The position numbers were made by a program, and so were the translations under genes. From NCBI RefSeq assembly GCF_025399835.1, contig NZ_JAODVR010000001.1, positions 3,348,001 to 3,412,000 on the forward strand: a stretch of 64,000 nucleotides of DNA, written 5' to 3'. This stretch comes from Haloarchaeobius sp. HME9146. Lineage in GTDB: Archaea; Halobacteriota; Halobacteria; Halobacteriales; Natrialbaceae. Numbering within the stretch: position 1 is the stretch's first letter; each line of letters begins with the position of its first letter. This document shows, in pieces, positions 1 to 64,000 of this stretch. Under the pieces are notes generated by a model, which was not told where the DNA came from, made no database searches, and worked only from the letters and a program-made list of their open reading frames with translations.

Positions 1-1
1 G

Positions 2-154
2 GCCGTCGGCCTCGACACCGGCTGCGTCTACGGCGGGGAGCTGACCGCGTACGACTACTGGGCTGACGAGTTCATCGCCGTCCCGCTCGACCGCGAGGGG
101 AAGGGACGCAAATCGTCGAAAATCGTTACCCCGCCCGGCCGCAAGGTAGCGTAA
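2..154 (+). CDS. Metallophosphoesterase, 3' end only
   Basis: The window opens inside this gene; only the last 50 codons are present and the start lies upstream. The visible segment begins with the GLDTGCVYGG motif, which is typical of the C-terminal part of the calcineurin-like phosphoesterases of the PrpE/ApaH group (diadenosine tetraphosphatase or protein phosphatase type). A basic tail (RKSSK...PPGRK) follows. It stops 6 bp before the polyphosphate kinase start, so the two are probably cotranscribed. Family assignment rests on one motif; the substrate cannot be told. Confidence 0.75.
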   Translation, partial: AVGLDTGCVYGGELTAYDYWADEFIAVPLDREGKGRKSSKIVTPPGRKVA

Positions 155-160
155 GAACCG

Positions 161-2314
161 ATGGCAGACGACTCCCCACCGGTCGAATCAGTCGTGGACC
201 ACGACTACGACCTCGACGCCCCCGAGTACTACCTCAACCGCGAGCTCAGCGAACTCGCCTTCCAGCGGCGGGTACTGCACGAGGCCATCGACGAGCGCAA
301 TCCCCTCCTCGAACGGGTGAAGTTCCTCTCCATCTTCACCTCGAACCTCGACGAGTTCTTCATGAAGCGGGTCGGCGGCCTGAAACAGCAGATGGCGGTC
401 GACGTGACCGACACCACGCCCGACGGTCGCACGCCCCAAGAGCAGTGGGAAGAGATCATGCAAGAGACGCGCCCGATGTTCGAGGAGCAGGCGCGCTGTT
501 ACCGCGAGGACATCAGGCCGGCGCTCGCGGACCAGGGCATCTACGTCGTCGACCACGACGACCTCGAGCCCCACGAACAGCAGGACCTGCGTGAGTACTT
601 CGAGCGCTCCGTGCTCCCGACGCTGACCCCGCTGACGTTCGACCCGGCCCACCCGTTCCCGTTCATCTCGAACCTCTCGCTCTCACTCGCCGTGTTGACC
701 CGGAAGAGCCCGGACGCCGAGCCGAAGTTCTCGCGCATCAAGATTCCCGGGAACCGGCCGCGGCTCGTCCAGGTCGGCGACAGTCACACCTACGTGCCCA
801 TCGAGGGCATCATCGCGGCGAACCTCGACCTGCTGTTCCCCGACGTGGAGGTGCTCGACCACTCGATGTTCCGGGTCACCCGGAACGCCGAGGTCCGGCG
901 GAACGAGGAGGTCGCAGAGGACCTCATCGACATGATAGAGGAGGTCCTGCGCGAGCGCCGGTTCGCGACCGTGGTACGCCTCGAGCTCGAGGCCGACACC
1001 CCCGACCGCGTGCGGGAGCTACTGAAAGAACACCTGGACGTGACCGAGCGCGAGATATTCGAACGGGAGGGCCCGCTCGACTACCGCGACCTGATGGGGC
1101 TGACCGACCTCGACCGACCCGACCTCAAACTCGACCCGTGGACGCCACAGCCGCACCCGCGGCTGCTCGAGTCCCGGATGGAGGAGGAAGACCGGGACCT
1201 CTTCGACACCATCCAGCAGCGGGACATGCTGGTCCATCACCCGTACCACTCGTTCTCGAAGACGGTCCACACGTTCATCGACGACGCGGCCCACGACCCC
1301 GACGTGCTGGCCATCAAGGCCGCCATCTACCGCACCTCGCGCGACTCGAACGTCATCCAGAGCCTCATCGAGGCGGCCCGCAACGGGAAGCAGGTCGCGG
1401 TGATGGTCGAGTTGAAGGCGCGCTTCGACGAGGAGAACAACCTGCGGTGGGTGAAGAAACTCGAAGAAGAGGGTATCCACGTCGCGTACGGGACGCCCGG
1501 CTACAAGACCCACACCAAGACGACGCTCGTGGTTCGCGAGGAGGGCGACGACGTCGAACTGTACTCCCACGTCGGAACCGGGAACTACCACTCCGAGACG
1601 GCGAAGACGTACGTCGACATCGGCCTGCTCACCGCGAACAAGGACATCGGGCAGGACCTCGTGAAGCTGTTCAACTTCTTCACCGGGCACTCGATGCACG
1701 ACCAGTACCGCGAGTTGCTCATCGCGCCCGGAAACATGCGCAAAGACTTCGAGGCGATGATTCGCCACGAGGCGGTGGTCGCCCGCGAGGGCGGCGAGGG
1801 CCGCATCGTCGCGAAGATGAACCGGCTGGAGGACCCCGGCATCGTCAGAGAGCTGTACGAGGCGTCCATCGCGGGCGTCGACATCGAGCTCTACGTCCGT
1901 GACATCTGCCGGCTCCGACCGGGCCTCGACGGCGTGAGCGAGAACATCGACGTGTACAGCGTCGTCGGGCGGTTCCTCGAACATTCTCGCATCTGGTACT
2001 TCGAGAACGACGACCCCGGCTTCTACATCGGGTCGGCCGACTGGATGACGCGCAACCTCGACAACCGCATCGAGGCGGTCACCCCCGTCGAGAACACCGA
2101 CCTGCAGGAGGAGCTGTGGGCCATCCTGCAGCTCAACGGTGCGGACAACCGCAAGTGCTGGGAGATGAACGCCGACGGTACCTACGAACAGCGTCGCCCG
2201 TCAGCAGACGAGACGGTCGTCAACATGCAGGAACGACTGATGGAACAGAAGCGTGCGGCGGTCCACGAGGTGGACCAGAACTCGTGGACGCCGGGGATTC
2301 TCGACGACCGGTAG
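161..2314 (+). CDS. ppk1: Polyphosphate kinase 1
   Basis: Reversibly transfers the gamma phosphate of ATP to inorganic polyphosphate, for phosphate storage. The protein has 717 residues, the usual size for PPK1. It begins with the characteristic YYLNRELS...NLDEFF N-terminal region. The phospholipase-D-like C-terminal half carries the phosphorylated histidine in SHVGTGNYH (His470) and the second conserved histidine in LEHSRI (His608), with the conserved ELKARFDEENN and KTHTKTTLV stretches between. It starts 6 bp after the phosphoesterase stop, so an operon linking polyphosphate and nucleotide-phosphate metabolism is likely. Nothing looks damaged. Confidence 0.97.
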   Translation: MADDSPPVESVVDHDYDLDAPEYYLNRELSELAFQRRVLHEAIDERNPLLERVKFLSIFTSNLDEFFMKRVGGLKQQMAVDVTDTTPDGRTPQEQWEEIMQETRPMFEEQARCYREDIRPALADQGIYVVDHDDLEPHEQQDLREYFERSVLPTLTPLTFDPAHPFPFISNLSLSLAVLTRKSPDAEPKFSRIKIPGNRPRLVQVGDSHTYVPIEGIIAANLDLLFPDVEVLDHSMFRVTRNAEVRRNEEVAEDLIDMIEEVLRERRFATVVRLELEADTPDRVRELLKEHLDVTEREIFEREGPLDYRDLMGLTDLDRPDLKLDPWTPQPHPRLLESRMEEEDRDLFDTIQQRDMLVHHPYHSFSKTVHTFIDDAAHDPDVLAIKAAIYRTSRDSNVIQSLIEAARNGKQVAVMVELKARFDEENNLRWVKKLEEEGIHVAYGTPGYKTHTKTTLVVREEGDDVELYSHVGTGNYHSETAKTYVDIGLLTANKDIGQDLVKLFNFFTGHSMHDQYRELLIAPGNMRKDFEAMIRHEAVVAREGGEGRIVAKMNRLEDPGIVRELYEASIAGVDIELYVRDICRLRPGLDGVSENIDVYSVVGRFLEHSRIWYFENDDPGFYIGSADWMTRNLDNRIEAVTPVENTDLQEELWAILQLNGADNRKCWEMNADGTYEQRRPSADETVVNMQERLMEQKRAAVHEVDQNSWTPGILDDR

Positions 2315-2318
2315 CTTC

Positions 2319-2438
2319 TCAGCGCGTCTCGTCGACCCACGCACACTTCGGGCATGCGTCGACACCCTGGACGTTCACGGTCTCTTCCTCGCACTCCGGG
2401 CAGCGGCGTGTGTCGCTGTGCTGGCTCTGCTCGAGCAT
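2319..2438 (-). CDS. Small zinc-ribbon protein (39 aa)
   Basis: A 39-residue protein starting MLEQSQHSD with two CPxC knuckles (CPEC and CPKC) 13 residues apart, as in the small CPxCG zinc-finger proteins that are abundant in haloarchaea. A longer reading from 2513 exists, but a TATA-like CTTTATTG on the minus strand at 2462-2469 sits 27 bp before the 2438 ATG, which favours the short leaderless form. It converges on ppk1 with a 4-bp gap. Function unknown; a protein-protein or RNA contact role is usual for such ribbons. Confidence 0.75.
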
Positions 2439-2499
2439 AGTAGAACTGAGGTATTCGACGACAATAAAGATGCAGTTCGACAATCGACGTAAAATATTG

Positions 2500-2994
2500 C
2501 TACCGCGTGCCACGGCGTCGTAGCGACAGCATCCCCATGATTCCGGGTCCGAGCAGGACGATGCTCACGACGAAACCGAGGGCAAGCAGGGCGACGAGCT
2601 GGTCGAGGAACGTCACGTTGTACCGGGTCACCCCACCGGGGAGGAAGAAGACCCCGGCGCTGACGAACAGGGCGACCGGCCACGCGAGGGCGACACGACG
2701 GAGCGCGACCCCGGCGTCACCATCGGCACGTGTCGAAACGAGTGCGACCCCGACCAGCAGCGGGACGACGACCAACGTGAGCGCGGTCGCGGCGACGACG
2801 AGACCGGCGACCGGCCCGCCAAGGACCAGCGCGCCGAGCACCGCGACCAGCACGGGGAGGCCGACCACGGTCGCCAGCGCGCGCTCGAAGGCGACCCACC
2901 GCGCGAGTACGAACGACAGTGCGACCGCTGGGACGGCACCGAGGACGATGCCGACGTAGGTCAACAGCGAGAGTAGCGGGAGAACCGATTCCAC
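2500..2994 (-). CDS. Integral membrane protein, unknown function
   Basis: 164 residues, almost entirely hydrophobic, with about five predicted membrane spans separated by short charged loops. It ends with a positively charged tail (LRRRGTR), consistent with a cytoplasmic C terminus. No family motif is recognised. It lies 29 bp downstream of the isoaspartyl peptidase gene on the same strand and may be cotranscribed with it. The coding reading is supported by composition and lack of a competing frame, not by homology. Confidence 0.7.
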
Positions 2995-3023
2995 GCAGAG
3001 ACTACGTCGCGTCGAGAGAAAAG

Positions 3024-3950
3024 CTAGCGCGACACCGCAATCTGCATCGCGTCGGAGTTGAACGCGCTGCCCGCGTTCCCGTCCCGGTCGAGGACGATGA
3101 TACCCGCGCTCGACCCGGTGAGTTCGCCGAACTCGGAGATCGCGAGGTCGGCCGCGGCCTGGGCGGAGTGCCCCGATTCGAGGTGGCGGACCGCACGCCG
3201 GGAGAGCGTCACCCGGGCGATGTCCTCGCCGGCCCCGGTGGCCGAGGCACCACCCGCGGGGGCGCAGTAGAACCCGTTGCCCACCTGCGGGACGTCGCCC
3301 ACGCGCCCCGCGAGCGCGAGCCAGCGCCCGCCGGTAGAGGTCGCGGCGGCGAAGGAATCGCCGTCGTAGGCGACTGCGCCGACCGTATCGTGATCTAACA
3401 GATCACTGCTCGACGAGGTCTCCTCGTCGGCGTCGTGGTCCATCTCCGCCGGGTTGCCGTCGGGGTCGGTCGTCCCGAATCGCTCCTCGAGGTACGCGAG
3501 GTGTTCCTTCGGGCCGCCCTCGGGGACGTCCTCCTCGGCCCAGCGCTCGCGAGCCCGGTCGCTCAGCAGGTCGACCCCGGTCTCGACGCCGAAGTCCTCG
3601 GCGAGGTCGACCGCGTGCTCCCCGGAGACGCAGATGTGCGGCGTCTCCTCCATGACAGCCCGGGCAACGCTGACCGCGTGTTCGACGCCCGGCATCGAGC
3701 AGGCCGCCCCGGTCTCCAGGTCGTCGGTCATGACGCCCGCGTCGGTCCGGACCACGCCGTCGGACTGGACCGCGCCGCCGAAGCCCCCGTTGAACCGCGG
3801 CGACGACTCGAGGACGTGGATGGCCTGTTCGACCGCGTCGAGGGGCGTCTCGGCGTCGGACCCCGCAGCGGCTGCCTCGTCGAGCACTCCCTGTCGTGTC
3901 TCCGGGTCGTCCGGGTTCGCGCCCGCACCACCGTGGACGATGACGTGCAT
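3024..3950 (-). CDS. Isoaspartyl peptidase / L-asparaginase (Ntn hydrolase)
   Basis: Type 2 asparaginase family: hydrolyses isoaspartyl dipeptides and asparagine after autocleavage of the precursor. The 308-residue protein starts MHVIVHGGAGA, the standard N terminus. The autocleavage and nucleophile threonine is Thr189 in HDTVGAVA, and the glycine-rich ATSTGG follows. The residues before the nucleophile (about 165-187) form an acidic, disordered linker typical of the region lost on maturation. A longer frame runs to 4139 but the family start and a TATA-like ACTTATAC on the minus strand at 3974-3981, 27 bp upstream, fix the ATG at 3950. Confidence 0.93.
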   Translation of the reverse strand: MHVIVHGGAGANPDDPETRQGVLDEAAAAGSDAETPLDAVEQAIHVLESSPRFNGGFGGAVQSDGVVRTDAGVMTDDLETGAACSMPGVEHAVSVARAVMEETPHICVSGEHAVDLAEDFGVETGVDLLSDRARERWAEEDVPEGGPKEHLAYLEERFGTTDPDGNPAEMDHDADEETSSSSDLLDHDTVGAVAYDGDSFAAATSTGGRWLALAGRVGDVPQVGNGFYCAPAGGASATGAGEDIARVTLSRRAVRHLESGHSAQAAADLAISEFGELTGSSAGIIVLDRDGNAGSAFNSDAMQIAVSR

Positions 3951-4258
3951 ACCCGACCCTGCCGGGCGAGCGAGTATAAGTACTGACGGTTGGTGGGCGA
4001 TGGTCGACTTGCCACCAAGGCGCGCGGGGGCAGTGAACCGAGCGCAAGCGAGGGGCACTGTCGAAAGCGCGCGAAGCGAAACAGAGGGAGTCGGCTGGGG
4101 AGGGTGTGGGGCGCTTCGAGACCAACCGCCGGCTGGCAACTACACCACCGTTCAGAGTTTGTTACACGTCAGCACGAAACACGCTCAAACGCCGCAAAAC
4201 TTGCGCTCGCACGCAAATGGCAGCCCTTTTAGGCGCAACCTCCGACGCTCTAGACGAC
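3951..4258. other. Divergent intergenic region, 308 bp
   Basis: No gene seen. It separates the divergent isoaspartyl peptidase and icd genes and holds both promoters. The part around 4010-4090 is a GC-rich stretch with purine-rich near-repeats of the type gcgcaagcgag / gcgcgaagcgaaac and short complementary arms (CAGTG at 4031, CACTG further on), a composition common in haloarchaeal spacers. The remainder is unremarkable. Confidence 0.6.
4226..4233 (+). promoter_or_regulatory. TATA-like box of icd
   Basis: CTTTTAGG centred about 29 bp before the ATG at 4259. This spacing supports a leaderless transcript and the shorter icd start over the longer open frame that begins at 4106. Confidence 0.5.
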
Positions 4259-5521
<1,263 letters not shown>

Positions 5522-5639
5522 GCCAGCCTCGAACCGATTTCCACCGCATTTTTCGGCCACCGCTGACCGATTCAACAGACGAATCCCGCGAGAACCCCTC
5601 GGAAAACGCTTGTAGTCTCCAGATTCGCTCGCACACACA

Positions 5640-5645
5640 CTTATC
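5640..5645 (+). promoter_or_regulatory. TATA-like box of the Bat/HTH-10 gene
   Basis: CTTATC, 28 bp upstream of the ATG at 5671; leaderless arrangement. Confidence 0.5.
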
Positions 5646-5670
5646 AGCCTCGCAAGCGTCTCCTTCGTAG

Positions 5671-6324
5671 ATGGCGATTATCGCGGAAGTGACGATCGCC
5701 TCGGAGTCGTTCCCTCTCGGCCAGTTGACGCTCGAAGAACCGGGGATGCGAATCGAGCTCGAACGGGTCGTACCGACGGACGATGCCGTTATCCCATTCT
5801 TCTGGGCACAGGGAGGCGACTTCGAGGCGTTCGAACGGGGGGCTGCACAGCTACAGTCGGTCGACAAGCTGACCGTACTGGATAGACTGGACGATGCGGT
5901 GCTGTATCGCGTCACATGGGGAGATGACGTGGTGAGCTTCGTCTCGGTCATCGCCGAACTCGGCGCGACCATCCTCGAGGCACACGGGAACCACAAGTGG
6001 CTGTTCCGGCTGCGCTTCAACGACCACGGCGACCTCTCGTCGTTCAGTTCGTGGTGTTCGGACAACGACGTTCCGTTCGAACTCCGGCGGCTGCACACAC
6101 TCGCCGAGGTGCAGAACCAGAAGTACGACTTCGGGCTCACCGACGAGCAACGCGAGGCGCTCGAGATCGCGGCGAGTCTCGGCTACTACAAGGTCCCGAA
6201 GAACGCGACCCTCGCGGACGTGGCCGCCGAACTCGGCATCAGCGAGCAGGCGGCGGGCGAGCGACTCCGGCGTGCGATGGACAAGCTTGCGAACGTGGTC
6301 GTCCTGGAGGAAGAAGCCAACTGA
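5671..6324 (+). CDS. Bacterio-opsin-activator-like regulator (Bat domain + HTH-10)
   Basis: Putative DNA-binding regulator of 217 residues. Residues 1-150 form the Bat-type sensor domain (MAIIAEVTIASESFPLGQLT start, FEAFERGA, HGNHKWLFRLRF). Residues about 155-215 are the HTH-10 domain: FGLTDEQREALEIAASLGYY, the proline-bearing KVPKNATLADVAAELGIS turn, then the recognition helix. The family includes the bop gene activator of Halobacterium, but most members have no known target. No GAF or PAS domain is attached. A TATA box lies 28 bp before the start. Its immediate downstream neighbour is a paralogue lacking the DNA-binding half. Confidence 0.92.
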   Translation: MAIIAEVTIASESFPLGQLTLEEPGMRIELERVVPTDDAVIPFFWAQGGDFEAFERGAAQLQSVDKLTVLDRLDDAVLYRVTWGDDVVSFVSVIAELGATILEAHGNHKWLFRLRFNDHGDLSSFSSWCSDNDVPFELRRLHTLAEVQNQKYDFGLTDEQREALEIAASLGYYKVPKNATLADVAAELGISEQAAGERLRRAMDKLANVVVLEEEAN

Positions 6325-6424
6325 GTTCGAGCGCCCCCACGTTGATTCTCCAAGGTCCTTTTTAAGCGGGTTGAGAGAACCGGGCGCACACCCAAGCACG
6401 CCAGTGACCAACCTTTACCCGAGA

Positions 6425-6859
6425 ATGACTCTCGTCGACGTCACGGTCGCGGCGACCGACTTTCCGCTCGGCGCGCTCACTGCACGGACGCCAGCGGCGG
6501 CTGTCGAGCTCGTCCGGGTCGTCCCCGTCGACGGTGCGGTCGCGCCACTCGTCTGGGTGGTGGGGCGGAACCTGGAGGGGTTCGAGCAGGCTGCCAGGTC
6601 GCTCGACCAGATCCAGCGGCTGTCACTGGTCGAGTCACTGCCGGGTCGGCGACTGTACCGCATCTGGTGGCGACCAGATGCGACCCCGTTCGTCAGCACC
6701 ATCTACCGGTTCCACGGAGCGATACTGGACGGACGAGGGACCGACGAGTGGCACTTCTTCCTCCGGTTCCCCGACGACCGCAGCCGCGATGCGTTCTTCG
6801 CGGAGTGCGCCAGGACAGGCATCTCCATCGCCGACACGGAGTACATCGCTGTCGGCTGA
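6425..6859 (+). CDS. Stand-alone Bat-type sensor domain, no HTH
   Basis: 144 residues paralogous to the first 150 residues of the preceding gene: shared FPLG..T, V.LVRVVP.D.AV.P, LE.FE.A...L, LYR..W, HF.LRF pattern. It ends precisely where the HTH-10 domain would begin, with the stop after EYIAVG. An upstream in-frame extension to 6272 overlaps the neighbour and lacks the conserved start, so the ATG at 6425 is preferred. A TATA-like CTTTTTAAG is at 6357-6365, implying a leader of about 40 nt. Possibly a modulator that dimerises with the full-length paralogue; this is inference. The absent HTH could also be a truncation. Confidence 0.8.
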   Translation: MTLVDVTVAATDFPLGALTARTPAAAVELVRVVPVDGAVAPLVWVVGRNLEGFEQAARSLDQIQRLSLVESLPGRRLYRIWWRPDATPFVSTIYRFHGAILDGRGTDEWHFFLRFPDDRSRDAFFAECARTGISIADTEYIAVG

Positions 6860-6872
6860 GCGCCGGTAACGG

Positions 6873-6878
6873 CTATAC
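6873..6878 (+). promoter_or_regulatory. TATA-like box supporting a GTG start for SUI1
   Basis: CTATAC, 26 bp before the GTG at 6901. It supports leaderless initiation at GTG rather than a downstream start. Confidence 0.5.
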
Positions 6879-6900
6879 CTGCTGCCAGCCTACACTCCGC

Positions 6901-7185
6901 GTGGCAAAAGACTCGACAGCCTTCGACGACCTCGATATCGACCTGCTGGGAGACCTGGACCGTTCGGAAGCACAGCTCTCCGTCCGGGTCGAGCGCCGCC
7001 GCTACGGGAAACCGATGACCATCGTGGAGGGATTCCCGCCGGACGTCGACCTCGGGAAACTCGCGAGCAAGTTGAAGCGTGCTGCAGGCGCGGGTGGCAC
7101 CGTCCAGGACGACAGAATCGAGATACAGGGCGACCAGGTCGACCGAGTGGTCGAACTGCTCCGCGCCGACGGATACACCGTCTGA
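6901..7185 (+). CDS. SUI1 family translation factor (eIF1-like)
   Basis: Archaeal homologue of eukaryotic eIF1 and bacterial YciH, involved in start-codon selection on the small ribosomal subunit. 94 residues from the GTG start, with an acidic N-terminal tail (FDDLDIDLLGDLD), the RRRYGKPMTIVEGF beta-hairpin, and the alpha-helix DLGKLASKLKRAAGAGGTVQDDRIEIQGD that carries the family signature. The C terminus VVELLRADGYTV matches the family end. The ORF is open further upstream but only the GTG start fits the family length and the TATA box at 6873. Confidence 0.92.
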   Translation: MAKDSTAFDDLDIDLLGDLDRSEAQLSVRVERRRYGKPMTIVEGFPPDVDLGKLASKLKRAAGAGGTVQDDRIEIQGDQVDRVVELLRADGYTV

Positions 7186-7187
7186 CG

Positions 7188-8597
7188 CTACGAGATTACG
7201 AACCGAGCACCACCAGTTTCGCTTTCTTCGACCGTCACCGACCAGCCGTGGGCCTCCGCGATGCGCTCGACGATGGCGAGGCCGAACCCGGTCCCATCCG
7301 TGTCGGTGGTGAACCCTTGCTCGAACACCGACTCGCGCTCGGCTTCGGGGATACCGGGGCCGTCGTCGGCGACGTAGAACCCGGATTCTACCGCGGAATC
7401 GAGGCGGCCGACGGTGACGGTGGTCGCGCCCGTCGCATGGTCGGCGACATTGCGGAACAGGTTCTCGAACAGCGTCTGCAGACGGTCGGGGTCGGCCTCG
7501 ATCATACCGAGATTTCCTTCGACTGCGATGGCGAGGTCGCCGGTCTCTCCGGTCTGCCAGGCCCTGGTCACGACCGCCTCGAGGCCGACCGGCTCGGGGT
7601 CCGCCACGACCTCGCCCTCGCGGGCGAGCGTCAACACGTCGCCGACCATGCGCTCGATGCGGTCGAGGGCCGCCAGTGCCGCCGCCAGTCCGTCCGAGGG
7701 GGTCTGTTCGGCGACCGTCTCGACGTGGCCCCTCGCGACGCTGAGTGGTCCCCGGATGTCGTGGCTCACGACGCTCGCGAACTCCTCGAGGCGCTCGTTC
7801 TGCCGGCGGAGTTCGTGGCCGAGTTCCTCCCGTTCGGTCACGTTCTTCTGGAATCCGAAGTAGTGGGTGACCTCGCCGTCCTCGTCGAACACGGGGGCGA
7901 TGTCGAGCTGGTTCCAGAACGGCTCCCCGTCGGCGTCGTAGTTCTTCAACACGACGGATATGGGTTCGTTGGCGTCGATGGCGTCCCGAATCGAGGCCAC
8001 CGTCTCCGGGTCGGTGTCTTCGCCTTGCAGGAACCGACAGTTCTTCCCGATGACCTCCTCGGCGCTGTAGCCCGTCATCTCCTCGAACCCGTCGTTCACG
8101 TACACGAGCGACTCGTCGGGGCCGGCGATGGTGATGCCGACGCCCGCCTGGTCGATCGCCCGGTCTTTCAACTGCAGGTCGTGTTCGAGCCGGGCCCGGG
8201 TCACGGCACGTCGAATCCGGGTCGCGAGCAGGTCAGAACGGCCGGACTCGAGCCGGGGCAGGTACTCGGTGGCGGGCGCAGAGAGGACCGTTTCGAGGAC
8301 CTCCGAGGTGGGGTCGGCACCGAACAGCAGGTAGGGGGCATCGGTGTGGGACCGGACGGTCGCCAGCGTCTCCGGGGCTGTTCCGGTCTCGGTGGCGTGG
8401 ACCACGCAGTCGACGCACTGGTCGGACGCGAGCACCTGCTCGACGGCGGCAGCCGAGTCCACGCGGGTGACGGTGAACCCGGAGCGGCCGTCGAGGGCGA
8501 CGGCGTCCTCGTCCGGCGCGACGAGGAGCACCGCGACCGGGGCGTCGACCGAGATGGTCCGGAAACTGGCCGGTCGAGCACCACTCGAGCGTGTCAT
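7188..8597 (-). CDS. LOV-domain sensor histidine kinase
   Basis: 469 residues. About 20-130 is a receiver-like or otherwise degenerate input domain. Residues 150-255 form a PAS domain with the full LOV photoreceptor signature: NCRFLQ at 186-191 with the adduct-forming Cys187, plus flavin-contacting Asn219 (KNY), Asn229 (PFWN) and Gln250 (FGFQ). A short coiled coil leads to the H-box VVSHDIRGPL (His279), N-box ENLFRN and ATP-binding G boxes DDGPGIP and GTGFGLAIV. It should bind FMN and sense blue light or redox state. An upstream ATG at 8639 would add 14 residues; 8597 is preferred but not proved. No partner response regulator is adjacent. Confidence 0.9.
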   Translation of the reverse strand: MTRSSGARPASFRTISVDAPVAVLLVAPDEDAVALDGRSGFTVTRVDSAAAVEQVLASDQCVDCVVHATETGTAPETLATVRSHTDAPYLLFGADPTSEVLETVLSAPATEYLPRLESGRSDLLATRIRRAVTRARLEHDLQLKDRAIDQAGVGITIAGPDESLVYVNDGFEEMTGYSAEEVIGKNCRFLQGEDTDPETVASIRDAIDANEPISVVLKNYDADGEPFWNQLDIAPVFDEDGEVTHYFGFQKNVTEREELGHELRRQNERLEEFASVVSHDIRGPLSVARGHVETVAEQTPSDGLAAALAALDRIERMVGDVLTLAREGEVVADPEPVGLEAVVTRAWQTGETGDLAIAVEGNLGMIEADPDRLQTLFENLFRNVADHATGATTVTVGRLDSAVESGFYVADDGPGIPEAERESVFEQGFTTDTDGTGFGLAIVERIAEAHGWSVTVEESETGGARFVIS

Positions 8598-8680
8598 TAG
8601 TTGCAAATCGCCAGCCCTCGTCTTGAGCGTGTCGCCCAACTGGACGAAGATTCAAACCGATGGCCGCACGACGGTCGGGT

Positions 8681-9205
8681 ATGTACCACGTGGTCGGGTG
8701 TAGCGACTGTGGCGCGTTGCGAATCATCGAGGACCGTCCCGAGAGCACCCAGTGTGGGCGCTGTGGCACGCGCCGCAAGTTCAAGCAGGTACGCTCGTTC
8801 GTGACGACCGACGATCTCGACCACGCCCGCGAGGTCCGCGCGTCGATGCTGGCGAACCGCCAGGGGGAGGGCGAGGCGTTCGCGAAGGTGGAGTCGTTCG
8901 CCGAACTGGACGACGCGGTCGCCGACGGGGTCATCGACGACGCCGAGTTCCTCGAAGCGTCCGGGCTGGACGTGGACGAGGTGAACGCCGCGGGCGACCG
9001 CGCGAGCGGCGGTGGCAGCCGGTCGCTGAGTCGGAAAGAGACCGTCGAGGCCGCCCTGCGCGAACTCGACCGGCCGACCGAGGACGAGGTCGTCGCCTTC
9101 GCCGAAGAACACGGCGTCCCTGCCGACTACGTCGAGAGGGCGCTGCAGAAGCTCGTCCGGCGTGGCGAGGTCAGCGAGAGTCGGGGACGCTACCGCAGAC
9201 TCTGA
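8681..9205 (+). CDS. Zinc-ribbon and winged-helix protein (DUF5817-type)
   Basis: 174 residues from MYHVVGCSDC. The N-terminal zinc ribbon has CSDC and CGRC knuckles followed by a basic RRKFKQ patch; the middle is acidic and helical with a glycine/serine linker near 115-120; the last 55 residues read as a winged helix (SRKETVEAALREL, VVAFAEEHGVP..YVERALQKLVRRGEV). I recall this architecture as the haloarchaeal DUF5817 family, of unknown function; nucleic-acid binding is likely. It is transcribed divergently from the LOV kinase across an 83-bp spacer. An upstream in-frame start at 8660 adds seven residues not seen in the zinc-ribbon core. Confidence 0.82.
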   Translation: MYHVVGCSDCGALRIIEDRPESTQCGRCGTRRKFKQVRSFVTTDDLDHAREVRASMLANRQGEGEAFAKVESFAELDDAVADGVIDDAEFLEASGLDVDEVNAAGDRASGGGSRSLSRKETVEAALRELDRPTEDEVVAFAEEHGVPADYVERALQKLVRRGEVSESRGRYRRL

Positions 9206-9220
9206 GTCGCCGGGAGTCGG

Positions 9221-9568
9221 TCACCCGAGCACGCCGCTCGTGGCGAGGAAGACGGCGACCGAGGTCAGCCCCGCACCGAGGGCAGTGAACGCCAGTCCGA
9301 GTCGGCCGGGGACGCCCTGCGGCTGGAAGGAACTCGGGTCGGTCACGTCGAAGCCGCCCTGCACGCCCGCCTCGACGGTGTCCAGCCCGGCGTCGGTCGC
9401 GGCGAACGGGAGCGGGGCACAGGCCAGCATCGCCCCGCCGAAGAAGAACGAGACAGTGGGGAGGGGCATCCCGGCGACGGCGCTGGCACCGAGGACGAGC
9501 GCGGCGAACAGGGGACCGGCGAGCAGCGTGTACCGGACCAGGTACGGCTTGAGGGCAGCGAGATTCAT
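9221..9568 (-). CDS. Small membrane protein, unknown
   Basis: 115 residues with four hydrophobic stretches (about 10-33, 38-57, 88-112 with a hairpin) and a non-hydrophobic central segment (ATDAGLDTVEAGVQGGFDVTD). A strong TATA-like GATATAATTC lies on the minus strand at 9588-9597, 26 bp before the ATG at 9568. The gene converges with the zinc-ribbon/winged-helix gene, 15 bp apart. No function can be assigned. Confidence 0.75.
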   Translation of the reverse strand: MNLAALKPYLVRYTLLAGPLFAALVLGASAVAGMPLPTVSFFFGGAMLACAPLPFAATDAGLDTVEAGVQGGFDVTDPSSFQPQGVPGRLGLAFTALGAGLTSVAVFLATSGVLG

Positions 9569-9638
9569 ACGCGACCGTTCATAACAGAATTATATCAAAC
9601 TACCGCCAAACAGTGCCTCGAGAGACGACCCCGGACAC

Positions 9639-9983
9639 TCAGTCGTCGTCCTGCCAGGCCGGGTTCTCCCGCGGCGGGCTGAAGATGTCGATGCCCTTGA
9701 CGGGCACGTCCCCGCGGTTCTCGGCCCCGTGGACCTCGTCGCCCGGAATCGAGTAGGAGTCCCCCGCAGAGACCGAGATCTCCTCGCCGTCGACCAGGAA
9801 GGTGAGCGTCCCCTCGTAGATGAACCCCGCCTGCTCGTGGGGGTGGCTGTGCTCGGGGACTGTCGAGCCGGGCTCGATGAAGAAGTGCTGGACGTTCATC
9901 TGCTCGCCACCAGCGAGCATCGAGAGGTGCGTGCCCTCGACCGCTTCGGTCGGCTCGACGGAATCGTTCGGAACGTGTTCCAT
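9639..9983 (-). CDS. Cupin-domain protein
   Basis: 114-residue single-domain beta-barrel. The cupin metal motif 1 is visible as PEHSHPHEQAGFIYEGTLTF (two His, Gln instead of the second-arm usual His spacing, Glu) and motif 2 as PGDEVHGAENRGD (His). A metal ion is therefore likely. It starts at MEHVPND; the longer frame to 10007 lacks the conserved N terminus. Substrate unknown; such cupins may be isomerases, dioxygenases or sensors. It lies downstream of hmgA on the same strand with a 47-bp gap. Confidence 0.88.
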   Translation of the reverse strand: MEHVPNDSVEPTEAVEGTHLSMLAGGEQMNVQHFFIEPGSTVPEHSHPHEQAGFIYEGTLTFLVDGEEISVSAGDSYSIPGDEVHGAENRGDVPVKGIDIFSPPRENPAWQDDD

Positions 9984-10030
9984 ACCGGGTGGACGCCGGG
10001 CGAGCACCTAAAACGAGGGGGCGACCGCGG

Positions 10031-11242
10031 TTACCGACCCAGTTCCTCGTGGGCGGAGGAGAGGTGGCGCGACGCGAGCGCGGCGAGCAGCGAGAGTTCG
10101 CCCGCGAGCGCGCCGGCTGCGATGACCTCCGCGAGGGCGTCGGCGTTCGACCCGGCCGGGTCCCCACCGCCGGCGAGGCCGAGCACGTCGAGCGCCTCGG
10201 ACTGAGTCGGCAGCTTCGTCCCGCCGCCGACGGTGCCGAGTTCGAGCGACGCCACGGAGATGGAAGCGTAGAGGTCGCCGTCGCGTTCCTCGGCGGTCGT
10301 GATGGCGTTCGACCCCTCGACGACCTGGGCGGCGTCCTGCCCGGTTGCGAGGAAGGCCGCGGCGATGGTATTCGCGGCGTGGGCGTTGAAGCCCAGACTC
10401 CCCGCCTTGGCGCTCCCGATGAGGTTCTTGCGGGTGTTGGCCTCGGCGATGGCCCCCGCCGTGGTGTGCAGGCGCTCCTCGACCACGTCGCCGGGGATGA
10501 CCACGTCGGCGGTCACCGAGCGCCCGCGGCCCTCGACCGCGTTCACCGCGGCCGGTTTCTTGTCCGAGCAGAGGTTGCCCGAGAGCGCGACCAGCGAGGC
10601 GGGCGTCTCCGCCTCGACCACGTCACACGCCTCGCCCGTCGCGATGGTGGCCATGTTCATCCCCATCGCGTCCTTGGTGTCGTAGCGGAAGCGCAGGTAC
10701 ACCGAGTCACCGACGACGTAGGGCGTCACGTCGAGCAGTTCGCCGTGGCTGGTGGTCGCCTCGGCCGCCTCGCGCAGCTGGTCGGTGTTCTCGCGAACCC
10801 ACTCGACGGTCTCGGCGGCCTCGACGACGCCGGAGACCCGGAACACGGGGGCACGGGTCATCCCGCTCTTGGTGACGCGGGCGTCCGCACCGCCGGCGGA
10901 CTGGATGACGGAGAGACCGCGGTTCACGCTGGCCAGCAGCGCGCCCTCGGTCGTCGCCAGCGGGAGGTAGTACTCGCCGTCGGCCGCGCCGCCGTTGACG
11001 GTGACGGGGCCGACGACGCCCATCGGAATCTGGGCCGCGCCGATCATGTTCTCGATGGCGGACTCGGCGACCTCGGCGTCGAAGGCGTACTGGCCCACCG
11101 TGTCCAGGTCGGCGTCGGTCGCGTCTTCGAGCAGGAGCCGGCGCGCTTCCGTCGCCGTGTCGTGGTCCACGTGCTCTTCGAGTTCGTGCAGTCGGAGTTC
11201 CCCCTCGCGGACCCGTTCCGCGAGCGTCGCCGGGTCGGTCAT
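10031..11242 (-). CDS. hmgA: HMG-CoA reductase (NADPH)
   Basis: Reduces 3-hydroxy-3-methylglutaryl-CoA to mevalonate, the committing step of archaeal isoprenoid lipid synthesis and the mevinolin target in halophiles. 403 residues from MTDPATLAERV, the size of characterised haloarchaeal enzymes. Signatures: ENMIGAAQIPMGVVGPV (catalytic Glu), the DAMGMNM coenzyme motif, GTVGGGT, and the C-terminal HLSSAH catalytic histidine region. The open frame extends to 12817 over the divergent amidohydrolase, but that extension is antisense shadow. The amidohydrolase promoter occupies the 114-bp spacer. Confidence 0.96.
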   Translation of the reverse strand: MTDPATLAERVREGELRLHELEEHVDHDTATEARRLLLEDATDADLDTVGQYAFDAEVAESAIENMIGAAQIPMGVVGPVTVNGGAADGEYYLPLATTEGALLASVNRGLSVIQSAGGADARVTKSGMTRAPVFRVSGVVEAAETVEWVRENTDQLREAAEATTSHGELLDVTPYVVGDSVYLRFRYDTKDAMGMNMATIATGEACDVVEAETPASLVALSGNLCSDKKPAAVNAVEGRGRSVTADVVIPGDVVEERLHTTAGAIAEANTRKNLIGSAKAGSLGFNAHAANTIAAAFLATGQDAAQVVEGSNAITTAEERDGDLYASISVASLELGTVGGGTKLPTQSEALDVLGLAGGGDPAGSNADALAEVIAAGALAGELSLLAALASRHLSSAHEELGR

Positions 11243-11356
11243 ACCAGAAGGTGTTCGGTGGCGGTTGATACCGGTTACCCTTTCAGGCAGGGTGGGGCGC
11301 ACTCGCGGACACGGGCCATCCAAACGTTTACCCACCGGCGCGTCGCCCCTTGAACT

Positions 11357-12889
11357 ATGACCGACGCAGCGGACCTCGTGCTCACGAACGCGGAGGTCCA
11401 CACCCTGACGGAGCCGGACGAGACCGCCGAGGCCGTCGCGGTTCGAGACGGACAAATCGTCCGGGTCGGCGACGCCTACGAGGTGGACTTCCTGGCTGGC
11501 CTCGACACCGAGGTCGTCGACTGCCACGGGAGAACCGTCCTCCCGGGGTTCATCGACGCCCACACCCACATGCAACAGCTCGGCCAGTACCAGGTCCACG
11601 CCGACCTGAGCGAAGCCGACTCGCCCGAGCACGCGGTCGACCTGCTCGCCAGTGAGGCTCGTGAGGACCGCGAGTGGGTTCTGGGCTTCGGCTGGGACGA
11701 GTCCAGCTGGGCCGAGGACCGGTATCTCACGAAGGCGGACCTCGATTCGGTGAGTGAAGAACGTCCCGTCGCCGCAGTGCGGGTCGACATGCACACCGCG
11801 GCGCTGAACTCGGTCGCCCTGGAGCGCCTGCGCGACGAGATGCCCCCGGAAGACGTCCGAACCGACGACGGCAAGCCGACCGGGGTGGTCGTCGAGGACG
11901 CCATCGAACCGGTGTGGGACGCCATCGACCCCGACCCCGCGGAGACGCGAGAACTCCTCCGCGCCGCCCAGCAGCACGCCGTCGAACGCGGCGTGACTGG
12001 AGTCCACGACATGGTCCGCCAGAGCCACGCACCGCGGGCCTACCGCGAACTGGAGCAGGCGGGCGAACTGGACATCAGAGTCCGCATCAACTACTGGAGC
12101 GACCACCTCGACGCCGTCGAAGAGGTCGGCCTCCGGACCAACCACGGCAGCGAGAAGGTCGAGACGGGCGCGATAAAATCGTTCACCGACGGGAGCTTCG
12201 GCGGCCGCACCGCCAAACTCACCGAGCCCTACGCCGACGACCCGGACGAGACCGGGACGTGGGTCGTCGACCCCGACGAACTCCACGACATCACCAAGCA
12301 GGCAGACGAGGCTGGCCTGCAACTGACCGTCCACGCCATCGGCGACGAGGCCATCACGGTGACGCTGGACGCGTTCGAGAGTACTGAAAACCCGGGCGAA
12401 GCCCGTCACCGCGTCGAACACGTCGAACTGGTCACCGACGAGCACATCGAGCGCTTCGCCGACTCGGGAATCGTCGCTTCCTGCCAGCCGAACTTCCTCC
12501 AGTGGGCCGGCGAGGAGGGGCTGTACCAGTCCCGGTTGGGAACCGAGCGCCGCGAGCAGTCGAACCGCTTCCGTGACCTGCTGGATGCTGGTGTCCATCT
12601 CGCGTTCTCCAGCGACGTGATGCCGATGGACCCCTTGCTCGGGGTCGACTACGCGGTGAACGCACCGGCCGAGAGCCAGCGGCTCACTGTTACTGAAGCA
12701 CTCCGCGCGTACACCCTCGGGGGCGCGTACGCGGGCTTCGCCGAGGACCGCCTGGGAACTATAGAAGTTGGCAAGCAGGCCGACTTCACCGTTCTGGACG
12801 ACTCGCCGTGGGAGCACGAGGAGTCGATTCGCGACATCGACGTGGCGATGACGGTCGTGGGTGGCGAGGTCGTGTACGACGGCCGGTAG
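11357..12889 (+). CDS. Amidohydrolase, YtcJ-like
   Basis: 510-residue metal-dependent hydrolase of the amidohydrolase 3 group. The N-terminal small beta domain (residues 1-60) is followed by the metal-binding PGFIDAHTHM motif, then GTDGSFG-like loop KSFTDGSFGGRTA, HAIGDEA, HRVEHVELV and the late Asp in FSSDVMPMDPL. The final residues rebuild the beta sandwich (ADFTVLDDSP). Family members hydrolyse N-substituted formamides or amides; the substrate is not known. A TATA-like CGTTTACC at 11326-11333, 27 bp before the ATG, indicates a leaderless mRNA. Confidence 0.92.
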   Translation: MTDAADLVLTNAEVHTLTEPDETAEAVAVRDGQIVRVGDAYEVDFLAGLDTEVVDCHGRTVLPGFIDAHTHMQQLGQYQVHADLSEADSPEHAVDLLASEAREDREWVLGFGWDESSWAEDRYLTKADLDSVSEERPVAAVRVDMHTAALNSVALERLRDEMPPEDVRTDDGKPTGVVVEDAIEPVWDAIDPDPAETRELLRAAQQHAVERGVTGVHDMVRQSHAPRAYRELEQAGELDIRVRINYWSDHLDAVEEVGLRTNHGSEKVETGAIKSFTDGSFGGRTAKLTEPYADDPDETGTWVVDPDELHDITKQADEAGLQLTVHAIGDEAITVTLDAFESTENPGEARHRVEHVELVTDEHIERFADSGIVASCQPNFLQWAGEEGLYQSRLGTERREQSNRFRDLLDAGVHLAFSSDVMPMDPLLGVDYAVNAPAESQRLTVTEALRAYTLGGAYAGFAEDRLGTIEVGKQADFTVLDDSPWEHEESIRDIDVAMTVVGGEVVYDGR

Positions 12890-12946
12890 TCGTCGGCCAC
12901 CGTTTTCATCGACGTTGTTTTATATCGGTTAGAAGAAACGTTTCGT

Positions 12947-13312
12947 ATGCTCTCCGCCCTCCTCGCCGCCCTCCGCGAGCGGCGACTGCTCGTGCTGTGG
13001 CTCTCGCTCCTCGTGGGTACCGGCGCTGGTGCAGGCGCCTACGTCACGCTCGGCGACTCGAATCTGGTGCTCCCGCTGGTCGTCGGCGTCGGTGGCACCG
13101 CCTACTATTCCGTGTACCACGGGCACCGACTCTCGATGCAGCAACAGGACTTCGGCAGGGGGTTCGTCAGGATGTTCGCTCTCATCACGCTGTTCGAACT
13201 CGCCGACGCCGCGGGTGGACCCTTCGGCCAGACACTGTGGACCGCTGGCGCAGTCGCCGGTCTCGCGCTGGTGTTCGGTCTCACGATGCAGCTCGACCAG
13301 GCCACGTCCTAA
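12947..13312 (+). CDS. Four-span membrane protein, unknown
   Basis: 121 residues with about four membrane helices (residues 14-34, 40-58, 74-92, 98-116) and short loops with few charges. A clear TATA box TTTATATC at 12918-12925 sits 25 bp before the ATG, so the gene is expressed on its own leaderless transcript. No recognised family. Confidence 0.75.
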   Translation: MLSALLAALRERRLLVLWLSLLVGTGAGAGAYVTLGDSNLVLPLVVGVGGTAYYSVYHGHRLSMQQQDFGRGFVRMFALITLFELADAAGGPFGQTLWTAGAVAGLALVFGLTMQLDQATS

Positions 13313-13422
13313 GTCACGAAGTCGATTCGTCATAGAAACCGGGCGAGCAGTACGGCGACCCATCGTTAACTCACTCTGTAGTTTATTGTTCACCGAACCA
13401 CCCGTACCCGACAGTATGCACT

Positions 13423-13438
13423 CTGATAGCACTATCAG
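13423..13438. promoter_or_regulatory. Perfect palindrome upstream of nadABC
   Basis: CTGATAG-CA-CTATCAG: 7-bp arms and a 2-bp centre. It lies about 90 bp before the nadA start and about 35-40 bp before an AT-rich run (13470-13482) that could hold the promoter. A candidate operator for a NAD-responsive repressor; the identity of any regulator is inference. Confidence 0.4.
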
Positions 13439-13527
13439 GAGGTGGTAATCCCCCATACCAGACTATCGAAGAGAAAATTTCTTCAATGCGGCCCGCTGAC
13501 GGCTAGGTAACAACAGGTGTCCAGACC

Positions 13528-14661
13528 GTGCCAAAGATGGAAACCGCGAACTTCGAGACGGAACTGAGCCTGTTCAAGTACGACAACCTTGAACAGCTCC
13601 CGGCGGAGTACCGCGAACTGACCGAGGCGGAACGAACCGAACGCATCGAGGCGGCGAAGGCCGAACTCGGCGACGACGTGGTCATCCTGGGCCACAACTA
13701 CCAGCGCCGCGAAATCGTCGACCACTCGGACTTCATCGGCGACTCCTACCAGCTGAGCGTGGAGGCGGCGAACGCAGACGCGAAGTACGTCATCTTCGGC
13801 GGCGTGACGTTCATGGCGGAGTCGGCCGACATCATCACCGACGACGACCAGACCGTCATCCTGCCGAGCATGGAGGCCTCCTGCCCGATGGCCGGGATGG
13901 CCGAGGCGCTGCAGGTCGACGCCGCGTGGGAGGAGATCACGAGCGCGGCCCCCGACGCGAACATCATCCCCATCACGTACATGAACAGCTACGCCGACCT
14001 GAAGGCGTTCTGTGCCGAGCAGGGCGGGCTGGTCTGTACGTCCTCGAACGCCCACCGTGCGTTCGAGTGGGCGTTCGAGCGCGGCGACAAGGTGCTGTTC
14101 CTGCCCGACAAGCACCTCGGCGAGAACACGGCCCACAGACTCGGCATGCAGGACAACATGGCTGAGTGGGACCCGTGGGACCCCGAGGGCAAGGACGCCG
14201 AGCAGGTCGCCAAGTCCGATATCATCCTCTGGGACGGCTACTGTCAGGTCCACGAGCGCTTCCGCGTCGACCACATCGAGCAGGTGCGCGAGCAGCACCC
14301 CGACGCGAAGGTCATCGTCCACCCCGAGTGCCGCCGCGAGGTCGTCGAAGCCGCCGACAAGGCCGGCTCCACGGCGGCCATCACGGAGACCATCGAGAAC
14401 GCCGAGCCCGGCGAGACGTGGGCCATCGGCACCGAGATCCACCTCACGAACCACCTCCAGCGCTGGCACCCCGAGGTGAACGTCCTCCCGCTGTGTGGCG
14501 ACGCCTGCATGGACTGCAACGCGATGCGCCAGATCGACCCGAACTACCTGACGTGGGTGCTCGAGGAACTGGTCGAAGGCCGCGAGCGCAACGTCATCGA
14601 GGTCGCGCCGGAGGAGAAGGAACTGGCCAAGGTTGCACTTGACCGCATGCTGGAGGTCTGA
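13528..14661 (+). CDS. nadA: Quinolinate synthase
   Basis: Condenses iminoaspartate with dihydroxyacetone phosphate to give quinolinate, using a 4Fe-4S cluster. 377 residues from a GTG start (MPKMETANF), or 374 from the ATG at 13537; the pattern MPxMET seems conserved in relatives I recall, so GTG is kept. HNYQRREIVD, SMEASCPMAGMA, HPEC and CGDACMDCNAM supply the three cluster cysteines. The second gene nadB starts 3 bp after the stop. The upstream spacer carries a perfect palindrome that may be its operator. Confidence 0.95.
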   Translation: MPKMETANFETELSLFKYDNLEQLPAEYRELTEAERTERIEAAKAELGDDVVILGHNYQRREIVDHSDFIGDSYQLSVEAANADAKYVIFGGVTFMAESADIITDDDQTVILPSMEASCPMAGMAEALQVDAAWEEITSAAPDANIIPITYMNSYADLKAFCAEQGGLVCTSSNAHRAFEWAFERGDKVLFLPDKHLGENTAHRLGMQDNMAEWDPWDPEGKDAEQVAKSDIILWDGYCQVHERFRVDHIEQVREQHPDAKVIVHPECRREVVEAADKAGSTAAITETIENAEPGETWAIGTEIHLTNHLQRWHPEVNVLPLCGDACMDCNAMRQIDPNYLTWVLEELVEGRERNVIEVAPEEKELAKVALDRMLEV

Positions 14662-14664
14662 ATC

Positions 14665-16170
14665 ATGCGTGAAACCGAGATACTCGTCGTCGGCACCGGT
14701 ATCGCAGGCTGTGCGGCCGCACTCGCCGCGGCCCGCGAGGGCGCGAACGTCCTCGTCGTCACCAAAGCGGAGCGGCCCGAGGACGCCTCCTCGGACTGGG
14801 CACAGGGCGGTATCTCCACGACGGGCACCGACCCCGAGGGGTTCAAACAGGACATCATCGCGGCCAGCGCGGACACCGCCGACGAGGCCGCAGTGGACGT
14901 ACTGGTCAAGAACGCGGATTCGGCCGTCGAGGACGTGCTGGTCGACACGCTCGGCGTCGAGTTCGACCTCGATTCGGAGACCGAGGAGTTCGATTACACC
15001 CGGGAGGCGGCACACTCGGAGAAGCGTATCCTCCACGTCGACGCCTCCACGGGCAAGCACATCCTCCGGCCGTTCCTGCACTACCTCGACGACCACGAGA
15101 ACGTCGAGATCCTGGAGGACACCGCCGCGCTCCAGCTCATCACCCACGAGGGTCGGGTCCACGGCGCGATGCTGGACACCGAGAAGACCGGCGAACCGGT
15201 GTTCGCGGGCACAACCGTCCTCGCTACCGGCGGTATCGGCGACCTGTACGAGCGCAGCACCAATCCGGCGGGGTCGACCGGCGACGGCATCGCCATGGCC
15301 GCCCTCGCGGGGGCCGACGTGGCCGACATGGAGTTCGTGCAGTTCCACCCCACCGCCTACGCAGGTGAGGAGCCGTTCCTCCTCTCCGAGGCAGTGCGCG
15401 GGGAAGGCAGCCTGCTCCGCAATGGTGCGGGCGAACGCTTCATGCCGGACTACCACCCGGACGCCGAACTCGCCCCGCGCGACGTGGTCGCCCGGGCGGT
15501 CCAGGACGAGATAGATTCGACCGGGGAGGTCACGCTCGACGTCTCCACCCTCGACGAACCGTTCGCGGAAGCGTTCCCGGACCTCGCCGCGAAGTGCGAA
15601 GAGCACGACGTGGACTGGGATTCGGGGATTCCGGTCGCCCCCTGCGAGCACTTCCTCTGCGGGGGCGTCGACGTTGACGACCGCGGGAAGACCACCCTTG
15701 ACCGGCTCTACGCCGTCGGGGAGTGCGCCCGCACCGGCGTCCACGGCGCGAACCGCCTCGCCAGCACGAGCCTGCTCGAAGGACTCGTCTGGGGCCTGCG
15801 CGCCGGTGAGGACGCGGTCGGCGTCGAGCCGGAGCCGGTCGAGGCACCGGACCTGCTCGACCGCGACCCGGACCTCCCACCGCGGTTCGCCGCCGAGAAG
15901 TTCCACCGGCTGCGCCGCGTGATGGACGAGTACCTCGGATTGCGCCGCGACCCGACCGAGATGGCCCGGGCACAGGGCGTCCTGCGCCGGCTCAAGGGCG
16001 AGGTCGACGCCTACATCCGGACCCGCACCGCGCGGGACCTGTACGAGCTCCGGAACGCGAGCGTCACGGCCCTGCTCATCTCGCGAGCAGCCGCCGGGAA
16101 CGAGGAAAGCGTCGGCTGCCACTACGTCGTGAGCGAGGACGAGAAAGCCGCCGCGACTGCGGACGACTGA
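14665..16170 (+). CDS. nadB: L-aspartate oxidase
   Basis: FAD enzyme oxidising L-aspartate to iminoaspartate, which NadA consumes. 501 residues. The dinucleotide-binding fold is at the N terminus (VVGTGIAGCAAALAA), followed by the family motif SDWAQGGI, the active-site region MEFVQFHPTAY, RGEGSLLRN, and the late FAD contact GECARTGVHGANRLASTSLLEGLVWG. The C-terminal helical domain is complete. It lies between nadA (3-bp gap) and nadC (10-bp gap), which shows one operon for the aspartate route to NAD. Confidence 0.96.
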   Translation: MRETEILVVGTGIAGCAAALAAAREGANVLVVTKAERPEDASSDWAQGGISTTGTDPEGFKQDIIAASADTADEAAVDVLVKNADSAVEDVLVDTLGVEFDLDSETEEFDYTREAAHSEKRILHVDASTGKHILRPFLHYLDDHENVEILEDTAALQLITHEGRVHGAMLDTEKTGEPVFAGTTVLATGGIGDLYERSTNPAGSTGDGIAMAALAGADVADMEFVQFHPTAYAGEEPFLLSEAVRGEGSLLRNGAGERFMPDYHPDAELAPRDVVARAVQDEIDSTGEVTLDVSTLDEPFAEAFPDLAAKCEEHDVDWDSGIPVAPCEHFLCGGVDVDDRGKTTLDRLYAVGECARTGVHGANRLASTSLLEGLVWGLRAGEDAVGVEPEPVEAPDLLDRDPDLPPRFAAEKFHRLRRVMDEYLGLRRDPTEMARAQGVLRRLKGEVDAYIRTRTARDLYELRNASVTALLISRAAAGNEESVGCHYVVSEDEKAAATADD

Positions 16171-16180
16171 TGGTACCACG

Positions 16181-16990
16181 ATGATTCACGACTCCCAGAT
16201 AGAGCAGTGGTTCCGCGAAGATTTGGGGCATCACGACGTGACGAACGAGGTGCCCGGCGAGACGACCGGTCGACTCGTCGCCAAAGAACCCGGCGTCGTC
16301 GCCGGGATGGACGCCGCCGAGCGCGTGTTCGACTACGTCGGTGTCGACGTGGTCGAAGCGGTCGAGGATGGCACGCAAATCGAGATGGGGGACGTGGTGC
16401 TCCGCGTCGAGGGACCGGCGAAAGCCGTCCTCCGGGCCGAACGCATCGCGGTGAACGTCGTCGGGCACGCCTCCGGCGTCGCGACCCGCACCCGGAAGGC
16501 GGTCGACGCGGCCCGCGAGGTCGACGACGACGTGCGAATCGCGGCGACCCGCAAGACCACGCCCGGCCTTCGGGGCATCGAGAAACGCGCCGTGGTGGCC
16601 GGTGGGGGCGACACCCACCGCCTCGATCTCTCGCACATGGTCCTGGTGAAGGACAACCACATCGCGGAGATGGGCCTGGAGGGGGCAATCGAGCACTTCC
16701 GCGAGCGCGTCTCGTTCGCGACGAAGATTGAGGTCGAGGTCGAGGAACCCGAAGACGCGCCGAAGGCAGCCGATGCTGGCGCAGACATCGTCCTCCTGGA
16801 CAACATGCGCCCCGAGACGACGGCCGAAGCGGTCGGGTTGCTTCCCGATGGGGTGCTCGCCGAGGCCTCTGGCGGCATCACGCTGGAGACCGTCCCGGAC
16901 TACGCGACGACCGGCGTCGACGTCATCTCGATGGGTTCCCTTACTCACTCCGCGGCAAGCCTGGACTACTCGTTCCGGACGGGCGAATAG
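16181..16990 (+). CDS. nadC: Nicotinate-nucleotide pyrophosphorylase (quinolinate phosphoribosyltransferase)
   Basis: Converts quinolinate and PRPP to nicotinate mononucleotide. 269 residues, standard length. Characteristic motifs include GEVVLRVEGPAKAVL-type core (here GDVVLRVEG), ERIAVNVVGHASGVAT, ATRKTTPGLR, HRLDLSHMVLVKDNH and the phosphate-binding EASGGITLE. It is the third gene of nadABC and ends 12 bp from the convergent HEAT-repeat gene. With nadA and nadB the window encodes the entire route from aspartate to NaMN. Confidence 0.96.
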   Translation: MIHDSQIEQWFREDLGHHDVTNEVPGETTGRLVAKEPGVVAGMDAAERVFDYVGVDVVEAVEDGTQIEMGDVVLRVEGPAKAVLRAERIAVNVVGHASGVATRTRKAVDAAREVDDDVRIAATRKTTPGLRGIEKRAVVAGGGDTHRLDLSHMVLVKDNHIAEMGLEGAIEHFRERVSFATKIEVEVEEPEDAPKAADAGADIVLLDNMRPETTAEAVGLLPDGVLAEASGGITLETVPDYATTGVDVISMGSLTHSAASLDYSFRTGE

Positions 16991-17001
16991 GATTCGAACG
17001 C

Positions 17002-19155
17002 CTAGTCGAACCGCGGGTGCCACGACCGAATCGGCGAGTCACCCTCCCGTTCTTCCTCTATCTTCGAGACCGTCTGCAGGAACCACTTCGATAGCTCGAG
17101 AGAATCGTCGAGGGCCGCCGCCAGTGCAGCCACGTCCTTGACCGCCCACTCCAGCGCGGACTCGACATCGAGGGGTGCGGCGATTGCCAGTTCGTCCAGT
17201 GCGTAGATGGCTTCCGAGCGGGTCGCGGTCCGTTCGTCTTCGTCGGCGAACCGGGCCGCGAGCGCGAGAGTGGCCGTCGAGTCCGCCACAGCCGCCGGGG
17301 CGACCTTCGCAGCCCGGTATAGCACCCGAGCAGCGATTTCCCGTTCTTGTTGTCTCCCGGTCTCTAGCACGTCCACGAGCGAATCGACCGCGTCGACGCC
17401 CACGGCTGCACCGTCGGCCACGACCTCCCCCAGGAGCGACCCGAACCGGCGCTGGTCACCCTTGCTCGCGTCGAAGACCGAGTCGAGTTCGTCCGCGAGG
17501 AACGAGTCGACGAACGACGGGGCGTCGCGGGCAACGATCCCCAGCGGCCACGCGGGGTCGTCCGTGTCGTCGACCGAGAGCAGGGACCGCCCAGCCTCGG
17601 GAATCGCAGCTGGCCTGTCTTCGCCGACGGCGACGAGGAACGCTGCGGCTGCCTCGCGACCGCTGGGGTGGGGGTTAGGGAGGCAATCAGCGACGACGTC
17701 AGCCAGTTCCGCGACTGCGTCTGGGTCGTACTCTGCGACTGCCGCGAGGCCTTTGAGTGCGAGGCGTTGCCCGGTCGGGTCGATTCGGGACAGGGCGTTG
17801 CCGAGGCCGATCGTTACCGGTGACAGCAGGTCCGGGTAGTCTTCGCCCACGTCCCCGAGCGTCGCCGCCGCCCGGGTCCGAGTGGTCCGCGCGTCGGCAT
17901 CGAGCGCGGCCACCAGGTCGGGGACGACCGCCGAGACGACGGTCGGGTCCACGGCTGCGATTCGTTCCAGCACCTGCACGGACTCGAGCAACAGGCTCGC
18001 ATTCGGGTCGATGTGGCGCTCGAGAAGGTCGCGCAGGCGGTCGGTCACGAACTCGGGATGGCCAGTCGCCAGCACTTCGAGCGGGAACAGGTACTCGGTG
18101 TCGAACTCGGCAGGGTCGTCGACGGTCCGTGCGAGTTGTTCGATGGCGGCTGGCTCGAACTCGCCCTCGGTGTGGTCGATGCGTTCGACGCGAGCCGGTG
18201 CGCCGCGTGCGACCCTGACCAGCCCGGTCGCTGCGGCCCGCCGAAGATCGACCGACGGGCTCGCGAGCAAGGAGATGAACACCTCGATTGCATCCATGTC
18301 GAGCCCGGGGACGCTGGTGACGACGTCCGCGTACGCGTCTGCGGCCGCGGCACGCTCGCGTCGGTCGCTCCGGTCGTACGGTGTCGCCAGTATCGTGCGC
18401 CGAAGACCGGCCGTGATTCGTTCGGCGGCATCGGGTTGGCGCTCGAGGACTTCGGTCGCCAGTTCGGGGTCGGAGGCGACGAGGTTCGAGAGGGCGACAC
18501 CGGCGGCGTTCCGGACCTGCTCTTGGTCCGCGTCGAGGTGACCGAGGAGGGCGTCGACGTGCGATTCGAGAACAGCGGGATGTTCCTCGGACAGTTCGTC
18601 GAGCACGTCGGTCAACTGGCGGGTGTGTGCCGGGTAGTCGACGAGCGCGTCGAGGACGCGACCGGCGGCCGCCTGCGGGTCGGGATGGCTTGCGACGAGG
18701 GGACCGGTGAGTGTTCTCGCGGCTCGCTTGCGAATCAGGTCACCGGAGTCTCCGAGACACGCCACGAGCCCCGCCGCGACGACCCGGGCCTGTTCGGCCA
18801 TCGCTGGCCGGTCGTCGACCCCGAGACCGTACATCCATTCCCGGTTCCAGAGGGCCCCGGTGGCGGTCTGTCGAACACGCTCATCGTCGTCCGTCAGCGC
18901 CTCAAGCACGGGCGTCAGCCGTGGAATCGGTTCGTCGTACTCTCCCTGCCGGAACGCCACCTCGCCGAGGACACCGACGGCGTGGCCCCGAACCACCGGG
19001 TCGGGGTCGTCTGTCGCGTCGGCCAGTGCAGCCATCGCCTCGTCGTCGAAGTCGTCGATTCGGCTGCGAGAGTGTCGGAAGAGTTCGCGACCGGCCTCGC
19101 GGCGTTCGTCGACCGACGCCGAGTCGAGGGCCGCCACTGCGTCAGCGAGGGCCAT
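17002..19155 (-). CDS. HEAT-repeat scaffold protein (717 aa)
   Basis: Nearly the whole protein is built from helical repeats of about 35-40 residues, many with the P..R..A...L..L pattern (for instance DPDPVVRGHAVGVLGEVA and DERVRQTATGALWN). No catalytic domain, signal peptide or membrane segment is evident, so it should act as a protein-binding solenoid. It overlaps the upstream 121-residue gene by 14 bp, which indicates translational coupling and a shared complex. Partners are unknown. Codon use and acidity resemble its neighbours. Confidence 0.85.
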   Translation of the reverse strand: MALADAVAALDSASVDERREAGRELFRHSRSRIDDFDDEAMAALADATDDPDPVVRGHAVGVLGEVAFRQGEYDEPIPRLTPVLEALTDDDERVRQTATGALWNREWMYGLGVDDRPAMAEQARVVAAGLVACLGDSGDLIRKRAARTLTGPLVASHPDPQAAAGRVLDALVDYPAHTRQLTDVLDELSEEHPAVLESHVDALLGHLDADQEQVRNAAGVALSNLVASDPELATEVLERQPDAAERITAGLRRTILATPYDRSDRRERAAAADAYADVVTSVPGLDMDAIEVFISLLASPSVDLRRAAATGLVRVARGAPARVERIDHTEGEFEPAAIEQLARTVDDPAEFDTEYLFPLEVLATGHPEFVTDRLRDLLERHIDPNASLLLESVQVLERIAAVDPTVVSAVVPDLVAALDADARTTRTRAAATLGDVGEDYPDLLSPVTIGLGNALSRIDPTGQRLALKGLAAVAEYDPDAVAELADVVADCLPNPHPSGREAAAAFLVAVGEDRPAAIPEAGRSLLSVDDTDDPAWPLGIVARDAPSFVDSFLADELDSVFDASKGDQRRFGSLLGEVVADGAAVGVDAVDSLVDVLETGRQQEREIAARVLYRAAKVAPAAVADSTATLALAARFADEDERTATRSEAIYALDELAIAAPLDVESALEWAVKDVAALAAALDDSLELSKWFLQTVSKIEEEREGDSPIRSWHPRFD

Positions 19156-19507
19156 CGATGTCGTACTCCCGTTTCACGTAGTCGACCACGTCGATGCCGT
19201 AGCGCTCGCTGCCCTCGATTTTCTCACGCGCTTCGAGTGCACCGTCTGCCCGCTCGTACACCCAGCCGACGCCAGTCATCGAGGTGTCGTAGACGTGGAG
19301 GAGGAACGCCCGTGCCACGTCGCCGGCGACGGCCATGAGTTCCTCCCTGGCCGGGGTCGCATCCCGACCGACCCCGACGACGACCAGCGACTCGCCGGAG
19401 CGGTCGGTCCGCTCGTCGAATACGGCGTCGGAGAGCCGGCCCCGGAGGTCGTCGTGAGCCACACCAGCTCGCGGCTCCAGACACAGATAGTTCCTGTCAG
19501 CGCCCAT
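19142..19507 (-). CDS. Small acidic protein coupled to the HEAT-repeat gene
   Basis: 121 residues, beginning MGADRNYLCLEPRAG; mixed alpha/beta composition with no transmembrane segment and no motif I recognise. It overlaps the HEAT-repeat gene by 14 bp and has its own TATA-like GATTATGT about 27 bp before the ATG, so it is the first gene of a two-gene operon. The tight coupling suggests that it works with the HEAT protein, perhaps as its client or regulator; that is inference. Confidence 0.75.
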   Translation of the reverse strand: MGADRNYLCLEPRAGVAHDDLRGRLSDAVFDERTDRSGESLVVVGVGRDATPAREELMAVAGDVARAFLLHVYDTSMTGVGWVYERADGALEAREKIEGSERYGIDVVDYVKREYDIDGPR

Positions 19508-19587
19508 GGATTCTGGTCACCGCCGCAGCACATAATCCCACTGACGAAATTAAGTCGGATAGATTACAATAATCGGCTTCAGAAAAC

Positions 19588-19595
19588 GGTTTAGG
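19588..19595 (+). promoter_or_regulatory. TATA-like box of the MFS gene
   Basis: GGTTTAGG, 27 bp upstream of a GTG at 19619; decides in favour of GTG as the start. Confidence 0.45.
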
Positions 19596-19618
19596 ACCTG
19601 CCACGACGATTTTGGCCC

Positions 19619-20815
19619 GTGCTCCGGTCCCGCCCTCCCCTCCCCGTACTCAAGTACTACGCCTACAAGGCGACCGCCTCCGTGGGCCTCGCGACGCCCA
19701 TCTGGGTGCTGTTCCTCCGTGCCAACGGCCTGAGCTTCACCGAGATAATGGTCCTCGACGCCATCTGGTGGATCGGTATCACGCTGGGCGAGGTGCCGAC
19801 GGGCTACGTCGGGGACCGCATCGGCTGGAAGAACAGCCTCGTCGTCGGCAACGTCCTCCGGGCCGTCGCGGTCGTCGCGATGGGCGCTTCAGGAACGTTC
19901 TGGGCGCTCGCGGGCATCTACCTGCTGTGGGCGCTCGGCTCGACGCTCCAGTCGGGCAGCACCGACGCCTGGCTGTACGAGGTGCTCGACCGCGGGGGCG
20001 AGGACGACTCCGACGAGTTCACCCGAATCCGCGGTCGCGGCCAGTCCCTGACGCTCGCGGTCGGTGCGGCCGGCTCGGTCGTCGGCGGCTACCTCGGCGA
20101 CGTGAGCCTTCGCTGGCCGTTCTACGCGACCGGCGCGCTCTTTGCCGTCGGTGTGGTCGTCCTGATGACCTTCCCGAGCGTCTCGGTCGAGGACGACGAC
20201 CGCATCACGGCCGCCGACGCGCTTCCCATCCTCCGCGAGCGCCTGCTCTCGGTCGAGTTGCGCGGGTTCGTCCTCTGGGTGGCGGTCGTGCTCGCCATCG
20301 CGAGCGCGACCAGCCGGCTCACCCAGCCGGTGGCGGTCGGCCTGGGCGTGCCACAGGTCTGGCTCGGCTGGCTCTACGGCGGCTTCACCCTGCTCGGTGC
20401 CGGCGCGAGCTATCGGGCGGACTGGATTCGAGACCGGTTCGGCCTGCTCGGCTGGGTGGTCGTCGCGCCGGCCATCACCGGGGTCGCACTGGCGCTCGCG
20501 CTCGTCGCACCGCTGGCCGCAATGCCTGCGTTTGTACTCGTCCGGGCGGTGAACGCGCCGACGAACACCCTCGCCAGCCAGTACGTCAACGACCGCATCG
20601 AGACCGCCGGCCGGGCGACCGTCCTCTCCGGCGTCTCGATGGTCAACGCCGTGGTCGCCATCCCCTTCGGCGTGGCCGTGGGCCGGGTCGCCGACAGTTC
20701 GCAGTACCTCGCGCTCGGGCTGGCCGGCATCGCGCTGGTGTTGCTCGCGGGGGTCGCCTCGGTACGACTCTCGGGCGGGCTGGTGAGCGTTCCAAATGCG
20801 TTGGAAGCGGACTGA
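19619..20815 (+). CDS. Major facilitator superfamily transporter
   Basis: 398 residues from GTG, with 10-12 hydrophobic helices. The loop after helix 2 reads GYVGDRIGWKNSL, a variant of the MFS motif A (GxLaDrxGrk), and the second half repeats the layout with RVADSSQ. The first helix pair (YYAYKATASVGLATPIWVLFLRANGLSFTEI) resembles drug or sugar exporter-like MFS proteins found across archaea. Substrate not inferable. The gene converges on gpmI with an 8-bp gap. Confidence 0.9.
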   Translation: MLRSRPPLPVLKYYAYKATASVGLATPIWVLFLRANGLSFTEIMVLDAIWWIGITLGEVPTGYVGDRIGWKNSLVVGNVLRAVAVVAMGASGTFWALAGIYLLWALGSTLQSGSTDAWLYEVLDRGGEDDSDEFTRIRGRGQSLTLAVGAAGSVVGGYLGDVSLRWPFYATGALFAVGVVVLMTFPSVSVEDDDRITAADALPILRERLLSVELRGFVLWVAVVLAIASATSRLTQPVAVGLGVPQVWLGWLYGGFTLLGAGASYRADWIRDRFGLLGWVVVAPAITGVALALALVAPLAAMPAFVLVRAVNAPTNTLASQYVNDRIETAGRATVLSGVSMVNAVVAIPFGVAVGRVADSSQYLALGLAGIALVLLAGVASVRLSGGLVSVPNALEAD

Positions 20816-20823
20816 GGAAGGTG

Positions 20824-22395
20824 CTACTCGTCGTCGAGCAGGTCCGCCTGCTGTTCGAGTTGCAGGTCCGTCTGCTCGGGGACCAGCAGGTTCTCTCCGG
20901 TCATCGCGGCCGGCTTCGCCACCCCGGCGAGCGAGAGCAGCGTCGGGGCGATGTCACAGAGCGACCCGCCCTCGCGGACGCGCTTCCCGCCGTCGTCGCC
21001 ACCCGGCGTGGTGTAGACGAACGGGACATCGTTGTAGGTGTGGGCCGTGTGCGGGTCCTCCTCGGTACCCATGTCGTCGGCGTTCCCGTGGTCGGCCGTG
21101 ACGAGGACGTGCCCGCCGGCGGCCCGGACCGCGGCTTCGAGCCGCCCGAGCTGGACGTCGACCGCCTCGACCGCCTCCACGGCGGCGCGGTAGTCGCCCG
21201 TGTGCCCGACCATGTCGGGGTTCGCGTAGTTGAGGACGAGCACGTCCGGGTCGTCGGTCGCGATGCGCCGGACCGCCGCCTCGGTGAGTTGTCGCGAACT
21301 CATCGCCGGCGTCTCGTCGTACGTCGGCACGTCGGGCGACTCGATGATCTCGCGCTGCTCGCCCTCGAACTCGACCTCGCGCCCGCCGTTGAGGAAGTAG
21401 GTGACGTGGGCGTACTTCTCCGATTCCGCCATCCGGAGCTGCGTCTTGCCCGCCTTGGAGAGGACCTCGCCGAGGACGTCCTCGGGTTCGTGGGGCTCGA
21501 ACGCCACCGGGAAGTCGAACGTCTGGTCGTACTCCGTCATCGTCACGAGCTTCGTCTCCGGGGGCTCCGGCCAGTCCTCCTCGGGTTCGACCGCCTGGAG
21601 CATCCGGACGAGCTGGCGGGCGCGGTCCGACCGGAAGTTGAAGAAGACGATGGCATCGCCATCTTCGATACCGTCGTGCTCGCCCACCGTGGTCGCCTCG
21701 ACGAACTCGTCGGTGTCGCCGCGGTCGTAGCTCTCCGTGACGGCCTCGACCGCGCTGTCGGCGTGGTGTGGGGCCTCGCGCTCGACGATGGCGTCGTACG
21801 CCTGGCGGGTGCGCTCCCAGTTCTGGTCGCGGTCCATCGCGTAGTAGCGCCCGCAGACCGTCGCCACGTCGCCGGTGCCGTACTGCTGGGCGTGCGCCTC
21901 CAGGTCGGCCAGGTAGGACTCGCCGCCGTGGGGCGCGGTGTCGCGCCCGTCGGTGAACGCGTGGGTGACCGCCGGAATCTCGCGCTCGGCGGCCATCTCG
22001 ATGAGTGCGTGGAGATGGCGCTGGGAGGAATGGACGCCGCCGTCGCTGACGAGGCCCATGAGGTGGACCTTCCCTCCATTGTCGTCGGCGTACGCGAACG
22101 CCGAGCCCAGCGCCTCGTTGTCGAAGAAGGAGCCGTCGTCGATGGAATCCTCGATGCGGGTGTACTCCTGCATGACGATACGGCCCGCCCCGATGTTGAG
22201 GTGGCCGACCTCGGAGTTGCCCATCTGGCCGTCCGGCAGGCCGACGCGCCGGCCCGCGACCGACAGCCGGCCGTACGCACCGGTTCGCTTCAGCCGGTCG
22301 AAGACGGGTGTGTGCGCTGCTGCGACCGCGTCGCGATGGTCGCCGGGGTCGTCGTTGAGCCCCCAGCCGTCGAGGATGATGAGTGCCGCGTCCAT
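20824..22395 (-). CDS. gpmI: 2,3-bisphosphoglycerate-independent phosphoglycerate mutase
   Basis: Interconverts 3- and 2-phosphoglycerate in glycolysis and gluconeogenesis through a phosphoserine intermediate. 523 residues. The alkaline-phosphatase-like domain starts with ALIILDGWG (metal Asp), the nucleophile is Ser61 in GNSEVGHLNIGAGR, and the C-terminal metal cluster is TADHGNADDM. The phosphotransferase insertion domain is complete. The start MDAALIILDGWG is set by the family; the open frame to 22470 adds an unrelated 25 residues. Bacterial-type iPGM is the usual enzyme in haloarchaea. Confidence 0.95.
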   Translation of the reverse strand: MDAALIILDGWGLNDDPGDHRDAVAAAHTPVFDRLKRTGAYGRLSVAGRRVGLPDGQMGNSEVGHLNIGAGRIVMQEYTRIEDSIDDGSFFDNEALGSAFAYADDNGGKVHLMGLVSDGGVHSSQRHLHALIEMAAEREIPAVTHAFTDGRDTAPHGGESYLADLEAHAQQYGTGDVATVCGRYYAMDRDQNWERTRQAYDAIVEREAPHHADSAVEAVTESYDRGDTDEFVEATTVGEHDGIEDGDAIVFFNFRSDRARQLVRMLQAVEPEEDWPEPPETKLVTMTEYDQTFDFPVAFEPHEPEDVLGEVLSKAGKTQLRMAESEKYAHVTYFLNGGREVEFEGEQREIIESPDVPTYDETPAMSSRQLTEAAVRRIATDDPDVLVLNYANPDMVGHTGDYRAAVEAVEAVDVQLGRLEAAVRAAGGHVLVTADHGNADDMGTEEDPHTAHTYNDVPFVYTTPGGDDGGKRVREGGSLCDIAPTLLSLAGVAKPAAMTGENLLVPEQTDLQLEQQADLLDDE

Positions 22396-22534
22396 GTCAG
22401 AGGCGTCGCGGGTCGGTACAAAGAAAGGTTCGTTACGGGCATGCATTCGGCCCAACCCGGAACGAACCACTGACTGGCCGACAAAGAAGACGAGAGCGGT
22501 CCGCTTGGCCGGTAGAAATCAGGGCCCACCTCAT

Positions 22535-22575
22535 TCTCTCGAACCCCATACGTTGAAATATGGGGAGTCGAGAGA
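22535..22575. promoter_or_regulatory. Large inverted repeat spanning the start codon of the lectin-like gene
   Basis: Outer arms TCTCTCGA (22535-22542) and TCGAGAGA (22568-22575), inner arms CCCCATA (22544-22550) and TATGGGG (22559-22565), loop of 8 nt, with a 1-versus-2-nt bulge between the arm pairs. The start ATG (22560-22562) lies in the right inner arm. As mRNA it could hide the start codon; as DNA it could be an operator. Confidence 0.45.
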
Positions 22576-23603
22576 GAATCGAACGTATCGAAGGAAGTGG
22601 AAGACACGGTGTCCTGTCCCGTCGAACACTGCTGAAATACCTCGCCGGTGCCGGGACCATCGCCACGCTCGGAACGGTACCATCACCGGTGACCGCGCAA
22701 CCAAGAGGCTGGACGAACTGGGAGCGGATTCCGGGGAAAACTGCACAATACGGCGTCTCTGCTACGTCGTGGGGAGAGGGCCACCTCTCACTCTTCACGG
22801 TCGACCGCAACGCCGCAGTTCGACACACCACGACCACAGATGGCGAGACGTGGTCTCGCTGGGAGTCACTGGGAGGGAAAGTCTGGGCACCACCGACCGC
22901 GATATCGACAGCGCCACACAACATGGTCGTCTTCGGAATCGGTGTCGACGGCGACGTCTGGCACAACGACTGGAACGGGGCTGCCTGGAGCGGCTGGTCT
23001 TCCACTCGGCTTCAGGGACGGAGACGGCCGGCACGATACGGTGTAGCTGCGACGCCGAGCAACAGAGCCCACGCGATGGTCATCGGGAGGAACGGGAAAG
23101 TGTTCTTCACCAGACTCGAACCAGGTGGAAGCTTCACCAGGTGGAGAGAAGCACATTACTCGGGGAGTGAACAGGGGCTCCGTGGCATTCCGGCCGCAGC
23201 TTACTGGGATGACAAACCGTACATCTACGCCATCGACTACAAGTCCAACGTCCTCAGGAGTGGTGTTACTAAACAACAACGTCGGCTCAGGGCGTCCGGT
23301 GTCAGACCCGTGAAGTGGGAACGGTTGCAACCGGAAGTCTGGGAGCTCGCAACTCGGGGTGTCGGCGTTGCGCAGCTGTCGGCCGAATATCTCCCCCACG
23401 TCTTCACGGTCGGGACCGACAGCGCCGTCTATAGCCGACGCTGGAACGGTAGCGGTTACGATAACTGGCGGATCCATGGTGGCCGAGCGTTCTCTGCACC
23501 GGCTGTGACGTTCGGGCCGATTGGGCGGGCTGAAGAGCGCGAAGCCTACGTTTTCGTCATCGGTCCTGGAAACCGTGTTTGGCACTCGCATGGGCCGCTT
23601 TGA
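22560..23603 (+). CDS. Tat-exported PLL/tectonin-like beta-propeller
   Basis: 347 residues. The N terminus has a twin-arginine signal, SRRTLLK at 20-26, followed by a hydrophobic h-region and an Ala-rich end (VTAQP), so folded export is expected. The mature protein consists of repeated units with a W..WE..GG, S.P.A....H..VF..G.DG.VWH..W pattern, as in fucose-binding PLL-type lectins and related tectonin propellers (roughly six or seven blades). A carbohydrate-binding surface protein is likely. Codon use is looser (more AGA/AGG, fewer G/C third bases) than the flanking genes, suggesting acquisition. A T-run-like AAAAAAA follows the stop. Confidence 0.72.
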   Translation: MGSRERIERIEGSGRHGVLSRRTLLKYLAGAGTIATLGTVPSPVTAQPRGWTNWERIPGKTAQYGVSATSWGEGHLSLFTVDRNAAVRHTTTTDGETWSRWESLGGKVWAPPTAISTAPHNMVVFGIGVDGDVWHNDWNGAAWSGWSSTRLQGRRRPARYGVAATPSNRAHAMVIGRNGKVFFTRLEPGGSFTRWREAHYSGSEQGLRGIPAAAYWDDKPYIYAIDYKSNVLRSGVTKQQRRLRASGVRPVKWERLQPEVWELATRGVGVAQLSAEYLPHVFTVGTDSAVYSRRWNGSGYDNWRIHGGRAFSAPAVTFGPIGRAEEREAYVFVIGPGNRVWHSHGPL

Positions 23604-23660
23604 TGCAACTGCAGAGACCGGTCCTGTCGGCTCCACCGTGCTAAAAAAACGCTGGCTGGG

Positions 23661-23915
23661 TCACTCCAGTTCGAACGATGCGTCGCACTCCACGCACATT
23701 GAACAGTTGCCGGGACGAGTGGGCTGGGCCACCACGGCACCGCACTCGTCACAGACCATGAACAGGCGCTTCTCCGGCGGGACACCTGCTTCGAACTCCA
23801 TCTCGACCCACGCGTCCGGGTTCTCGGGGTCGTAGATTCGCACGCCGGTGTCGGTTCGCGTCCAGTCGTAGGCCGGCTCGTCCTCGGTGACCGCTTTCGC
23901 GGTTCGCTCCGTCAT
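23661..23915 (-). CDS. Small zinc-ribbon protein (84 aa)
   Basis: 84 residues from MTERTAKAVTEDEP. The N-terminal half is acidic with a W...D.GVRIYDPENPDAWVEM segment; the C-terminal half has two CxxC knuckles, CDEC and CSMCVEC, which should coordinate zinc. The start is fixed by a strong TATA box on the minus strand at 23941-23950; the longer open frame reads through that promoter. Function unknown. It converges with the lectin-like gene, about 57 bp apart. Confidence 0.8.
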   Translation of the reverse strand: MTERTAKAVTEDEPAYDWTRTDTGVRIYDPENPDAWVEMEFEAGVPPEKRLFMVCDECGAVVAQPTRPGNCSMCVECDASFELE

Positions 23916-23940
23916 CGGGTAGTCATCGCGGACACATTCA

Positions 23941-23950
23941 TATAAATCTC
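23941..23950 (-). promoter_or_regulatory. TATA box of the 84-aa zinc-ribbon gene
   Basis: GAGATTTATA on the minus strand, about 29 bp before the ATG at 23915; one of the clearest promoter elements in the window. Confidence 0.6.
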
Positions 23951-24030
23951 TTGATAAATTTGAACACGGAACCGAGTTAACTGTCGCGGCTACCGTCGGC
24001 TTTAGTACGGCAGGGTGGGTTCGGTGGGAC

Positions 24031-25284
24031 ATGACGCTGGACCCGGTGCACTTCGAGGGCATCGCGCAGCTTGCCCAACGCATCAGGTACGACGTGGGCG
24101 AGGACGACCACCGCGACTTCGCCCGGACGGTGTGGGACGAGTTCCTCGACCCGCTGGTCGACGACGGGCGAACCGTGCTCGACCCACTGGGCGAGCAGGG
24201 CCGCCACGTCGCCCCCGTCGAGGACGTGGCGCTGGCGGAGGTGCCCTACGAGGAGGTCCACGGGCTCGATTCGGGGACCATCAACCCGACCACGTTCACC
24301 AATGGATTAGTGCTCGACATCGCCCAGGCCGCGATGTCGGCGACCCCCTCGGACCTCGACCTGCACCGGGCTCGCACCCTCGTGATGACGGTCCACACGA
24401 ACGACGCCACGGTCGACGTGGACGAGGGCGAGTGGACGGTGTACGACGAGGGCTACATCCGGTCGCAGATCCGCCACGCACCGCACGTCAACCGGTACGA
24501 GGAGGGCGTCGTCCACGCGCTGGCGCTCTACCTCGCCGAGTCCGAACACGCGCTGTTGCAGGCCGACCTCGTCGACGACCTGCTGGTGCTCGACGGGCCG
24601 CTGTATCCCAAGGGCCTGTTCAAGTGGGCCGACCAGCACCCCGAGCTGGCCGCGCTGCTGGAGGACGAGGACCAGCCACAGGAGGTCGTCCAGAACTACG
24701 TCGAGCTCGTCGAGACGTTCGTCACCAGGGACGTGCCCCTCGTCGGGTTCGTCAAGAACCCCGCGACGAAGGTCATCACCCGCACCGTGCGCGAGAAGGG
24801 CGGGCACGCCCCCTGGGTCGACGACTCCGCGTTCTTCACGCGAATCCTCGAACGCGGCCAGTTCGACCACGACGCCGAGCGCTGGGAGCGCGACACGCAC
24901 AACCTCACCTGCACGAACTGGTTCCGTTCCCGCGGCGGCGCGGACCACCCGCTTTCGAAAGACGGCGACGCGCTCGGTGCCGACCGTCGACTCGACCCCG
25001 AACAGTACGAGGTGACGTTCTGCGCCGTCTACGACCCGCGTGACGACCTGGTGTACCGGCTCGAAGCGCCCTACGCGTTCACGAAGGACGCCGAGACCCG
25101 CGAGAACCTGCGGCTGTTCGCGCTCCAGGAGATCGCCGCCCAGGGTGGCCCGCCGCTGGCCGTCGCGAAGGCCGACGAACTCGCGCGCATCAGCCGCGAC
25201 GAGAAGCGTGCGCTCACCGAGACGCTCGAAGAGACGTTCCAGGCGCGTCGCACGCGAGATTACGACGATACGCGCTGGGGATAG
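24031..25284 (+). CDS. nurA: NurA-domain 5'-3' nuclease
   Basis: NurA is the RNase-H-fold nuclease that works with the HerA translocase to resect double-strand breaks. This 417-residue protein shows the NurA core GLDSGTINPTTFTNGLVLD in its N-terminal third, KGLFKWAD, FVKNPATKVI, and the late LFALQEIAAQGGPP..VAKAD helix. A TATA-like GGCTTTAG at about 23996-24003 precedes the ATG by 28 bp. The herA-like gene follows 690 bp downstream on the same strand, with a small convergent gene and a duplicated segment between. The 3' 98 bp of nurA are repeated at 25421-25518. Confidence 0.88.
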   Translation: MTLDPVHFEGIAQLAQRIRYDVGEDDHRDFARTVWDEFLDPLVDDGRTVLDPLGEQGRHVAPVEDVALAEVPYEEVHGLDSGTINPTTFTNGLVLDIAQAAMSATPSDLDLHRARTLVMTVHTNDATVDVDEGEWTVYDEGYIRSQIRHAPHVNRYEEGVVHALALYLAESEHALLQADLVDDLLVLDGPLYPKGLFKWADQHPELAALLEDEDQPQEVVQNYVELVETFVTRDVPLVGFVKNPATKVITRTVREKGGHAPWVDDSAFFTRILERGQFDHDAERWERDTHNLTCTNWFRSRGGADHPLSKDGDALGADRRLDPEQYEVTFCAVYDPRDDLVYRLEAPYAFTKDAETRENLRLFALQEIAAQGGPPLAVAKADELARISRDEKRALTETLEETFQARRTRDYDDTRWG

Positions 25285-25420
25285 AGAGAAGAGTCAGGCC
25301 GTTTCGGCTTTCTGCACCGAGATGTCGACCATGTCCGGGTCGACACCCACCCGGGCGAACTGGGTCCGGACGTGCTCTTTGGCGGCGGCCAGTGCCTGGT
25401 CCTTGGTGTCGAACCCGCGC
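25187..25420. repeat. Tandem duplication, copy 1 (234 bp)
   Basis: Starts gcatcagccg and ends gaacccgcgc. It contains the true 3' end of nurA (25187-25284) and, in the other orientation, a severed 3' fragment of the small convergent gene (25294-25420). It is flanked on its left by the pentamer cgcgc (25182-25186). I see no mismatch with copy 2. Confidence 0.95.
25294..25420 (-). pseudogene. 3' fragment of the 111-aa gene (duplicated)
   Basis: Exact copy of the last 127 bp of the gene at 25528-25863, cut off at the duplication junction. It has no promoter or start of its own; upstream of it lies copy 2 of the nurA tail in the opposite orientation. Non-functional by-product of the duplication. 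Confidence 0.85.
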
Positions 25421-25518
25421 GCATCAGCCGCGACGAGAAGCGTGCGCTCACCGAGACGCTCGAAGAGACGTTCCAGGCGCGTCGCACGCGAGATTACGAC
25501 GATACGCGCTGGGGATAG
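25421..25518 (+). pseudogene. 3' fragment of nurA (duplicated)
   Basis: Exact copy of the last 98 bp of nurA, including its TAG stop, lying beyond the real gene end. It has no start codon of its own and is out of context, so it should not be translated. Confidence 0.85.
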
Positions 25519-25654
25519 AGAGAAGAGTCAGGCCGTTTCGGCTTTCTGCACCGAGATGTCGACCATGTCCGGGTCGACACCCACCCGGGCGAACTGGGTC
25601 CGGACGTGCTCTTTGGCGGCGGCCAGTGCCTGGTCCTTGGTGTCGAACCCGCGC
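25421..25654. repeat. Tandem duplication, copy 2 (234 bp)
   Basis: Exact direct repeat of 25187-25420. The pentamer cgcgc occurs before copy 1, at the junction (25416-25420) and at the end of copy 2 (25650-25654), so the event looks like a microhomology-mediated or replication-slippage tandem duplication. Confidence 0.95.
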
Positions 25655-25863
25655 GGCATCGGCGACTCGAAGGCGATGTGTATCTCCTCGCCGTCGACCT
25701 CCTGGACCGTCCCGCCGCTCTCGACCTCGTAGAACTCGTCGCACACCCAGACGTACGGGGCGTCCTCGTCGGGCGCACCGCGGAACTCCGGCGCGTCCTC
25801 ACCCCGCTCGTAGATGGTGCCGGTCAGGTCGGTACCGGCTGCACTTCCGCGTACTAACAACAT
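25528..25863 (-). CDS. Small acidic protein between nurA and herA
   Basis: 111 residues from MLLVRGSAAGTDL. Acidic; a beta-rich N-terminal half (TGTIYERGED, PYVWVCDEFYEV) and a helical C terminus with DQALAAAKEHVRTQF. No motif I recognise. It is transcribed against nurA and away from the herA-like gene. The duplication copied its 3' end but the gene itself is whole. Location between two repair genes suggests, without proving, a link to recombination. Confidence 0.78.
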   Translation of the reverse strand: MLLVRGSAAGTDLTGTIYERGEDAPEFRGAPDEDAPYVWVCDEFYEVESGGTVQEVDGEEIHIAFESPMPRGFDTKDQALAAAKEHVRTQFARVGVDPDMVDISVQKAETA

Positions 25864-25972
25864 GGGTTGTGACTAGGCGACCGACGCGCATAAGACCACG
25901 GCCTACCGTCGACCGCGGCGCACACCCGACCGAGGGAAACCGGTTTCACGCCGCGATTCCTTGCCTTGGGGT

Positions 25973-27826
25973 ATGACCGACCTCGGTGACTTCGGGGACT
26001 TCGACGTAGACGACGAGCCGGCCAACGCCGACGGGCCAGCCGGGGATGCCAGGCAGGACGACGGCGCGACGACTGACCCGTCCGGCGAGCCGCCGACCGC
26101 GACCGGCGGCAACGACCAGACCGACGACTTCCAGCGCATGGACGTGACCCCGAGCGGGCGCGACCGCGGCCTCGGGACCATCGCGGTCTCGGAGGGGCTG
26201 CGCATCGCCGAGCGCGAGGAGGACACCCAGTTGCGGGCGTACGTCACCACGGGGAACCGGCCGAACGTCCGCATCGGCTCGTACCTGCTCGCACCGTACC
26301 CCGACGGCGAGAAGCTCTTCGCCCGTATCACCGGCCTGGAGTACGCCCAGGCGTTCCACGCCGACGACGCGACCGAGATCCACGCCCGGCGCGCGATGCG
26401 CCGCGACGGTATCGACGAGGCCGACTACAAGTTCATGGCGACGCTGGAGCCGATGGCTGTCCTCTTCGAAGATTCGGGCGAACTCAAGCGCCGGATGGTC
26501 GACCGCGTCCCCAAACCGGAGACGATAATCAGGGAAGCGACCGACACCACCGAGATAAAGACCGGCCTGAAGATGCCCGAGGAAGGCGTCTTCTTAGGAC
26601 ATCTCTCCGTGGGTGGCGAGAAGGTCCGGACGAACGCGGAGCCCCCGACCATCGACTACCGGCTCAAAGACGACTACGAGGCGGGCGACCCGCTCGTGTT
26701 CCGGCACACCCTCGTCGCGGGTGGCACCGGCTCCGGGAAGACCCACGGCGCGAAGAACATCCTCCGGCAGTACCTCGACTCGGACCGCACCTACCCGATG
26801 GAAGGTGGCCGGGACGTCCGCCCCGCGATGGTCGTCTTCGACCCGCAGGACGAGTACGCCCAGATGCACGACGACAACCCCGAGATGACCGACGAGTTCG
26901 CGCGGAAGCTTGAGCGCGAGGACATCGCTCACGGCGGCATCGAGGACACGACGGCGTTCGTCCCGAAGGTCGGCCAGGCGAGCTACGCCGCCGATCACCA
27001 CCGCGCCGAACAGGTCGAGTTCACCATCCCGTTCTCGATGGTGCGGTCGCGTCCCTGGCTCGTCGCCAGCGGCGGCCTCAACGACAACCAGTACCCCGCC
27101 CTGAAACAGCTCCTGCGACGGTTCTTCCGCCAGCACGGCGACAGCGGGACCTACTCGCAGTTCCGGTCGTTCCTCGACGACCCCGCGCTGAAGGAGGAGC
27201 TGCACGAATCGGGGCGCATCCACGAGGCGACGTTCGACGCGGTGAAGCGTCGGACCTACGGCTTCGGCGACGTGTTCGACCAGTCCGCGAAGCCCATCAC
27301 CGACCTCGTCCACGAGTTCGTCCGCCCGGGCGGCCTCTCGGTGGTCCCGACCTACCACGTCAACGACTCGCGGACGACCACGACGGTGGTGCTCGCCCTC
27401 GCGAGCCTGCTCGTCGACCAGAAGCTCTCGAACGACCCCGACTTCGACCGCATCAAGGAGACCCCGATGGTTCTCGGGATGGACGAGGCGCACAACTTCC
27501 TCACCGACGCCGATACCGTCCAGGCCCGCAAGGTCATCACGAAGTTCACCGAGGCGGCCAAGCAGGGCCGCAAGGAGCGCCTCGGGCTGTTCCTCATCAC
27601 GCAGGACCCCCAGGACATCGCCGACCCGGTGTTCAAGCAGGTGAACACGACGGTCGTGCTCAACCTGGGCGACGAAGACGCCATCAAGAGCGTCAATATC
27701 CCCGCCAACCTCGAAAGTAAGGTGCCCTACATGGAGAAGGGCCAGATGGTCGTCTACTCGCCCGACAACTCCGAACCCGTCGAGTGCATCGGCCTCTCGA
27801 CGTGTGTGACGAGCCACGGACGCTGA
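25973..27826 (+). CDS. herA: HerA-like DNA translocase ATPase
   Basis: 617 residues. The first 60 are an acidic, disordered tail. A HAS-barrel-like domain follows, then the FtsK/HerA RecA-like ATPase: Walker A GGTGSGKT at 250-257 (Lys256) and Walker B VLGMDEAH (Asp504, Glu505), with the sensor-like FLITQDPQDI and an Arg-bearing helix. HerA hexamers pump DNA to NurA during end resection. The start is the ATG at 25973; the open frame upstream uses only TTG. Some haloarchaeal relatives of this size are annotated simply as DUF87 ATPases, so the HerA name rests partly on the nurA neighbour. Confidence 0.87.
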   Translation: MTDLGDFGDFDVDDEPANADGPAGDARQDDGATTDPSGEPPTATGGNDQTDDFQRMDVTPSGRDRGLGTIAVSEGLRIAEREEDTQLRAYVTTGNRPNVRIGSYLLAPYPDGEKLFARITGLEYAQAFHADDATEIHARRAMRRDGIDEADYKFMATLEPMAVLFEDSGELKRRMVDRVPKPETIIREATDTTEIKTGLKMPEEGVFLGHLSVGGEKVRTNAEPPTIDYRLKDDYEAGDPLVFRHTLVAGGTGSGKTHGAKNILRQYLDSDRTYPMEGGRDVRPAMVVFDPQDEYAQMHDDNPEMTDEFARKLEREDIAHGGIEDTTAFVPKVGQASYAADHHRAEQVEFTIPFSMVRSRPWLVASGGLNDNQYPALKQLLRRFFRQHGDSGTYSQFRSFLDDPALKEELHESGRIHEATFDAVKRRTYGFGDVFDQSAKPITDLVHEFVRPGGLSVVPTYHVNDSRTTTTVVLALASLLVDQKLSNDPDFDRIKETPMVLGMDEAHNFLTDADTVQARKVITKFTEAAKQGRKERLGLFLITQDPQDIADPVFKQVNTTVVLNLGDEDAIKSVNIPANLESKVPYMEKGQMVVYSPDNSEPVECIGLSTCVTSHGR

Positions 27827-27886
27827 GAACGGGCGTCGTTCCCGCCGTTTCTCGATTAGTACACGGGGGGTGACGCCGGAGATGCA

Positions 27887-27892
27887 TTTATC
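27887..27892 (+). promoter_or_regulatory. TATA-like box of the UspA gene
   Basis: TTTATC within gcatttatccg, 28 bp before the ATG at 27918. Confidence 0.5.
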
Positions 27893-27917
27893 CGCCAGAG
27901 TGTGCTACTCTATACCA

Positions 27918-28349
27918 ATGGCAGAGCACGTCCTCGTCGCCTACGACGACTCGGTGCAGGCCGACCACGCCCTGCGGTTGGCGCTGCAGGAGTTCGACGA
28001 CGCGGGACGGATGACCCTCCTCACCATCATCGACCCTGCGTCCGCCGGCTACAGCCGCAAGCTCACCATCCCGAGCCTGCCCGAGGAGTGGTACGAGGAG
28101 ACGAAGATGGCAGCCGAAGAACGCCTCGCGACTGCGGAACGGGCTGCCGCCCAGGTCGGCGTCGACGTCGACACCGAGATCGTCGTCGGGCGGCCCTCTC
28201 GGCGCATCGTCGCCTACGCCCGCGAACACGACGTGGACCACATCATCACCGGGAGCCACGGCCGCTCCGGCGTCTCACGCATGCTGCTCGGCAGCGTCGC
28301 CGAGGCCGTCATCAGGCACGCGAACTGCCCGGTGACGGTGGTTCGGTGA
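27918..28349 (+). CDS. Universal stress protein, UspA family
   Basis: 143 residues, single Usp domain. It begins MAEHVLVAYDDSVQADHAL and ends with the ATP-binding signature G.HGRSG..R.LLGSVAEAV..H..CPV.VVR (GSHGRSGVSRMLLGSVAE). ATP binding is therefore expected. The open frame extends to 27870 over its own TATA box, so the ATG at 27918 is chosen. Role: general stress response, precise function unknown. Confidence 0.95.
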   Translation: MAEHVLVAYDDSVQADHALRLALQEFDDAGRMTLLTIIDPASAGYSRKLTIPSLPEEWYEETKMAAEERLATAERAAAQVGVDVDTEIVVGRPSRRIVAYAREHDVDHIITGSHGRSGVSRMLLGSVAEAVIRHANCPVTVVR

Positions 28350-28396
28350 CCGTGGTGCGGTGACCCGCGGTTCGACGGCGGTTCCCACCGGCCCCG

Positions 28397-29353
28397 TCAG
28401 CGGACGAGCCACTCGAACATCTCCGCGTCGTGTTCGACGAAGATGGAGAGGTGCCCGAGTTCCGGGTAGAAGTGTCCTTCTGCGGTGGGGATGGCATCGA
28501 GCAGATGCGTCCCCATCTCGACCGGGTTGATCCTGTCCCCACGCCCGTGCCAGATGCCGACCGGCACGTCGATGGCAGCGAGCGAGAACGGCCAGTCCTG
28601 GCCGAACAGCTGGAGGTCTCGCACGAACGCCGCCGTGCCGTGGTGCTGGCAGGCAGCCGGTATCGAGGCGACCAGCAGCTTCCCGACGTCACCCCGCCAG
28701 ACCGACTCGTCCCGCGGCGCGGCACCCCTGACACGCCGCTCTATCGTCCACCCGGGCGCGTACCGGGCCGACCGAACCTCGAACCCGAGGAACGCCCGGA
28801 TGACCCACGGCACGTGGATCGCGGCGCGTATCATCAGTCGGAGGAGCCGGGGCACCGACTCGAGTGGCCCGGAACTACAGCAGACGGCGACGCGAGGGAA
28901 TCGCTCCGGGGCGACCGCGCCACAGGCGAGGGCGTACGGGCCACCGCCGGAGATGCCGAGAACGGGGGCCGCATCGATATCGAGTGCGTCCAGTAACTCG
29001 ACGACGTCGGCTGGCCACCCGGTCAGTTCACGGGACGGGTCCGGGTCAGAGACGCCCACACCGGGGCGTTCGGGGGCGATGACACGCACCCCGAGGTCCC
29101 GACCGACCTGGTCGAAGACGGCCGCACCCAGGCGGCCGTTGGGTATCCCGTGGAAGGTGAGGACCGGCCGACCAGCCGGGTCGCCGGTCTCCGCGTACCC
29201 GAGCGTTCTACCGTCCGAGAGCGTCAGGACGGACGGGTTCTCGACCAGTCGGCGGGCGACGGCACGCATCCCCGTCGCCCCGTCTCCGAGGTACGGCAGT
29301 TCCGCGCGCTGCTTCCCCAACAACCGACGAGAGACCGCCTCGAGACCGCTCAT
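28397..29353 (-). CDS. Alpha/beta hydrolase
   Basis: 318 residues. The hydrolase core starts after a helical N-terminal extension of about 45 residues. Oxyanion motif FHGIPNGR, nucleophile elbow GISGGGP (Ser), and a late histidine in LGHLSIFVEHD complete the triad together with an Asp in the GRGDRINPVE loop. The lid region contains several hydrophobic helices. Substrate unknown; haloarchaeal genomes carry many such paralogues. Next to it on the same strand lies the Lrp/AsnC regulator, about 37 bp downstream. Confidence 0.92.
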   Translation of the reverse strand: MSGLEAVSRRLLGKQRAELPYLGDGATGMRAVARRLVENPSVLTLSDGRTLGYAETGDPAGRPVLTFHGIPNGRLGAAVFDQVGRDLGVRVIAPERPGVGVSDPDPSRELTGWPADVVELLDALDIDAAPVLGISGGGPYALACGAVAPERFPRVAVCCSSGPLESVPRLLRLMIRAAIHVPWVIRAFLGFEVRSARYAPGWTIERRVRGAAPRDESVWRGDVGKLLVASIPAACQHHGTAAFVRDLQLFGQDWPFSLAAIDVPVGIWHGRGDRINPVEMGTHLLDAIPTAEGHFYPELGHLSIFVEHDAEMFEWLVR

Positions 29354-29390
29354 TCTCTAGTCAGACGGGGGGAATCGAGTTAACGCTTCG

Positions 29391-29864
29391 TCAGACCCCG
29401 CCGTGTCTCCTGAATCCCGAGTACGAACTCCGGTGCGTGCTCCGAATCAGGTCCTCGTCGGAGACCTTCAGGCCGAGTTCGTCGAGTTCCTCACCGATCC
29501 GGGTCAGGTCGTCGCCGTCGGCCCCGACGGCCCGAACGAGGACGTTCGACTCGCCTTTCATCACCTCCTGTACCTCGACGACGCCGTCCACCTCGGCTGC
29601 CGCCCGTGCGAGTTCCTCACGGTCCGGAATCGGTGCCGTACACACGATGAGGGTGAACAGCTGGTACCCGGCCTGTTCGTAGTCCACGTCGGCGTGATAG
29701 CCACGGAGCACCCCGTCTTCTTCGAGTCGCTGAATCCGGTTCCGGACGGTACTCGCGGAGACGTCGAGTTCGGCTGCGATGTCGCTCGAGGACGTGCGGC
29801 GGGCCTCCGACTGGAGTTCACGGAGGATGCGCCGGTCGAGGTCGTCCAGTTCTCGAATCGCCAT
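29391..29864 (-). CDS. Lrp/AsnC family transcription regulator
   Basis: 157 residues from MAIRELDDLDRRILRELQ. N-terminal winged helix (DIAAELDVSASTVRNRIQRLEEDGVL) and a C-terminal RAM/AsnC effector domain (TLIVCTAP, GVVEVQEVMKGESNVLVRAVG). A TATA-like CTTTTAGG on the minus strand at about 29889-29897 fits initiation at 29864, and makes the ATG at 29888 unlikely. The upstream spacer carries repeats of CAGAACAG near 29917-29938 that could be binding sites. The regulated genes are unknown; amino acid metabolism is the usual theme. Confidence 0.93.
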   Translation of the reverse strand: MAIRELDDLDRRILRELQSEARRTSSSDIAAELDVSASTVRNRIQRLEEDGVLRGYHADVDYEQAGYQLFTLIVCTAPIPDREELARAAAEVDGVVEVQEVMKGESNVLVRAVGADGDDLTRIGEELDELGLKVSDEDLIRSTHRSSYSGFRRHGGV

Positions 29865-30030
29865 TTGGCTACAGTGTTCGGCTGGCATCCTAAAAGCGTG
29901 GCCAAACTAGATTGTCAGAACAGCACCAGAACAGAACAAGATTTCGTTTCCGAAAATCGGCTATTTAAACTCGAAGACAGTGCGCCACTTTTTCCTGTCT
30001 CGAACGAGAACGAGCGAACACTGACGACCA

Positions 30031-31125
30031 ATGAACGGCCTCGAAATCTCGATTCGCCTGTTCGCAGGAGCCCTGCTCATCCTCGCAAACGGCTTCTTCG
30101 TCGCCATCGAGTTCGCACTGACGCGTGCTCGCCAGTTCACCGAGAGCGAGTTCGTCGACGGGGATTCCCGACTGGAGCGAGCGTGGGAGATGACGAACGA
30201 CCTCGAACTGTACCTGACGACGTGCCAGGTGGGTATCACCGCCTCGAGCATCGCCGTCGGTATCGTCGCCGAACCCGCACTCGCGGCCATCTTCGAGCCG
30301 CTGTTCGGCGGCACCCCCCTCGCGAGGATCGGGGCCGGCGCGCTCATCGCGTACCTCATCATCAACCTCATCCACCTGACCCACGGCGAGCAGACGCCGA
30401 CCTACCTCGGCGTCGAGCGCTCCCGGCTGGTCTGCCGGTACGGGGCTGCGCCCCTCTACTGGTTCTACGTCGTCATCTCGCCGCTCATCAAGCTCGGCGA
30501 CTGGGTCGCGAAGTTGACCCTCCGACTGTTCGGCATCGAGATGTCCGGCGCGTGGCTCGAAGCCGAGGAGGACGTCATCGAGTCCCGGAGTCAGCTGCGC
30601 AACCGCCTGAGTTCGCTGCTGCAACGCGGCGACATCGACGGCGAGCGCCACGATGAGGTGCTGAGCGCACTCGACGCCGGGACGATGCAGATCCAGGACG
30701 TGATGGTCCCCGAATCGGAGGTGGCGTTCCTCTCGACCGAGGTTTCCCCCGAGGAGAACCTCCGACGCCTGTCGGAGACGCAGCACACCCGGTATCCGCT
30801 CATCGGTGACACGCCGGAGGACGTGAAGGGTATCGTCTACGTCCCGCGGGTCATCGAGAACATCGACGCGCTGCGTGACGGGGAGATGACGTTCGCGGAC
30901 ATCGCAGCGCCGCCGATGACGGTCTCGGCTGACACCTCCGTCAGCGACGCCATCGACCGGTTCCAGGCCGAGAATCAGGAGCTGGCGGTGGTCCTCGCCG
31001 ATGGCGAGGTCGTCGGGCTGGTCACCGCGACCGACGCGCTCGAAGCCGTCATGGGCGAACTGGAGGACCCCCTCGATTCGAGGACCGCGAACACGTCGCG
31101 TCGGAACCAGCCCGCACCGAACTAG
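30031..31125 (+). CDS. CNNM/CorC-like membrane protein with CBS pair
   Basis: 364 residues. The N-terminal DUF21 domain has about three or four membrane spans (residues 1-170) with the signature FVAIEFALTRAR, EMTNDLELYLTTCQVGITASS. It is followed by two CBS domains (about 200-325): QDVMVPESEVAFLS...RYPLIGDTPEDVKGIVYV and DIAAPPMTVSAD...LAVVLADGEVVGLVT. CNNM proteins take part in magnesium homeostasis; bacterial relatives were called haemolysins. A TATA box TATTTAAA at about 29963-29970 implies a leader of about 40 nt. Confidence 0.93.
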   Translation: MNGLEISIRLFAGALLILANGFFVAIEFALTRARQFTESEFVDGDSRLERAWEMTNDLELYLTTCQVGITASSIAVGIVAEPALAAIFEPLFGGTPLARIGAGALIAYLIINLIHLTHGEQTPTYLGVERSRLVCRYGAAPLYWFYVVISPLIKLGDWVAKLTLRLFGIEMSGAWLEAEEDVIESRSQLRNRLSSLLQRGDIDGERHDEVLSALDAGTMQIQDVMVPESEVAFLSTEVSPEENLRRLSETQHTRYPLIGDTPEDVKGIVYVPRVIENIDALRDGEMTFADIAAPPMTVSADTSVSDAIDRFQAENQELAVVLADGEVVGLVTATDALEAVMGELEDPLDSRTANTSRRNQPAPN

Positions 31126-31166
31126 GGCGGTTGCCCTGCCCCGTCGCTGGGCGGGGTCATTCGATT

Positions 31167-31529
31167 CTACACCCCCGGAATCCCCAGCACGTTCGGGGCG
31201 ACGATTCCCACGACTGCCAGCACCCAGACGACCACGACCGCGACGAGCCACGCGACCACGCCGATGCCGGCTGCCGTCTTCCAGCCACCCGGGTAGCGGT
31301 AGTTGATGACGCCGACCCAGGCGACCAGCACGAGGAGGATGCCGAGAAGCGGAATCCACCCGAAGAGGAAGCTCACGATGCCCCAGACGACCGCCCCCAG
31401 CAGGGCCGTGACGGCGGCGTACCCGACGTCTGTCTTCCGTTCCAGTACCGCCCGGGCACCCGCGACGATGCCGACCGTCCCGATGACCCAGCTCACGACG
31501 AAGACGACGAGTGAATCGACGAGTCCCAT
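31167..31529 (-). CDS. Membrane protein, unknown
   Basis: 120 residues with four hydrophobic helices and a short polar loop NYRYPGGWKTAAG between the third and fourth. It starts MGLVDSLVVFVVSW. A frame extension to 31577 is not hydrophobic and is discarded. It ends 41 bp from the convergent CNNM gene; the spacer has GCCCCG/CGGGGC-type complementary stretches that may act as a terminator. Confidence 0.75.
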   Translation of the reverse strand: MGLVDSLVVFVVSWVIGTVGIVAGARAVLERKTDVGYAAVTALLGAVVWGIVSFLFGWIPLLGILLVLVAWVGVINYRYPGGWKTAAGIGVVAWLVAVVVVWVLAVVGIVAPNVLGIPGV

Positions 31530-31639
31530 GTCAGACCCTCCGGGCCGCGGGCTGACCACTGGCGAGCAGCATCTCACTGGCTACCGATGACATACGGGAG
31601 GTAGGCTATGGAGCCGGAAAGGTAGTGGCCGGATATTCC

Positions 31640-32917
31640 TCAGAAGATGTTCGCCTGCCGGTGGACCGAGATACCCTCGTCGGTGATCTCGTAGGGTTTC
31701 GTCTCGCGGGAGTGGTTCGCGTCACGTATCTTCTGTATCTCGACGGCGAGGCGGGTCTCCCGGAAGTCCGAGGGCCGGACGTACTGGAGGATGAACACGG
31801 CGTCGGTGAGGTACTCGACGATGCCGTGTCGGGAGGCGTAGGGCGAGTCCTCGCTGGCCTCGGAGGTCATCATGGTCGTGATGCCGGCCTCCTTCAGGCT
31901 CTTCGTGAAGTCGAATATCTCGTTGCGGCGTTTGGCCCGGTCGTCGTACATCATCTCCAGCAGCGACACCGAGTCGAGCACCAGCCGGCTCGCGCCGAAC
32001 TCGCGGATGAGCCGGGGGAGTTCGGACCGGATGGACCCGAGGCTGTTGGCCATCTCGATGGGGTCGATGTCGACGACTGCGAGCAGGTCGTCCGCGACGT
32101 ACTCGTCGAAGGGCATCCCCTTCTCGGTGGCCGAGTTGATGACGCGCCGGCGGTTCTCCTCGAGGGTGATGAAGATGGCGCGCTCGCCCTGGCGCATCCC
32201 GTGGTCGAGGAACTGGAGCCCGAAGGTGGTCTTCCCGGTCCCGGCGGAGCCGACCGCGACCATCAGCGAGCGCTCGGGAACGCCGCCCATGATCATCTCG
32301 TCGAGCCCCTTGATGCCGAGGTTGATACGGGGGAGTTCGGAGTCGAAGTCCTCGTCGGAGGTGAAGTCCCCGCCGCCGAAGCCACCGCCGCCGCTGTCGA
32401 ATCCCGCGCTCATCCCGAAGTCGTCGGTGGCCATGTCGAACTCGCCGTCGCCCACGTCGAACGGGCTCCCGTCGACGTCGAAGGAGTCGCCCGCACCGCC
32501 GGACCCGCTGCCGTCGTCGACGTCCGGCATCTGGACGTTCTCCATGGCGGCCCCGAAGTTGTCGTTGAACAGCGAGCCAGAGCCCGAAGCACCGCCGGGG
32601 TCTTCGGCCGGGGTGCTGTCGGGGCTGCTATCGGGCGTGCCGGCAGGGCTGCTGTCGGTACCGGGACCGTCCGCAGCCGGGTCTGCTGGTGATTCAGACA
32701 CCGAGTCCGAATCTGTGCCAGCTTCGGCCACCGCGTCCGCGGCGGCCTCTTCGGCACTCATGTCGTCGGGCCACTCGTCGTCCCAGGCAGAATCGTCGGA
32801 GTCGGTGGCGTCGTCGCCATCGGCTTCGCCGTCGCCATCGCCGTCAGCCGTGTCCGTCCGCTGGTTGCGCTCCCGGATGGCCCGTTCGAACCAGTCTTCC
32901 TCGCTCACCGTGACCAC
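31640..32917 (-). CDS. RAD55/KaiC-like ATPase with long acidic tail
   Basis: 425 residues. The first 30 form a helix (SEEDWFERAIRERNQR), followed by about 170 residues of low complexity, rich in Asp, Ser, Gly, Pro. The C-terminal 240 residues are a KaiC/RecA-like ATPase: LGIKGLDEMIMGGVPE, Walker A GSAGTGKTT, Walker B RLVLDSVSLLEM, and a final PYEITDEGISVHRQ. Such proteins are haloarchaeal signal-transduction ATPases (GvpD-, FlaH- and KaiC-related). The start is a GTG at 32917 or 32908; no ATG fits. Function unknown. Confidence 0.85.
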   Translation of the reverse strand: MVTVSEEDWFERAIRERNQRTDTADGDGDGEADGDDATDSDDSAWDDEWPDDMSAEEAAADAVAEAGTDSDSVSESPADPAADGPGTDSSPAGTPDSSPDSTPAEDPGGASGSGSLFNDNFGAAMENVQMPDVDDGSGSGGAGDSFDVDGSPFDVGDGEFDMATDDFGMSAGFDSGGGGFGGGDFTSDEDFDSELPRINLGIKGLDEMIMGGVPERSLMVAVGSAGTGKTTFGLQFLDHGMRQGERAIFITLEENRRRVINSATEKGMPFDEYVADDLLAVVDIDPIEMANSLGSIRSELPRLIREFGASRLVLDSVSLLEMMYDDRAKRRNEIFDFTKSLKEAGITTMMTSEASEDSPYASRHGIVEYLTDAVFILQYVRPSDFRETRLAVEIQKIRDANHSRETKPYEITDEGISVHRQANIF

Positions 32918-33108
32918 CGCTCCTGGCGAGCGAACAGGTGTGTCACTACTGTGCCAGAAACGGACACCGCGTCGTGGCCGGCACGAGTCTGGTCGGAAGG
33001 GAGCATTGCTATCGTGGTGACGCGTCGGAGGAGTCCTCCTCGACCGCGCCGTTCGTACACCGGAGGCCACGCCCTGCGCAGGTATTAACCTTGTTGCTGT
33101 CGATGGGG

Positions 33109-33116
33109 TTTTTAAT
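33109..33116 (+). promoter_or_regulatory. TATA box of the NAD kinase gene
   Basis: TTTTTAAT, 23-30 bp before the ATG at 33139; favours that start over the upstream in-frame extension. Confidence 0.5.
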
Positions 33117-33138
33117 CTCGTGGGCGGTAGCCTCGGGT

Positions 33139-33963
33139 ATGAAGGTGGGGCTGGTCGCCCAGAAGGACAACGCTCGTGCGGCCCATCTGGCGGAGAAACT
33201 CCGCGAGATGCTCCGCGAGCGCGACGTGACGATAGTAGTCGACACGGCCACAGCCACGGCCCTCGGCATCGACGGCGTCTCGCCCGAGGCCATGCAGGAC
33301 TGTGCGCTGGTCGTGAGCATCGGGGGCGACGGGACGTTCCTCTACACCGCCCGCGGCGCTGGGACCGCCCCCATCATGGGCGTGAACCTCGGCGAGGTCG
33401 GCTTCCTGAACGCCGTCTCGCCCGACGATGCCGTCGACGCGGTCCGGGACGAGGTCGCGCACATCCGGGAGACCGGATCGCCACACGTCCGCGAGATGAT
33501 GCGCCTCCAGGCCAGCGGCGACGACTGGACGCTCGACCCCGGGATGAACGAGATCGTCGTCCAGGGGCCCCAGCGCGGCCACGGGGCGGGTGCCTCCTTC
33601 GAGGTCCGGGTCGACGGCGAGCTCTACACCGGCAGCCAGGGCGACGGTATCCTCATCGCGACCCCGGCGGGCAGCACCGCGTACAACCTCAGCGAAGGTG
33701 GGCCGTTCATCCGCCCCGAGGTCGACGCCGTCGTCGTCACCGAGATGTGTGCCTCCGAACCGATGCCCTCGCTGGTGAGCGCCGCCGACAGCACGGTCAC
33801 GGTCCGTGTGGACGACGCGGACTCCGGCTTCGTCATCAGCGACGGGCGCAACCAGCAGGTCATCGACCCACCCGAGACCGTCACCATCGAGCGGGCCGAC
33901 CAGCCGGTCCGGATGGCCGGCCCCCCGAGCGAGTTCTTCAAAGCCCTCAACAAGCTGGATTGA
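33139..33963 (+). CDS. nadK: NAD kinase
   Basis: Phosphorylates NAD to NADP. 274 residues from MKVGLVAQKDN. The nucleotide/phosphate-binding GGDGT motif is at 62-66 (Asp64), with the NE/D region MNEIVVQGPQ and the substrate loop TPAGSTAYNLSEGGP downstream. The frame is open to 32938 but the TATA box at 33109 and the family N terminus fix the start. It opposes the KaiC-like gene across a 221-bp spacer in which a GGAGGA-G-TCCTCC palindrome is seen near 33027-33039. Confidence 0.95.
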   Translation: MKVGLVAQKDNARAAHLAEKLREMLRERDVTIVVDTATATALGIDGVSPEAMQDCALVVSIGGDGTFLYTARGAGTAPIMGVNLGEVGFLNAVSPDDAVDAVRDEVAHIRETGSPHVREMMRLQASGDDWTLDPGMNEIVVQGPQRGHGAGASFEVRVDGELYTGSQGDGILIATPAGSTAYNLSEGGPFIRPEVDAVVVTEMCASEPMPSLVSAADSTVTVRVDDADSGFVISDGRNQQVIDPPETVTIERADQPVRMAGPPSEFFKALNKLD

Positions 33964-34030
33964 ATCCGGGTACGGGCAAGCCCCCCGACTTTCGAAAGCC
34001 CTTAGCAACTCCTGACCCTTCCTGCACCTA

Positions 34031-34963
34031 ATGAGTGAGCAACTGCCGGACGTCCAGGCGTCCAGCCCGGACGTCACCGTCGGGCTGAGCCAGGTGGGGG
34101 TCACAGGCGTCGAGAAGCTCGTGAAACTCCACCGAGAGGGCAAGCGCCCCATCGTCCTGATGGCCGAGTTCGAAGTGTTCGTCGACCTCCCGTCGTGGCG
34201 CAAGGGTGCCGATATGTCCCGCAACATGCAGGTCATCGACGAGACGCTCGAAGCCGCGACCCGCGACGAGGCCCTCCGCGTGGAGGACGTCTGTGGCGAC
34301 GCCGCCGAGCGCCTGCTGGCCAAGCACGACTACACCAGCAAGGCCGTCGTGAAGATGGAAGCCGAACTCGTCACCCGCGAGAACACGCCCGCCTCCGGAC
34401 TCGAGACCCAGAGCGTCGTCGATATCATCGCGAGCGCCACCGCGACCGACGAGGGTACCCGCGAGGAGATCGGTGCCCACGTCGTCGGCATGACGGTCTG
34501 TCCCTGCTCGCAGGGCATGTCGGCCGCCCGCGCCCGGAACGTGCTCGCCGACCTCGGCGTCGACGACGAGACCACCGAGGAGTTCCTCGACCGCGTGCCC
34601 CAGCCCGGCCACAGCCAGCGCGGCCACGCCACCATCACCATCGAGAGCGAGGGCACCCCCGACGTGGACCTCATGGACATCGTCGAGGTCGCCCGCGACT
34701 CCATGTCGGCCCGCATCTACAACCTCGCGAAGCGCCCCGACGAGGACCACATGACCTACGAGGCCCACGCCGACGCGAAGTTCGTCGAGGACTGCGTGCG
34801 TGCCATGGCCGAGGGCGTGGTCGCGGAGTTCGACCACCTGCCGGACGACGCCGTGATTCATATGGAGCAGTCCAACGACGAGTCCATCCACCAGCACAAC
34901 GCCCATGCGGAACGGCTGGTCGAGATGGGCCAGCTCCGGAAGGAACTGGACGGCGAACACTGA
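34031..34963 (+). CDS. mptA: GTP cyclohydrolase MptA (type IV)
   Basis: Opens the GTP ring to 7,8-dihydroneopterin 2',3'-cyclic phosphate; in haloarchaea this feeds both folate-like pterins and queuosine/archaeosine synthesis. 310 residues. N-terminal [13 protein letters not shown], central [15 protein letters not shown], metal-binding Cys/His region [15 protein letters not shown] with Cys, [13 protein letters not shown] (His) and terminal [14 protein letters not shown]. Length and motifs match the characterised haloarchaeal enzyme. It stands alone, with an AT-poor promoter region. Confidence 0.96.
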
Positions 34964-35042
34964 CCGGTCGGCGACGTCTCTCTCGACTCTACTTCTGCGA
35001 TAGAGACAGACATCGACGGTCGACAGGGAGTGCGACCGCTGT

Positions 35043-35849
35043 TCAGAAACTCAGCGGTTCGGCGTCCTCCCACGTCGGCTGGAACTCGTCGTACACCTCG
35101 GTCGCGAACTCTGGGTCTTTGAGGTCGATCATCGCGAACGTCTCGCCCGAGGAGCCGAGCGGGTTGGGCACCTGGATGACGACCTCGACGTCGTCGAGCA
35201 GATTGAACGTACCAGTCACGTCGTCGCTGGTGCGGACCTCGAAGTCGGGGTCGGGGGAGAGGCGCTCGCGGTACTTGCGACCGACCTCCTCGGAGAGGGT
35301 GTCGACGACCTGGCGGGTGAGGAGGACGTCTATCTTGACACCACGTTCGAGCGCGTCTTCGAGCTGTTCGACTATCTGGTCGCCGACCTCCGTCACGTCG
35401 AACTGAGGGGTCTGGGCCGAGGCGACCATGATGATGTGGCGGTCGGCCGCGGTGAGCCGTTCGAGCAGGAGGTCGGTGGTCTCCTCCTGTCCCACGGCGG
35501 CGGTCCAGAACTGCTCTTCGACGGGTTCGGCGGCGTCGAGTTCGTCCGAGAGTTCGTCGACGATGTTCTCGTACTGTTCGGCCTTCTCGTCGAGTTCGCG
35601 CTTCTTGTCCTCCAGCAGTCGGTCGAGGGCGGTCGCGGGCTCGACGGCGACGTACTTCTTGGGGCGGCTCGCGGTCTGGCTCCGGACCAGGTTGTACTGC
35701 TCGATGCTGTTGAGCACGTCGTAGATTCGGCCCATGGGCACGTCGCTGGCCCGCGACAACTCTTTGGCGGTTGTCGGTCCTGTGTTCAACAGCGCACGGT
35801 ATGCTCTCGCTTCGTACTCCGACAACCCGAGGTCCCTGAGGCTCGCCAT
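35043..35849 (-). CDS. TrmB-like transcription regulator
   Basis: 268 residues. N-terminal winged-helix (MASLRDLGLSEYEARAYRALL...TAKELSRASDVPMGRIYDVLNSIEQYNLV) of the TrmB type, then a coiled coil of about 40 residues and a C-terminal phospholipase-D-like effector domain (LLLERLTAADRHIIMVAS, RGVKIDVLLTRQV). Members sense sugars or other metabolites. The start at 35849 is set by a TATA-like GTTTATGG on the minus strand at 35874-35881, 27 bp upstream. It is transcribed toward mptA. Its targets are unknown. Confidence 0.92.
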   Translation of the reverse strand: MASLRDLGLSEYEARAYRALLNTGPTTAKELSRASDVPMGRIYDVLNSIEQYNLVRSQTASRPKKYVAVEPATALDRLLEDKKRELDEKAEQYENIVDELSDELDAAEPVEEQFWTAAVGQEETTDLLLERLTAADRHIIMVASAQTPQFDVTEVGDQIVEQLEDALERGVKIDVLLTRQVVDTLSEEVGRKYRERLSPDPDFEVRTSDDVTGTFNLLDDVEVVIQVPNPLGSSGETFAMIDLKDPEFATEVYDEFQPTWEDAEPLSF

Positions 35850-35912
35850 AATAAACCTCATGAGAGTGGAGAACCATAAACACAACGGTAGTTTCCGACA
35901 GCAGTCGGGGTG

Positions 35913-37559
35913 TCACTCCATCGCGTCGGAAACTCGGCGGCTGAGTGTTTCGGGGTCGTAGGCGGGGTCGGCGACGGACTCCCCGCGGACGACGTAGGCC
36001 GCTCCCGATTCCGCGTAGCCGGTCGCGTTCGGGACGACCACCTTCTCGTGGTCGGCCATCCGCAGGGCGGCGCGGTGGAGGTCGCTGCCCGGTTCGTCGG
36101 TGACCGCGATGACGAGCGGGTCGTACAACAGGCGCGACACCGCCGAACCGTAGGCCGCGATGCGGACCCCGAAGCGGTCGGCCGCGCCGGCGAAGGCGGC
36201 CAGCGCGTCCGCGGCGACTTCACGGTACTCGTCCTCCCCGGTGAGCAGCGCGAGGTCGAGCAGCGCGTCGGCGAACTCGACGTTCCCGTCGAGCGGGCGG
36301 AGCGGGCGGTCGAGAAGCCCGAGTCCCTCGCGCGGGCCGTCGACGAAGGAGTCGCCGACGAGCAGGGTGTCGATGGCGTGGTCGGCGACCGCCTGGGCGG
36401 TGTCCAGCGTGTCCGCACCGAGGACCTCGCGGGCGCGGGTGAGCGCGCTCAGGACGCGGGCGTGGTCGACCAGCAGCCCGGCCTCGCCTTCCGTCCCGTC
36501 GTCGGCCCGGAAGTGGGTGACGACGCCGTCGTCGACGAGTTCCGCAGTGAGATAGTCGAGAGTGCGCTCGGCGTACCGGCGGGCCGTCTCGTCGTCGGTG
36601 TAGGCGTGGTAGGTGAGCAGGGCGTCGACCGCCAGCGCGTTCCAGTCCGCGAAGGCCGTCTCGTCCACGGTCGGGGTCTCTGCGGATTCGCGGTCGCTGG
36701 GCTCCGCGGTGTAGTAGCTCGCGCCCGCGCCGGCAGCCTGCCCGCCGCCGAAGGCGTCACCGTTCCAGAGCGTGCCCGTCAGGTAGTCGACCGTCGCCTC
36801 GGCGGGCTGGCGGTACTCGTCCTTCCCGGTGTAGAGGTAGGCGTTGGCGAACGCCCGGAGCAGGGAGGCGTTCGTGTCCAGCAGCTTCTCGTGGTGGGTG
36901 CCACTCCAGTCCGGGTTCGCGGCGAACCGGAAGAAGCCGCCCGCGTAGTCGTCCAGCAGGTTCGCGCTGACCGCGTTCAGGCTCCGGAGTGCTTGCTCTT
37001 GCTCGCGCTTCAGCGCGAACTCGATGGTCCGGGGCATCGGGAACTTCTCTGCACTGCCCCAGCCGCCGTTTCGCTCGTCGTAGCTCTCGCGGATCTGACC
37101 CAGCAGCTGGATCTCGATGTCCTCGGTGAGTTCCCCTGCCGGGGTGTCGTTGTCCTGGACCGACCGGGGGACCCGGCCAGCAGCCGCACCCTTCTCGTCC
37201 CACATCCGGCGCACCGAGTCGATGACCTGGCGCATGCCGTCCTCGCCGAGGTAGCCCGACCCGGTCAGTACCTCGCCATCTGGCGTGAGGAACACGTTCG
37301 ACGGGAAGCCGCCCATGTTGTACCTGTCCCGCACGCGCGGGTTCCGGTCCACGTCGACCCGAACCGGCACGAAGCCGTCGTTCACGTTCGCGGCGATTCG
37401 GGGTTCGTCGTACGTCTCGCGGTCCATCTCGTGACAGTGCGAGCACCACGTCGCCGACAGCGAGAGCAGGATCGGCTTTCCTTCCTCGGCGGCCAACTCG
37501 AAGGCGTCCGGTCCCCACTCGTGCCACTCGACCCGTGTCTGGGCTGCGGACTCGTCCAT
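35913..37559 (-). CDS. Thioredoxin-domain protein of the DUF255/YyaL type
   Basis: 548 residues. The N-terminal 130 residues are a thioredoxin-like domain: GKPILLSLSATWCSHCHEMD with Cys39 and Cys42 (CSHC instead of the usual CHWC), RVDVDRNPRVRDRYNMGGFPSNVFLTPDG. The rest is an alpha/alpha-toroid domain of six or more helical repeats (PMPRTIEFAL, KLLDTNASLLRAF, TDWNALAVDALL-like). Length is shorter than the 650-700 residues of bacterial YyaL. Role unknown, possibly redox-linked carbohydrate metabolism. The upstream ATG-proximal frame runs on to 38213 as shadow of fxsA. Confidence 0.9.
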   Translation of the reverse strand: MDESAAQTRVEWHEWGPDAFELAAEEGKPILLSLSATWCSHCHEMDRETYDEPRIAANVNDGFVPVRVDVDRNPRVRDRYNMGGFPSNVFLTPDGEVLTGSGYLGEDGMRQVIDSVRRMWDEKGAAAGRVPRSVQDNDTPAGELTEDIEIQLLGQIRESYDERNGGWGSAEKFPMPRTIEFALKREQEQALRSLNAVSANLLDDYAGGFFRFAANPDWSGTHHEKLLDTNASLLRAFANAYLYTGKDEYRQPAEATVDYLTGTLWNGDAFGGGQAAGAGASYYTAEPSDRESAETPTVDETAFADWNALAVDALLTYHAYTDDETARRYAERTLDYLTAELVDDGVVTHFRADDGTEGEAGLLVDHARVLSALTRAREVLGADTLDTAQAVADHAIDTLLVGDSFVDGPREGLGLLDRPLRPLDGNVEFADALLDLALLTGEDEYREVAADALAAFAGAADRFGVRIAAYGSAVSRLLYDPLVIAVTDEPGSDLHRAALRMADHEKVVVPNATGYAESGAAYVVRGESVADPAYDPETLSRRVSDAME

Positions 37560-37665
37560 GTGGGGGGCTTCGGGTGCGCGAGGGTATGAACTCGGCGATG
37601 GCAGCAGCGGCGACCCAAGCAGCGATGGAAAAAGGGCTTTGACCCCTGGCCCGTTACCCCCGAAC

Positions 37666-38265
37666 ATGCGAACACTCCGGCTCATCGGGCTGTTGCTCGT
37701 CATCCCGACGCTCGATGCCGCCTTGCTGTTGCTCATCACGCTCTTCGCGCCCGAGGTGACCATCGTCATCGCGGCCGCGCTGGTCGTCCTGACCGCGCTC
37801 GTCGGCATGCTGCTCGTGCGCGCCGAGGGCCGGCGCACCATCCGGAAGATACAGCGCCAGCTCGCCGAGGGGAAACCGCCCACGAACGAGTTGATGGACG
37901 GCGGGCTGCTCATCGCGGCCGGCGCGTTCTTCCTCACGCCCGGGCTCGTCACGGACTTCGTCGCCCTGCTGCTGACGATCCCCGTGACCCGCATCCCCAT
38001 CCGCGCCGGGCTGAAGAAGTACATCGTCACGCCGTACCTCGACAAGCAGACCGGCGGCATGGCCTCCGGCAACGTCTGGACGTTCGGCTTCCCCCAAGGC
38101 GACTTCGAGGGCGGGAACGGCCAGATGGGCGGCTTCGGCGGGATGGGTAGCGGCCCCGGCGGTTCCGGCGGCTCCAGCAGCGGGAATTCCGGCGGGAGCA
38201 ACGCTGACGACACCTACAACCTCGGGGACGACTCGTACTCCATCGAGTTCGAGGACGACGAGTGA
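37666..38265 (+). CDS. fxsA: FxsA-family membrane protein
   Basis: 199 residues. Three to four hydrophobic helices in the first 125 residues contain the FxsA signature ELMDGGLLIAAGAFFLTPGLVTD...IPVTR. The C-terminal 60 residues are Gly/Ser/Asn rich and end in an acidic tail (SIEFEDDE). FxsA relieves T7 phage exclusion in E. coli, but the general role is unknown. A TATA-like region is less clear than for neighbours. It opposes the DUF255 gene across 106 bp. The gene ends 76 bp before tRNA-Ile. Confidence 0.9.
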   Translation: MRTLRLIGLLLVIPTLDAALLLLITLFAPEVTIVIAAALVVLTALVGMLLVRAEGRRTIRKIQRQLAEGKPPTNELMDGGLLIAAGAFFLTPGLVTDFVALLLTIPVTRIPIRAGLKKYIVTPYLDKQTGGMASGNVWTFGFPQGDFEGGNGQMGGFGGMGSGPGGSGGSSSGNSGGSNADDTYNLGDDSYSIEFEDDE

Positions 38266-38298
38266 GAACCCCTGTCTAAGCTCTGCGAGAAAGAAACC

Positions 38299-38305
38299 CT
38301 TATAC
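38299..38305 (+). promoter_or_regulatory. TATA-like box of tRNA-Ile
   Basis: CTTATAC, about 40 bp before the mature 5' end, leaving a leader of about 15 nt as for many archaeal tRNA genes. Confidence 0.5.
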
Positions 38306-38340
38306 TTCCCACCGCACAACTCGGAAATGCGAACGACGGC

Positions 38341-38414
38341 GGGCCGATAGCTCAATCAGGTTGAGCGCCACTCTGATAAGGTGGAGGCTCTCGGTTCAAA
38401 TCCGAGTCGGCCCA
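38341..38414 (+). tRNA. tRNA-Ile (anticodon GAU)
   Basis: 74 nt. The acceptor stem GGGCCGA pairs with TCGGCCC (38407-38413), discriminator A at 38414. The D-arm GCTCAATCAGGTTGAGC, anticodon arm CCACTCTGATAAGGTGG with GAT in the loop, and T-arm CTCGGTTCAAATCCGAG all fold. CCA is not encoded. No intron. The 3' end (38393-38414) is partly repeated at 38544-38566. Confidence 0.96.
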
Positions 38415-38725
38415 CTAATTCTCTGCGAGGCTACGAACGTAGTGAGTACGCCGAGCAGTGATTAGTGAATCCGCGAGGATTTGAACCCTGGTAGTCACAG
38501 CCCGGAAGCGCAGCGTAGCGAGCATCCCGGACTGTCTACCTCTGGTTCACAATCCGAGTCGGCCCATAATATCTGCGCGAACTCTCGAACGGCGAGACCG
38601 CTCACTCCCTACACGACAGGTGAGCGAGGGCGGTGGTGGGAGGCATTCATCAGGACCAGGGTGTCGGCAATCAAGACGATAAACGCGTTCCCGCGGGGAC
38701 ATTCGATCACTAGACCACCCACCAG
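38415..38725. other. Spacer after tRNA-Ile with a tRNA 3'-end copy
   Basis: 311 bp without a gene I can support. Between 38467 and 38566 lies a foldback: a left arm gaatccgcgaggatttgaacc..cagcccgg (to 38505) and a right arm ccggactg..ggttcacaatccgagtcggccca (38527-38566), complementary in large part. Both arms look like tRNA T-arm and acceptor sequences facing each other. The rest is ordinary purine-rich spacer. Confidence 0.7.
38544..38566 (+). repeat. Partial copy of the tRNA-Ile 3' end (att-like)
   Basis: GGTTCACAATCCGAGTCGGC plus CCA: identical to the last 22 nt of tRNA-Ile except for one inserted C. This is the arrangement left by site-specific integration into a tRNA gene, but only about 130 bp separates the two copies and no integrase is near, so at most a relic remains. 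Confidence 0.7.
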
Positions 38726-38881
38726 TCACTTCCAGTACAGGAAAAGGGCAACGGCGAACAGCAGCATGAGCGGGAGGACCGGTGCCACGGCCTCCAGGGG
38801 GAAGAACAGGAGGACTGCGCCGGCCATCACGACGAACTCGAGCGCGACGAGCACGCTCACCATCTCGGCAGGGCTGGCCAT
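38726..38881 (-). CDS. Small membrane protein, 51 aa
   Basis: Reads MASPAEMVSVLVALEFVVMA and onward, with two hydrophobic helices joined by FFPLEAVAPVLPL, ending FLYWK. A TATA-like ACTTACATTC on the minus strand at about 38904-38912 lies 26 bp before the ATG, which supports a real leaderless gene despite its size. No family recognised. It is transcribed away from the archaellin-like gene. Confidence 0.65.
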   Translation of the reverse strand: MASPAEMVSVLVALEFVVMAGAVLLFFPLEAVAPVLPLMLLFAVALFLYWK

Positions 38882-38998
38882 ACCCGGACGTTCATCCCAC
38901 CAGAATGTAAGTCTTCAGCGACGTTCGGCGGCCGTACCCATCGAACCCATCCGGCGTCGGGAAAACCTCTAGAACCGCGACAGTCACCCCCGACAGAA

Positions 38999-39004
38999 CT
39001 ATAC
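38999..39004 (+). promoter_or_regulatory. TATA-like box of the archaellin-like gene
   Basis: CTATAC, 27-32 bp before the ATG at 39031. Confidence 0.45.
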
Positions 39005-39030
39005 TACTGCCAACACGAACAGAGCGTAGT

Positions 39031-39618
39031 ATGGAGGAGCGCGCCCAGGTGTCCGTCGGGCTCATCTTCATGTTCTTCGCGATGGTCGCGGTGGCGGCCA
39101 TCGCCGGGGGCACCCTGCTCAGTGGCGCGAGCCAGCTGAGCGCGCAGGCAGAGAACGAGACCTCGGCGGCGTTCGAGGACATCTCCGGGGGCGTGCTGGT
39201 CGTGAACGAGGTCGGGAAGGTCGACGCCGAGGATGGAAGCGTCGGCACGGCCCGGCTGACCGTGAAACTCGGGGCCGGGATGAACCAGACCAACCTGTCG
39301 AACGCGACCATCCAGTACGAGGACGAGCACGTGAACCGGACGCTGAACTTCACGACGGGCGAGCCGACCGCGCAGAACTTCACCGTGGCCGGGCCGGTCG
39401 ACCACGACGGGTCCGCGCCGGTGCTGAACAATGAGACCGACGTGTTCCACATCGTCGTCGCCGTGGAGGACGTCCGGGCGGGCACCGAAGAAGGTGCGGC
39501 GGGTCTCGGGGCAGGCGACAGGGCGGTGCTGACCATCACCACGGAGCGGGGCATCGTGACGCGGTCGGTGCTGACGGTGCCACAGTCGATGGAGGAGAAG
39601 GTGTGGGTGCCGCTGTAG
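39031..39618 (+). CDS. Archaellin-like secreted protein
   Basis: 195 residues. The N terminus MEERAQVSVGLIFMFFAMVA resembles archaellins: short charged leader ending ER, then a hydrophobic stretch with the AxxVAAIAGG pattern, and the alpha-helical SGASQLSAQAENETSAAF. Cleavage by a prepilin-type peptidase after the leader is expected. The C-terminal part is an acidic beta domain with eight N-glycosylation sequons (NET, NQT, NLS, NAT, NRT, NFT twice, NET). No arl motor or assembly genes are in the window, so it is an orphan, possibly a minor filament subunit. Confidence 0.78.
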   Translation: MEERAQVSVGLIFMFFAMVAVAAIAGGTLLSGASQLSAQAENETSAAFEDISGGVLVVNEVGKVDAEDGSVGTARLTVKLGAGMNQTNLSNATIQYEDEHVNRTLNFTTGEPTAQNFTVAGPVDHDGSAPVLNNETDVFHIVVAVEDVRAGTEEGAAGLGAGDRAVLTITTERGIVTRSVLTVPQSMEEKVWVPL

Positions 39619-39664
39619 GCAGGAACGCGATTCTCGGCCGGTGAGTGACACCGACGAGCCAGGG

Positions 39665-40456
39665 CTATGCGTCGTCCCCGAAGCCGGAGAAGGCGTCGGC
39701 GAGCCGCTCGTCCTCGATGGTCTCCACGCCGACGTGGAGCGGGGAGACGCTGGTGACGTGGTCGGCGCAGGCTCCGAGGTCGGTGTCGGGGTCGGGCGCG
39801 GGGGCGTCGCGCTCGGGGACGACGGGGTCGTAGAAGCGGTTGTCGAAGGTGAGTTCGCGGTCGCCGTCGCCCTCGACGACCCGGCGGTCGAAGCCGCGGG
39901 CCGGGCGGGTGAGCCGGAGCTCGTCGTCCTTCGAGCGGTCGGTCGGGACGGTCACGTTGAAGTACCAGTCGGGGCCGAGCCAGTCGGCGTCGTGGAGTCG
40001 TTCGACCAGGAAACGGGTGACGCGAACAGCTTCATCGAAATCACTGCGGTCGAACTCGCGCAGCCCACCGACCTCGGGGTCGTACGCCGAGACGGCGATG
40101 CCCGGTATCCCGAGGAACGCGGCCTCCATCGCCGCGCTGACGGTGCCGGACTGGCTGAGCTTGTGTGCCCCGATGTTGGGGCCGGGGTTACAGCCGGCGA
40201 CGACGAGGTCCGGGGCGGGCTGGGTCTGGTAGCGACCGACAGCCACGCAGTCGACGGGGGTCCCGTCGAGGGCGGTGCCGCGCTCGTGCTCGTGTGCTTC
40301 GACGGTGTAGGACTTCCGGCGGCCCGCACCGCTCTGGTCCTCGGTGGGGGCGACGACCGTGACGTCCGCCACGTCCCGGAGGCCGTCGTGGAGCGCGTGG
40401 AGCCCCACCGCGTCGATTCCGTCGTCGTTCGTGAGCAGCACCCGTGGCCGTGCCAT
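39665..40456 (-). CDS. surE: 5'-nucleotidase SurE
   Basis: Survival protein E family phosphatase acting on nucleoside monophosphates. 263 residues from MARPRVLLTNDDG; metal-binding Asp11 and Asp12 in NDDGID, the GCNPGPNIG loop and SGTVSAAMEAAFLG motif are intact. Substrate loop QSGAGRRKSYT also follows the family. A long open frame runs upstream to 40735 but has no conserved content. It converges with the archaellin-like gene, with a 46-bp spacer. Confidence 0.95.
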   Translation of the reverse strand: MARPRVLLTNDDGIDAVGLHALHDGLRDVADVTVVAPTEDQSGAGRRKSYTVEAHEHERGTALDGTPVDCVAVGRYQTQPAPDLVVAGCNPGPNIGAHKLSQSGTVSAAMEAAFLGIPGIAVSAYDPEVGGLREFDRSDFDEAVRVTRFLVERLHDADWLGPDWYFNVTVPTDRSKDDELRLTRPARGFDRRVVEGDGDRELTFDNRFYDPVVPERDAPAPDPDTDLGACADHVTSVSPLHVGVETIEDERLADAFSGFGDDA

Positions 40457-40512
40457 CGTCGTGGAGTGTGGTCCGGAGCGGGACAACTGTATCGGTCGGA
40501 CAGGGACTGGCG

Positions 40513-40677
40513 CTACCAGTCGAGGCGTTCGACGCTGTAGCTGCCACACTCCGGGCAGACGTGGTGCTGGATGGGGAAGTCCGTCTCGCAGGCGCGACAG
40601 ACGTAGGATTCGACGTCCTCTCCTGTCATGCCGAGTCGGGTGCGGAGGCCTCGCCTGACGCGATCGAACGGGGACAT
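40513..40677 (-). CDS. Small zinc-ribbon protein (54 aa)
   Basis: 54 residues: a basic helix MSPFDRVRRGLRTRLG followed by a zinc ribbon with CRAC and CPEC knuckles. The start is fixed by ATTATATCC on the minus strand at 40702-40710, about 28 bp upstream. It sits 56 bp upstream of surE on the same strand. Function unknown; DNA or RNA binding is plausible from the basic helix. Confidence 0.75.
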   Translation of the reverse strand: MSPFDRVRRGLRTRLGMTGEDVESYVCRACETDFPIQHHVCPECGSYSVERLDW

Positions 40678-40796
40678 ATATCGTTCGCGTCGAATGGGGA
40701 GGATATAATTTTTCGGGCCAGAACGTGTGTAACAACTACTTTCACTTTCACTCTGCTTGGCTCGCTGTTTTGTACCCGTGTCACGAACTGGCATCC

Positions 40797-40937
40797 ATGG
40801 ACGAGGAAGTACAGGAGGCCATGGACGCCGCGCGACTCGCGGTCGCCAGCGACGACTACGACGCCCTGGAACGGGCTGGCCTCGAACTGCTCGGTCTGGC
40901 TCGCCGCCGGAGACGGGAGACGCGCCGAGCCGACTGA
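40797..40937 (+). CDS. Very small helical protein (46 aa)
   Basis: 46 residues, MDEEVQEAMDAARLAVASDD then a helix ending in the basic tract RRRRRETRRAD. The composition (acidic start, amphipathic helices, third-codon GC) is consistent with coding, but there is no homology and no clear promoter. It diverges from the 54-aa zinc-ribbon gene. Treated as hypothetical. Confidence 0.5.
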   Translation: MDEEVQEAMDAARLAVASDDYDALERAGLELLGLARRRRRETRRAD

Positions 40938-40956
40938 GACGGCTCCCGGCGCACGC

Positions 40957-42057
40957 TCAGGTGAGCCCGCCCCGCGTCCCGAGCGTCACCGTTCGCTCGA
41001 TGCGTTCCCCGTCCCGGAGGACGGTCGCCGTCACGACCTCGCCGGGCCGCATCTGGAGCGCGAGGTAGACCGCGTACGCCTGCTGGGTCGGAATCGGCGT
41101 CCCGTCGAGGGCGAGCAACACGTCCCCGCCGACCGGTACCCTGACGCCACCGACGCTGTTCGTCCCGGTCGCCGGCTGGAGCAGTCCCGACGACGGGCCG
41201 CCGTCGGCCACCGTGACGACCATCACACCCGAGACCCCGTCGAGGTCGTTCACTCTCGCGACCGTCGGCGTCACGTTCGTCATGCTGATACCCATCGCCG
41301 CGTGGTCGTACTCGCCGCGGTCGATGAGTTCGGGGACGACCCGTCGTATCATCGCCGCCGAGATGGCGAATGCCAGGTTCTCGCCGCCGCCAGCGTTCAC
41401 ACAGCCGACGACGGTCCCGTCGAGTCGAAGCAGGGGCCCGCCGGAGTTCCCGGGGTTCACCGCCACGTCGGTCTGGATGGTGTCCGCGATCTGGACGCCG
41501 TTGATGTTCGGGAGCAGCCGGTTGACCCCGGAGACGATGCCCTCCGACATCGAGCCCTCGAGGCCGTAGGGGTTCCCGATGGCGACGACCCGCGTCCCCA
41601 CCGGAGGGTCCCCCGACATCACCGGGAGCGGCACGGCCGAGTCGGGTTTCTCCGCGACCGCGAGCACCGCGAGGTCGCTGAACCGGTCGGTTCCGAGGAC
41701 CGTCGCCTCCGCCCAGGTGCCGTCGGAGAACTGGACCTCGACCACTTCGGCGTCGTCGACGACGTGGTGATTCGTGATGACGTGGCTCCCGTCGTACACC
41801 CAGCCCGAGCCCTGGCTCTGCCCGGTGGACAGGAAGGCCTGGACGAGCACGACGGACTCGATGGCTGACTCGTACACGTCGACGTAGCTGGCTGTCTGGC
41901 CCTGCTGGACCGACCCCTCACCGGTGACCACCACGCTGGCGTCGTTGGTCTGGTCGACCCCCTGCTCGCCGACGCGGGTCCCGGAGCAGCCAGCGAGACC
42001 GACGCTGGCGGCGACACCGGCGGCCCGGAGGAACCGGCGACGGCTGCCCTGTTTCAT
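40957..42057 (-). CDS. HtrA/DegP-like serine protease, Tat lipoprotein
   Basis: 366 residues. The N terminus RRRFLRAAGVAASVGLAGC is a twin-arginine lipoprotein signal with lipobox Cys24. The trypsin-like domain carries His98 (TNHHVV), Asp128 (RFSDLAVL) and Ser205 (NPGNSGGP). A PDZ domain follows (VNDLDGVSGVMVVTV, GDVLLALDGTPI). It should act outside the membrane in quality control of exported proteins. ATG 42057 is preferred to a TTG nine bases upstream; a TATA-like CTTAACC on the minus strand at 42083 fits. A bacterial-type family frequent in haloarchaea. Confidence 0.92.
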   Translation of the reverse strand: MKQGSRRRFLRAAGVAASVGLAGCSGTRVGEQGVDQTNDASVVVTGEGSVQQGQTASYVDVYESAIESVVLVQAFLSTGQSQGSGWVYDGSHVITNHHVVDDAEVVEVQFSDGTWAEATVLGTDRFSDLAVLAVAEKPDSAVPLPVMSGDPPVGTRVVAIGNPYGLEGSMSEGIVSGVNRLLPNINGVQIADTIQTDVAVNPGNSGGPLLRLDGTVVGCVNAGGGENLAFAISAAMIRRVVPELIDRGEYDHAAMGISMTNVTPTVARVNDLDGVSGVMVVTVADGGPSSGLLQPATGTNSVGGVRVPVGGDVLLALDGTPIPTQQAYAVYLALQMRPGEVVTATVLRDGERIERTVTLGTRGGLT

Positions 42058-42171
42058 GTCTCTCAATTCGCGACGAACCCGGTTAAGTCACATCCCGGGG
42101 ACCGCCCCGCGACCGAGCGAATGTAGCCACCTTCGCCCCCTTTTTTGTCGTGATAGTCGGTAGCTCTCGAT

Positions 42172-45100
42172 ATGGCACGGAGTGAAGGGTCTGGCACGGA
42201 CCCTGCGGCTGACAGACGGAGTTCTTTCGACTACCGGAGCGACGAGGTAGCCGAGACACCGCTCCAGGCAACGCTCGACGACCGCATCGATGGGGAGGTG
42301 CGGTTCGACACGTACTCGCGCCAGCTGTACGCGACCGACGCCAGTATCTACGAGAAGACGCCCATCGGCGTGGTGTTCCCGCAGTCGACCGACGACGTGG
42401 CTGCCGTCGTGTCGCACTGCGCGGACGAGGGCATCCCGGTCCTCCCGCGAGGGGGCGGGACCTCGCTCGCCGGGCAGACGGTGAACGAGGCGGTCGTCCT
42501 CGACTTCTCGCGCTACATGGACGGCGTGGTGTCGGTCGACCCCGACGGGCAGACCGCCCGCGCCCAGCCCGGCGTCAAGCTCGGCCGACTGAACACGGAA
42601 CTCGCCGAGCACGACCTGAAGTTCGCGCCGGACCCGGCGTGGGGCGACAAGTCGGTGCTCGGCGGGGCCATCGGCAACAACTCGACCGGCGCACACTCGC
42701 TGAAGTACGGCAAGACCGACGCCTACGTCGAGTCCTGCGAGGTCGTCCTCGCCGACGGGACGGTCACGGAGTTCGAGGACGTCCCGGTGGACGACCTCGA
42801 CGAGTACGCCGACCCGGACGGTGACCTCGAGGAACGCATCTACGCCGAGGTCCAGCGCGTCCTCGAGGAAGAGGCCGACGAGATTCGTGAGAAGTTCCCC
42901 AAGCTGAAACGGAACGTCTCGGGGTACAACCTGAACTACCTGCTCGACCAGGCCGAGGAGGAGGGCGTCGTCAACCTCTCGAAGCTGCTGGCCGGGAGCG
43001 AGGGCACCCTCGCGGTCGTCACCGAGGCCGAGGTCTCGCTCGAACCCGTCCCGGAGACGACGGCGCTGACCATGCTGTGTTACGACGACCTCGTCGCCGC
43101 GATGGACGACCTGCCGGCCATCCTCGAACACGACGCGGCCGCGGTCGAGCTCGTCGACGACGTGTTGCTCGACCTCGCCCGCGAGCGCCCCGAGTTCGAG
43201 CAGGTCGCCGACCAGCTGCCCGCGGGGACCGAGGCGACCCTGCTCGTCGAGTTCTACGCCGACGACGAGGACCACGGCCGCGAGCAGGTTGCGGCCCTGC
43301 TCGCCGACCGCCTGGACGACTACGAGCCCGAAGGCGAGGCGACCGACGGCGGCGAGGCCGTCAGCGTCGACCAGCCCGCCCGGGCGTTCGACGCGCTGGA
43401 GGCCTACGACCCCGAGCAGATGGCGAAGATCTGGAAGCTGCGCAAGTCCGGCCTCCCGATTCTGCTCTCCCGCACGGGCGACGAGAAGCACATCGCGTTC
43501 ATCGAGGACACCGCCATCCCGCCGGAGAACCTCGGTGCCTACGTCGCCGACTTCCAGGACATCCTCGACGAGCACGACACCTTCGCCAGCTTCTACGCCC
43601 ACGCCGGCCCCGGCGTGCTCCACATCCGCCCGCTGGTGAACACGAAGTCGGTCGAGGGCGTCCAGACGATGTACGACATCGCCGACGAGGTGACCGACCT
43701 GGTGGTGAAGTACGACGGCTCTGTCTCGGGCGAACACGGTGACGGCCGTGCCCGCACCGAGTGGAACAAGAAACTGTACGGCGAGCACCTCTGGGGCGTG
43801 TTCCGCGACCTCAAGAGCGCGTTCGACCCGGACTGGCTGTTGAACCCGGGCCAGGTGTGTGGCGACGTGGACATGACCGAGAACCTGCGCTCGGGTCCCG
43901 ACTACGAGTTCGACCTCGGCTTCGACCCCGAACTCACCTGGGACAACGAGAACGGGATGCAGGGCATGGTCGAACTCTGTCACGGCTGTGGCGGCTGCCG
44001 GGGCGACCAGGACACGACCGGTGGCGTGATGTGTCCGACCTACCGCGCCTCGGGCGAGGAGATCACGGCCACCCGCGGCCGGGCGAACATGCTCCGGCAG
44101 GCGATGAGCGGTGACCTGAGCCAGGAGGAGCAGTTCTCCGACGAGTTCAAACACGAGGTACTCGACCTCTGTATCGGCTGCAAGGGCTGCAAGAACGACT
44201 GCCCCAGCGGGGTGGACCTCGCGAAGCTCAAGGTCGAGGTCGAACACGAACGCCAGCAACGCGAGGGCGTCCCCCTGCGGAACCGCCTCTTCGCGAACAT
44301 CCACGAGCTCTCGAAGCTCGGGAGCATGACCGCCCCCATCGCGAACTGGATGGCCGACTTCGGCCCCGCCCGCAAGCTCGGCGAGAAGCTGGTCGGTATC
44401 TCCGCGGACCGCACCCTCCCGACGTTCCACCGCGAGACGTTCCGTGACTGGTTCGAGTCCCGTGGTGGGTCGACGGTGCCGAAGTCGACGGCGACCCGCA
44501 CGGTCCTGCTGTTCCCCGACACCCACACCAACTTCAACGACCCCGAGTCCGGCAAGGCCGCCGTCAGGGTACTCGAAGCCGCGGGCGTCCACGTCGACGT
44601 CCCCGACCTCGGCGACACCGGCCGCCCGGCGCACTCGAAGGGCGTCCTCGACAAGGCACAGGAGGCGGCCCGCGAGAACGTCGCATCGCTCGCCCCGAAG
44701 GTCCGCAAGGGCTGGGACGTGGTGCTGGTCGAGCCCTCGAACGCGGTGATGTTCCAGTCGGACTACCTCGACCTGCTCTCGGGCGAGTCGGTCGAACAGG
44801 TCGCCGAGAACACCTACGGCGTGTGTGAGTACCTCGATTCGTTCGGTCTCGACGAGTCCATCGACTTCGTGGCCCCGGACGAGTCGCTGGCCTACCACGG
44901 CCACTGCCACCAGAAGGCGACCCAGAAGGACCACCACGCGGTGGGCGTCCTCCGCCGGGCCGGCTACGCGGTCGACCCGCTGGACTCCACCTGCTGTGGG
45001 ATGGCCGGGAGCTTCGGCTACGAGGCCGAACACCGCGGCATGACCGAGGCCATCGCGAACATCCTCTACGACCAGATAGACGCCAGCGAGGCCGAGCAGA

Positions 45101-45219
45101 TCGTCGCCCCCGGCGCGTCCTGCCGGACCCAGCTGGAGGACCGCGACACGCTGGGCGACGCGGCCGAGAGCGAGGAACCGCCGACGCCCATCCAGCTCGT
45201 CGAGCAGGCACTGGCCTGA
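42172..45219 (+). CDS. FAD/Fe-S D-2-hydroxyacid dehydrogenase (Dld/GlcD type)
   Basis: 1015-residue fusion. Residues 1-540 hold a PCMH-type FAD domain (VLPRGGGTSLAGQTVNE, GAIGNNSTGAHSLKYGKT) and the FAD-oxidase C domain (GEHGDGRARTEW). Then come ferredoxin-like clusters CHGCGGC (Cys603) and CIGCKGCKNDCP (Cys667), and finally a CCG domain (HCHQKATQ, STCCGMAGSFGYEAEH). Electrons probably pass from D-lactate or glycolate to the quinone pool. No signal peptide is apparent. The promoter lies near 42141. The exact substrate is unresolved. Confidence 0.9.
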   Translation: MARSEGSGTDPAADRRSSFDYRSDEVAETPLQATLDDRIDGEVRFDTYSRQLYATDASIYEKTPIGVVFPQSTDDVAAVVSHCADEGIPVLPRGGGTSLAGQTVNEAVVLDFSRYMDGVVSVDPDGQTARAQPGVKLGRLNTELAEHDLKFAPDPAWGDKSVLGGAIGNNSTGAHSLKYGKTDAYVESCEVVLADGTVTEFEDVPVDDLDEYADPDGDLEERIYAEVQRVLEEEADEIREKFPKLKRNVSGYNLNYLLDQAEEEGVVNLSKLLAGSEGTLAVVTEAEVSLEPVPETTALTMLCYDDLVAAMDDLPAILEHDAAAVELVDDVLLDLARERPEFEQVADQLPAGTEATLLVEFYADDEDHGREQVAALLADRLDDYEPEGEATDGGEAVSVDQPARAFDALEAYDPEQMAKIWKLRKSGLPILLSRTGDEKHIAFIEDTAIPPENLGAYVADFQDILDEHDTFASFYAHAGPGVLHIRPLVNTKSVEGVQTMYDIADEVTDLVVKYDGSVSGEHGDGRARTEWNKKLYGEHLWGVFRDLKSAFDPDWLLNPGQVCGDVDMTENLRSGPDYEFDLGFDPELTWDNENGMQGMVELCHGCGGCRGDQDTTGGVMCPTYRASGEEITATRGRANMLRQAMSGDLSQEEQFSDEFKHEVLDLCIGCKGCKNDCPSGVDLAKLKVEVEHERQQREGVPLRNRLFANIHELSKLGSMTAPIANWMADFGPARKLGEKLVGISADRTLPTFHRETFRDWFESRGGSTVPKSTATRTVLLFPDTHTNFNDPESGKAAVRVLEAAGVHVDVPDLGDTGRPAHSKGVLDKAQEAARENVASLAPKVRKGWDVVLVEPSNAVMFQSDYLDLLSGESVEQVAENTYGVCEYLDSFGLDESIDFVAPDESLAYHGHCHQKATQKDHHAVGVLRRAGYAVDPLDSTCCGMAGSFGYEAEHRGMTEAIANILYDQIDASEAEQIVAPGASCRTQLEDRDTLGDAAESEEPPTPIQLVEQALA

Positions 45220-45224
45220 GATAG

Positions 45225-45263
45225 CGGTCCGGGAGGACCGACGATAGCGGTCCGACAGGACCG
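45225..45263. terminator. Two tandem hairpins between convergent genes
   Basis: CGGTCC-GGGA-GGACCG (45225-45240) and CGGTCC-GACA-GGACCG (45248-45263), identical 6-bp stems at a 23-bp period with GATAG before each. They occupy most of the 46-bp gap between the FAD/Fe-S gene and the convergent operon. No U-tract follows, so termination is a guess; a repeat-type processing signal is the alternative. Confidence 0.4.
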
Positions 45264-45265
45264 AC

Positions 45266-45742
45266 CTACCGGTCGACGAGGAACCGGCGCAGGCTCTCGC
45301 GCGGGCTGAACCCGACACCCTCGACGACCGTGATATCGAATCCCTTCTCGTCGGCGAGGTCGGCCAGCACGTCCCGGAGCGACGCCACCTCGACCGGGGC
45401 GTGGATACGGTAGCCGTAGGGCGGTCCGTCACCGGTGTCGATGGCGAGCTTCGGCCGGCCGAAGCGCCCACCGTCGTACAGCCGGACCGACTCGATATCC
45501 TCGTAGGAGAGCGAGACGTGTCGCTCGGCATGGTCGAGGACAGCAGTGGGACCCTCGTCGGCACACCGCTGGGCCATCTCCCGGGCACGTTTCCGGTGCC
45601 CGCCCGTGACCAGCCCGAACATGGGCGTCACGGTCGCGTACTCGCCGATCTCCACCGAGTCGTCGGTGAACAGCACGTCGGCGATTCGCAGCGGCGTCGT
45701 GCCGGCCATGCAGTGGTGGACGTGGACGTGGACGGTGGTCAT
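45266..45742 (-). CDS. His-rich N-terminal protein of the Nramp-like operon
   Basis: 158 residues, starting MTTVHVHVHHCMAG, a run of four His and a Cys in the first twelve residues that could bind metal. The rest is soluble, alpha/beta, with no family I recognise; a conserved-looking GFGRPKLAIDTGDGPPYGYRI-type segment (RFGRPKLAIDTGDGPP) follows. It overlaps the gene upstream by 4 bp (ATGA type), so it is the third, translationally coupled gene of the Nramp-like operon. A metallochaperone or sensor role is inference. Confidence 0.75.
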   Translation of the reverse strand: MTTVHVHVHHCMAGTTPLRIADVLFTDDSVEIGEYATVTPMFGLVTGGHRKRAREMAQRCADEGPTAVLDHAERHVSLSYEDIESVRLYDGGRFGRPKLAIDTGDGPPYGYRIHAPVEVASLRDVLADLADEKGFDITVVEGVGFSPRESLRRFLVDR

Positions 45743-46104
45743 CGGCCCTCACCCGCAACCGACCGGCGGAGGACGAGCGCGCCGCCGGCGACGAACAGCG
45801 CCCCGGCGACCTGGTTCCCGGTGAGGACGGCGTAGCCACCCGCACCCATTCCGACGAGTCCGGCGAGGAAGAGCACGCGCGAGCCGGTCGTCTGCAGGCC
45901 GGTCGCTCCCTCGCCGACGTAGGACTCGGCGGCGTAGGTGCAGACCATCACCGCGAGTGCGACGGCGACGATGGGCGTCCGGACGGGTTCACCGAGCCCC
46001 CGGGCGAGGACGATAGCGACGAGACCGGCGAGGTAGAGCACGAGTCGGGCCCGGGTGAGCTGGTGGGCGACCCGGTCGAATCGCCCGCCTGCCGTCGCCG
46101 ACAT
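45739..46104 (-). CDS. Membrane protein of the Nramp-like operon
   Basis: 121 residues from MSATAGGRFDRVA, with four hydrophobic helices (27-45, 50-68, 77-95, 98-112) and small loops. Gap to the transporter gene upstream is 2 bp and it overlaps the downstream gene by 4 bp. No family signature. It probably assists the transporter or anchors the downstream soluble protein; this is inferred from the operon only. Confidence 0.75.
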   Translation of the reverse strand: MSATAGGRFDRVAHQLTRARLVLYLAGLVAIVLARGLGEPVRTPIVAVALAVMVCTYAAESYVGEGATGLQTTGSRVLFLAGLVGMGAGGYAVLTGNQVAGALFVAGGALVLRRSVAGEGR

Positions 46105-46106
46105 CG

Positions 46107-47858
46107 TCACGAGAACAGCCCGTCCGCCTCCCCGGCGTTCTCGACGGTCTCCTCGGCGCGCCACTTCGCCTTGGCCGACGCCGACATCACGTACACCTGG
46201 GTGATGGCGAGCACGACGAACAGCGCCAGCCCGCCGGGGGCACTGCCGGTCACGCCGATGGTCACCCGGAACACCGAGAGGCCGAGCAACTGCTCGAAGG
46301 TGTTGCCCACGAGCAGCACCGAGAAGTACCCGAAGAAGGCGGTCGCCCACCACATCGCGATGATGCGCGGCCAGCCCGGCTGGGTGTGTTCGGGCAGTCG
46401 CCGGGTGTTGATGAGCAGCGTGAGCGCGGTGTACGGCCACATCATCGCCCCGGACATCGCAGCCGCCGTCAGCAGCAGGCCGAACGGCTGTTCGATGGGG
46501 ATCGGGAGCGTGAGGATGAGGATGCCCCAGCCGGCGAACGCGGTGAGCAGGTACCAGAAGATGCGCGGGAGGCTCCAGCCGCGTTCCCGACCGACCGACT
46601 CGTAGATGACGTCGGCGCTGTTGCGGACGACGGACTCCACGATGGCGTACTCCGTCGTGAACAGGGCGAGGAAGAGGACGCCGTACAGGAGCGCCCCCGC
46701 CAGCGGTGGGAGGTTCGGTGCGACACCGGTGAGCCACATCTCCACGCCGCCGGCGTCCGTCGCCGTCACGTAGGTCGCCGCGATGGCCATCATCGCCGTC
46801 GCGGTCACCAGCACGCCGAGGACGAACGTCACGAGGTGTTCGAGTTGGGCGAGTCGCCACCAGCCGCGCCACCGGCGCATGTTCTCGACGGTCGCCTCGA
46901 AGGAGAAGCCGTCGCGGTGGATTATTTCCGGTTCGTCGCCGACGATGGGGTTGAGCACGCGGCCCTGGTAGCGGCCCATACCGTACCCCTTCTCGCGGAC
47001 CCACAGCGACTGGGAGAGGTTGAGATAGCCGCCTGCGCCCGCGTACGCGAGGCCGCCGAGGAACACCGCGACGTCCTCGTCGGCCGGGAGCGTCCCGATG
47101 CTCACCGCGCCGAGCGGGATGTTCGTGAGTTCGCCCGGGTCGCCGACCAGGACGAACAGGCCCATCGCGCACAGGACCGACGAGGCGACGAGGACCGCGG
47201 TGACGCGTTCGACCACGTTGTACATCAGCGGTGTGAGCTGGTAGGAGCCCCAGATGAGCAGCATCAACAGGATGCCGTAGGCCTTCCAGCCGAGGAAGTC
47301 GTAGCCGAACAGCGTGAACGTGGATTCGATACCGAGGCCGGTCGCCCCGACCTTCGCGGCCGTCGCCGCCCACCCCGGCCAGCCGAAGCTGACGAACCCG
47401 AGTATCAGGAAGAGGATGGGCCAGCCCCGGTGGACGCGCTCGAACGCCCGGAAGATACTCTCGCCGGTCGCGAGCGTCCAGCGCTGTATCTCGGTGTTGA
47501 TGACGAAGTGCGTGAGGACGCCGACCCAGAACGCCCAGTAGATGCTCCAGCCGTTCTGGGCGACGAGCAGGGGCCAGAAGATGGTCTCCCCGCTCCCGAG
47601 CGAGGCCCCGAGCATGATGGCACTCGGGCCGAGGACGTGGGTCAGCTTCGGGACGCGAGGCAGGTCCACGAGCCGATACGAGTCGCCCTCACCCGGGTCC
47701 GGGTGTTCCTCGTCTTCGGGGGCGACCTCGAGATTGTCGTACGCGGTCGGGGCGTACGCGGAGGCCCGGTACTCGCGGCCCTCCTCCGGCGATGCGTACA
47801 CCTCCGGCTCCTCGTCGACGGCCGCATCTACAGCCTCTTGCTCACGTTCCATCGCCAT
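46107..47858 (-). CDS. Nramp-related transporter, divergent
   Basis: 583 residues. A 65-residue acidic cytoplasmic tail is followed by 11-12 membrane helices. The fold is recognisable from helix 1 (LGPSAIMLGASLGSGETIFWP), ..NTEIQRWTLATGESIF and EYAIVESVVR, which match Nramp family positions. However the helix-1 DPGN motif reads LGSGE and the helix-6 MPH motif reads AYAGAGG, so the usual Mn/Fe-binding residues are missing. Substrate is unknown, perhaps not a transition metal. It leads an operon with a membrane protein and a His-rich protein. Start at ATG 47858 or 47852. Confidence 0.85.
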   Translation of the reverse strand: MAMEREQEAVDAAVDEEPEVYASPEEGREYRASAYAPTAYDNLEVAPEDEEHPDPGEGDSYRLVDLPRVPKLTHVLGPSAIMLGASLGSGETIFWPLLVAQNGWSIYWAFWVGVLTHFVINTEIQRWTLATGESIFRAFERVHRGWPILFLILGFVSFGWPGWAATAAKVGATGLGIESTFTLFGYDFLGWKAYGILLMLLIWGSYQLTPLMYNVVERVTAVLVASSVLCAMGLFVLVGDPGELTNIPLGAVSIGTLPADEDVAVFLGGLAYAGAGGYLNLSQSLWVREKGYGMGRYQGRVLNPIVGDEPEIIHRDGFSFEATVENMRRWRGWWRLAQLEHLVTFVLGVLVTATAMMAIAATYVTATDAGGVEMWLTGVAPNLPPLAGALLYGVLFLALFTTEYAIVESVVRNSADVIYESVGRERGWSLPRIFWYLLTAFAGWGILILTLPIPIEQPFGLLLTAAAMSGAMMWPYTALTLLINTRRLPEHTQPGWPRIIAMWWATAFFGYFSVLLVGNTFEQLLGLSVFRVTIGVTGSAPGGLALFVVLAITQVYVMSASAKAKWRAEETVENAGEADGLFS

Positions 47859-47923
47859 CTGTCTGTTACCCGGTCCCGGCCGTGCCTACCCCCACGGGGA
47901 CCCTGCTACCACGTGCCGTGTCT

Positions 47924-47939
47924 ATCCAGTAGACTGGAT
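47924..47939. promoter_or_regulatory. Palindrome near the expected Nramp-operon start site
   Basis: ATCCAGT-AG-ACTGGAT, perfect 7-bp arms. With the TATA at 47948-47956 on the minus strand, transcription should begin near 47925, within this palindrome. Placement suits a repressor that blocks the start site. Confidence 0.5.
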
Positions 47940-47940
47940 G

Positions 47941-47965
47941 CCGACGGTTTATATCTATCCGTCGG
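47941..47965 (-). promoter_or_regulatory. TATA element enclosed by inverted repeats (Nramp operon)
   Basis: CCGACGG and CCGTCGG, perfect 7-bp arms, flank the AT-rich centre TTTATATCTAT that holds the minus-strand TATA (ATATAAA). The leader to the ATG at 47858 is about 65 nt, longer than for most genes here. Confidence 0.5.
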
Positions 47966-48003
47966 GAGCAGCGAATCTCCGGCCCGTGGCCGGAATCGTG
48001 GGG

Positions 48004-48642
48004 TCATCCCCCGAGGAAGTGCCAGATGTGCCCGCGCTCTTCCGGCGGGTCGACGCCCGGAAGTTGCTTGAGCGCCGGCTGGATGGCGTTCCACCAGCCG
48101 TCCGCGGTCTGGAACTCGGCCGGGTGTTCGGGGAAGACGTCCTGGAGGAAATCGCCCTTCTTCGCGCTCGGGTTCTCCGTGAGATAGTCGTAGGCGGCCA
48201 GCACCGCGTCCTGTCGTGCCTTCGCGGTGCTCCCCGTTCCGGGAATGTCGACGTCCTCGACCGCGCGCTGGACCGCTGGGGGGTACTCCGCCAGCGGGTC
48301 GTCGGCGGCGGGCTGTTCCGCTATAGAGTCTTGTCCGCGTGCACGCGTGCTCGTTTCGAGGGGCTCGTCGACAGCGTCGACCCGAAGCGGCCGCCACCAG
48401 ACCCGCCCCCGTGCACCGACCTTTCGCGTTTCGAGGTCGCCGCGCTCGACGAGTTCGTTGAGCTTGTTGTGGACGGTCCGGCGCGAGCAGTCCAGCTCTT
48501 CGAGTACGTCGCTCGCCGTGAGCGGGCGCGCCCGATCGTCCTGTTCCTCGAACACGTCGAGTGCGGCTTCGAGCGGGATGCGGTCGGAGAACTGGCCGTC
48601 GTCGTTCCGGTCCCGCTCCCGCGCGCCACCCTCGGATGCCAT
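48004..48642 (-). CDS. Winged-helix regulator next to the operator array
   Basis: 212 residues. The N-terminal half contains a winged-helix domain (PLTASDVLEELDCSRRTVHNKLNELVERGDLETRKVGARGRVWW). The C-terminal half, after a flexible acidic link, holds a helical segment (KARQDAVLAAYDYLTENPSAKKGDFLQDVFPEH) with the C-terminal HIWHFLGG. Family not certain. A TATA-like CTTATACG on the minus strand at 48665-48672 lies 27 bp upstream; the first of the six palindromic sites abuts it. Likely self-regulating. Sits upstream of the Nramp-like operon on the same strand. Confidence 0.85.
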   Translation of the reverse strand: MASEGGARERDRNDDGQFSDRIPLEAALDVFEEQDDRARPLTASDVLEELDCSRRTVHNKLNELVERGDLETRKVGARGRVWWRPLRVDAVDEPLETSTRARGQDSIAEQPAADDPLAEYPPAVQRAVEDVDIPGTGSTAKARQDAVLAAYDYLTENPSAKKGDFLQDVFPEHPAEFQTADGWWNAIQPALKQLPGVDPPEERGHIWHFLGG

Positions 48643-48664
48643 GCTATACCGTGGTGCATACCCC

Positions 48665-48672
48665 CGTATAAG
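48665..48672 (-). promoter_or_regulatory. TATA-like box of the winged-helix regulator gene
   Basis: CTTATACG on the minus strand, 27 bp before the ATG at 48642, with operator-like site 1 starting 5 bp further upstream, at the BRE position. Confidence 0.5.
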
Positions 48673-48676
48673 CCTT

Positions 48677-48861
48677 TACACACGAGTGAACTACCGTTGC
48701 AGTCGTGTGAAGCCGCCGTTACATACGTGTGAGTTCGACTCATGGTACCAGTGCACACGACTAAACGGTGCGTTTTCCATCCGGTCAGCCACGGTGATAA
48801 CCGACAAAATCGCAGTACGTGACCGTTTCAGTCGTGTGAACATTCGATTCAGTCGACTGAA
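48677..48861. repeat. Array of six palindromic operator-like sites
   Basis: Sites fit TNCA-N2-CG-N2-T(G/A)A: 48677-48690 (TACACACGAGTGAA), 48698-48711 (TGCAGTCGTGTGAA), 48720-48733 (TACATACGTGTGAG), 48752-48765 (TGCACACGACTAAA), 48827-48840 (TTCAGTCGTGTGAA), 48848-48861 (TTCAGTCGACTGAA, a perfect palindrome). Start-to-start distances are 21, 22, 32, 75 and 21 bp, close to multiples of the helical repeat. A dimeric regulator, perhaps the adjacent winged-helix protein, could bind all on one face. Confidence 0.65.
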
Positions 48862-49002
48862 TCCTCCGTCGAGCTCCTGGCGTCGCGTGCGAAGGACCAG
48901 AGTAATGGTCACAGAACAGACCAACCGAGCGACAGAGACACACAGAACAGCCATTTCAAGGCCCGAAACGCAAGAATAACGCCGTCTACCCCACACCTTA
49001 AA

Positions 49003-49020
49003 TAGTAATAACAATTACTA
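49003..49020. promoter_or_regulatory. Inverted repeat upstream of the livK promoter
   Basis: TAGTAAT-AACA-ATTACTA, perfect 7-bp arms, ending 13 bp before the TATA TTTATA. A binding site there could compete with or recruit TFB. Its AT-rich sequence stands out in this GC-rich region. Confidence 0.5.
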
Positions 49021-49033
49021 CTTGGGAAACCTA

Positions 49034-49039
49034 TTTATA
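49034..49039 (+). promoter_or_regulatory. TATA box of the livK operon
   Basis: TTTATA in CCTATTTATACC, 23-28 bp before the ATG at 49062; a strong, near-consensus haloarchaeal promoter. Confidence 0.6.
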
Positions 49040-49061
49040 CCCTTGTTCGTATGCTTGTTCC

Positions 49062-50381
49062 ATGCCAGAAGACGGCAACAACAGTGGTAGCACGGTGCAC
49101 AGACGGCGGTACCTGCAGGCACTCGGTACCGGGGCAGTCGCAGCGTTCGCTGGCTGTGCGGACACGAGCGATCCCGACACCAGCGGCGGTGGTGGTGGGA
49201 ACGGTAACAACGGCGGCACGCAGGGTGGCACGCAGTCCAGTGGGGAGGACATGTCGTTCAAGGTGGGTGTGATCACCTCGCAGTCCGGCTCGTACTCCTT
49301 CCTCGGGCAGGGCGAAGTACAGGGCGCGAAGCTCGCGAAGGCCGACCTCGAAGACGAGTTCGGCGTCGACATCGAGCTCGTCACGGCGGACACCGAGACC
49401 GACCCAGGGACCGGTCTCGAACGCATGAAGCGCCTCGTCAACGAGGACCAGGTCGACTTCACGCTCGGTGGGGTCTCCTCCTCGGTCGCCATCAAGATGG
49501 GTAACTGGGCGTCGGACAACGGCGTCGCGTACATGGCAGCCGGGTCGCACTCCGACGCGACGACGGGTGGCAAGTGCGCCTCGAACATGTTCCGCCCGAC
49601 GTGTTCGAACTCCATGCTGGCGAACGCGCTCGGCACCCAGATGGCGGACTACGCCGACTCGTGGTTCGTCATGTTCGCGGACTACACGTGGGGCCAGACC
49701 GGTGCGAAGGCCATCAAGAACGCCCTGAAGGCCAACGGGGCGACCATCGAGGGCGAGGTCGGCACGCCGTTCCCCTCGCAGGACTACACGCAGTACCTCA
49801 ACGAGGCGGCGAACTCCGGCGCGGACGGCCTCGCGGTCGTCATCGCCGGGACCGACCAGCGCATCGTCACCAAACAGTTCCTCAACAAGGGCATGGACGA
49901 GGACATGAAGATGGCCGGGCCGCTGTTCGAGGAGTCCGTCTTCTGGGGCATCGGGAAGGAGGCCGCCTCGGCCGCCGGCCTGTGGGCCACGCCGTGGGCC
50001 GCGTCCTCACCGACGACCGACCTCGGCGAGAGCGTGAAGCAGCGCATCGCCAGCGAGTTCGGCGCGTCGCCGTTCTCCCGGCACTTCATGGGCTACACCT
50101 CGATGGACCAGCTCACCCGCGCGGCCATCCGCGCCGGCTCGAAGGACGCCGCCGACATCCGTGGCGCACTCGAGGGCCACGAACTCGAGCACAAGCTCAA
50201 GCAGGGCAAGATGTACTTCCGGGCCGACGACCACCAGCTCATCCAGCCGGTGTCGACGGTCCAGGCCAGGGAGCAGTCCGAGATGCAGGACGACCCCTAC
50301 AAGAGCTGGTTCAAGCACACGAGCAAGACGCCCGGTGACGAGGTCGCCCGCGAGCCCAGCGAGACGGGCTGCAGCCTGTAG
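49062..50381 (+). CDS. livK: ABC transporter substrate-binding lipoprotein (LivK/amide type)
   Basis: 439 residues. Tat lipoprotein signal: HRRRYLQALGTGAVAAFAGC with the lipobox Cys, then a long Gly/Asn/Ser linker (residues 40-65). The mature domain is a type 1 periplasmic-binding fold: FKVGVITSQSGSYSFLGQGEVQGAKLA, LGGVSSSVAIKMGN, FADYTWGQTGAKAIKNALKANG, MDQLTRAAIRAGSKDA. Membrane-anchored by lipid on the outside. Substrate could be branched-chain amino acids, urea or amides; no urease genes are near. First gene of the liv operon. Confidence 0.92.
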   Translation: MPEDGNNSGSTVHRRRYLQALGTGAVAAFAGCADTSDPDTSGGGGGNGNNGGTQGGTQSSGEDMSFKVGVITSQSGSYSFLGQGEVQGAKLAKADLEDEFGVDIELVTADTETDPGTGLERMKRLVNEDQVDFTLGGVSSSVAIKMGNWASDNGVAYMAAGSHSDATTGGKCASNMFRPTCSNSMLANALGTQMADYADSWFVMFADYTWGQTGAKAIKNALKANGATIEGEVGTPFPSQDYTQYLNEAANSGADGLAVVIAGTDQRIVTKQFLNKGMDEDMKMAGPLFEESVFWGIGKEAASAAGLWATPWAASSPTTDLGESVKQRIASEFGASPFSRHFMGYTSMDQLTRAAIRAGSKDAADIRGALEGHELEHKLKQGKMYFRADDHQLIQPVSTVQAREQSEMQDDPYKSWFKHTSKTPGDEVAREPSETGCSL

Positions 50382-50429
50382 CGTCGCCGACCCATCACCA
50401 ACCACACTATCTAGAGAGAGTACGCAGGA

Positions 50430-51518
50430 ATGACCGAAACACCACAATCAGGTGTCGTCGAACGTCTCAGGGAGGAGGCACTCGCCTCGCCCCGGCTCGC
50501 CGCGACAGCGGCCGTGCTGGCGGTCCTCCTCGGAATCGCGTTCGTGACCAACCCCGGCCTGTTCGTCGACCAGGCCATCAGCGGCCTCGTCTACGGGATG
50601 ATACTGGTCCTCATCGCGCTGGGCCTGTCGCTCATCCTCGGACTGATGAACGTCGTGAACTTCGCCCACGGGGCGCTGTTCATGCTGGGGGCGTACCTCG
50701 CCTACCAGCTCGTCGCCGTGATGAACCTCCCGTTCTTCGCGGCGCTAATCGTCGCCCCGCTGCTCGTCGGCGTCGTCGGCGCGGCTATCGAACTGCTCGC
50801 GCTGCGTCGGCTGTACGGCCAGGAACCCATCGTCGGCCTGCTGGCGACGTTCGGGCTCACCCTGATGCTCCAGGAGTGGATCCGCTACCAGTGGGGGTCG
50901 ACCCCGCTGTCGATGGAGATTCCGGCGTCGCTCTCGACGACGACGAACCTGGGCGTCACGAGCGTCAGCACGTTCCGGCTGTTCACCGTGGCGGTGTCGA
51001 CGGTCGCCATCGTGTTCGTCTACTACCTCGTGACGAACACCGACTTCGGGCTGACCGTCCGGGCGGGCGTCCAGGACGCCGAGATGACCGAGATACTCGG
51101 CGCGAACCTGCCCATCCGGTTCACCGCGACGTTCATCCTCGGGGCCAGCATCGCCGGCCTCGGCGGTGTCCTCCGCGGGGCGGAGGTCGGCCTCCAGCCG
51201 GACATGGGCATCTCCTTCATCATCATGACGTTCATCGTCGTGGTGGTCGGCGGCGTCGGCTCCATCTTCGGGAGCGTCGTCGCCGGGTTGCTCATCGGGT
51301 GGGCCATCTTGCTCACCAAGCCCGTCCTCAAGGGCCTTAGTGAGGTGACCCAGCCCGTCGTCCAGCCGGTCGTCGATGCGGCCGGCCTCGGCATGACCAT
51401 CGGGCCCGAGTGGCTCGTCATCCCGAGCGTCGGCGGGCTCGTCCCGTTCGTCGTGATGATCGTCGTATTGCTCGCCAGACCGCGCGGCCTGTTCGGCACG
51501 GAGGGGTTCCTCGAATGA
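50430..51518 (+). CDS. livH: Branched-chain amino acid/amide ABC permease 1
   Basis: 362 residues with about eight to nine membrane helices. LivH signature regions: GLVYGMILVLIALGLSLILGLMNVVNFAHGALFMLGAY and, late, TFIVVVVGGVGSIFGSVVAGLLIG. An Ala/Gly-rich cytoplasmic loop REGAVAD-like RAGVQDAEMTEILGANLP contacts the ATPase. It starts 48 bp after livK. Its stop overlaps the next start (ATGA), so LivH and LivM are translationally coupled. Confidence 0.95.
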   Translation: MTETPQSGVVERLREEALASPRLAATAAVLAVLLGIAFVTNPGLFVDQAISGLVYGMILVLIALGLSLILGLMNVVNFAHGALFMLGAYLAYQLVAVMNLPFFAALIVAPLLVGVVGAAIELLALRRLYGQEPIVGLLATFGLTLMLQEWIRYQWGSTPLSMEIPASLSTTTNLGVTSVSTFRLFTVAVSTVAIVFVYYLVTNTDFGLTVRAGVQDAEMTEILGANLPIRFTATFILGASIAGLGGVLRGAEVGLQPDMGISFIIMTFIVVVVGGVGSIFGSVVAGLLIGWAILLTKPVLKGLSEVTQPVVQPVVDAAGLGMTIGPEWLVIPSVGGLVPFVVMIVVLLARPRGLFGTEGFLE

Positions 51519-52600
51519 GCGACGACGCGCCCGACCTCGCCTCCGACGGCGAAGGTTACGGGACCGGCATGGGCGAGGCCACCGACAGGAGCCTCCTCTG
51601 GGAGTTCCGTATCCCGCTCGCGCTCATCGCGCTGGTGTTCGTCCTCCGGCCGGTCGTGGCCCACGAGTGGGTACTGGGCTACGGCAACATCGCGACGACC
51701 ATCCTCATCTGGATGATATTCGTCGCCGGGTTCAACCTGCTGCTGGGGTTCACCGGCGTGCTCTCGTTCGGGCACGCGATGTTCCTCGGTATCGGGATGT
51801 ACTCGACGGCCATCGGGCTCTCGAAGTTCGGCATCCCGTGGTTCCTCGGGACCGTCATCGGCCTCGTCGCAACCGCCGCGGTCGCGTTCGGCATCGGGAA
51901 GATCATCGCCGAGAAGGGCGAAATATACTTCGCGATGCTCACCATCGCGTTCGGGGAGGCGTTCTACTACGTCGTCAACCAGAACCCCGGCGGGCTCACG
52001 GAGGGGTCGGACGGCATCTCCAGTAACACCCTGCCGGCGTGGATACTCGCGGACCGGGGCGACAAGTTCGTCTCGTTCGTTGGTATCCCCGACTTCGACT
52101 GGTACTGGCTCGTCGCGATATTCTTCGTCGTGGCGACGGTCGGCCTCTGGCAGCTGCTCCGGTCGCCGTTCGGCCGGACGCTCCGGGCCATCCGCGAGAA
52201 CGAGGAACTCGCCCGCGCCATGGGTATCGACACGACGCGCTACAAGGTGTACGCGTTCACCATCTCGGCGCTGTTCGCCTCGCTGGCGGGCTCGCTGCTC
52301 GAGATCAACGACCAGGGTGCGGTCCTGGAGACGTTCCACTGGACGACCTCCGGCGACGCCGTCCTGATGTCGGTGCTCGGCGGGATGAACTACTTCGCCG
52401 GGCCGTTCGCCGGCGTGTTCGTCTGGCTGGGGAGCGAGGACTACCTGACCGACTTCGAGCTGTTGCAGCTCCCGCTGTCGGAGTTCGCGCTCGTCACCCT
52501 GAACGTCGAACCGTACATGGAGCACTGGAAGTTCCTGCTCGGCCTGCTGTTCGTGCTCATCATCCTCTCCTCGCCCCGCGAGGGCTGTGGGGTGGCCTGA
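51515..52600 (+). CDS. livM: Branched-chain amino acid/amide ABC permease 2
   Basis: 361 residues. After a polar N-terminal tail of 30 residues come about eight helices with the LivM motifs NLLLGFTGVLSFGHAMFLGIGMYSTA and RSPFGRTLRAIRENEELARAMGIDTTRYKVYAFTISALFA, the latter being the EAA-like coupling loop. Start is the ATG at 51515, overlapping livH; upstream in-frame codons to 51410 are shadow. Forms the heterodimeric channel with LivH. Confidence 0.95.
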   Translation: MSDDAPDLASDGEGYGTGMGEATDRSLLWEFRIPLALIALVFVLRPVVAHEWVLGYGNIATTILIWMIFVAGFNLLLGFTGVLSFGHAMFLGIGMYSTAIGLSKFGIPWFLGTVIGLVATAAVAFGIGKIIAEKGEIYFAMLTIAFGEAFYYVVNQNPGGLTEGSDGISSNTLPAWILADRGDKFVSFVGIPDFDWYWLVAIFFVVATVGLWQLLRSPFGRTLRAIRENEELARAMGIDTTRYKVYAFTISALFASLAGSLLEINDQGAVLETFHWTTSGDAVLMSVLGGMNYFAGPFAGVFVWLGSEDYLTDFELLQLPLSEFALVTLNVEPYMEHWKFLLGLLFVLIILSSPREGCGVA

Positions 52601-52649
52601 AGGGCGCGAGCCAGCGGATCGCGGGCCGCCTCACCGGAGGTGACACCGA

Positions 52650-53453
52650 ATGAGTACCAAAGAAGCATCCACGACCACCGCCGAACCGACAGACACCGTC
52701 GCCTTGCGGACCGAAGAACTGACCAAGGCGTTCGGGGAGCTGTACGCCAACGAGGACGTCTCGTTGGCCATCCCCGAGGGCGAACTGCGCGCCATCATCG
52801 GTCCCAACGGGGCCGGGAAGACGACCTTCTTCAACCAGGTCATGGGCGTGCTCGAACCGACGAGCGGGTCGGTGGAGCTCTACGGCGAGGACATCACGGG
52901 CCTCCCCGAGCACCGCCGCGCCCACGTCGGCATCGCCCGGTCGTTCCAGTCGAACCAGCTGTTCACCGACGCGACCGTGCTGGAGAACGTCCGCATCGTC
53001 GTGCAGACGGCGGAGGCGGGCGAGTTCAGCCTCGACCTGCTCGGACGGGGCCAGTCGGTCGGCCTGAAACGGGCCCGGTCGCTCCTGCGTCGCCTCGGCC
53101 TGGACCACGTCGCGGACACCACGGCGAAGAACCTGAGTCACGGCGACCAGCGCCTGCTCGGCATCGCCATGGCGCTCGCGACCGACCCCGACGTGTTGTT
53201 GCTGGACGAGCCCACCTCGGGCATGAGTCCCAGCGCGACCACCGAGACCGCCGAGCTCATCCAGGACATCCACGAGGAGTTCGACCTGACGATGCTGCTC
53301 ATCGAACACGACATGGACGTCGTCCTCTCCATCAGCGACCGGGTCACCGTGTTGAACCGCGGCGAGGAGCTCGCGACCGGCACGCCCGCAGAGGTCCAGG
53401 AGAACCAGGCCGTCCAGGACGCCTACCTCGGCGGCGTCAGGGAGGAACTATGA
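52650..53453 (+). CDS. livG: ABC transporter ATP-binding protein 1
   Basis: 267 residues. Walker A GPNGAGKTT, Q-loop FQSNQLF, signature LSHGDQRLLGIAMALA (LSHGDQ where most ATPases have LSGGQ), Walker B VLLLDEPTSGM, and the H-loop LIEHDMDVV. The C terminus has the GEELATGTPAEV stretch typical of LivG. Starts 49 bp after livM and overlaps livF by 4 bp (ATGA). Confidence 0.95.
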   Translation: MSTKEASTTTAEPTDTVALRTEELTKAFGELYANEDVSLAIPEGELRAIIGPNGAGKTTFFNQVMGVLEPTSGSVELYGEDITGLPEHRRAHVGIARSFQSNQLFTDATVLENVRIVVQTAEAGEFSLDLLGRGQSVGLKRARSLLRRLGLDHVADTTAKNLSHGDQRLLGIAMALATDPDVLLLDEPTSGMSPSATTETAELIQDIHEEFDLTMLLIEHDMDVVLSISDRVTVLNRGEELATGTPAEVQENQAVQDAYLGGVREEL

Positions 53454-54214
53454 GCGCGGACAGTCCTGCAGACCCCATCGACGCCACCGACCGTCGCCCG
53501 GGTGAGGACCCGCTGCTCAGCATCGACTCGCTGGAAGCCGGCTACGAGACCGGGCAGGTCCTGTTCGGTGTCGACATGGAGGTGTACGAGGGTGAGCGCG
53601 TCTCGCTGCTCGGCCGCAACGGGGCCGGCAAGACCACGACGATGCGCTCGGTCATCGGGACCGAGGTGCCCGACGTTCGGTCGGGGTCCATCCGGTTCCG
53701 CGGTGAGGAACTGGTCGGGAAGGCCCCCTACGAGGTCGCAGCCACGGGGGTAAGCCTCGTCCCGGAGGACCGCCGGTGCTTCCCGGCGCTCACCGTCGAG
53801 GAGAACATCCAGATGGCCATCAACCACGCGCCGAACCCGCGTGGCCGCGAGGAGATCCTGGAGTCGTTCCCCGAGTTGCAGGACATGCGGACGAAACACG
53901 CCCGGAACATGAGCGGGGGCGAACAGCAGATGCTCGCCATCGCCCGGGCGCTCGCGTCGAACCCCGAGATGATGCTGCTCGACGAGCCATCGGAGGGCCT
54001 CGCGCCCTACATCGTCCGGCGCATCGAGGACATCATCACGGACATCAACGAGGAGGAGGGTATCACCGTCCTCTTCGTCGAACAGAACGTCGGGATGGCG
54101 ATGGCGGTCGCAGACCGTCACTACATCCTGGACGAGGGCCACATCGTCGAGGAGGTGACGACCGACGCACTGCGCGAAGACGAAGCGCTCCGCCAGCGCT
54201 ACCTCGGCGTCTGA
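53450..54214 (+). CDS. livF: ABC transporter ATP-binding protein 2
   Basis: 254 residues. Walker A GRNGAGKTTT, family-specific APYEVAATGVSLVPEDR (LivF PYEIARLGIGYVPEGR-like), signature MSGGEQQMLAIARALA, Walker B MMLLDEPSEGLAP, H-loop VEQNVGMAMAV. An N-terminal extension of about 20 residues is acidic. It completes the importer. It is coupled to livG by the ATGA overlap. After its stop the operon ends. Confidence 0.95.
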   Translation: MSADSPADPIDATDRRPGEDPLLSIDSLEAGYETGQVLFGVDMEVYEGERVSLLGRNGAGKTTTMRSVIGTEVPDVRSGSIRFRGEELVGKAPYEVAATGVSLVPEDRRCFPALTVEENIQMAINHAPNPRGREEILESFPELQDMRTKHARNMSGGEQQMLAIARALASNPEMMLLDEPSEGLAPYIVRRIEDIITDINEEEGITVLFVEQNVGMAMAVADRHYILDEGHIVEEVTTDALREDEALRQRYLGV

Positions 54215-54223
54215 GCGAGCCAC

Positions 54224-54251
54224 CACTGCAGGCATCCCACTGCAGGCATCC
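54224..54251 (+). repeat. 14-bp direct tandem repeat
   Basis: CACTGCAGGCATCC twice in succession, then CACG. It follows the liv operon stop, in the 260-bp spacer before the next gene. No function seen; small slippage product likely. Confidence 0.5.
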
Positions 54252-54474
54252 CACGATTCCCACACCCTTCTTTCGAGGGTCCACGTTCCAGCCAGCGGCG
54301 GCGCATTCGCCGTGCACAGCCCCAGTGACGCTTTTGGTACGTCACGTAGTAGTCACACGTGGACGCACGTCACACGCTCCATGGTTGACAGCACGCGTGC
54401 GTCCATCCCCGTACTTCTTCGACACCTGCACCCGAAACCGTGAGTTTCACGCTGGCCCAGCCGTAGGTCCGTGT

Positions 54475-54696
54475 ATGGGAGAACATTCGACGACCGCCCT
54501 CGACCGCGAGGAGACGATGTTGGCCGGGCTGACGGTCGCGTTCGGCGTCATCGTCCCCGGAACCCTCAAGTACATGCTGACCGCGGCGGGCTACCCGTTC
54601 ATCGGGACGGTCGCGTGGGCATGCGGGTTCGGCGGCGTCGCGCTCGCCTTCTGGTTCCGCTGGATTCGCCCCCTCGACCTCACCGGGCCAGAGTAG
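54475..54696 (+). CDS. Small membrane protein, 73 aa
   Basis: 73 residues from MGEHSTTALDREETMLAGLT; two hydrophobic helices (residues 15-34, 39-60) and a WFRWIRPLDL basic-aromatic end. Acidic short N terminus. No family recognised. It precedes another small membrane gene on the same strand with 49 bp between, in which a TATA-like GCATTAAG lies. Both may be separate leaderless units. Confidence 0.7.
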   Translation: MGEHSTTALDREETMLAGLTVAFGVIVPGTLKYMLTAAGYPFIGTVAWACGFGGVALAFWFRWIRPLDLTGPE

Positions 54697-54745
54697 CCAC
54701 GTTTCGTTAGCATTAAGGCCGCTTCGTCGGGAGTATCGACCAAGG

Positions 54746-55000
54746 ATGACCGCGCTCCCACTACAGATAATCGACAACTTCCTGCTCCAGTACAACGTCG
54801 GGCAGGCGCTCCTGGCAGCGTTCATTCTCTCCGTCGTCGGGGCGCTCCCGCTGAAATCTGCCAAGATAATCGGCATCAACGTCGTCGCGTTCGGCGCGAT
54901 CTTCGTGCTGACGCCGGCGAGCCTTGCACCTGTCGAGTACACGTTCCTCGGAGTCGGACTGCTCGTGCTCGGCCCGATGATCCTGTTCAGTTCCAAGTAG
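54746..55000 (+). CDS. Small membrane protein, 84 aa
   Basis: 84 residues with three hydrophobic stretches (17-35, 41-56, 64-81) and few charged residues. ATG 54746 lies about 28 bp after a TATA-like GCATTAAG at 54709-54716. No family recognised. It converges with the siroheme decarboxylase gene, 7 bp apart. Confidence 0.72.
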   Translation: MTALPLQIIDNFLLQYNVGQALLAAFILSVVGALPLKSAKIIGINVVAFGAIFVLTPASLAPVEYTFLGVGLLVLGPMILFSSK

Positions 55001-55007
55001 AACCGCT

Positions 55008-56039
55008 TCAGACCAGTTCGTCGTACTGCGCACCCGTCTGTTTCAACGTCTCCGTCGAGTAGAGCCGCTCGTGCTCGAACGGGAGGTACTCGCTCGCGAG
55101 TTCGTCCACCTTCTCGTCGACGGCCTCTGCTTCGCGCCCGTGAATCATCGTGAACAGGTTGTACGACCAGTCGTGCTCGGGGCGGCGCGGCCGGTGGTAA
55201 CACAGCGTCACGTAGGGGAGTTCGCCGACTGCCAGCCCGCGCTCGTCGAGTTCGTCGTCGGGAACGTTCCAGACGACCATGCAGTTGTTCGAGAACCCGG
55301 TGACGACGTGGTTGACGATGCAGCCGATGCGCTTGATGCAGCCGTTCTCTCCGAGCCGCTCGATGGCCGCGAGCACGTCCTCGACCTCGACCGAGAGGTC
55401 GGCCGCGAGGTCACGGTAGGGGGTCTCTGAGAGCGGGAAACCGTCCTGGATGGCGAGCAGGAGGTCGCCCTCGAAGGGGGTGAGGTCTCCCCTCGCGCTC
55501 TCGGAGATGCGGGTCGCGGCGACCTCGGTCGACTCCAGGCTCTCGCGAGCGAAGCGGTCCGAGTTCACGACCGGGAACTCCAGGTCGATGTAGTAGTCGG
55601 TGAGCATCGGGAGGTTCAGCACCGCACACCCCGTCCGTTCCTCTATCTCGGTGAGGATTCTGTCGCGGGTCTCGCGGGAGCCGGCGGTCACGACGAACCA
55701 CATGTTCCACTCGTGTTCGCGGCGGTAGTTGTGGTTCACCTGCCGGTAGCCGTTGATGACCCCGGCGACCTCGTCGAACCGGTCCTCGGGGGCCTTGACA
55801 GCGGCCAGCGTCGAGGAGCCGATGACGGGCGGGTTCAGCACCGGGCCGAACCGGCGGAACACCCCCGACTCCCGGAGGTGTGTCACGCGCTCGAACGCTT
55901 CGGCCGCGGTGACGCCGAGGTCGTCCCCGACGACCTCGAAGGGGTCGGCCGTCACCGGGAAGCCAGACTGGTACTCGTCGATGAGGCGAGCGTCCACGTC
56001 GTCGAGGCTCGCTCGCCAGTCACCCGACTGCGTGTTCAT
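55008..56039 (-). CDS. Siroheme decarboxylase (AhbA/AhbB double-domain)
   Basis: 343 residues made of two Lrp/AsnC-like domains in tandem, as in haloarchaeal Ahb proteins. Each half has a winged helix and an alpha/beta domain. Signature regions: residues near 105 QVNHNYRREHEWNMWFVVTA and near 275 LCYHRPRRPEHDWSYNLFTMIHGR, the histidines and arginines that hold siroheme. Converts siroheme to didecarboxysiroheme in the archaeal haem pathway. Often misannotated as an Lrp regulator. Frame extension to 56276 is shadow of the divergent lipoprotein. Whether AhbA or AhbB cannot be told. Confidence 0.88.
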   Translation of the reverse strand: MNTQSGDWRASLDDVDARLIDEYQSGFPVTADPFEVVGDDLGVTAAEAFERVTHLRESGVFRRFGPVLNPPVIGSSTLAAVKAPEDRFDEVAGVINGYRQVNHNYRREHEWNMWFVVTAGSRETRDRILTEIEERTGCAVLNLPMLTDYYIDLEFPVVNSDRFARESLESTEVAATRISESARGDLTPFEGDLLLAIQDGFPLSETPYRDLAADLSVEVEDVLAAIERLGENGCIKRIGCIVNHVVTGFSNNCMVVWNVPDDELDERGLAVGELPYVTLCYHRPRRPEHDWSYNLFTMIHGREAEAVDEKVDELASEYLPFEHERLYSTETLKQTGAQYDELV

Positions 56040-56109
56040 CGCCGGTGCTAGGGAGTTCGGGAGGGTAGGTGTTTCGAACGGCGACGTCCACGCCGAACCG
56101 GGCAGCCGG

Positions 56110-56129
56110 CTGCATGAACTGCCATGCAG
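56110..56129. promoter_or_regulatory. Palindrome in the ahb/lipoprotein divergent spacer
   Basis: CTGCATG-AACTGC-CATGCAG, perfect 7-bp arms and a 6-bp centre, ending 36 bp before the lipoprotein ATG. It is between two divergent genes and may be an operator for either. Confidence 0.35.
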
Positions 56130-56164
56130 GAAGGAGAATACGACCGCCTGCGACGACCGAGTCG

Positions 56165-56650
56165 ATGGCCGACCGTGACCACACCCGCCGACGGGTCGTG
56201 AAACTGACCGTCGCGACCGCCCTCTCGCTCGGTGTCGGTGGCTGTCTCTCCGATTCGACGCCCGGGACGACGACATCGCCCGGTGCCGCGACCGAGACGG
56301 GGACGACCACGTTCAACCAGACCTACCCCACCGACGTCGGCACCGGCGACGACCCCGTCGACGTTCGCGTCTCGAACGGAACCGACGAGACCCGCCGCTT
56401 CAGGGTTCGAATCACGGACGAGTCGTCGGGAGCGACCGTGTTCGACGACACGTTCAGCCTCCGTCCGGAGAGACAACGCTACCTCGACCTGTTCGAGCAT
56501 CGCGCCTCCGGCGTGTATCTCGTGGAGGCGAGCACCGACTCGGCCGACAGTGCCACGTACGAGTGGAACCTCGACGAGCGTCCTGCCTCCGGTCGGTTGT
56601 CGGTGTGGGTGGACGAGGATGGCATCCAGTTCGGCTACAGGATCGCGTAG
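56165..56650 (+). CDS. Secreted lipoprotein of unknown function
   Basis: 161 residues. N terminus HTRRRVVKLTVATALSLGVGGC is a Tat lipoprotein signal with lipobox Cys. A Thr/Ser-rich linker (residues 28-48) leads to a compact beta domain of about 110 residues (VDVRVSNGTDETRRFRVRI, TFSLRPERQRYLDLF, YEWNLDERPASG), an immunoglobulin-like layout typical of haloarchaeal surface lipoproteins. ATG 56165; upstream extension to 56069 lacks the signal. Two N-glycosylation sequons (NQT, NGT). Confidence 0.82.
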   Translation: MADRDHTRRRVVKLTVATALSLGVGGCLSDSTPGTTTSPGAATETGTTTFNQTYPTDVGTGDDPVDVRVSNGTDETRRFRVRITDESSGATVFDDTFSLRPERQRYLDLFEHRASGVYLVEASTDSADSATYEWNLDERPASGRLSVWVDEDGIQFGYRIA

Positions 56651-56742
56651 CACGGCGACCCCCGTCAGAACCACCTCCGCACGTCGTTCGGCTTGAGCAG
56701 TCGTGGGTACCGGCTTTCCGGGTGTGACCCGCATTCTCTAGC

Positions 56743-58095
56743 ATGGTCGAAACCCAGACGTTCGCCGAGTTCGTGCCCGCCGTCGAGTACGACGCCCTCC
56801 CGGACGACGTGGTCGACGAACTGAAAAAACGCGTGCTCGATTCGCTCGGCATCGCGGTGGCCGCCCTCGACGCCGAGACGACAGACACCGTCTTCAGCAC
56901 CGTCACCGAGTACGGCCGGGACGGGCCCTGTCGGCTGTGGGGCCACCGGGCGCGAGCCAGCCCCGACGAGGCGACGATGCACAACACGAGTCTGGTTCGA
57001 TACCTCGACTTCATGGACTCGTTCCTCGCCCCCGGGGAGACGCCCCACCCGAGCGACAACATCGCGGCCGCCATCGCCTGCACCGAGGACGCCGCCGGCA
57101 CCGGGAAGGACCTGCTCGAGGCCATCGGGGTCGCCTACGAGGTGCAGGGCGAACTGGCCTGGAACGCGCCGGTCCGCGACCGCGGCTGGGACCACGTCAC
57201 CCACACCGTCATCTCGTCGGCCTGCGCCGCCGGGAAGGCCTACGGGTTAGACCCCGACCAGTTGCTGAACGCCATCGGCATCGCCGGCACGGCCCACAAC
57301 GCCCTCCGGGTGACTCGCACTGGCGGTATCAACGAGTGGAAGGGCGTCGCGAGCGCGAACGCGGCCCGGAACGCCGTCTACGCCACCCGGCTCGCCCGCC
57401 ACGGGATGGACGGCCCGACGAACCTGTTCGAGGGCCAGAAGGGCTGGCAGCAGGTTATCTCGGGCGACTTCGAGGTCGACCTCGACCCGGGCTGTCCGCG
57501 CGTCTTCGACACCATGACCAAGCGCTACGTCGCCGAGACCTATGCCCAATCCGCGGTCGAGGGCATCATCCAGCTCGCCGAGTCCGAGGACATCGACCCC
57601 GCACAGGTCGAACGCATCCATCTGGACACCTTCGCGGGCGCGAAGCTCATCATCGGCGGCGGCGAGGGCAGCCGTTACGAGGTCGAGACGAAGGCACAGG
57701 CCGACCACTCCCTGCCGTACATGCTGGCGGCCGCGCTGGCCGACCGCGAACTCGGCATCGACGCCTACGACCGCGACCGCATCCACCGCGAGGACGTCCA
57801 GACGCTGCTCCGGACCGTCGAGGTCAGCGAGGACGAGGCGTTGACGACGCGGTTCGAGAACGGGGAGATGCCCGCACTGCTCCACGTCACGCTCAAGGAC
57901 GGGACGACCTACGAGATAGAGAAATCGGGGTTCCAGGGCCACCCGACCGACCCGATGGCCTGGGAGCAGGTTGAGGCGAAGTTCCACGACCTGACCCAGG
58001 GACGGTACGACGAGGACCACCGGAACGACATCGTCGAGACGGTGTTGCAACTGGAGCAACACGACGTGGAGGACCTGGTCGCGCTGTTGAAGTAG
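56743..58095 (+). CDS. MmgE/PrpD family protein
   Basis: 450 residues, a two-domain all-alpha plus lid fold of the 2-methylcitrate dehydratase / iminodisuccinate epimerase family. Family landmarks include RVLDSLGIAVAAL, DFMDSFLAPGETPHPSDN, GRTQEL-like region EVQGELAWNAP, GTAHNALRVTRTGG..EWKGVASANAARNAV, and ETYAQSAVEGIIQLAES. It could dehydrate methylcitrate in propionate use or act on another small acid; the family has diverse functions. No prpB/C-like partners are in the window. Confidence 0.88.
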   Translation: MVETQTFAEFVPAVEYDALPDDVVDELKKRVLDSLGIAVAALDAETTDTVFSTVTEYGRDGPCRLWGHRARASPDEATMHNTSLVRYLDFMDSFLAPGETPHPSDNIAAAIACTEDAAGTGKDLLEAIGVAYEVQGELAWNAPVRDRGWDHVTHTVISSACAAGKAYGLDPDQLLNAIGIAGTAHNALRVTRTGGINEWKGVASANAARNAVYATRLARHGMDGPTNLFEGQKGWQQVISGDFEVDLDPGCPRVFDTMTKRYVAETYAQSAVEGIIQLAESEDIDPAQVERIHLDTFAGAKLIIGGGEGSRYEVETKAQADHSLPYMLAAALADRELGIDAYDRDRIHREDVQTLLRTVEVSEDEALTTRFENGEMPALLHVTLKDGTTYEIEKSGFQGHPTDPMAWEQVEAKFHDLTQGRYDEDHRNDIVETVLQLEQHDVEDLVALLK

Positions 58096-58111
58096 GGAGA
58101 CAGGGGCGGCG

Positions 58112-58474
58112 TCAGCGTCTCGCGTCCGGGTCGTCGTCGGACCCCTCGGAGACGTCGATTCGGATGGCGTCGTCGGTCTGGTGGGTCTCTTCACCGCTTC
58201 CGAGGAGCTTCGAGCGCAGGTCGTCGGCGACCGACTGGACCTGGTCGCGCAGCGTGCTGACCTCGCGCTCGAACTGTTCGACAGAGCGCTCGACGTAGTG
58301 GACACGCTGGATCGGGATGCGGCGGACGAGGTCCCTGCCGTCCTCCTCGCCGGTCTTCAGGATCCAGTGGTCCTGGAAGTACGCGATGTGCTCGTTCTCG
58401 ACCGTCTTCTCGACGGTCTCGCCGTCCGGGTCGTCGTACACGATGACCGCCTGTCCGAGTTCTCTGTCGACCAT
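58112..58474 (-). CDS. Haloarchaeal hypothetical protein with coiled coil
   Basis: 120 residues from MVDRELGQAVIVYDDPDGETV. The first 60 residues form a compact beta domain; a coiled coil follows (about 62-92, VEQFEREVSTLRDQVQSVADDLRSKLL) and an acidic tail. No known domain. It converges with the MmgE/PrpD gene at 16 bp and faces the ComA-like gene across a 137-bp spacer with nested inverted repeats. Confidence 0.72.
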   Translation of the reverse strand: MVDRELGQAVIVYDDPDGETVEKTVENEHIAYFQDHWILKTGEEDGRDLVRRIPIQRVHYVERSVEQFEREVSTLRDQVQSVADDLRSKLLGSGEETHQTDDAIRIDVSEGSDDDPDARR

Positions 58475-58505
58475 ACCCGAGACGAGGGACTCGAGACGGG
58501 TAACA

Positions 58506-58548
58506 GGTGGGCACAGACGGTTAGGCCGTCCGGGACAGGACGCCCACC
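58506..58548. promoter_or_regulatory. Nested inverted repeats upstream of comA-like gene
   Basis: Outer arms GGTGGGC (58506-58512) and GCCCACC (58542-58548), enclosing GACGG-TTAGG-CCGTC (58516-58530). Located between divergent genes, about 65 bp before the ComA-like start. Possible operator or structured leader. Confidence 0.35.
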
Positions 58549-58611
58549 ACACAGATAGTGTCTTGCGTTACCAAGCCGCATCCATAATCGACTCGCGACC
58601 CAACATCAGCC

Positions 58612-59433
58612 ATGGCTCGCGCCTTCGACTTCCTGCACATCAACGACCGCCCGGAGAAACCCCGCGACCGCGGCATCACCGAGATTCGCGGGCCGTACTA
58701 CGACCCGATGGGGCCCCGCGAGTTGCGGGACATCCTTGAGACGATGGGCGAGTACGTGGACATCTACAAGTTCTCGGGCGGGTCGTTCGCCCTGATGCCC
58801 GAGAAGGCAGTGAAAGAACTCATCGAGACCTGCCACGAGTTCGACGTGATGGTCTCGACCGGCGGGTTCGTCGAGAACGTCCTCGTCCGCGATAACGACC
58901 TCGTGGACCGCTACATCGAGGAGGCGAAGAACCTCGGCTTCGACATCGTGGAGATCTCGTCGGGCTTCCTCGCCATCGACACCGACGACCTCGTCGCCCT
59001 GACCGAGACAGTCGCGAACTACGGGCTGAAACCGAAGCCCGAGATCAACGTCCAGTTCGGGGCCGGTGGTGCCTCCAGCGTCGAGGAACTGGAGAGCGAG
59101 GCGGCCATCGACCCGACGAGCGCCATCCGCGAGGCCGAGCGCCACCTGGAGGCCGGCGCGTACAAGATAATGGTCGAGTCCGAGGGCATCACCGAGCGGG
59201 TGCGAGAATGGCGGACCGACGTGGCCTTCCAGATCGCCAACGAGGTCGGCATCGAGAACTGCGTGTTCGAGGCCGCGGACCCGCCGGTGTTCGAGTGGTA
59301 CATCAAGAACTTCGGGCCGAACGTGAACCTGTTCGTCGATAACTCCCAGATCGTCGAGCTGGAGTGCATGCGCTCTGGCCTGTGGGGGAAGAAGACCTCG
59401 TGGGGGCGGACCGCGAGCTACCGGAAGGAATAG
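58612..59433 (+). CDS. Phosphosulfolactate synthase-like protein (ComA family)
   Basis: 273-residue TIM barrel. Family signature: KPRDRGITEIRGPYY at the N terminus, DIYKFSGGSFALM, VSTGGFVENVL, LGFDIVEISSGFLAI, and a C-terminal ADPPVFEWYIKNFGPNVNLFVDNSQIVELECMRSGLWG. ComA adds sulfite to phosphoenolpyruvate in coenzyme M synthesis; haloarchaea are not known to make coenzyme M, so a different product such as sulfolactate is plausible. TATA-like CCATAATC at 58582-58589, 27 bp before the ATG. It precedes the TrpD2-like gene by 64 bp. Confidence 0.88.
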   Translation: MARAFDFLHINDRPEKPRDRGITEIRGPYYDPMGPRELRDILETMGEYVDIYKFSGGSFALMPEKAVKELIETCHEFDVMVSTGGFVENVLVRDNDLVDRYIEEAKNLGFDIVEISSGFLAIDTDDLVALTETVANYGLKPKPEINVQFGAGGASSVEELESEAAIDPTSAIREAERHLEAGAYKIMVESEGITERVREWRTDVAFQIANEVGIENCVFEAADPPVFEWYIKNFGPNVNLFVDNSQIVELECMRSGLWGKKTSWGRTASYRKE

Positions 59434-59497
59434 CGAGATTCCCGCGGCCCGGGAACGGACCGGGCGACTTTTGGCCGGACCGTCCCAAGGCCTGCCC

Positions 59498-60562
59498 ATG
59501 ACGAAAACGTCTCAGGAGTACGGCGAGTGGCCGCTGAAACGGCTGATGACGGAAGTGTGTGGCTCGGGTCCGAAGTCCGCGGAGGACCTGACACGCGAAC
59601 AGGCCCTGGAGGCGTTCCAGCGCATCCTCGGCGGCGAGCCCGACGACCTTACCCTCGGGGGATTCTGGCTGGCGAACCGCTGGAAGCACAACAACGCGGA
59701 GGAACTCGGCGCGTACACCGACGTGATGCGCGAGGAGAGCGTCGTGACGGCCGAGCCCGACTGCGACCCCGTCGACTGCGGCGCGAACTACGACGGCAAG
59801 GGTCGCTCGGCCATCTTCGGCGTCGGCGCGGGCGTCGTCGCCGCGGCCGCGGGCACCCCGGTCGTCGCGCACTCCGGCGACCGCGTTCCGACGCAGAAGC
59901 AGGACGCCTACAAGCACGTGCTGGACGAACTCGGCATCCGGACCGAGCTTTCGGTGCAGGAGTCCGCCGACATGGTCGACGAGACCGGCTTCGGCTTCTA
60001 CTACCAGCCCGAGTTCAACCCGAAGGTCCACGCGCTCTGGGAGCAGCGCGACCAGCTCGGCGTGCGTTCGTTCGTCAACACCATCGAGACGCTCGCGAAC
60101 CCCGCGAACGCCTCGGTCCACCTCGGCTCGTTCTACCACCTCGCGTTCGCGAAGAAGGTGTGTGACACCTTCGCCGAGAGCCGCGAGAGCGACGTGGACA
60201 AGGTCGTCATGTTCCAGGGCATGGAGGGGTACGACGACATCCGGCCCGGGTACACGAAGGTCGCCGAATGGGACGGCGAAGAGCTCTCCGACTACGAGAT
60301 CGAGACCGCGAACTTCGGGATGGACTTCGAGGGCGAGGACCTCGAAGTCGAGAACGTCGCCGAAGAGTCCGCAACCATCACCGAGGCGGTCCTGGCGCGC
60401 GAGCGCGACGACCAGTTCGCCGACGCCATCGCCCTCAACGCGGCCTTCCGGATGTACGCCCGCGACGACGTGTCCGACCTCGACGAGGGACTGGCGGCGG
60501 CCCGCGAGGCCATCGAATCGGGCGACGCGGCCGCAGTGCTAGACGACCTTCGAGACTTCTGA
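59498..60562 (+). CDS. TrpD2-like phosphoribosyltransferase-fold protein
   Basis: 354 residues with the anthranilate phosphoribosyltransferase (GT3) fold: helical N-terminal domain (LTREQALEAFQRILGGEPDDLTLGGFWLANRWK), then YDGKGRSAIFGVGAG in place of the GTGGDG loop, AHSGDRVPTQKQ replacing HGNRAVSS, a barrel with FYYQPEFNPKV and RSFVNTIETLANPANAS (canonical RTIFN..GPLxNP). The usual TrpD phosphate-binding residues are altered, so this is the TrpD2 type, whose function is unclear. It precedes the cytidine-deaminase-like gene by 43 bp. Confidence 0.83.
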   Translation: MTKTSQEYGEWPLKRLMTEVCGSGPKSAEDLTREQALEAFQRILGGEPDDLTLGGFWLANRWKHNNAEELGAYTDVMREESVVTAEPDCDPVDCGANYDGKGRSAIFGVGAGVVAAAAGTPVVAHSGDRVPTQKQDAYKHVLDELGIRTELSVQESADMVDETGFGFYYQPEFNPKVHALWEQRDQLGVRSFVNTIETLANPANASVHLGSFYHLAFAKKVCDTFAESRESDVDKVVMFQGMEGYDDIRPGYTKVAEWDGEELSDYEIETANFGMDFEGEDLEVENVAEESATITEAVLARERDDQFADAIALNAAFRMYARDDVSDLDEGLAAAREAIESGDAAAVLDDLRDF

Positions 60563-60605
60563 ACTGTAACCGCACCCTTTTGGTCTCGACACTCGAAGCG
60601 ATGCC

Positions 60606-61013
60606 ATGGACTCTCGGTCACTCTACGCTGCAGATTACGACCTCATCCGCGAGGCCGAAGCCTGCCTCGAAGAACACTTCCACCCGGAGCGACACGACGT
60701 CGCCTCCGCCCTCCGGACCGAATCCGGTGAGGTATACACCGCGGTCAACGTGAACTCTCGCATCGGGAACGCCAGCGTCCACTGCGAGCCGGTCACCCTT
60801 TCGAACGCGCTCAAGGACGGCCACACCCGCTTCGACTGTACCGCGGCGGTGTACTACCCCGACAACGACCCCGACAACGACCCGGCGGTGACACCGGCCT
60901 GTGGGGTCTGTCGCGAACTGCTGTACGATTACGACGTCGAGCTGGACGTCATCGTCATGGACGACGGCGACGTTCGCAAGGCGAGCATCACGGAACTCCT
61001 GCCCGGCCGGTAA
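60606..61013 (+). CDS. Cytidine-deaminase-like protein
   Basis: 135 residues. The zinc site shows as HCEPVTLSNAL (His as ligand, Glu as proton shuttle) and PACGVCREL (two Cys), the variant pattern of small CDA-fold deaminases such as blasticidin deaminase and relatives. It may deaminate cytidine or an analogue in salvage. An ATG at 60601 is out of frame; the 60606 ATG is used. Its stop at 61013 abuts the stop of the convergent gene without a spacer. Confidence 0.85.
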   Translation: MDSRSLYAADYDLIREAEACLEEHFHPERHDVASALRTESGEVYTAVNVNSRIGNASVHCEPVTLSNALKDGHTRFDCTAAVYYPDNDPDNDPAVTPACGVCRELLYDYDVELDVIVMDDGDVRKASITELLPGR

Positions 61014-61991
61014 TCACTCTTCCAGCGGGACCGCGACGCTCGCGAGTCGGTCTCCGCCTTTCACCGTCGCTTCCCGCGTTATCGCGTAGAGGATTCCATC
61101 GCGGGTCACCTCGGCGCGCTGGAGCACCTCGTACGTCGTCGGGTCGTACACCACACCGAGGTCGTCGCCCGCCGACACCGTCTGCCCCAGTTCGAGCGAC
61201 TTTGCCGGACGGAACAGCCCCGACTCCTTGGCGTCGACCCGTCCGAGGTGGTTCCGCGCGAGCCGCGGCTCACCGGTCGGAATCACCTGCCCGTCGAGCA
61301 CGTCGAGCGAGCGAAGCACGTTCAACACGCCACGGACCCCGGTCTTGACCGCGTCCTCGACGATCTGCTTGTTGTGGGCGAGCTCTGGCGTGATGGCCGG
61401 GATACCCTCGCGGGCCGCGACGACCCGGAGTTTCCCGTCGAATCCGCGGCGATGCCACGAGTCGGGGGCTTCCTCACCGGCCTGTTCGGCGAGCAGGAGG
61501 TCCGTCCCGAAGACGTTCGCGAGGTCGCGAGAACCGGGGTCGCCCTCCATGAACACCGTATGGGTCTGCATGTCGGGACTCCCCGTGTGCAGGTCGACGA
61601 TGGCGTCGGCCTCGCCGGCGTACTCCCACAGGCTGGCCACCATCCGCTGGTGGACCGTCCCCTCCGGGTTCCCTGGCCAGACGCGGTTCATGTTCGGGTT
61701 CACCGAGTCCAGAATCTCCGGCGTGGTGTACGACACGCGGTCGAACGTGAGCGGGTTCGCGACGGGGACGACGACAACGCGACCGCGCAGCTCCGTCGTC
61801 GGTAACTCGTCGTGCAGGCGGCGACACACCTCCGTCCCGTTTATCTCTCGGCCGTGCTGGGCGGCCTGCACGTACACCGTCGGTCCGTCGTCGGGGCCCT
61901 CGTAGCTGTGGACCGTCGTCGTGACCTCCACGCCCGACGGGAGCCGGGCGAGTGTCACGCGCTCTCTGCGATGGCGAGCCGAGCGGGTCAT
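61014..61991 (-). CDS. Succinylglutamate desuccinylase/aspartoacylase-type M14 zinc protein
   Basis: 325 residues. Zinc ligands lie in AAQHGREING (His, Glu) and DLHTG (His), followed by the catalytic Glu in TPELAHN. The N-terminal basic leader of about 20 residues (SARHRRERVTLARLPSG) and the C-terminal beta domain (KSLELGQTVSAGDDLGVVYDP) match the AstE/AspA family. Acts on N-acyl amino acids or similar amides; precise substrate unknown. ATG 61991 precedes the family core; an upstream ATG at 62033 overlaps the next gene. Confidence 0.88.
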   Translation of the reverse strand: MTRSARHRRERVTLARLPSGVEVTTTVHSYEGPDDGPTVYVQAAQHGREINGTEVCRRLHDELPTTELRGRVVVVPVANPLTFDRVSYTTPEILDSVNPNMNRVWPGNPEGTVHQRMVASLWEYAGEADAIVDLHTGSPDMQTHTVFMEGDPGSRDLANVFGTDLLLAEQAGEEAPDSWHRRGFDGKLRVVAAREGIPAITPELAHNKQIVEDAVKTGVRGVLNVLRSLDVLDGQVIPTGEPRLARNHLGRVDAKESGLFRPAKSLELGQTVSAGDDLGVVYDPTTYEVLQRAEVTRDGILYAITREATVKGGDRLASVAVPLEE

Positions 61992-62032
61992 TCGATAGAA
62001 TCGTTCGGGTGGCTGGCTCTTGAATCTGCGCA

Positions 62033-62554
62033 CTACCGAGAAGACCGCAAGACCGCGTAGAGGTGGCTATCGACGTGCTCGCCGTCGATGTACTCGTGTT
62101 CCCGCAACACCCCTTCGCGCTCGAACCCGCACTTTTCCAGCACCCGCCCGGACGCCTCGTTGCTCGCGAGGGTGTCCGCGGTCACCTTGTGCAGGCGGAG
62201 TTCGTCGAAGGCGTAGTCGACCACGAGGGTGACCATCTCGGTGGCGTAGCCCTGCCCCTGGTGCTCGGGGACGACCCAGTAGCCGAGGCGCGCCCGCCCG
62301 GGGACGTGCTCAACGTCGAACAGCGCGACGAAGCCGACGCGGTCGCCGCCCTCGGTCGCGATGAACGCGAGATTGTCCCGAACTGTCACCGAATTCAGGA
62401 ACGATTCGGCGTCGGAGATGGTCTGTGGGAACGCGCGGGTCAGTCGACCCCGGAGGTCGGGGTCGTTCTGGTACTGCCTGAGGAAGTCGAGGTCGGTCGG
62501 TTCGACCGCCCGCAACGAGAGCCGGTCCCCCCTGAGGAACGTCGTGTCACCCAT
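62033..62554 (-). CDS. GNAT acetyltransferase (RimJ/RimL-like)
   Basis: 173 residues, one Gcn5-related fold. Motif A, the acetyl-CoA pyrophosphate loop, is [15 protein letters not shown], and the end [28 protein letters not shown] is typical for the RimJ/L branch that acetylates ribosomal proteins or small amines. Start [16 protein letters not shown] is set by the family; upstream frame is shadow. It lies 41 bp upstream of the M14 gene on the same strand and may be cotranscribed. Confidence 0.93.
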
Positions 62555-62634
62555 GGCGCGTAGAGACGGGTGCAAAGAGGGTAAGCGTGCCGACAATCCA
62601 CAACGTTTTCCCCCGGCAGGCCGTCGGTCCGAAC

Positions 62635-63153
62635 ATGAGTGACCTGACTGCCACCATCCACACGAACCGCGGCGACATCGAGGTAGAGCTGTACGACGAG
62701 CGCGTCCCCAACACGGTCGACAACTTCGTCGGCCTCGCCACAGGCGAGAAGGCATGGTCCGACCCCGAGACGGGCGAGACCATCGAGGGCGAGCCGCTGT
62801 ACGAGGACGTCATCTTCCACCGCGTCATCGAGGGCTTCATGATCCAGGGCGGTGACCCGACCGGGACCGGCCGCGGCGGCCCCGGCTACCAGTTCGACGA
62901 CGAGTTCCACGAGGACCTCGGCCACGACGGCCCCGGCGTCCTCTCGATGGCGAACGCCGGCCCGAACACGAACGGCTCGCAGTTCTTCATCACGCTCGAC
63001 GCCACGCCGCACCTCGACGGCAAGCACTCCGTCTTCGGCAAGGTCATCGACGGCATGGACGTCGTCGAGGAGATCGGCTCGCTGCCGACCGACGCCCAGG
63101 ACAAGCCGACGCAGGACGTCGTCATCGAGTCCATCGACGTTCACGACGAGTAA
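62635..63153 (+). CDS. Peptidyl-prolyl cis-trans isomerase (cyclophilin)
   Basis: 172 residues, complete cyclophilin domain: [52 protein letters not shown] (the catalytic Arg and Gln), [16 protein letters not shown] and [13 protein letters not shown]. Cytoplasmic, no signal. It catalyses proline isomerisation in folding. Start ATG 62635 is supported by family N terminus. It diverges from the GNAT gene over 80 bp. Confidence 0.96.
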
Positions 63154-63260
63154 GTCGCCACAGACACCCGCTTTCTTTCGACGCCACATCGACCAGCGGT
63201 GGCGCTCGCGGTCACTGGTTCGGAGATAGGGTTTACTACCGGGCCCCCGACAGGACGGGT

Positions 63261-63770
63261 ATGCTCCGTCGGCTCCGAGAGACCGGCCCCGCACTGCTGG
63301 TCCCGCTCGCGTGGACCTTCGCGACCCTGGCGCACCTAGAGGTTGCCAGCACGCACACGGTCCGCGTCGGGATGCTCGTGATGGACGTGTTGCTCGTCGC
63401 GTTCACCGTGCTGTCCTGGCAGGACATGCAGGAGGGCGTGTTGCTCGCGTGGAAGGTCGTCCTCGTCGTCGGGACCGCACTGAACCTGCTCGGCACCGTG
63501 GCCCTGTTCACCGACCCCGTGAGCACGACGCTCGCGGCCGTGACGGTCGTCGGCTGGATGCTCGTCCCGGCCGGGGGCTACGTCTACACCGGCCTGCACG
63601 TCGACCGGAAACCGCAGGTGTACCTCGCGGGTGCCGGGCTCAGCCTGCTCGGGGCGATTCTGTACATCGTGCCGGCGCTCGTGGGTGGGCTCGACACCGC
63701 CCTCTCCGGGTTCGCGCTCGTCGGTATCGGCCAGACGGGTGGGATTCTGGCCGCGGTCGTCAGTTACTGA
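63261..63770 (+). CDS. Membrane protein, six spans, unknown
   Basis: 169 residues with about six hydrophobic helices and short loops. A TATA-like GGGTTTACT near 63227-63235 precedes the ATG by about 30 bp. N terminus MLRRLRETG is basic and likely cytoplasmic. No recognised family. Its stop at 63770 touches the end of the convergent PQQ-type gene. Confidence 0.75.
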   Translation: MLRRLRETGPALLVPLAWTFATLAHLEVASTHTVRVGMLVMDVLLVAFTVLSWQDMQEGVLLAWKVVLVVGTALNLLGTVALFTDPVSTTLAAVTVVGWMLVPAGGYVYTGLHVDRKPQVYLAGAGLSLLGAILYIVPALVGGLDTALSGFALVGIGQTGGILAAVVSY

Positions 63771-63771
63771 G

Positions 63772-64000
63772 TCACGAGAGCGCCAGCAGGTGGTACGTTT
63801 CTTCGCCGGTCTGGGCGACCACGTAGATGACGCCGTCGTCGATGACCGGGCCCGGCCCGACCTCGCCGTGGAACGACTTCGTCCACCGGGTCGCGGGGCC
63901 GTCGCCGAGCACGCCGCCACTGGGCGTCGGGTCCAGCGCGTACAGTTTGTCGCCGCCGACGAACAGGGTGTCGCGGGCGAGCACGGGCGCGGTGTGTCGC
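63772..64000 (-). CDS. PQQ-type beta-propeller protein, C-terminal part
   Basis: The gene extends beyond the right edge; its last 75 codons are present. Propeller-blade motifs (TLFVGGDKLYALDP, GVIYVVAQTG, YHLLALS) repeat at spacings typical of PQQ-binding-like (BamB-like) propellers, in which W/YALD pairs close each blade. Such haloarchaeal proteins are usually exported, but the N terminus is not visible. No stop in frame between 63774 and the edge. Confidence 0.75.
   Translation of the reverse strand, partial: RHTAPVLARDTLFVGGDKLYALDPTPSGGVLGDGPATRWTKSFHGEVGPGPVIDDGVIYVVAQTGEETYHLLALS

Follow-up and report, generated by a model that had tools for sequence, protein, structure and literature searches.

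A spaced palindrome array beside a winged-helix gene of Haloarchaeobius sp. HME9146 is very probably the switch of a lactate-use regulon

The stretch of Haloarchaeobius sp. HME9146 DNA that was analysed (64,000 nucleotides, referred to as the window) contains six palindromic sites at 48677-48861, next to a gene encoding a 212-aa winged-helix protein. The sites start at 48677, 48698, 48720, 48752, 48827 and 48848, with start-to-start spacings of 21, 22, 32, 75 and 21 bp; the original prediction had given these positions and spacings, and all six sites are present. Comparison of the six led to a refined motif, the palindrome TNCANWCGWNTGNA, which is 14 bp long and whose central CG is almost invariant. 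It is matched perfectly by four of the sites and with one mismatch by two. The sites, the regulator gene and its promoter are the following.

48004-48642, minus strand: regulator gene, 212 aa, with a winged HTH at the N terminus and, as predicted, a second domain of winged-helix-like type at the C terminus
48666-48677, minus strand: core promoter of the regulator gene, TATA TTATAC at 48666-48671 and BRE AAAGG at 48673-48677; the ATG is at 48642
48677-48690, no strand: site 1, TACACACGAGTGAA; abuts the regulator BRE; identical in the sister species G003
48698-48711, no strand: site 2, TGCAGTCGTGTGAA; unchanged in G003
48720-48733, no strand: site 3, TACATACGTGTGAG; one mismatch to the refined motif; diverged in sequence in G003, still a site
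48752-48765, no strand: site 4, TGCACACGACTAAA; one mismatch; the weakest of the six, doubtful; lost in G003
48827-48840, no strand: site 5, TTCAGTCGTGTGAA; first of the distal pair; different in sequence in G003, still a site
48846-48863, no strand: site 6, GATTCAGTCGACTGAATC, with its core at 48848-48861; different in sequence in G003, still a site

Sites 1, 2, 3, 5 and 6 are kept in G003, and site 4 is not. Site 6 had been described as a perfect palindrome, and its symmetry extends to 18 bp. The proposed contact of site 1 with the regulator promoter is also found, the BRE abutting the site. The promoter stretch AAAGGCTTATAC, which holds the TATA and BRE, is kept in relatives and unchanged in G003. 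The TATA is located only about 27 bp before the ATG, and the regulator transcript is therefore probably leaderless.

The genome-wide scan suggested by the original prediction gave two different outcomes. The earlier consensus, TNCANNCGNNTRA, shows no excess in the genome (116 matches against 154 for its reversed control); it was too loose and was replaced by the 14-bp palindrome. Inside the window it has 9 matches against 1.9 expected in shuffles, none of which reached 9. The refined palindrome is rare: the own genome, which comprises 4.19 Mb on three contigs, has 14 occurrences against 4 for the reversed-pattern control. Seven of the 14 fall in two arrays, that of the window and one upstream of the genes lctP-lutC-lutB. 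The other seven are single matches (C1:437210, 793105 and 2512295; C2:256606, 256726, 454569 and 670043), which are near chance level and are treated as mostly chance because the control density predicts about four. One single perfect site (L229 3070-3083, G000:C2:454569-454582) lies directly upstream of a UspA-type gene with an acetyl-CoA-synthetase-like gene in its neighbourhood; it is possibly a further target or a chance match. At the control density of the genome, six places within 185 bp correspond to a Poisson P of about 1e-16, a value obtained with a pattern that was fitted to these very sites, and the weight is therefore carried by the independent tests in other genomes.

The second array of the own genome consists of three sites at G000:C1:431174-431231, with spacings of 21 and 23. 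It precedes the L-lactate permease gene lctP (Pfam Lactate_perm, E 2e-55), which is followed by lutC and then by a LUD/4Fe-4S lutB-type gene. The three genes represent an L-lactate permease and an LUD-type L-lactate dehydrogenase. The link to lactate was absent from the earlier reading and comes from this array, together with the finding that lctP usually occupies, in other genomes, the place held by the liv transporter genes in the window.

In 392 Halobacteriales genomes, a blind search was made for pairs of palindromes at a distance of exactly 21 bp, one mismatch at most being allowed. It returned 24 places in 19 genomes, and the reversed control returned none. Every one of the 24 places adjoins an orthologue of the regulator gene, lctP/lutC/lutB, or both. 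The regulator is present in 70 of the 392 genomes (E<=1e-25), including all 19 with two-site places; the hypergeometric P for this co-occurrence is 6e-16 by genome and 8e-7 by genus, values that are optimistic owing to shared ancestry. The original prediction had also proposed comparing the spacer in relatives, and the sites proved to be conserved in the orthologous spacers. The 500 bp upstream of 57 protein-selected regulator loci contain 105 sites against 1 for the reversed pattern, and 60 against 1 were counted in the 400 bp ahead of 27 regulator loci of another set, which shares some loci with the first; the genomes are related, and the independence of these counts is therefore incomplete. 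At 3 of the 27 loci and at about 10 of the 57, there is no site with one mismatch or fewer.

A different DNA-binding protein could own the array and control the lactate genes, the 212-aa gene being merely one of its targets. The lctP/lut sites of the own genome lie far from the regulator gene, and position alone does not name the binder. However, the arrays occur only in genomes that carry the regulator (19 of 19). A Lactate_perm search of 20 regulator-less genomes gave matches in 11, and none of the 11 lctP-matching loci (10 genomes; two of the loci fragmentary) has a promoter-proximal site. Within 1.5 kb upstream, ten of these loci are free of sites; the eleventh has an isolated match, with one mismatch, at a distance of 991 bp. 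The sites therefore accompany the regulator rather than lctP itself. The 212-aa protein is also the sole recognised DNA-binding protein conserved in the cluster, and autoregulation is the usual pattern, all of which makes a different binder improbable. The array probably comprises operators of the adjacent 212-aa regulator, which would control the genes for lactate uptake and oxidation as well as its own gene. The original prediction had likewise tied the array to this gene, and this tie is supported by the rarity of the motif elsewhere and by its retention in orthologous spacers. Such sites recur in many related species, about two DNA turns apart, before the same regulator gene and before genes of lactate uptake and oxidation, which makes it very probable that the array switches a lactate-use regulon not described so far.

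The following features of the window bear on the extent of this putative regulon.

42172-45219, plus strand: FAD/4Fe-4S oxidase gene of the GlcD/DLD type (Pfam FAD-oxidase_C, FAD_binding_4, Fer4, CCG)
45266-45742, minus strand: 158-aa gene with no assigned function and no Pfam match, often in the same cluster (synteny)
46107-47858, minus strand: Nramp-family transporter gene (NCBIfam NF037982), downstream of the regulator gene; a possible regulon member from synteny
47925-47938, no strand: TCCAGTAGACTGGA, a weak seventh site immediately downstream of the TATA of the Nramp-like gene (47948-47955)
49062-50381, plus strand: gene for the substrate-binding protein of a liv-type ABC transporter (Pfam Peripla_BP_6), divergent from the regulator gene

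The conserved neighbours of the regulator orthologues are lctP, lutC/lutB, the gene for a GlcD/DLD-type oxidase and the Nramp-like gene. The GlcD/DLD-type oxidase of the window is a probable lactate dehydrogenase. A homologue of it is located in the lctP cluster of relatives, and no palindromic site was found upstream of the window gene. The Nramp-like gene has no Pfam match and a strong NCBIfam Nramp_1 match. The seventh site in front of it has a mismatch in the CG centre and is more degenerate in G003. The position of the Nramp-like gene beside the regulator is tightly conserved in many genera, with no obvious link to lactate; one guess is that its product supplies metal to Fe-S lactate dehydrogenases.

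The original prediction regarded the array as a cooperative operator, possibly for both the regulator and the liv transporter. Its regulator part stands and cooperativity is plausible, but control of liv is weakly supported or unsupported. An operator serving the regulator and the divergent liv transporter, with the lactate genes secondary, would account for the position of sites 5 and 6 on the liv side and for the divergent liv genes of the own genome (G000), G003 and a MAG locus (L181). These three are the only places where liv was found beside the regulator; at nearly all remaining orthologues the neighbours are lctP, lut or Nramp genes instead, and in most relatives lctP holds the array-side place that the liv-type ABC operon fills in the window. 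The liv TATA (49032-49039) is furthermore about 170 bp away from site 6. A regulator-liv operator of this kind thus has little probability, and the liv transporter is a weakly supported candidate target of the lactate-use regulon. Since liv adjoins the regulator also in G003 and L181, the regulon may have acquired it in the window's lineage. At 49004-49019, just upstream of the liv TATA, there is an inverted repeat distinct from the array sites, AGTAAT-AACA-ATTACT, which is only partly conserved in G003; liv may be under its own separate regulator.

That the sites are chance or structural repeats (cruciforms or hairpins) might be thought of, since they are short palindromes and one is perfect over 18 bp, yet reversed-pattern controls of 0-1 against counts of 24-105, the conservation of sequence and spacing over many genera, and an operator-like variation of the sites within one consensus make this scarcely credible.

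The claim that all sites lie on one face of the DNA holds in part. Phasing within the window array at 10.5 bp per turn is modest (R 0.74, chance 0.03), and 10.7 bp fits better (R 0.99), the best helical fit being near 10.7 or above. The 21/22-bp steps recur in relatives: among protein-selected, non-identical loci, 35 of 57 adjacent spacings are 20-23 bp, with others at 41-43, 65-66 and 88-89 bp. The long spacings taken alone show no significant helical phasing at 10.5 bp (p 0.12). The fixed 21/22-bp step is the strong fact and the phasing of the long gaps is weak evidence. Given the regular steps, cooperative binding of predicted dimers to the same face is plausible.

The regulator gives sub-threshold HTH matches only in Pfam, and no ligand-binding domain is recognisable. 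In an AlphaFold2 model the N-terminal winged helix is confident and matches winged-helix DNA-binding domains, the closest solved folds having a Z of about 10. The C-terminal domain, which has no clear Pfam match, was modelled alone (pLDDT 85, pTM 0.76) and has the order H-S-H-H-S-S, as in a winged helix. Cullin winged-helix domains match it best, at a Z of about 8, which may indicate no more than a shared arrangement. The absence of a close PDB match is not counted as evidence of a new fold. The C-terminal domain was also observed in a paralogue of roughly 200 aa and in a widespread haloarchaeal family whose members have about 300-430 aa and another N-terminal region (L225 659-1546; L226 488-1480; L083 6152-6709).

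The protein does not fall into the Lrp/AsnC, IclR or TrmB family or among the GntR-type lactate regulators. Members of the Lrp/AsnC family combine an Lrp-type HTH with a C-terminal RAM/AsnC domain, and no AsnC or Lrp Pfam match was found in 31 orthologues. For the IclR family, HTH_IclR scored 17 bits against a cut-off of 22, and for the TrmB family the HTH scored 17.8 against 25.6 bits; the effector domain of either family is absent. The GntR-type proteins LutR and LldR carry a GntR HTH and an FCD domain, and the regulator matches neither; a HutC match that covers its HTH is below threshold. The HVO_A0261_N domain is matched by 29 of 31 family members, the window protein scoring 22.4 against the gathering score of 35 bits. 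In functional terms, sites are conserved both in the promoter of the regulator gene and at genes of the pathway, which makes the protein a candidate autoregulated catabolic regulator with tandem operators.

We propose that one regulator dimer would bind each 14-bp palindrome through the N-terminal winged helix. Dimers placed every 21-22 bp, that is every two turns, would come to lie on one DNA face and probably bind cooperatively, perhaps through contacts of the C-terminal winged-helix-like domains. The proposed targets are the lctP permease gene, the lutC/lutB L-lactate dehydrogenase genes and the regulator's own gene, and probably those of the GlcD/DLD-type oxidase and the Nramp-like transporter. 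BRE/TATA is flanked by sites in many regulator orthologues; Haloferax-type loci have a site on each side of the regulator TATA, the downstream one near the start codon. Because of this flanking, negative autoregulation is proposed, in which sites adjoining BRE/TATA, and in many relatives also covering the start site, would block the access of TBP/TFB. The lctP and lut arrays lie roughly 75-235 bp upstream of the core promoter, a distance that suits neither classical archaeal repression nor activation well. As these arrays are well upstream, activation, or derepression through an upstream assembly, is more likely at lctP/lut, and the signal would be lactate or a lactate-derived compound. A more specific form of the model is unlikely: a cooperative one-faced protein filament, one dimer per two helical turns and bridged by the C-terminal domain, that represses its own promoter and acts on lctP from roughly 75-235 bp upstream in an enhancer-like or looping manner. 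Such a mode of control is unusual in archaea.

The haloarchaeal TrmB, IclR-type and GlpR-type proteins are winged-helix regulators of carbon use that act on short palindromes near BRE/TATA. The window regulator differs from them in having weak, sub-threshold HTH similarity only, and their effector domains were not detected in it. In bacteria, LldR-type regulators control lactate genes locally; they and LutR are GntR-family proteins, whereas the haloarchaeal protein shows no GntR match and is predicted to have two winged-helix domains. LutR of Bacillus subtilis exerts local control of lut/lctP-type lactate genes (PMC11734750). Ss-LrpB of Sulfolobus solfataricus is an autoregulator whose dimers occupy regularly spaced 15-bp palindromes in its own control region, three of them cooperatively, and it also acts on neighbouring permease and pyruvate-oxidoreductase genes (PMC4046817). 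As an archaeal autoregulator with tandem spaced palindromes, it appears functionally similar to the predicted lactate regulator, but it belongs to the Lrp family, of which the window regulator shows no Lrp/AsnC match, and differs in ligand domain, motif and target pathway.

In Haloferax volcanii, passages of PMC8305020 and PMC7714728 report LudBC (HVO_1692/1693) and the lctP-DLD operon HVO_1696-HVO_1697, which are the same target genes as in the predicted regulon, and these passages describe no regulator or operator for them. In an endA knock-down, lctP was the most up-regulated gene (log2 7.0; PMC7714728); switching of this size fits a tightly controlled gene and does not identify its regulator. 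HVO_1695 is listed as a putative iron-sulfur protein (PMC11349517). The openly licensed full texts searched yielded no haloarchaeal lactate regulator, no matching box and no regulator role for HVO_1694/1695. As far as found, the precise motif, the testable regulon and a regulator family with no prior tie to a function thus appear to be new. They provide haloarchaeal lactate use with named targets, a precise 14-bp operator and a candidate regulator, and suggest a function for the family of two-winged-helix proteins. Cooperative assembly on archaeal promoters could be studied cleanly with a one-face array of fixed 21/22-bp steps, which is present in many species that can be cultured (Haloferax, Haloarcula, Natronorubrum, Halobellus); among Haloferax, H. 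gibbonsii and H. denitrificans are examples that have the regulator.

Further conserved elements were observed upstream of the lactate genes. The lctP mRNAs appear to start at a conserved ATGCCA that follows the TATA at about 30 bp and precedes the lctP start codon by 60-130 nt (for example in L077 6660-6752, in L082 5900-6000 and upstream of lctP in L189). Of 56 thinned loci, 12 have ATGCC followed within 30 nt by GGCAT (0.1 expected from shuffles), with spacers of 6, 11 or 16 nt. This element could be a 5' hairpin or encode a short leader peptide (MPDxIPHGI...); Rfam gave no match in the lactate loci, the lctP 5' element included. Ahead of the lutC start codons (L100-L103, L078), where no clear TATA was seen, a conserved string GAACA..ACAGTGAAATRGGCRC...GTAGCATC is found, which is a possible leader or promoter element.
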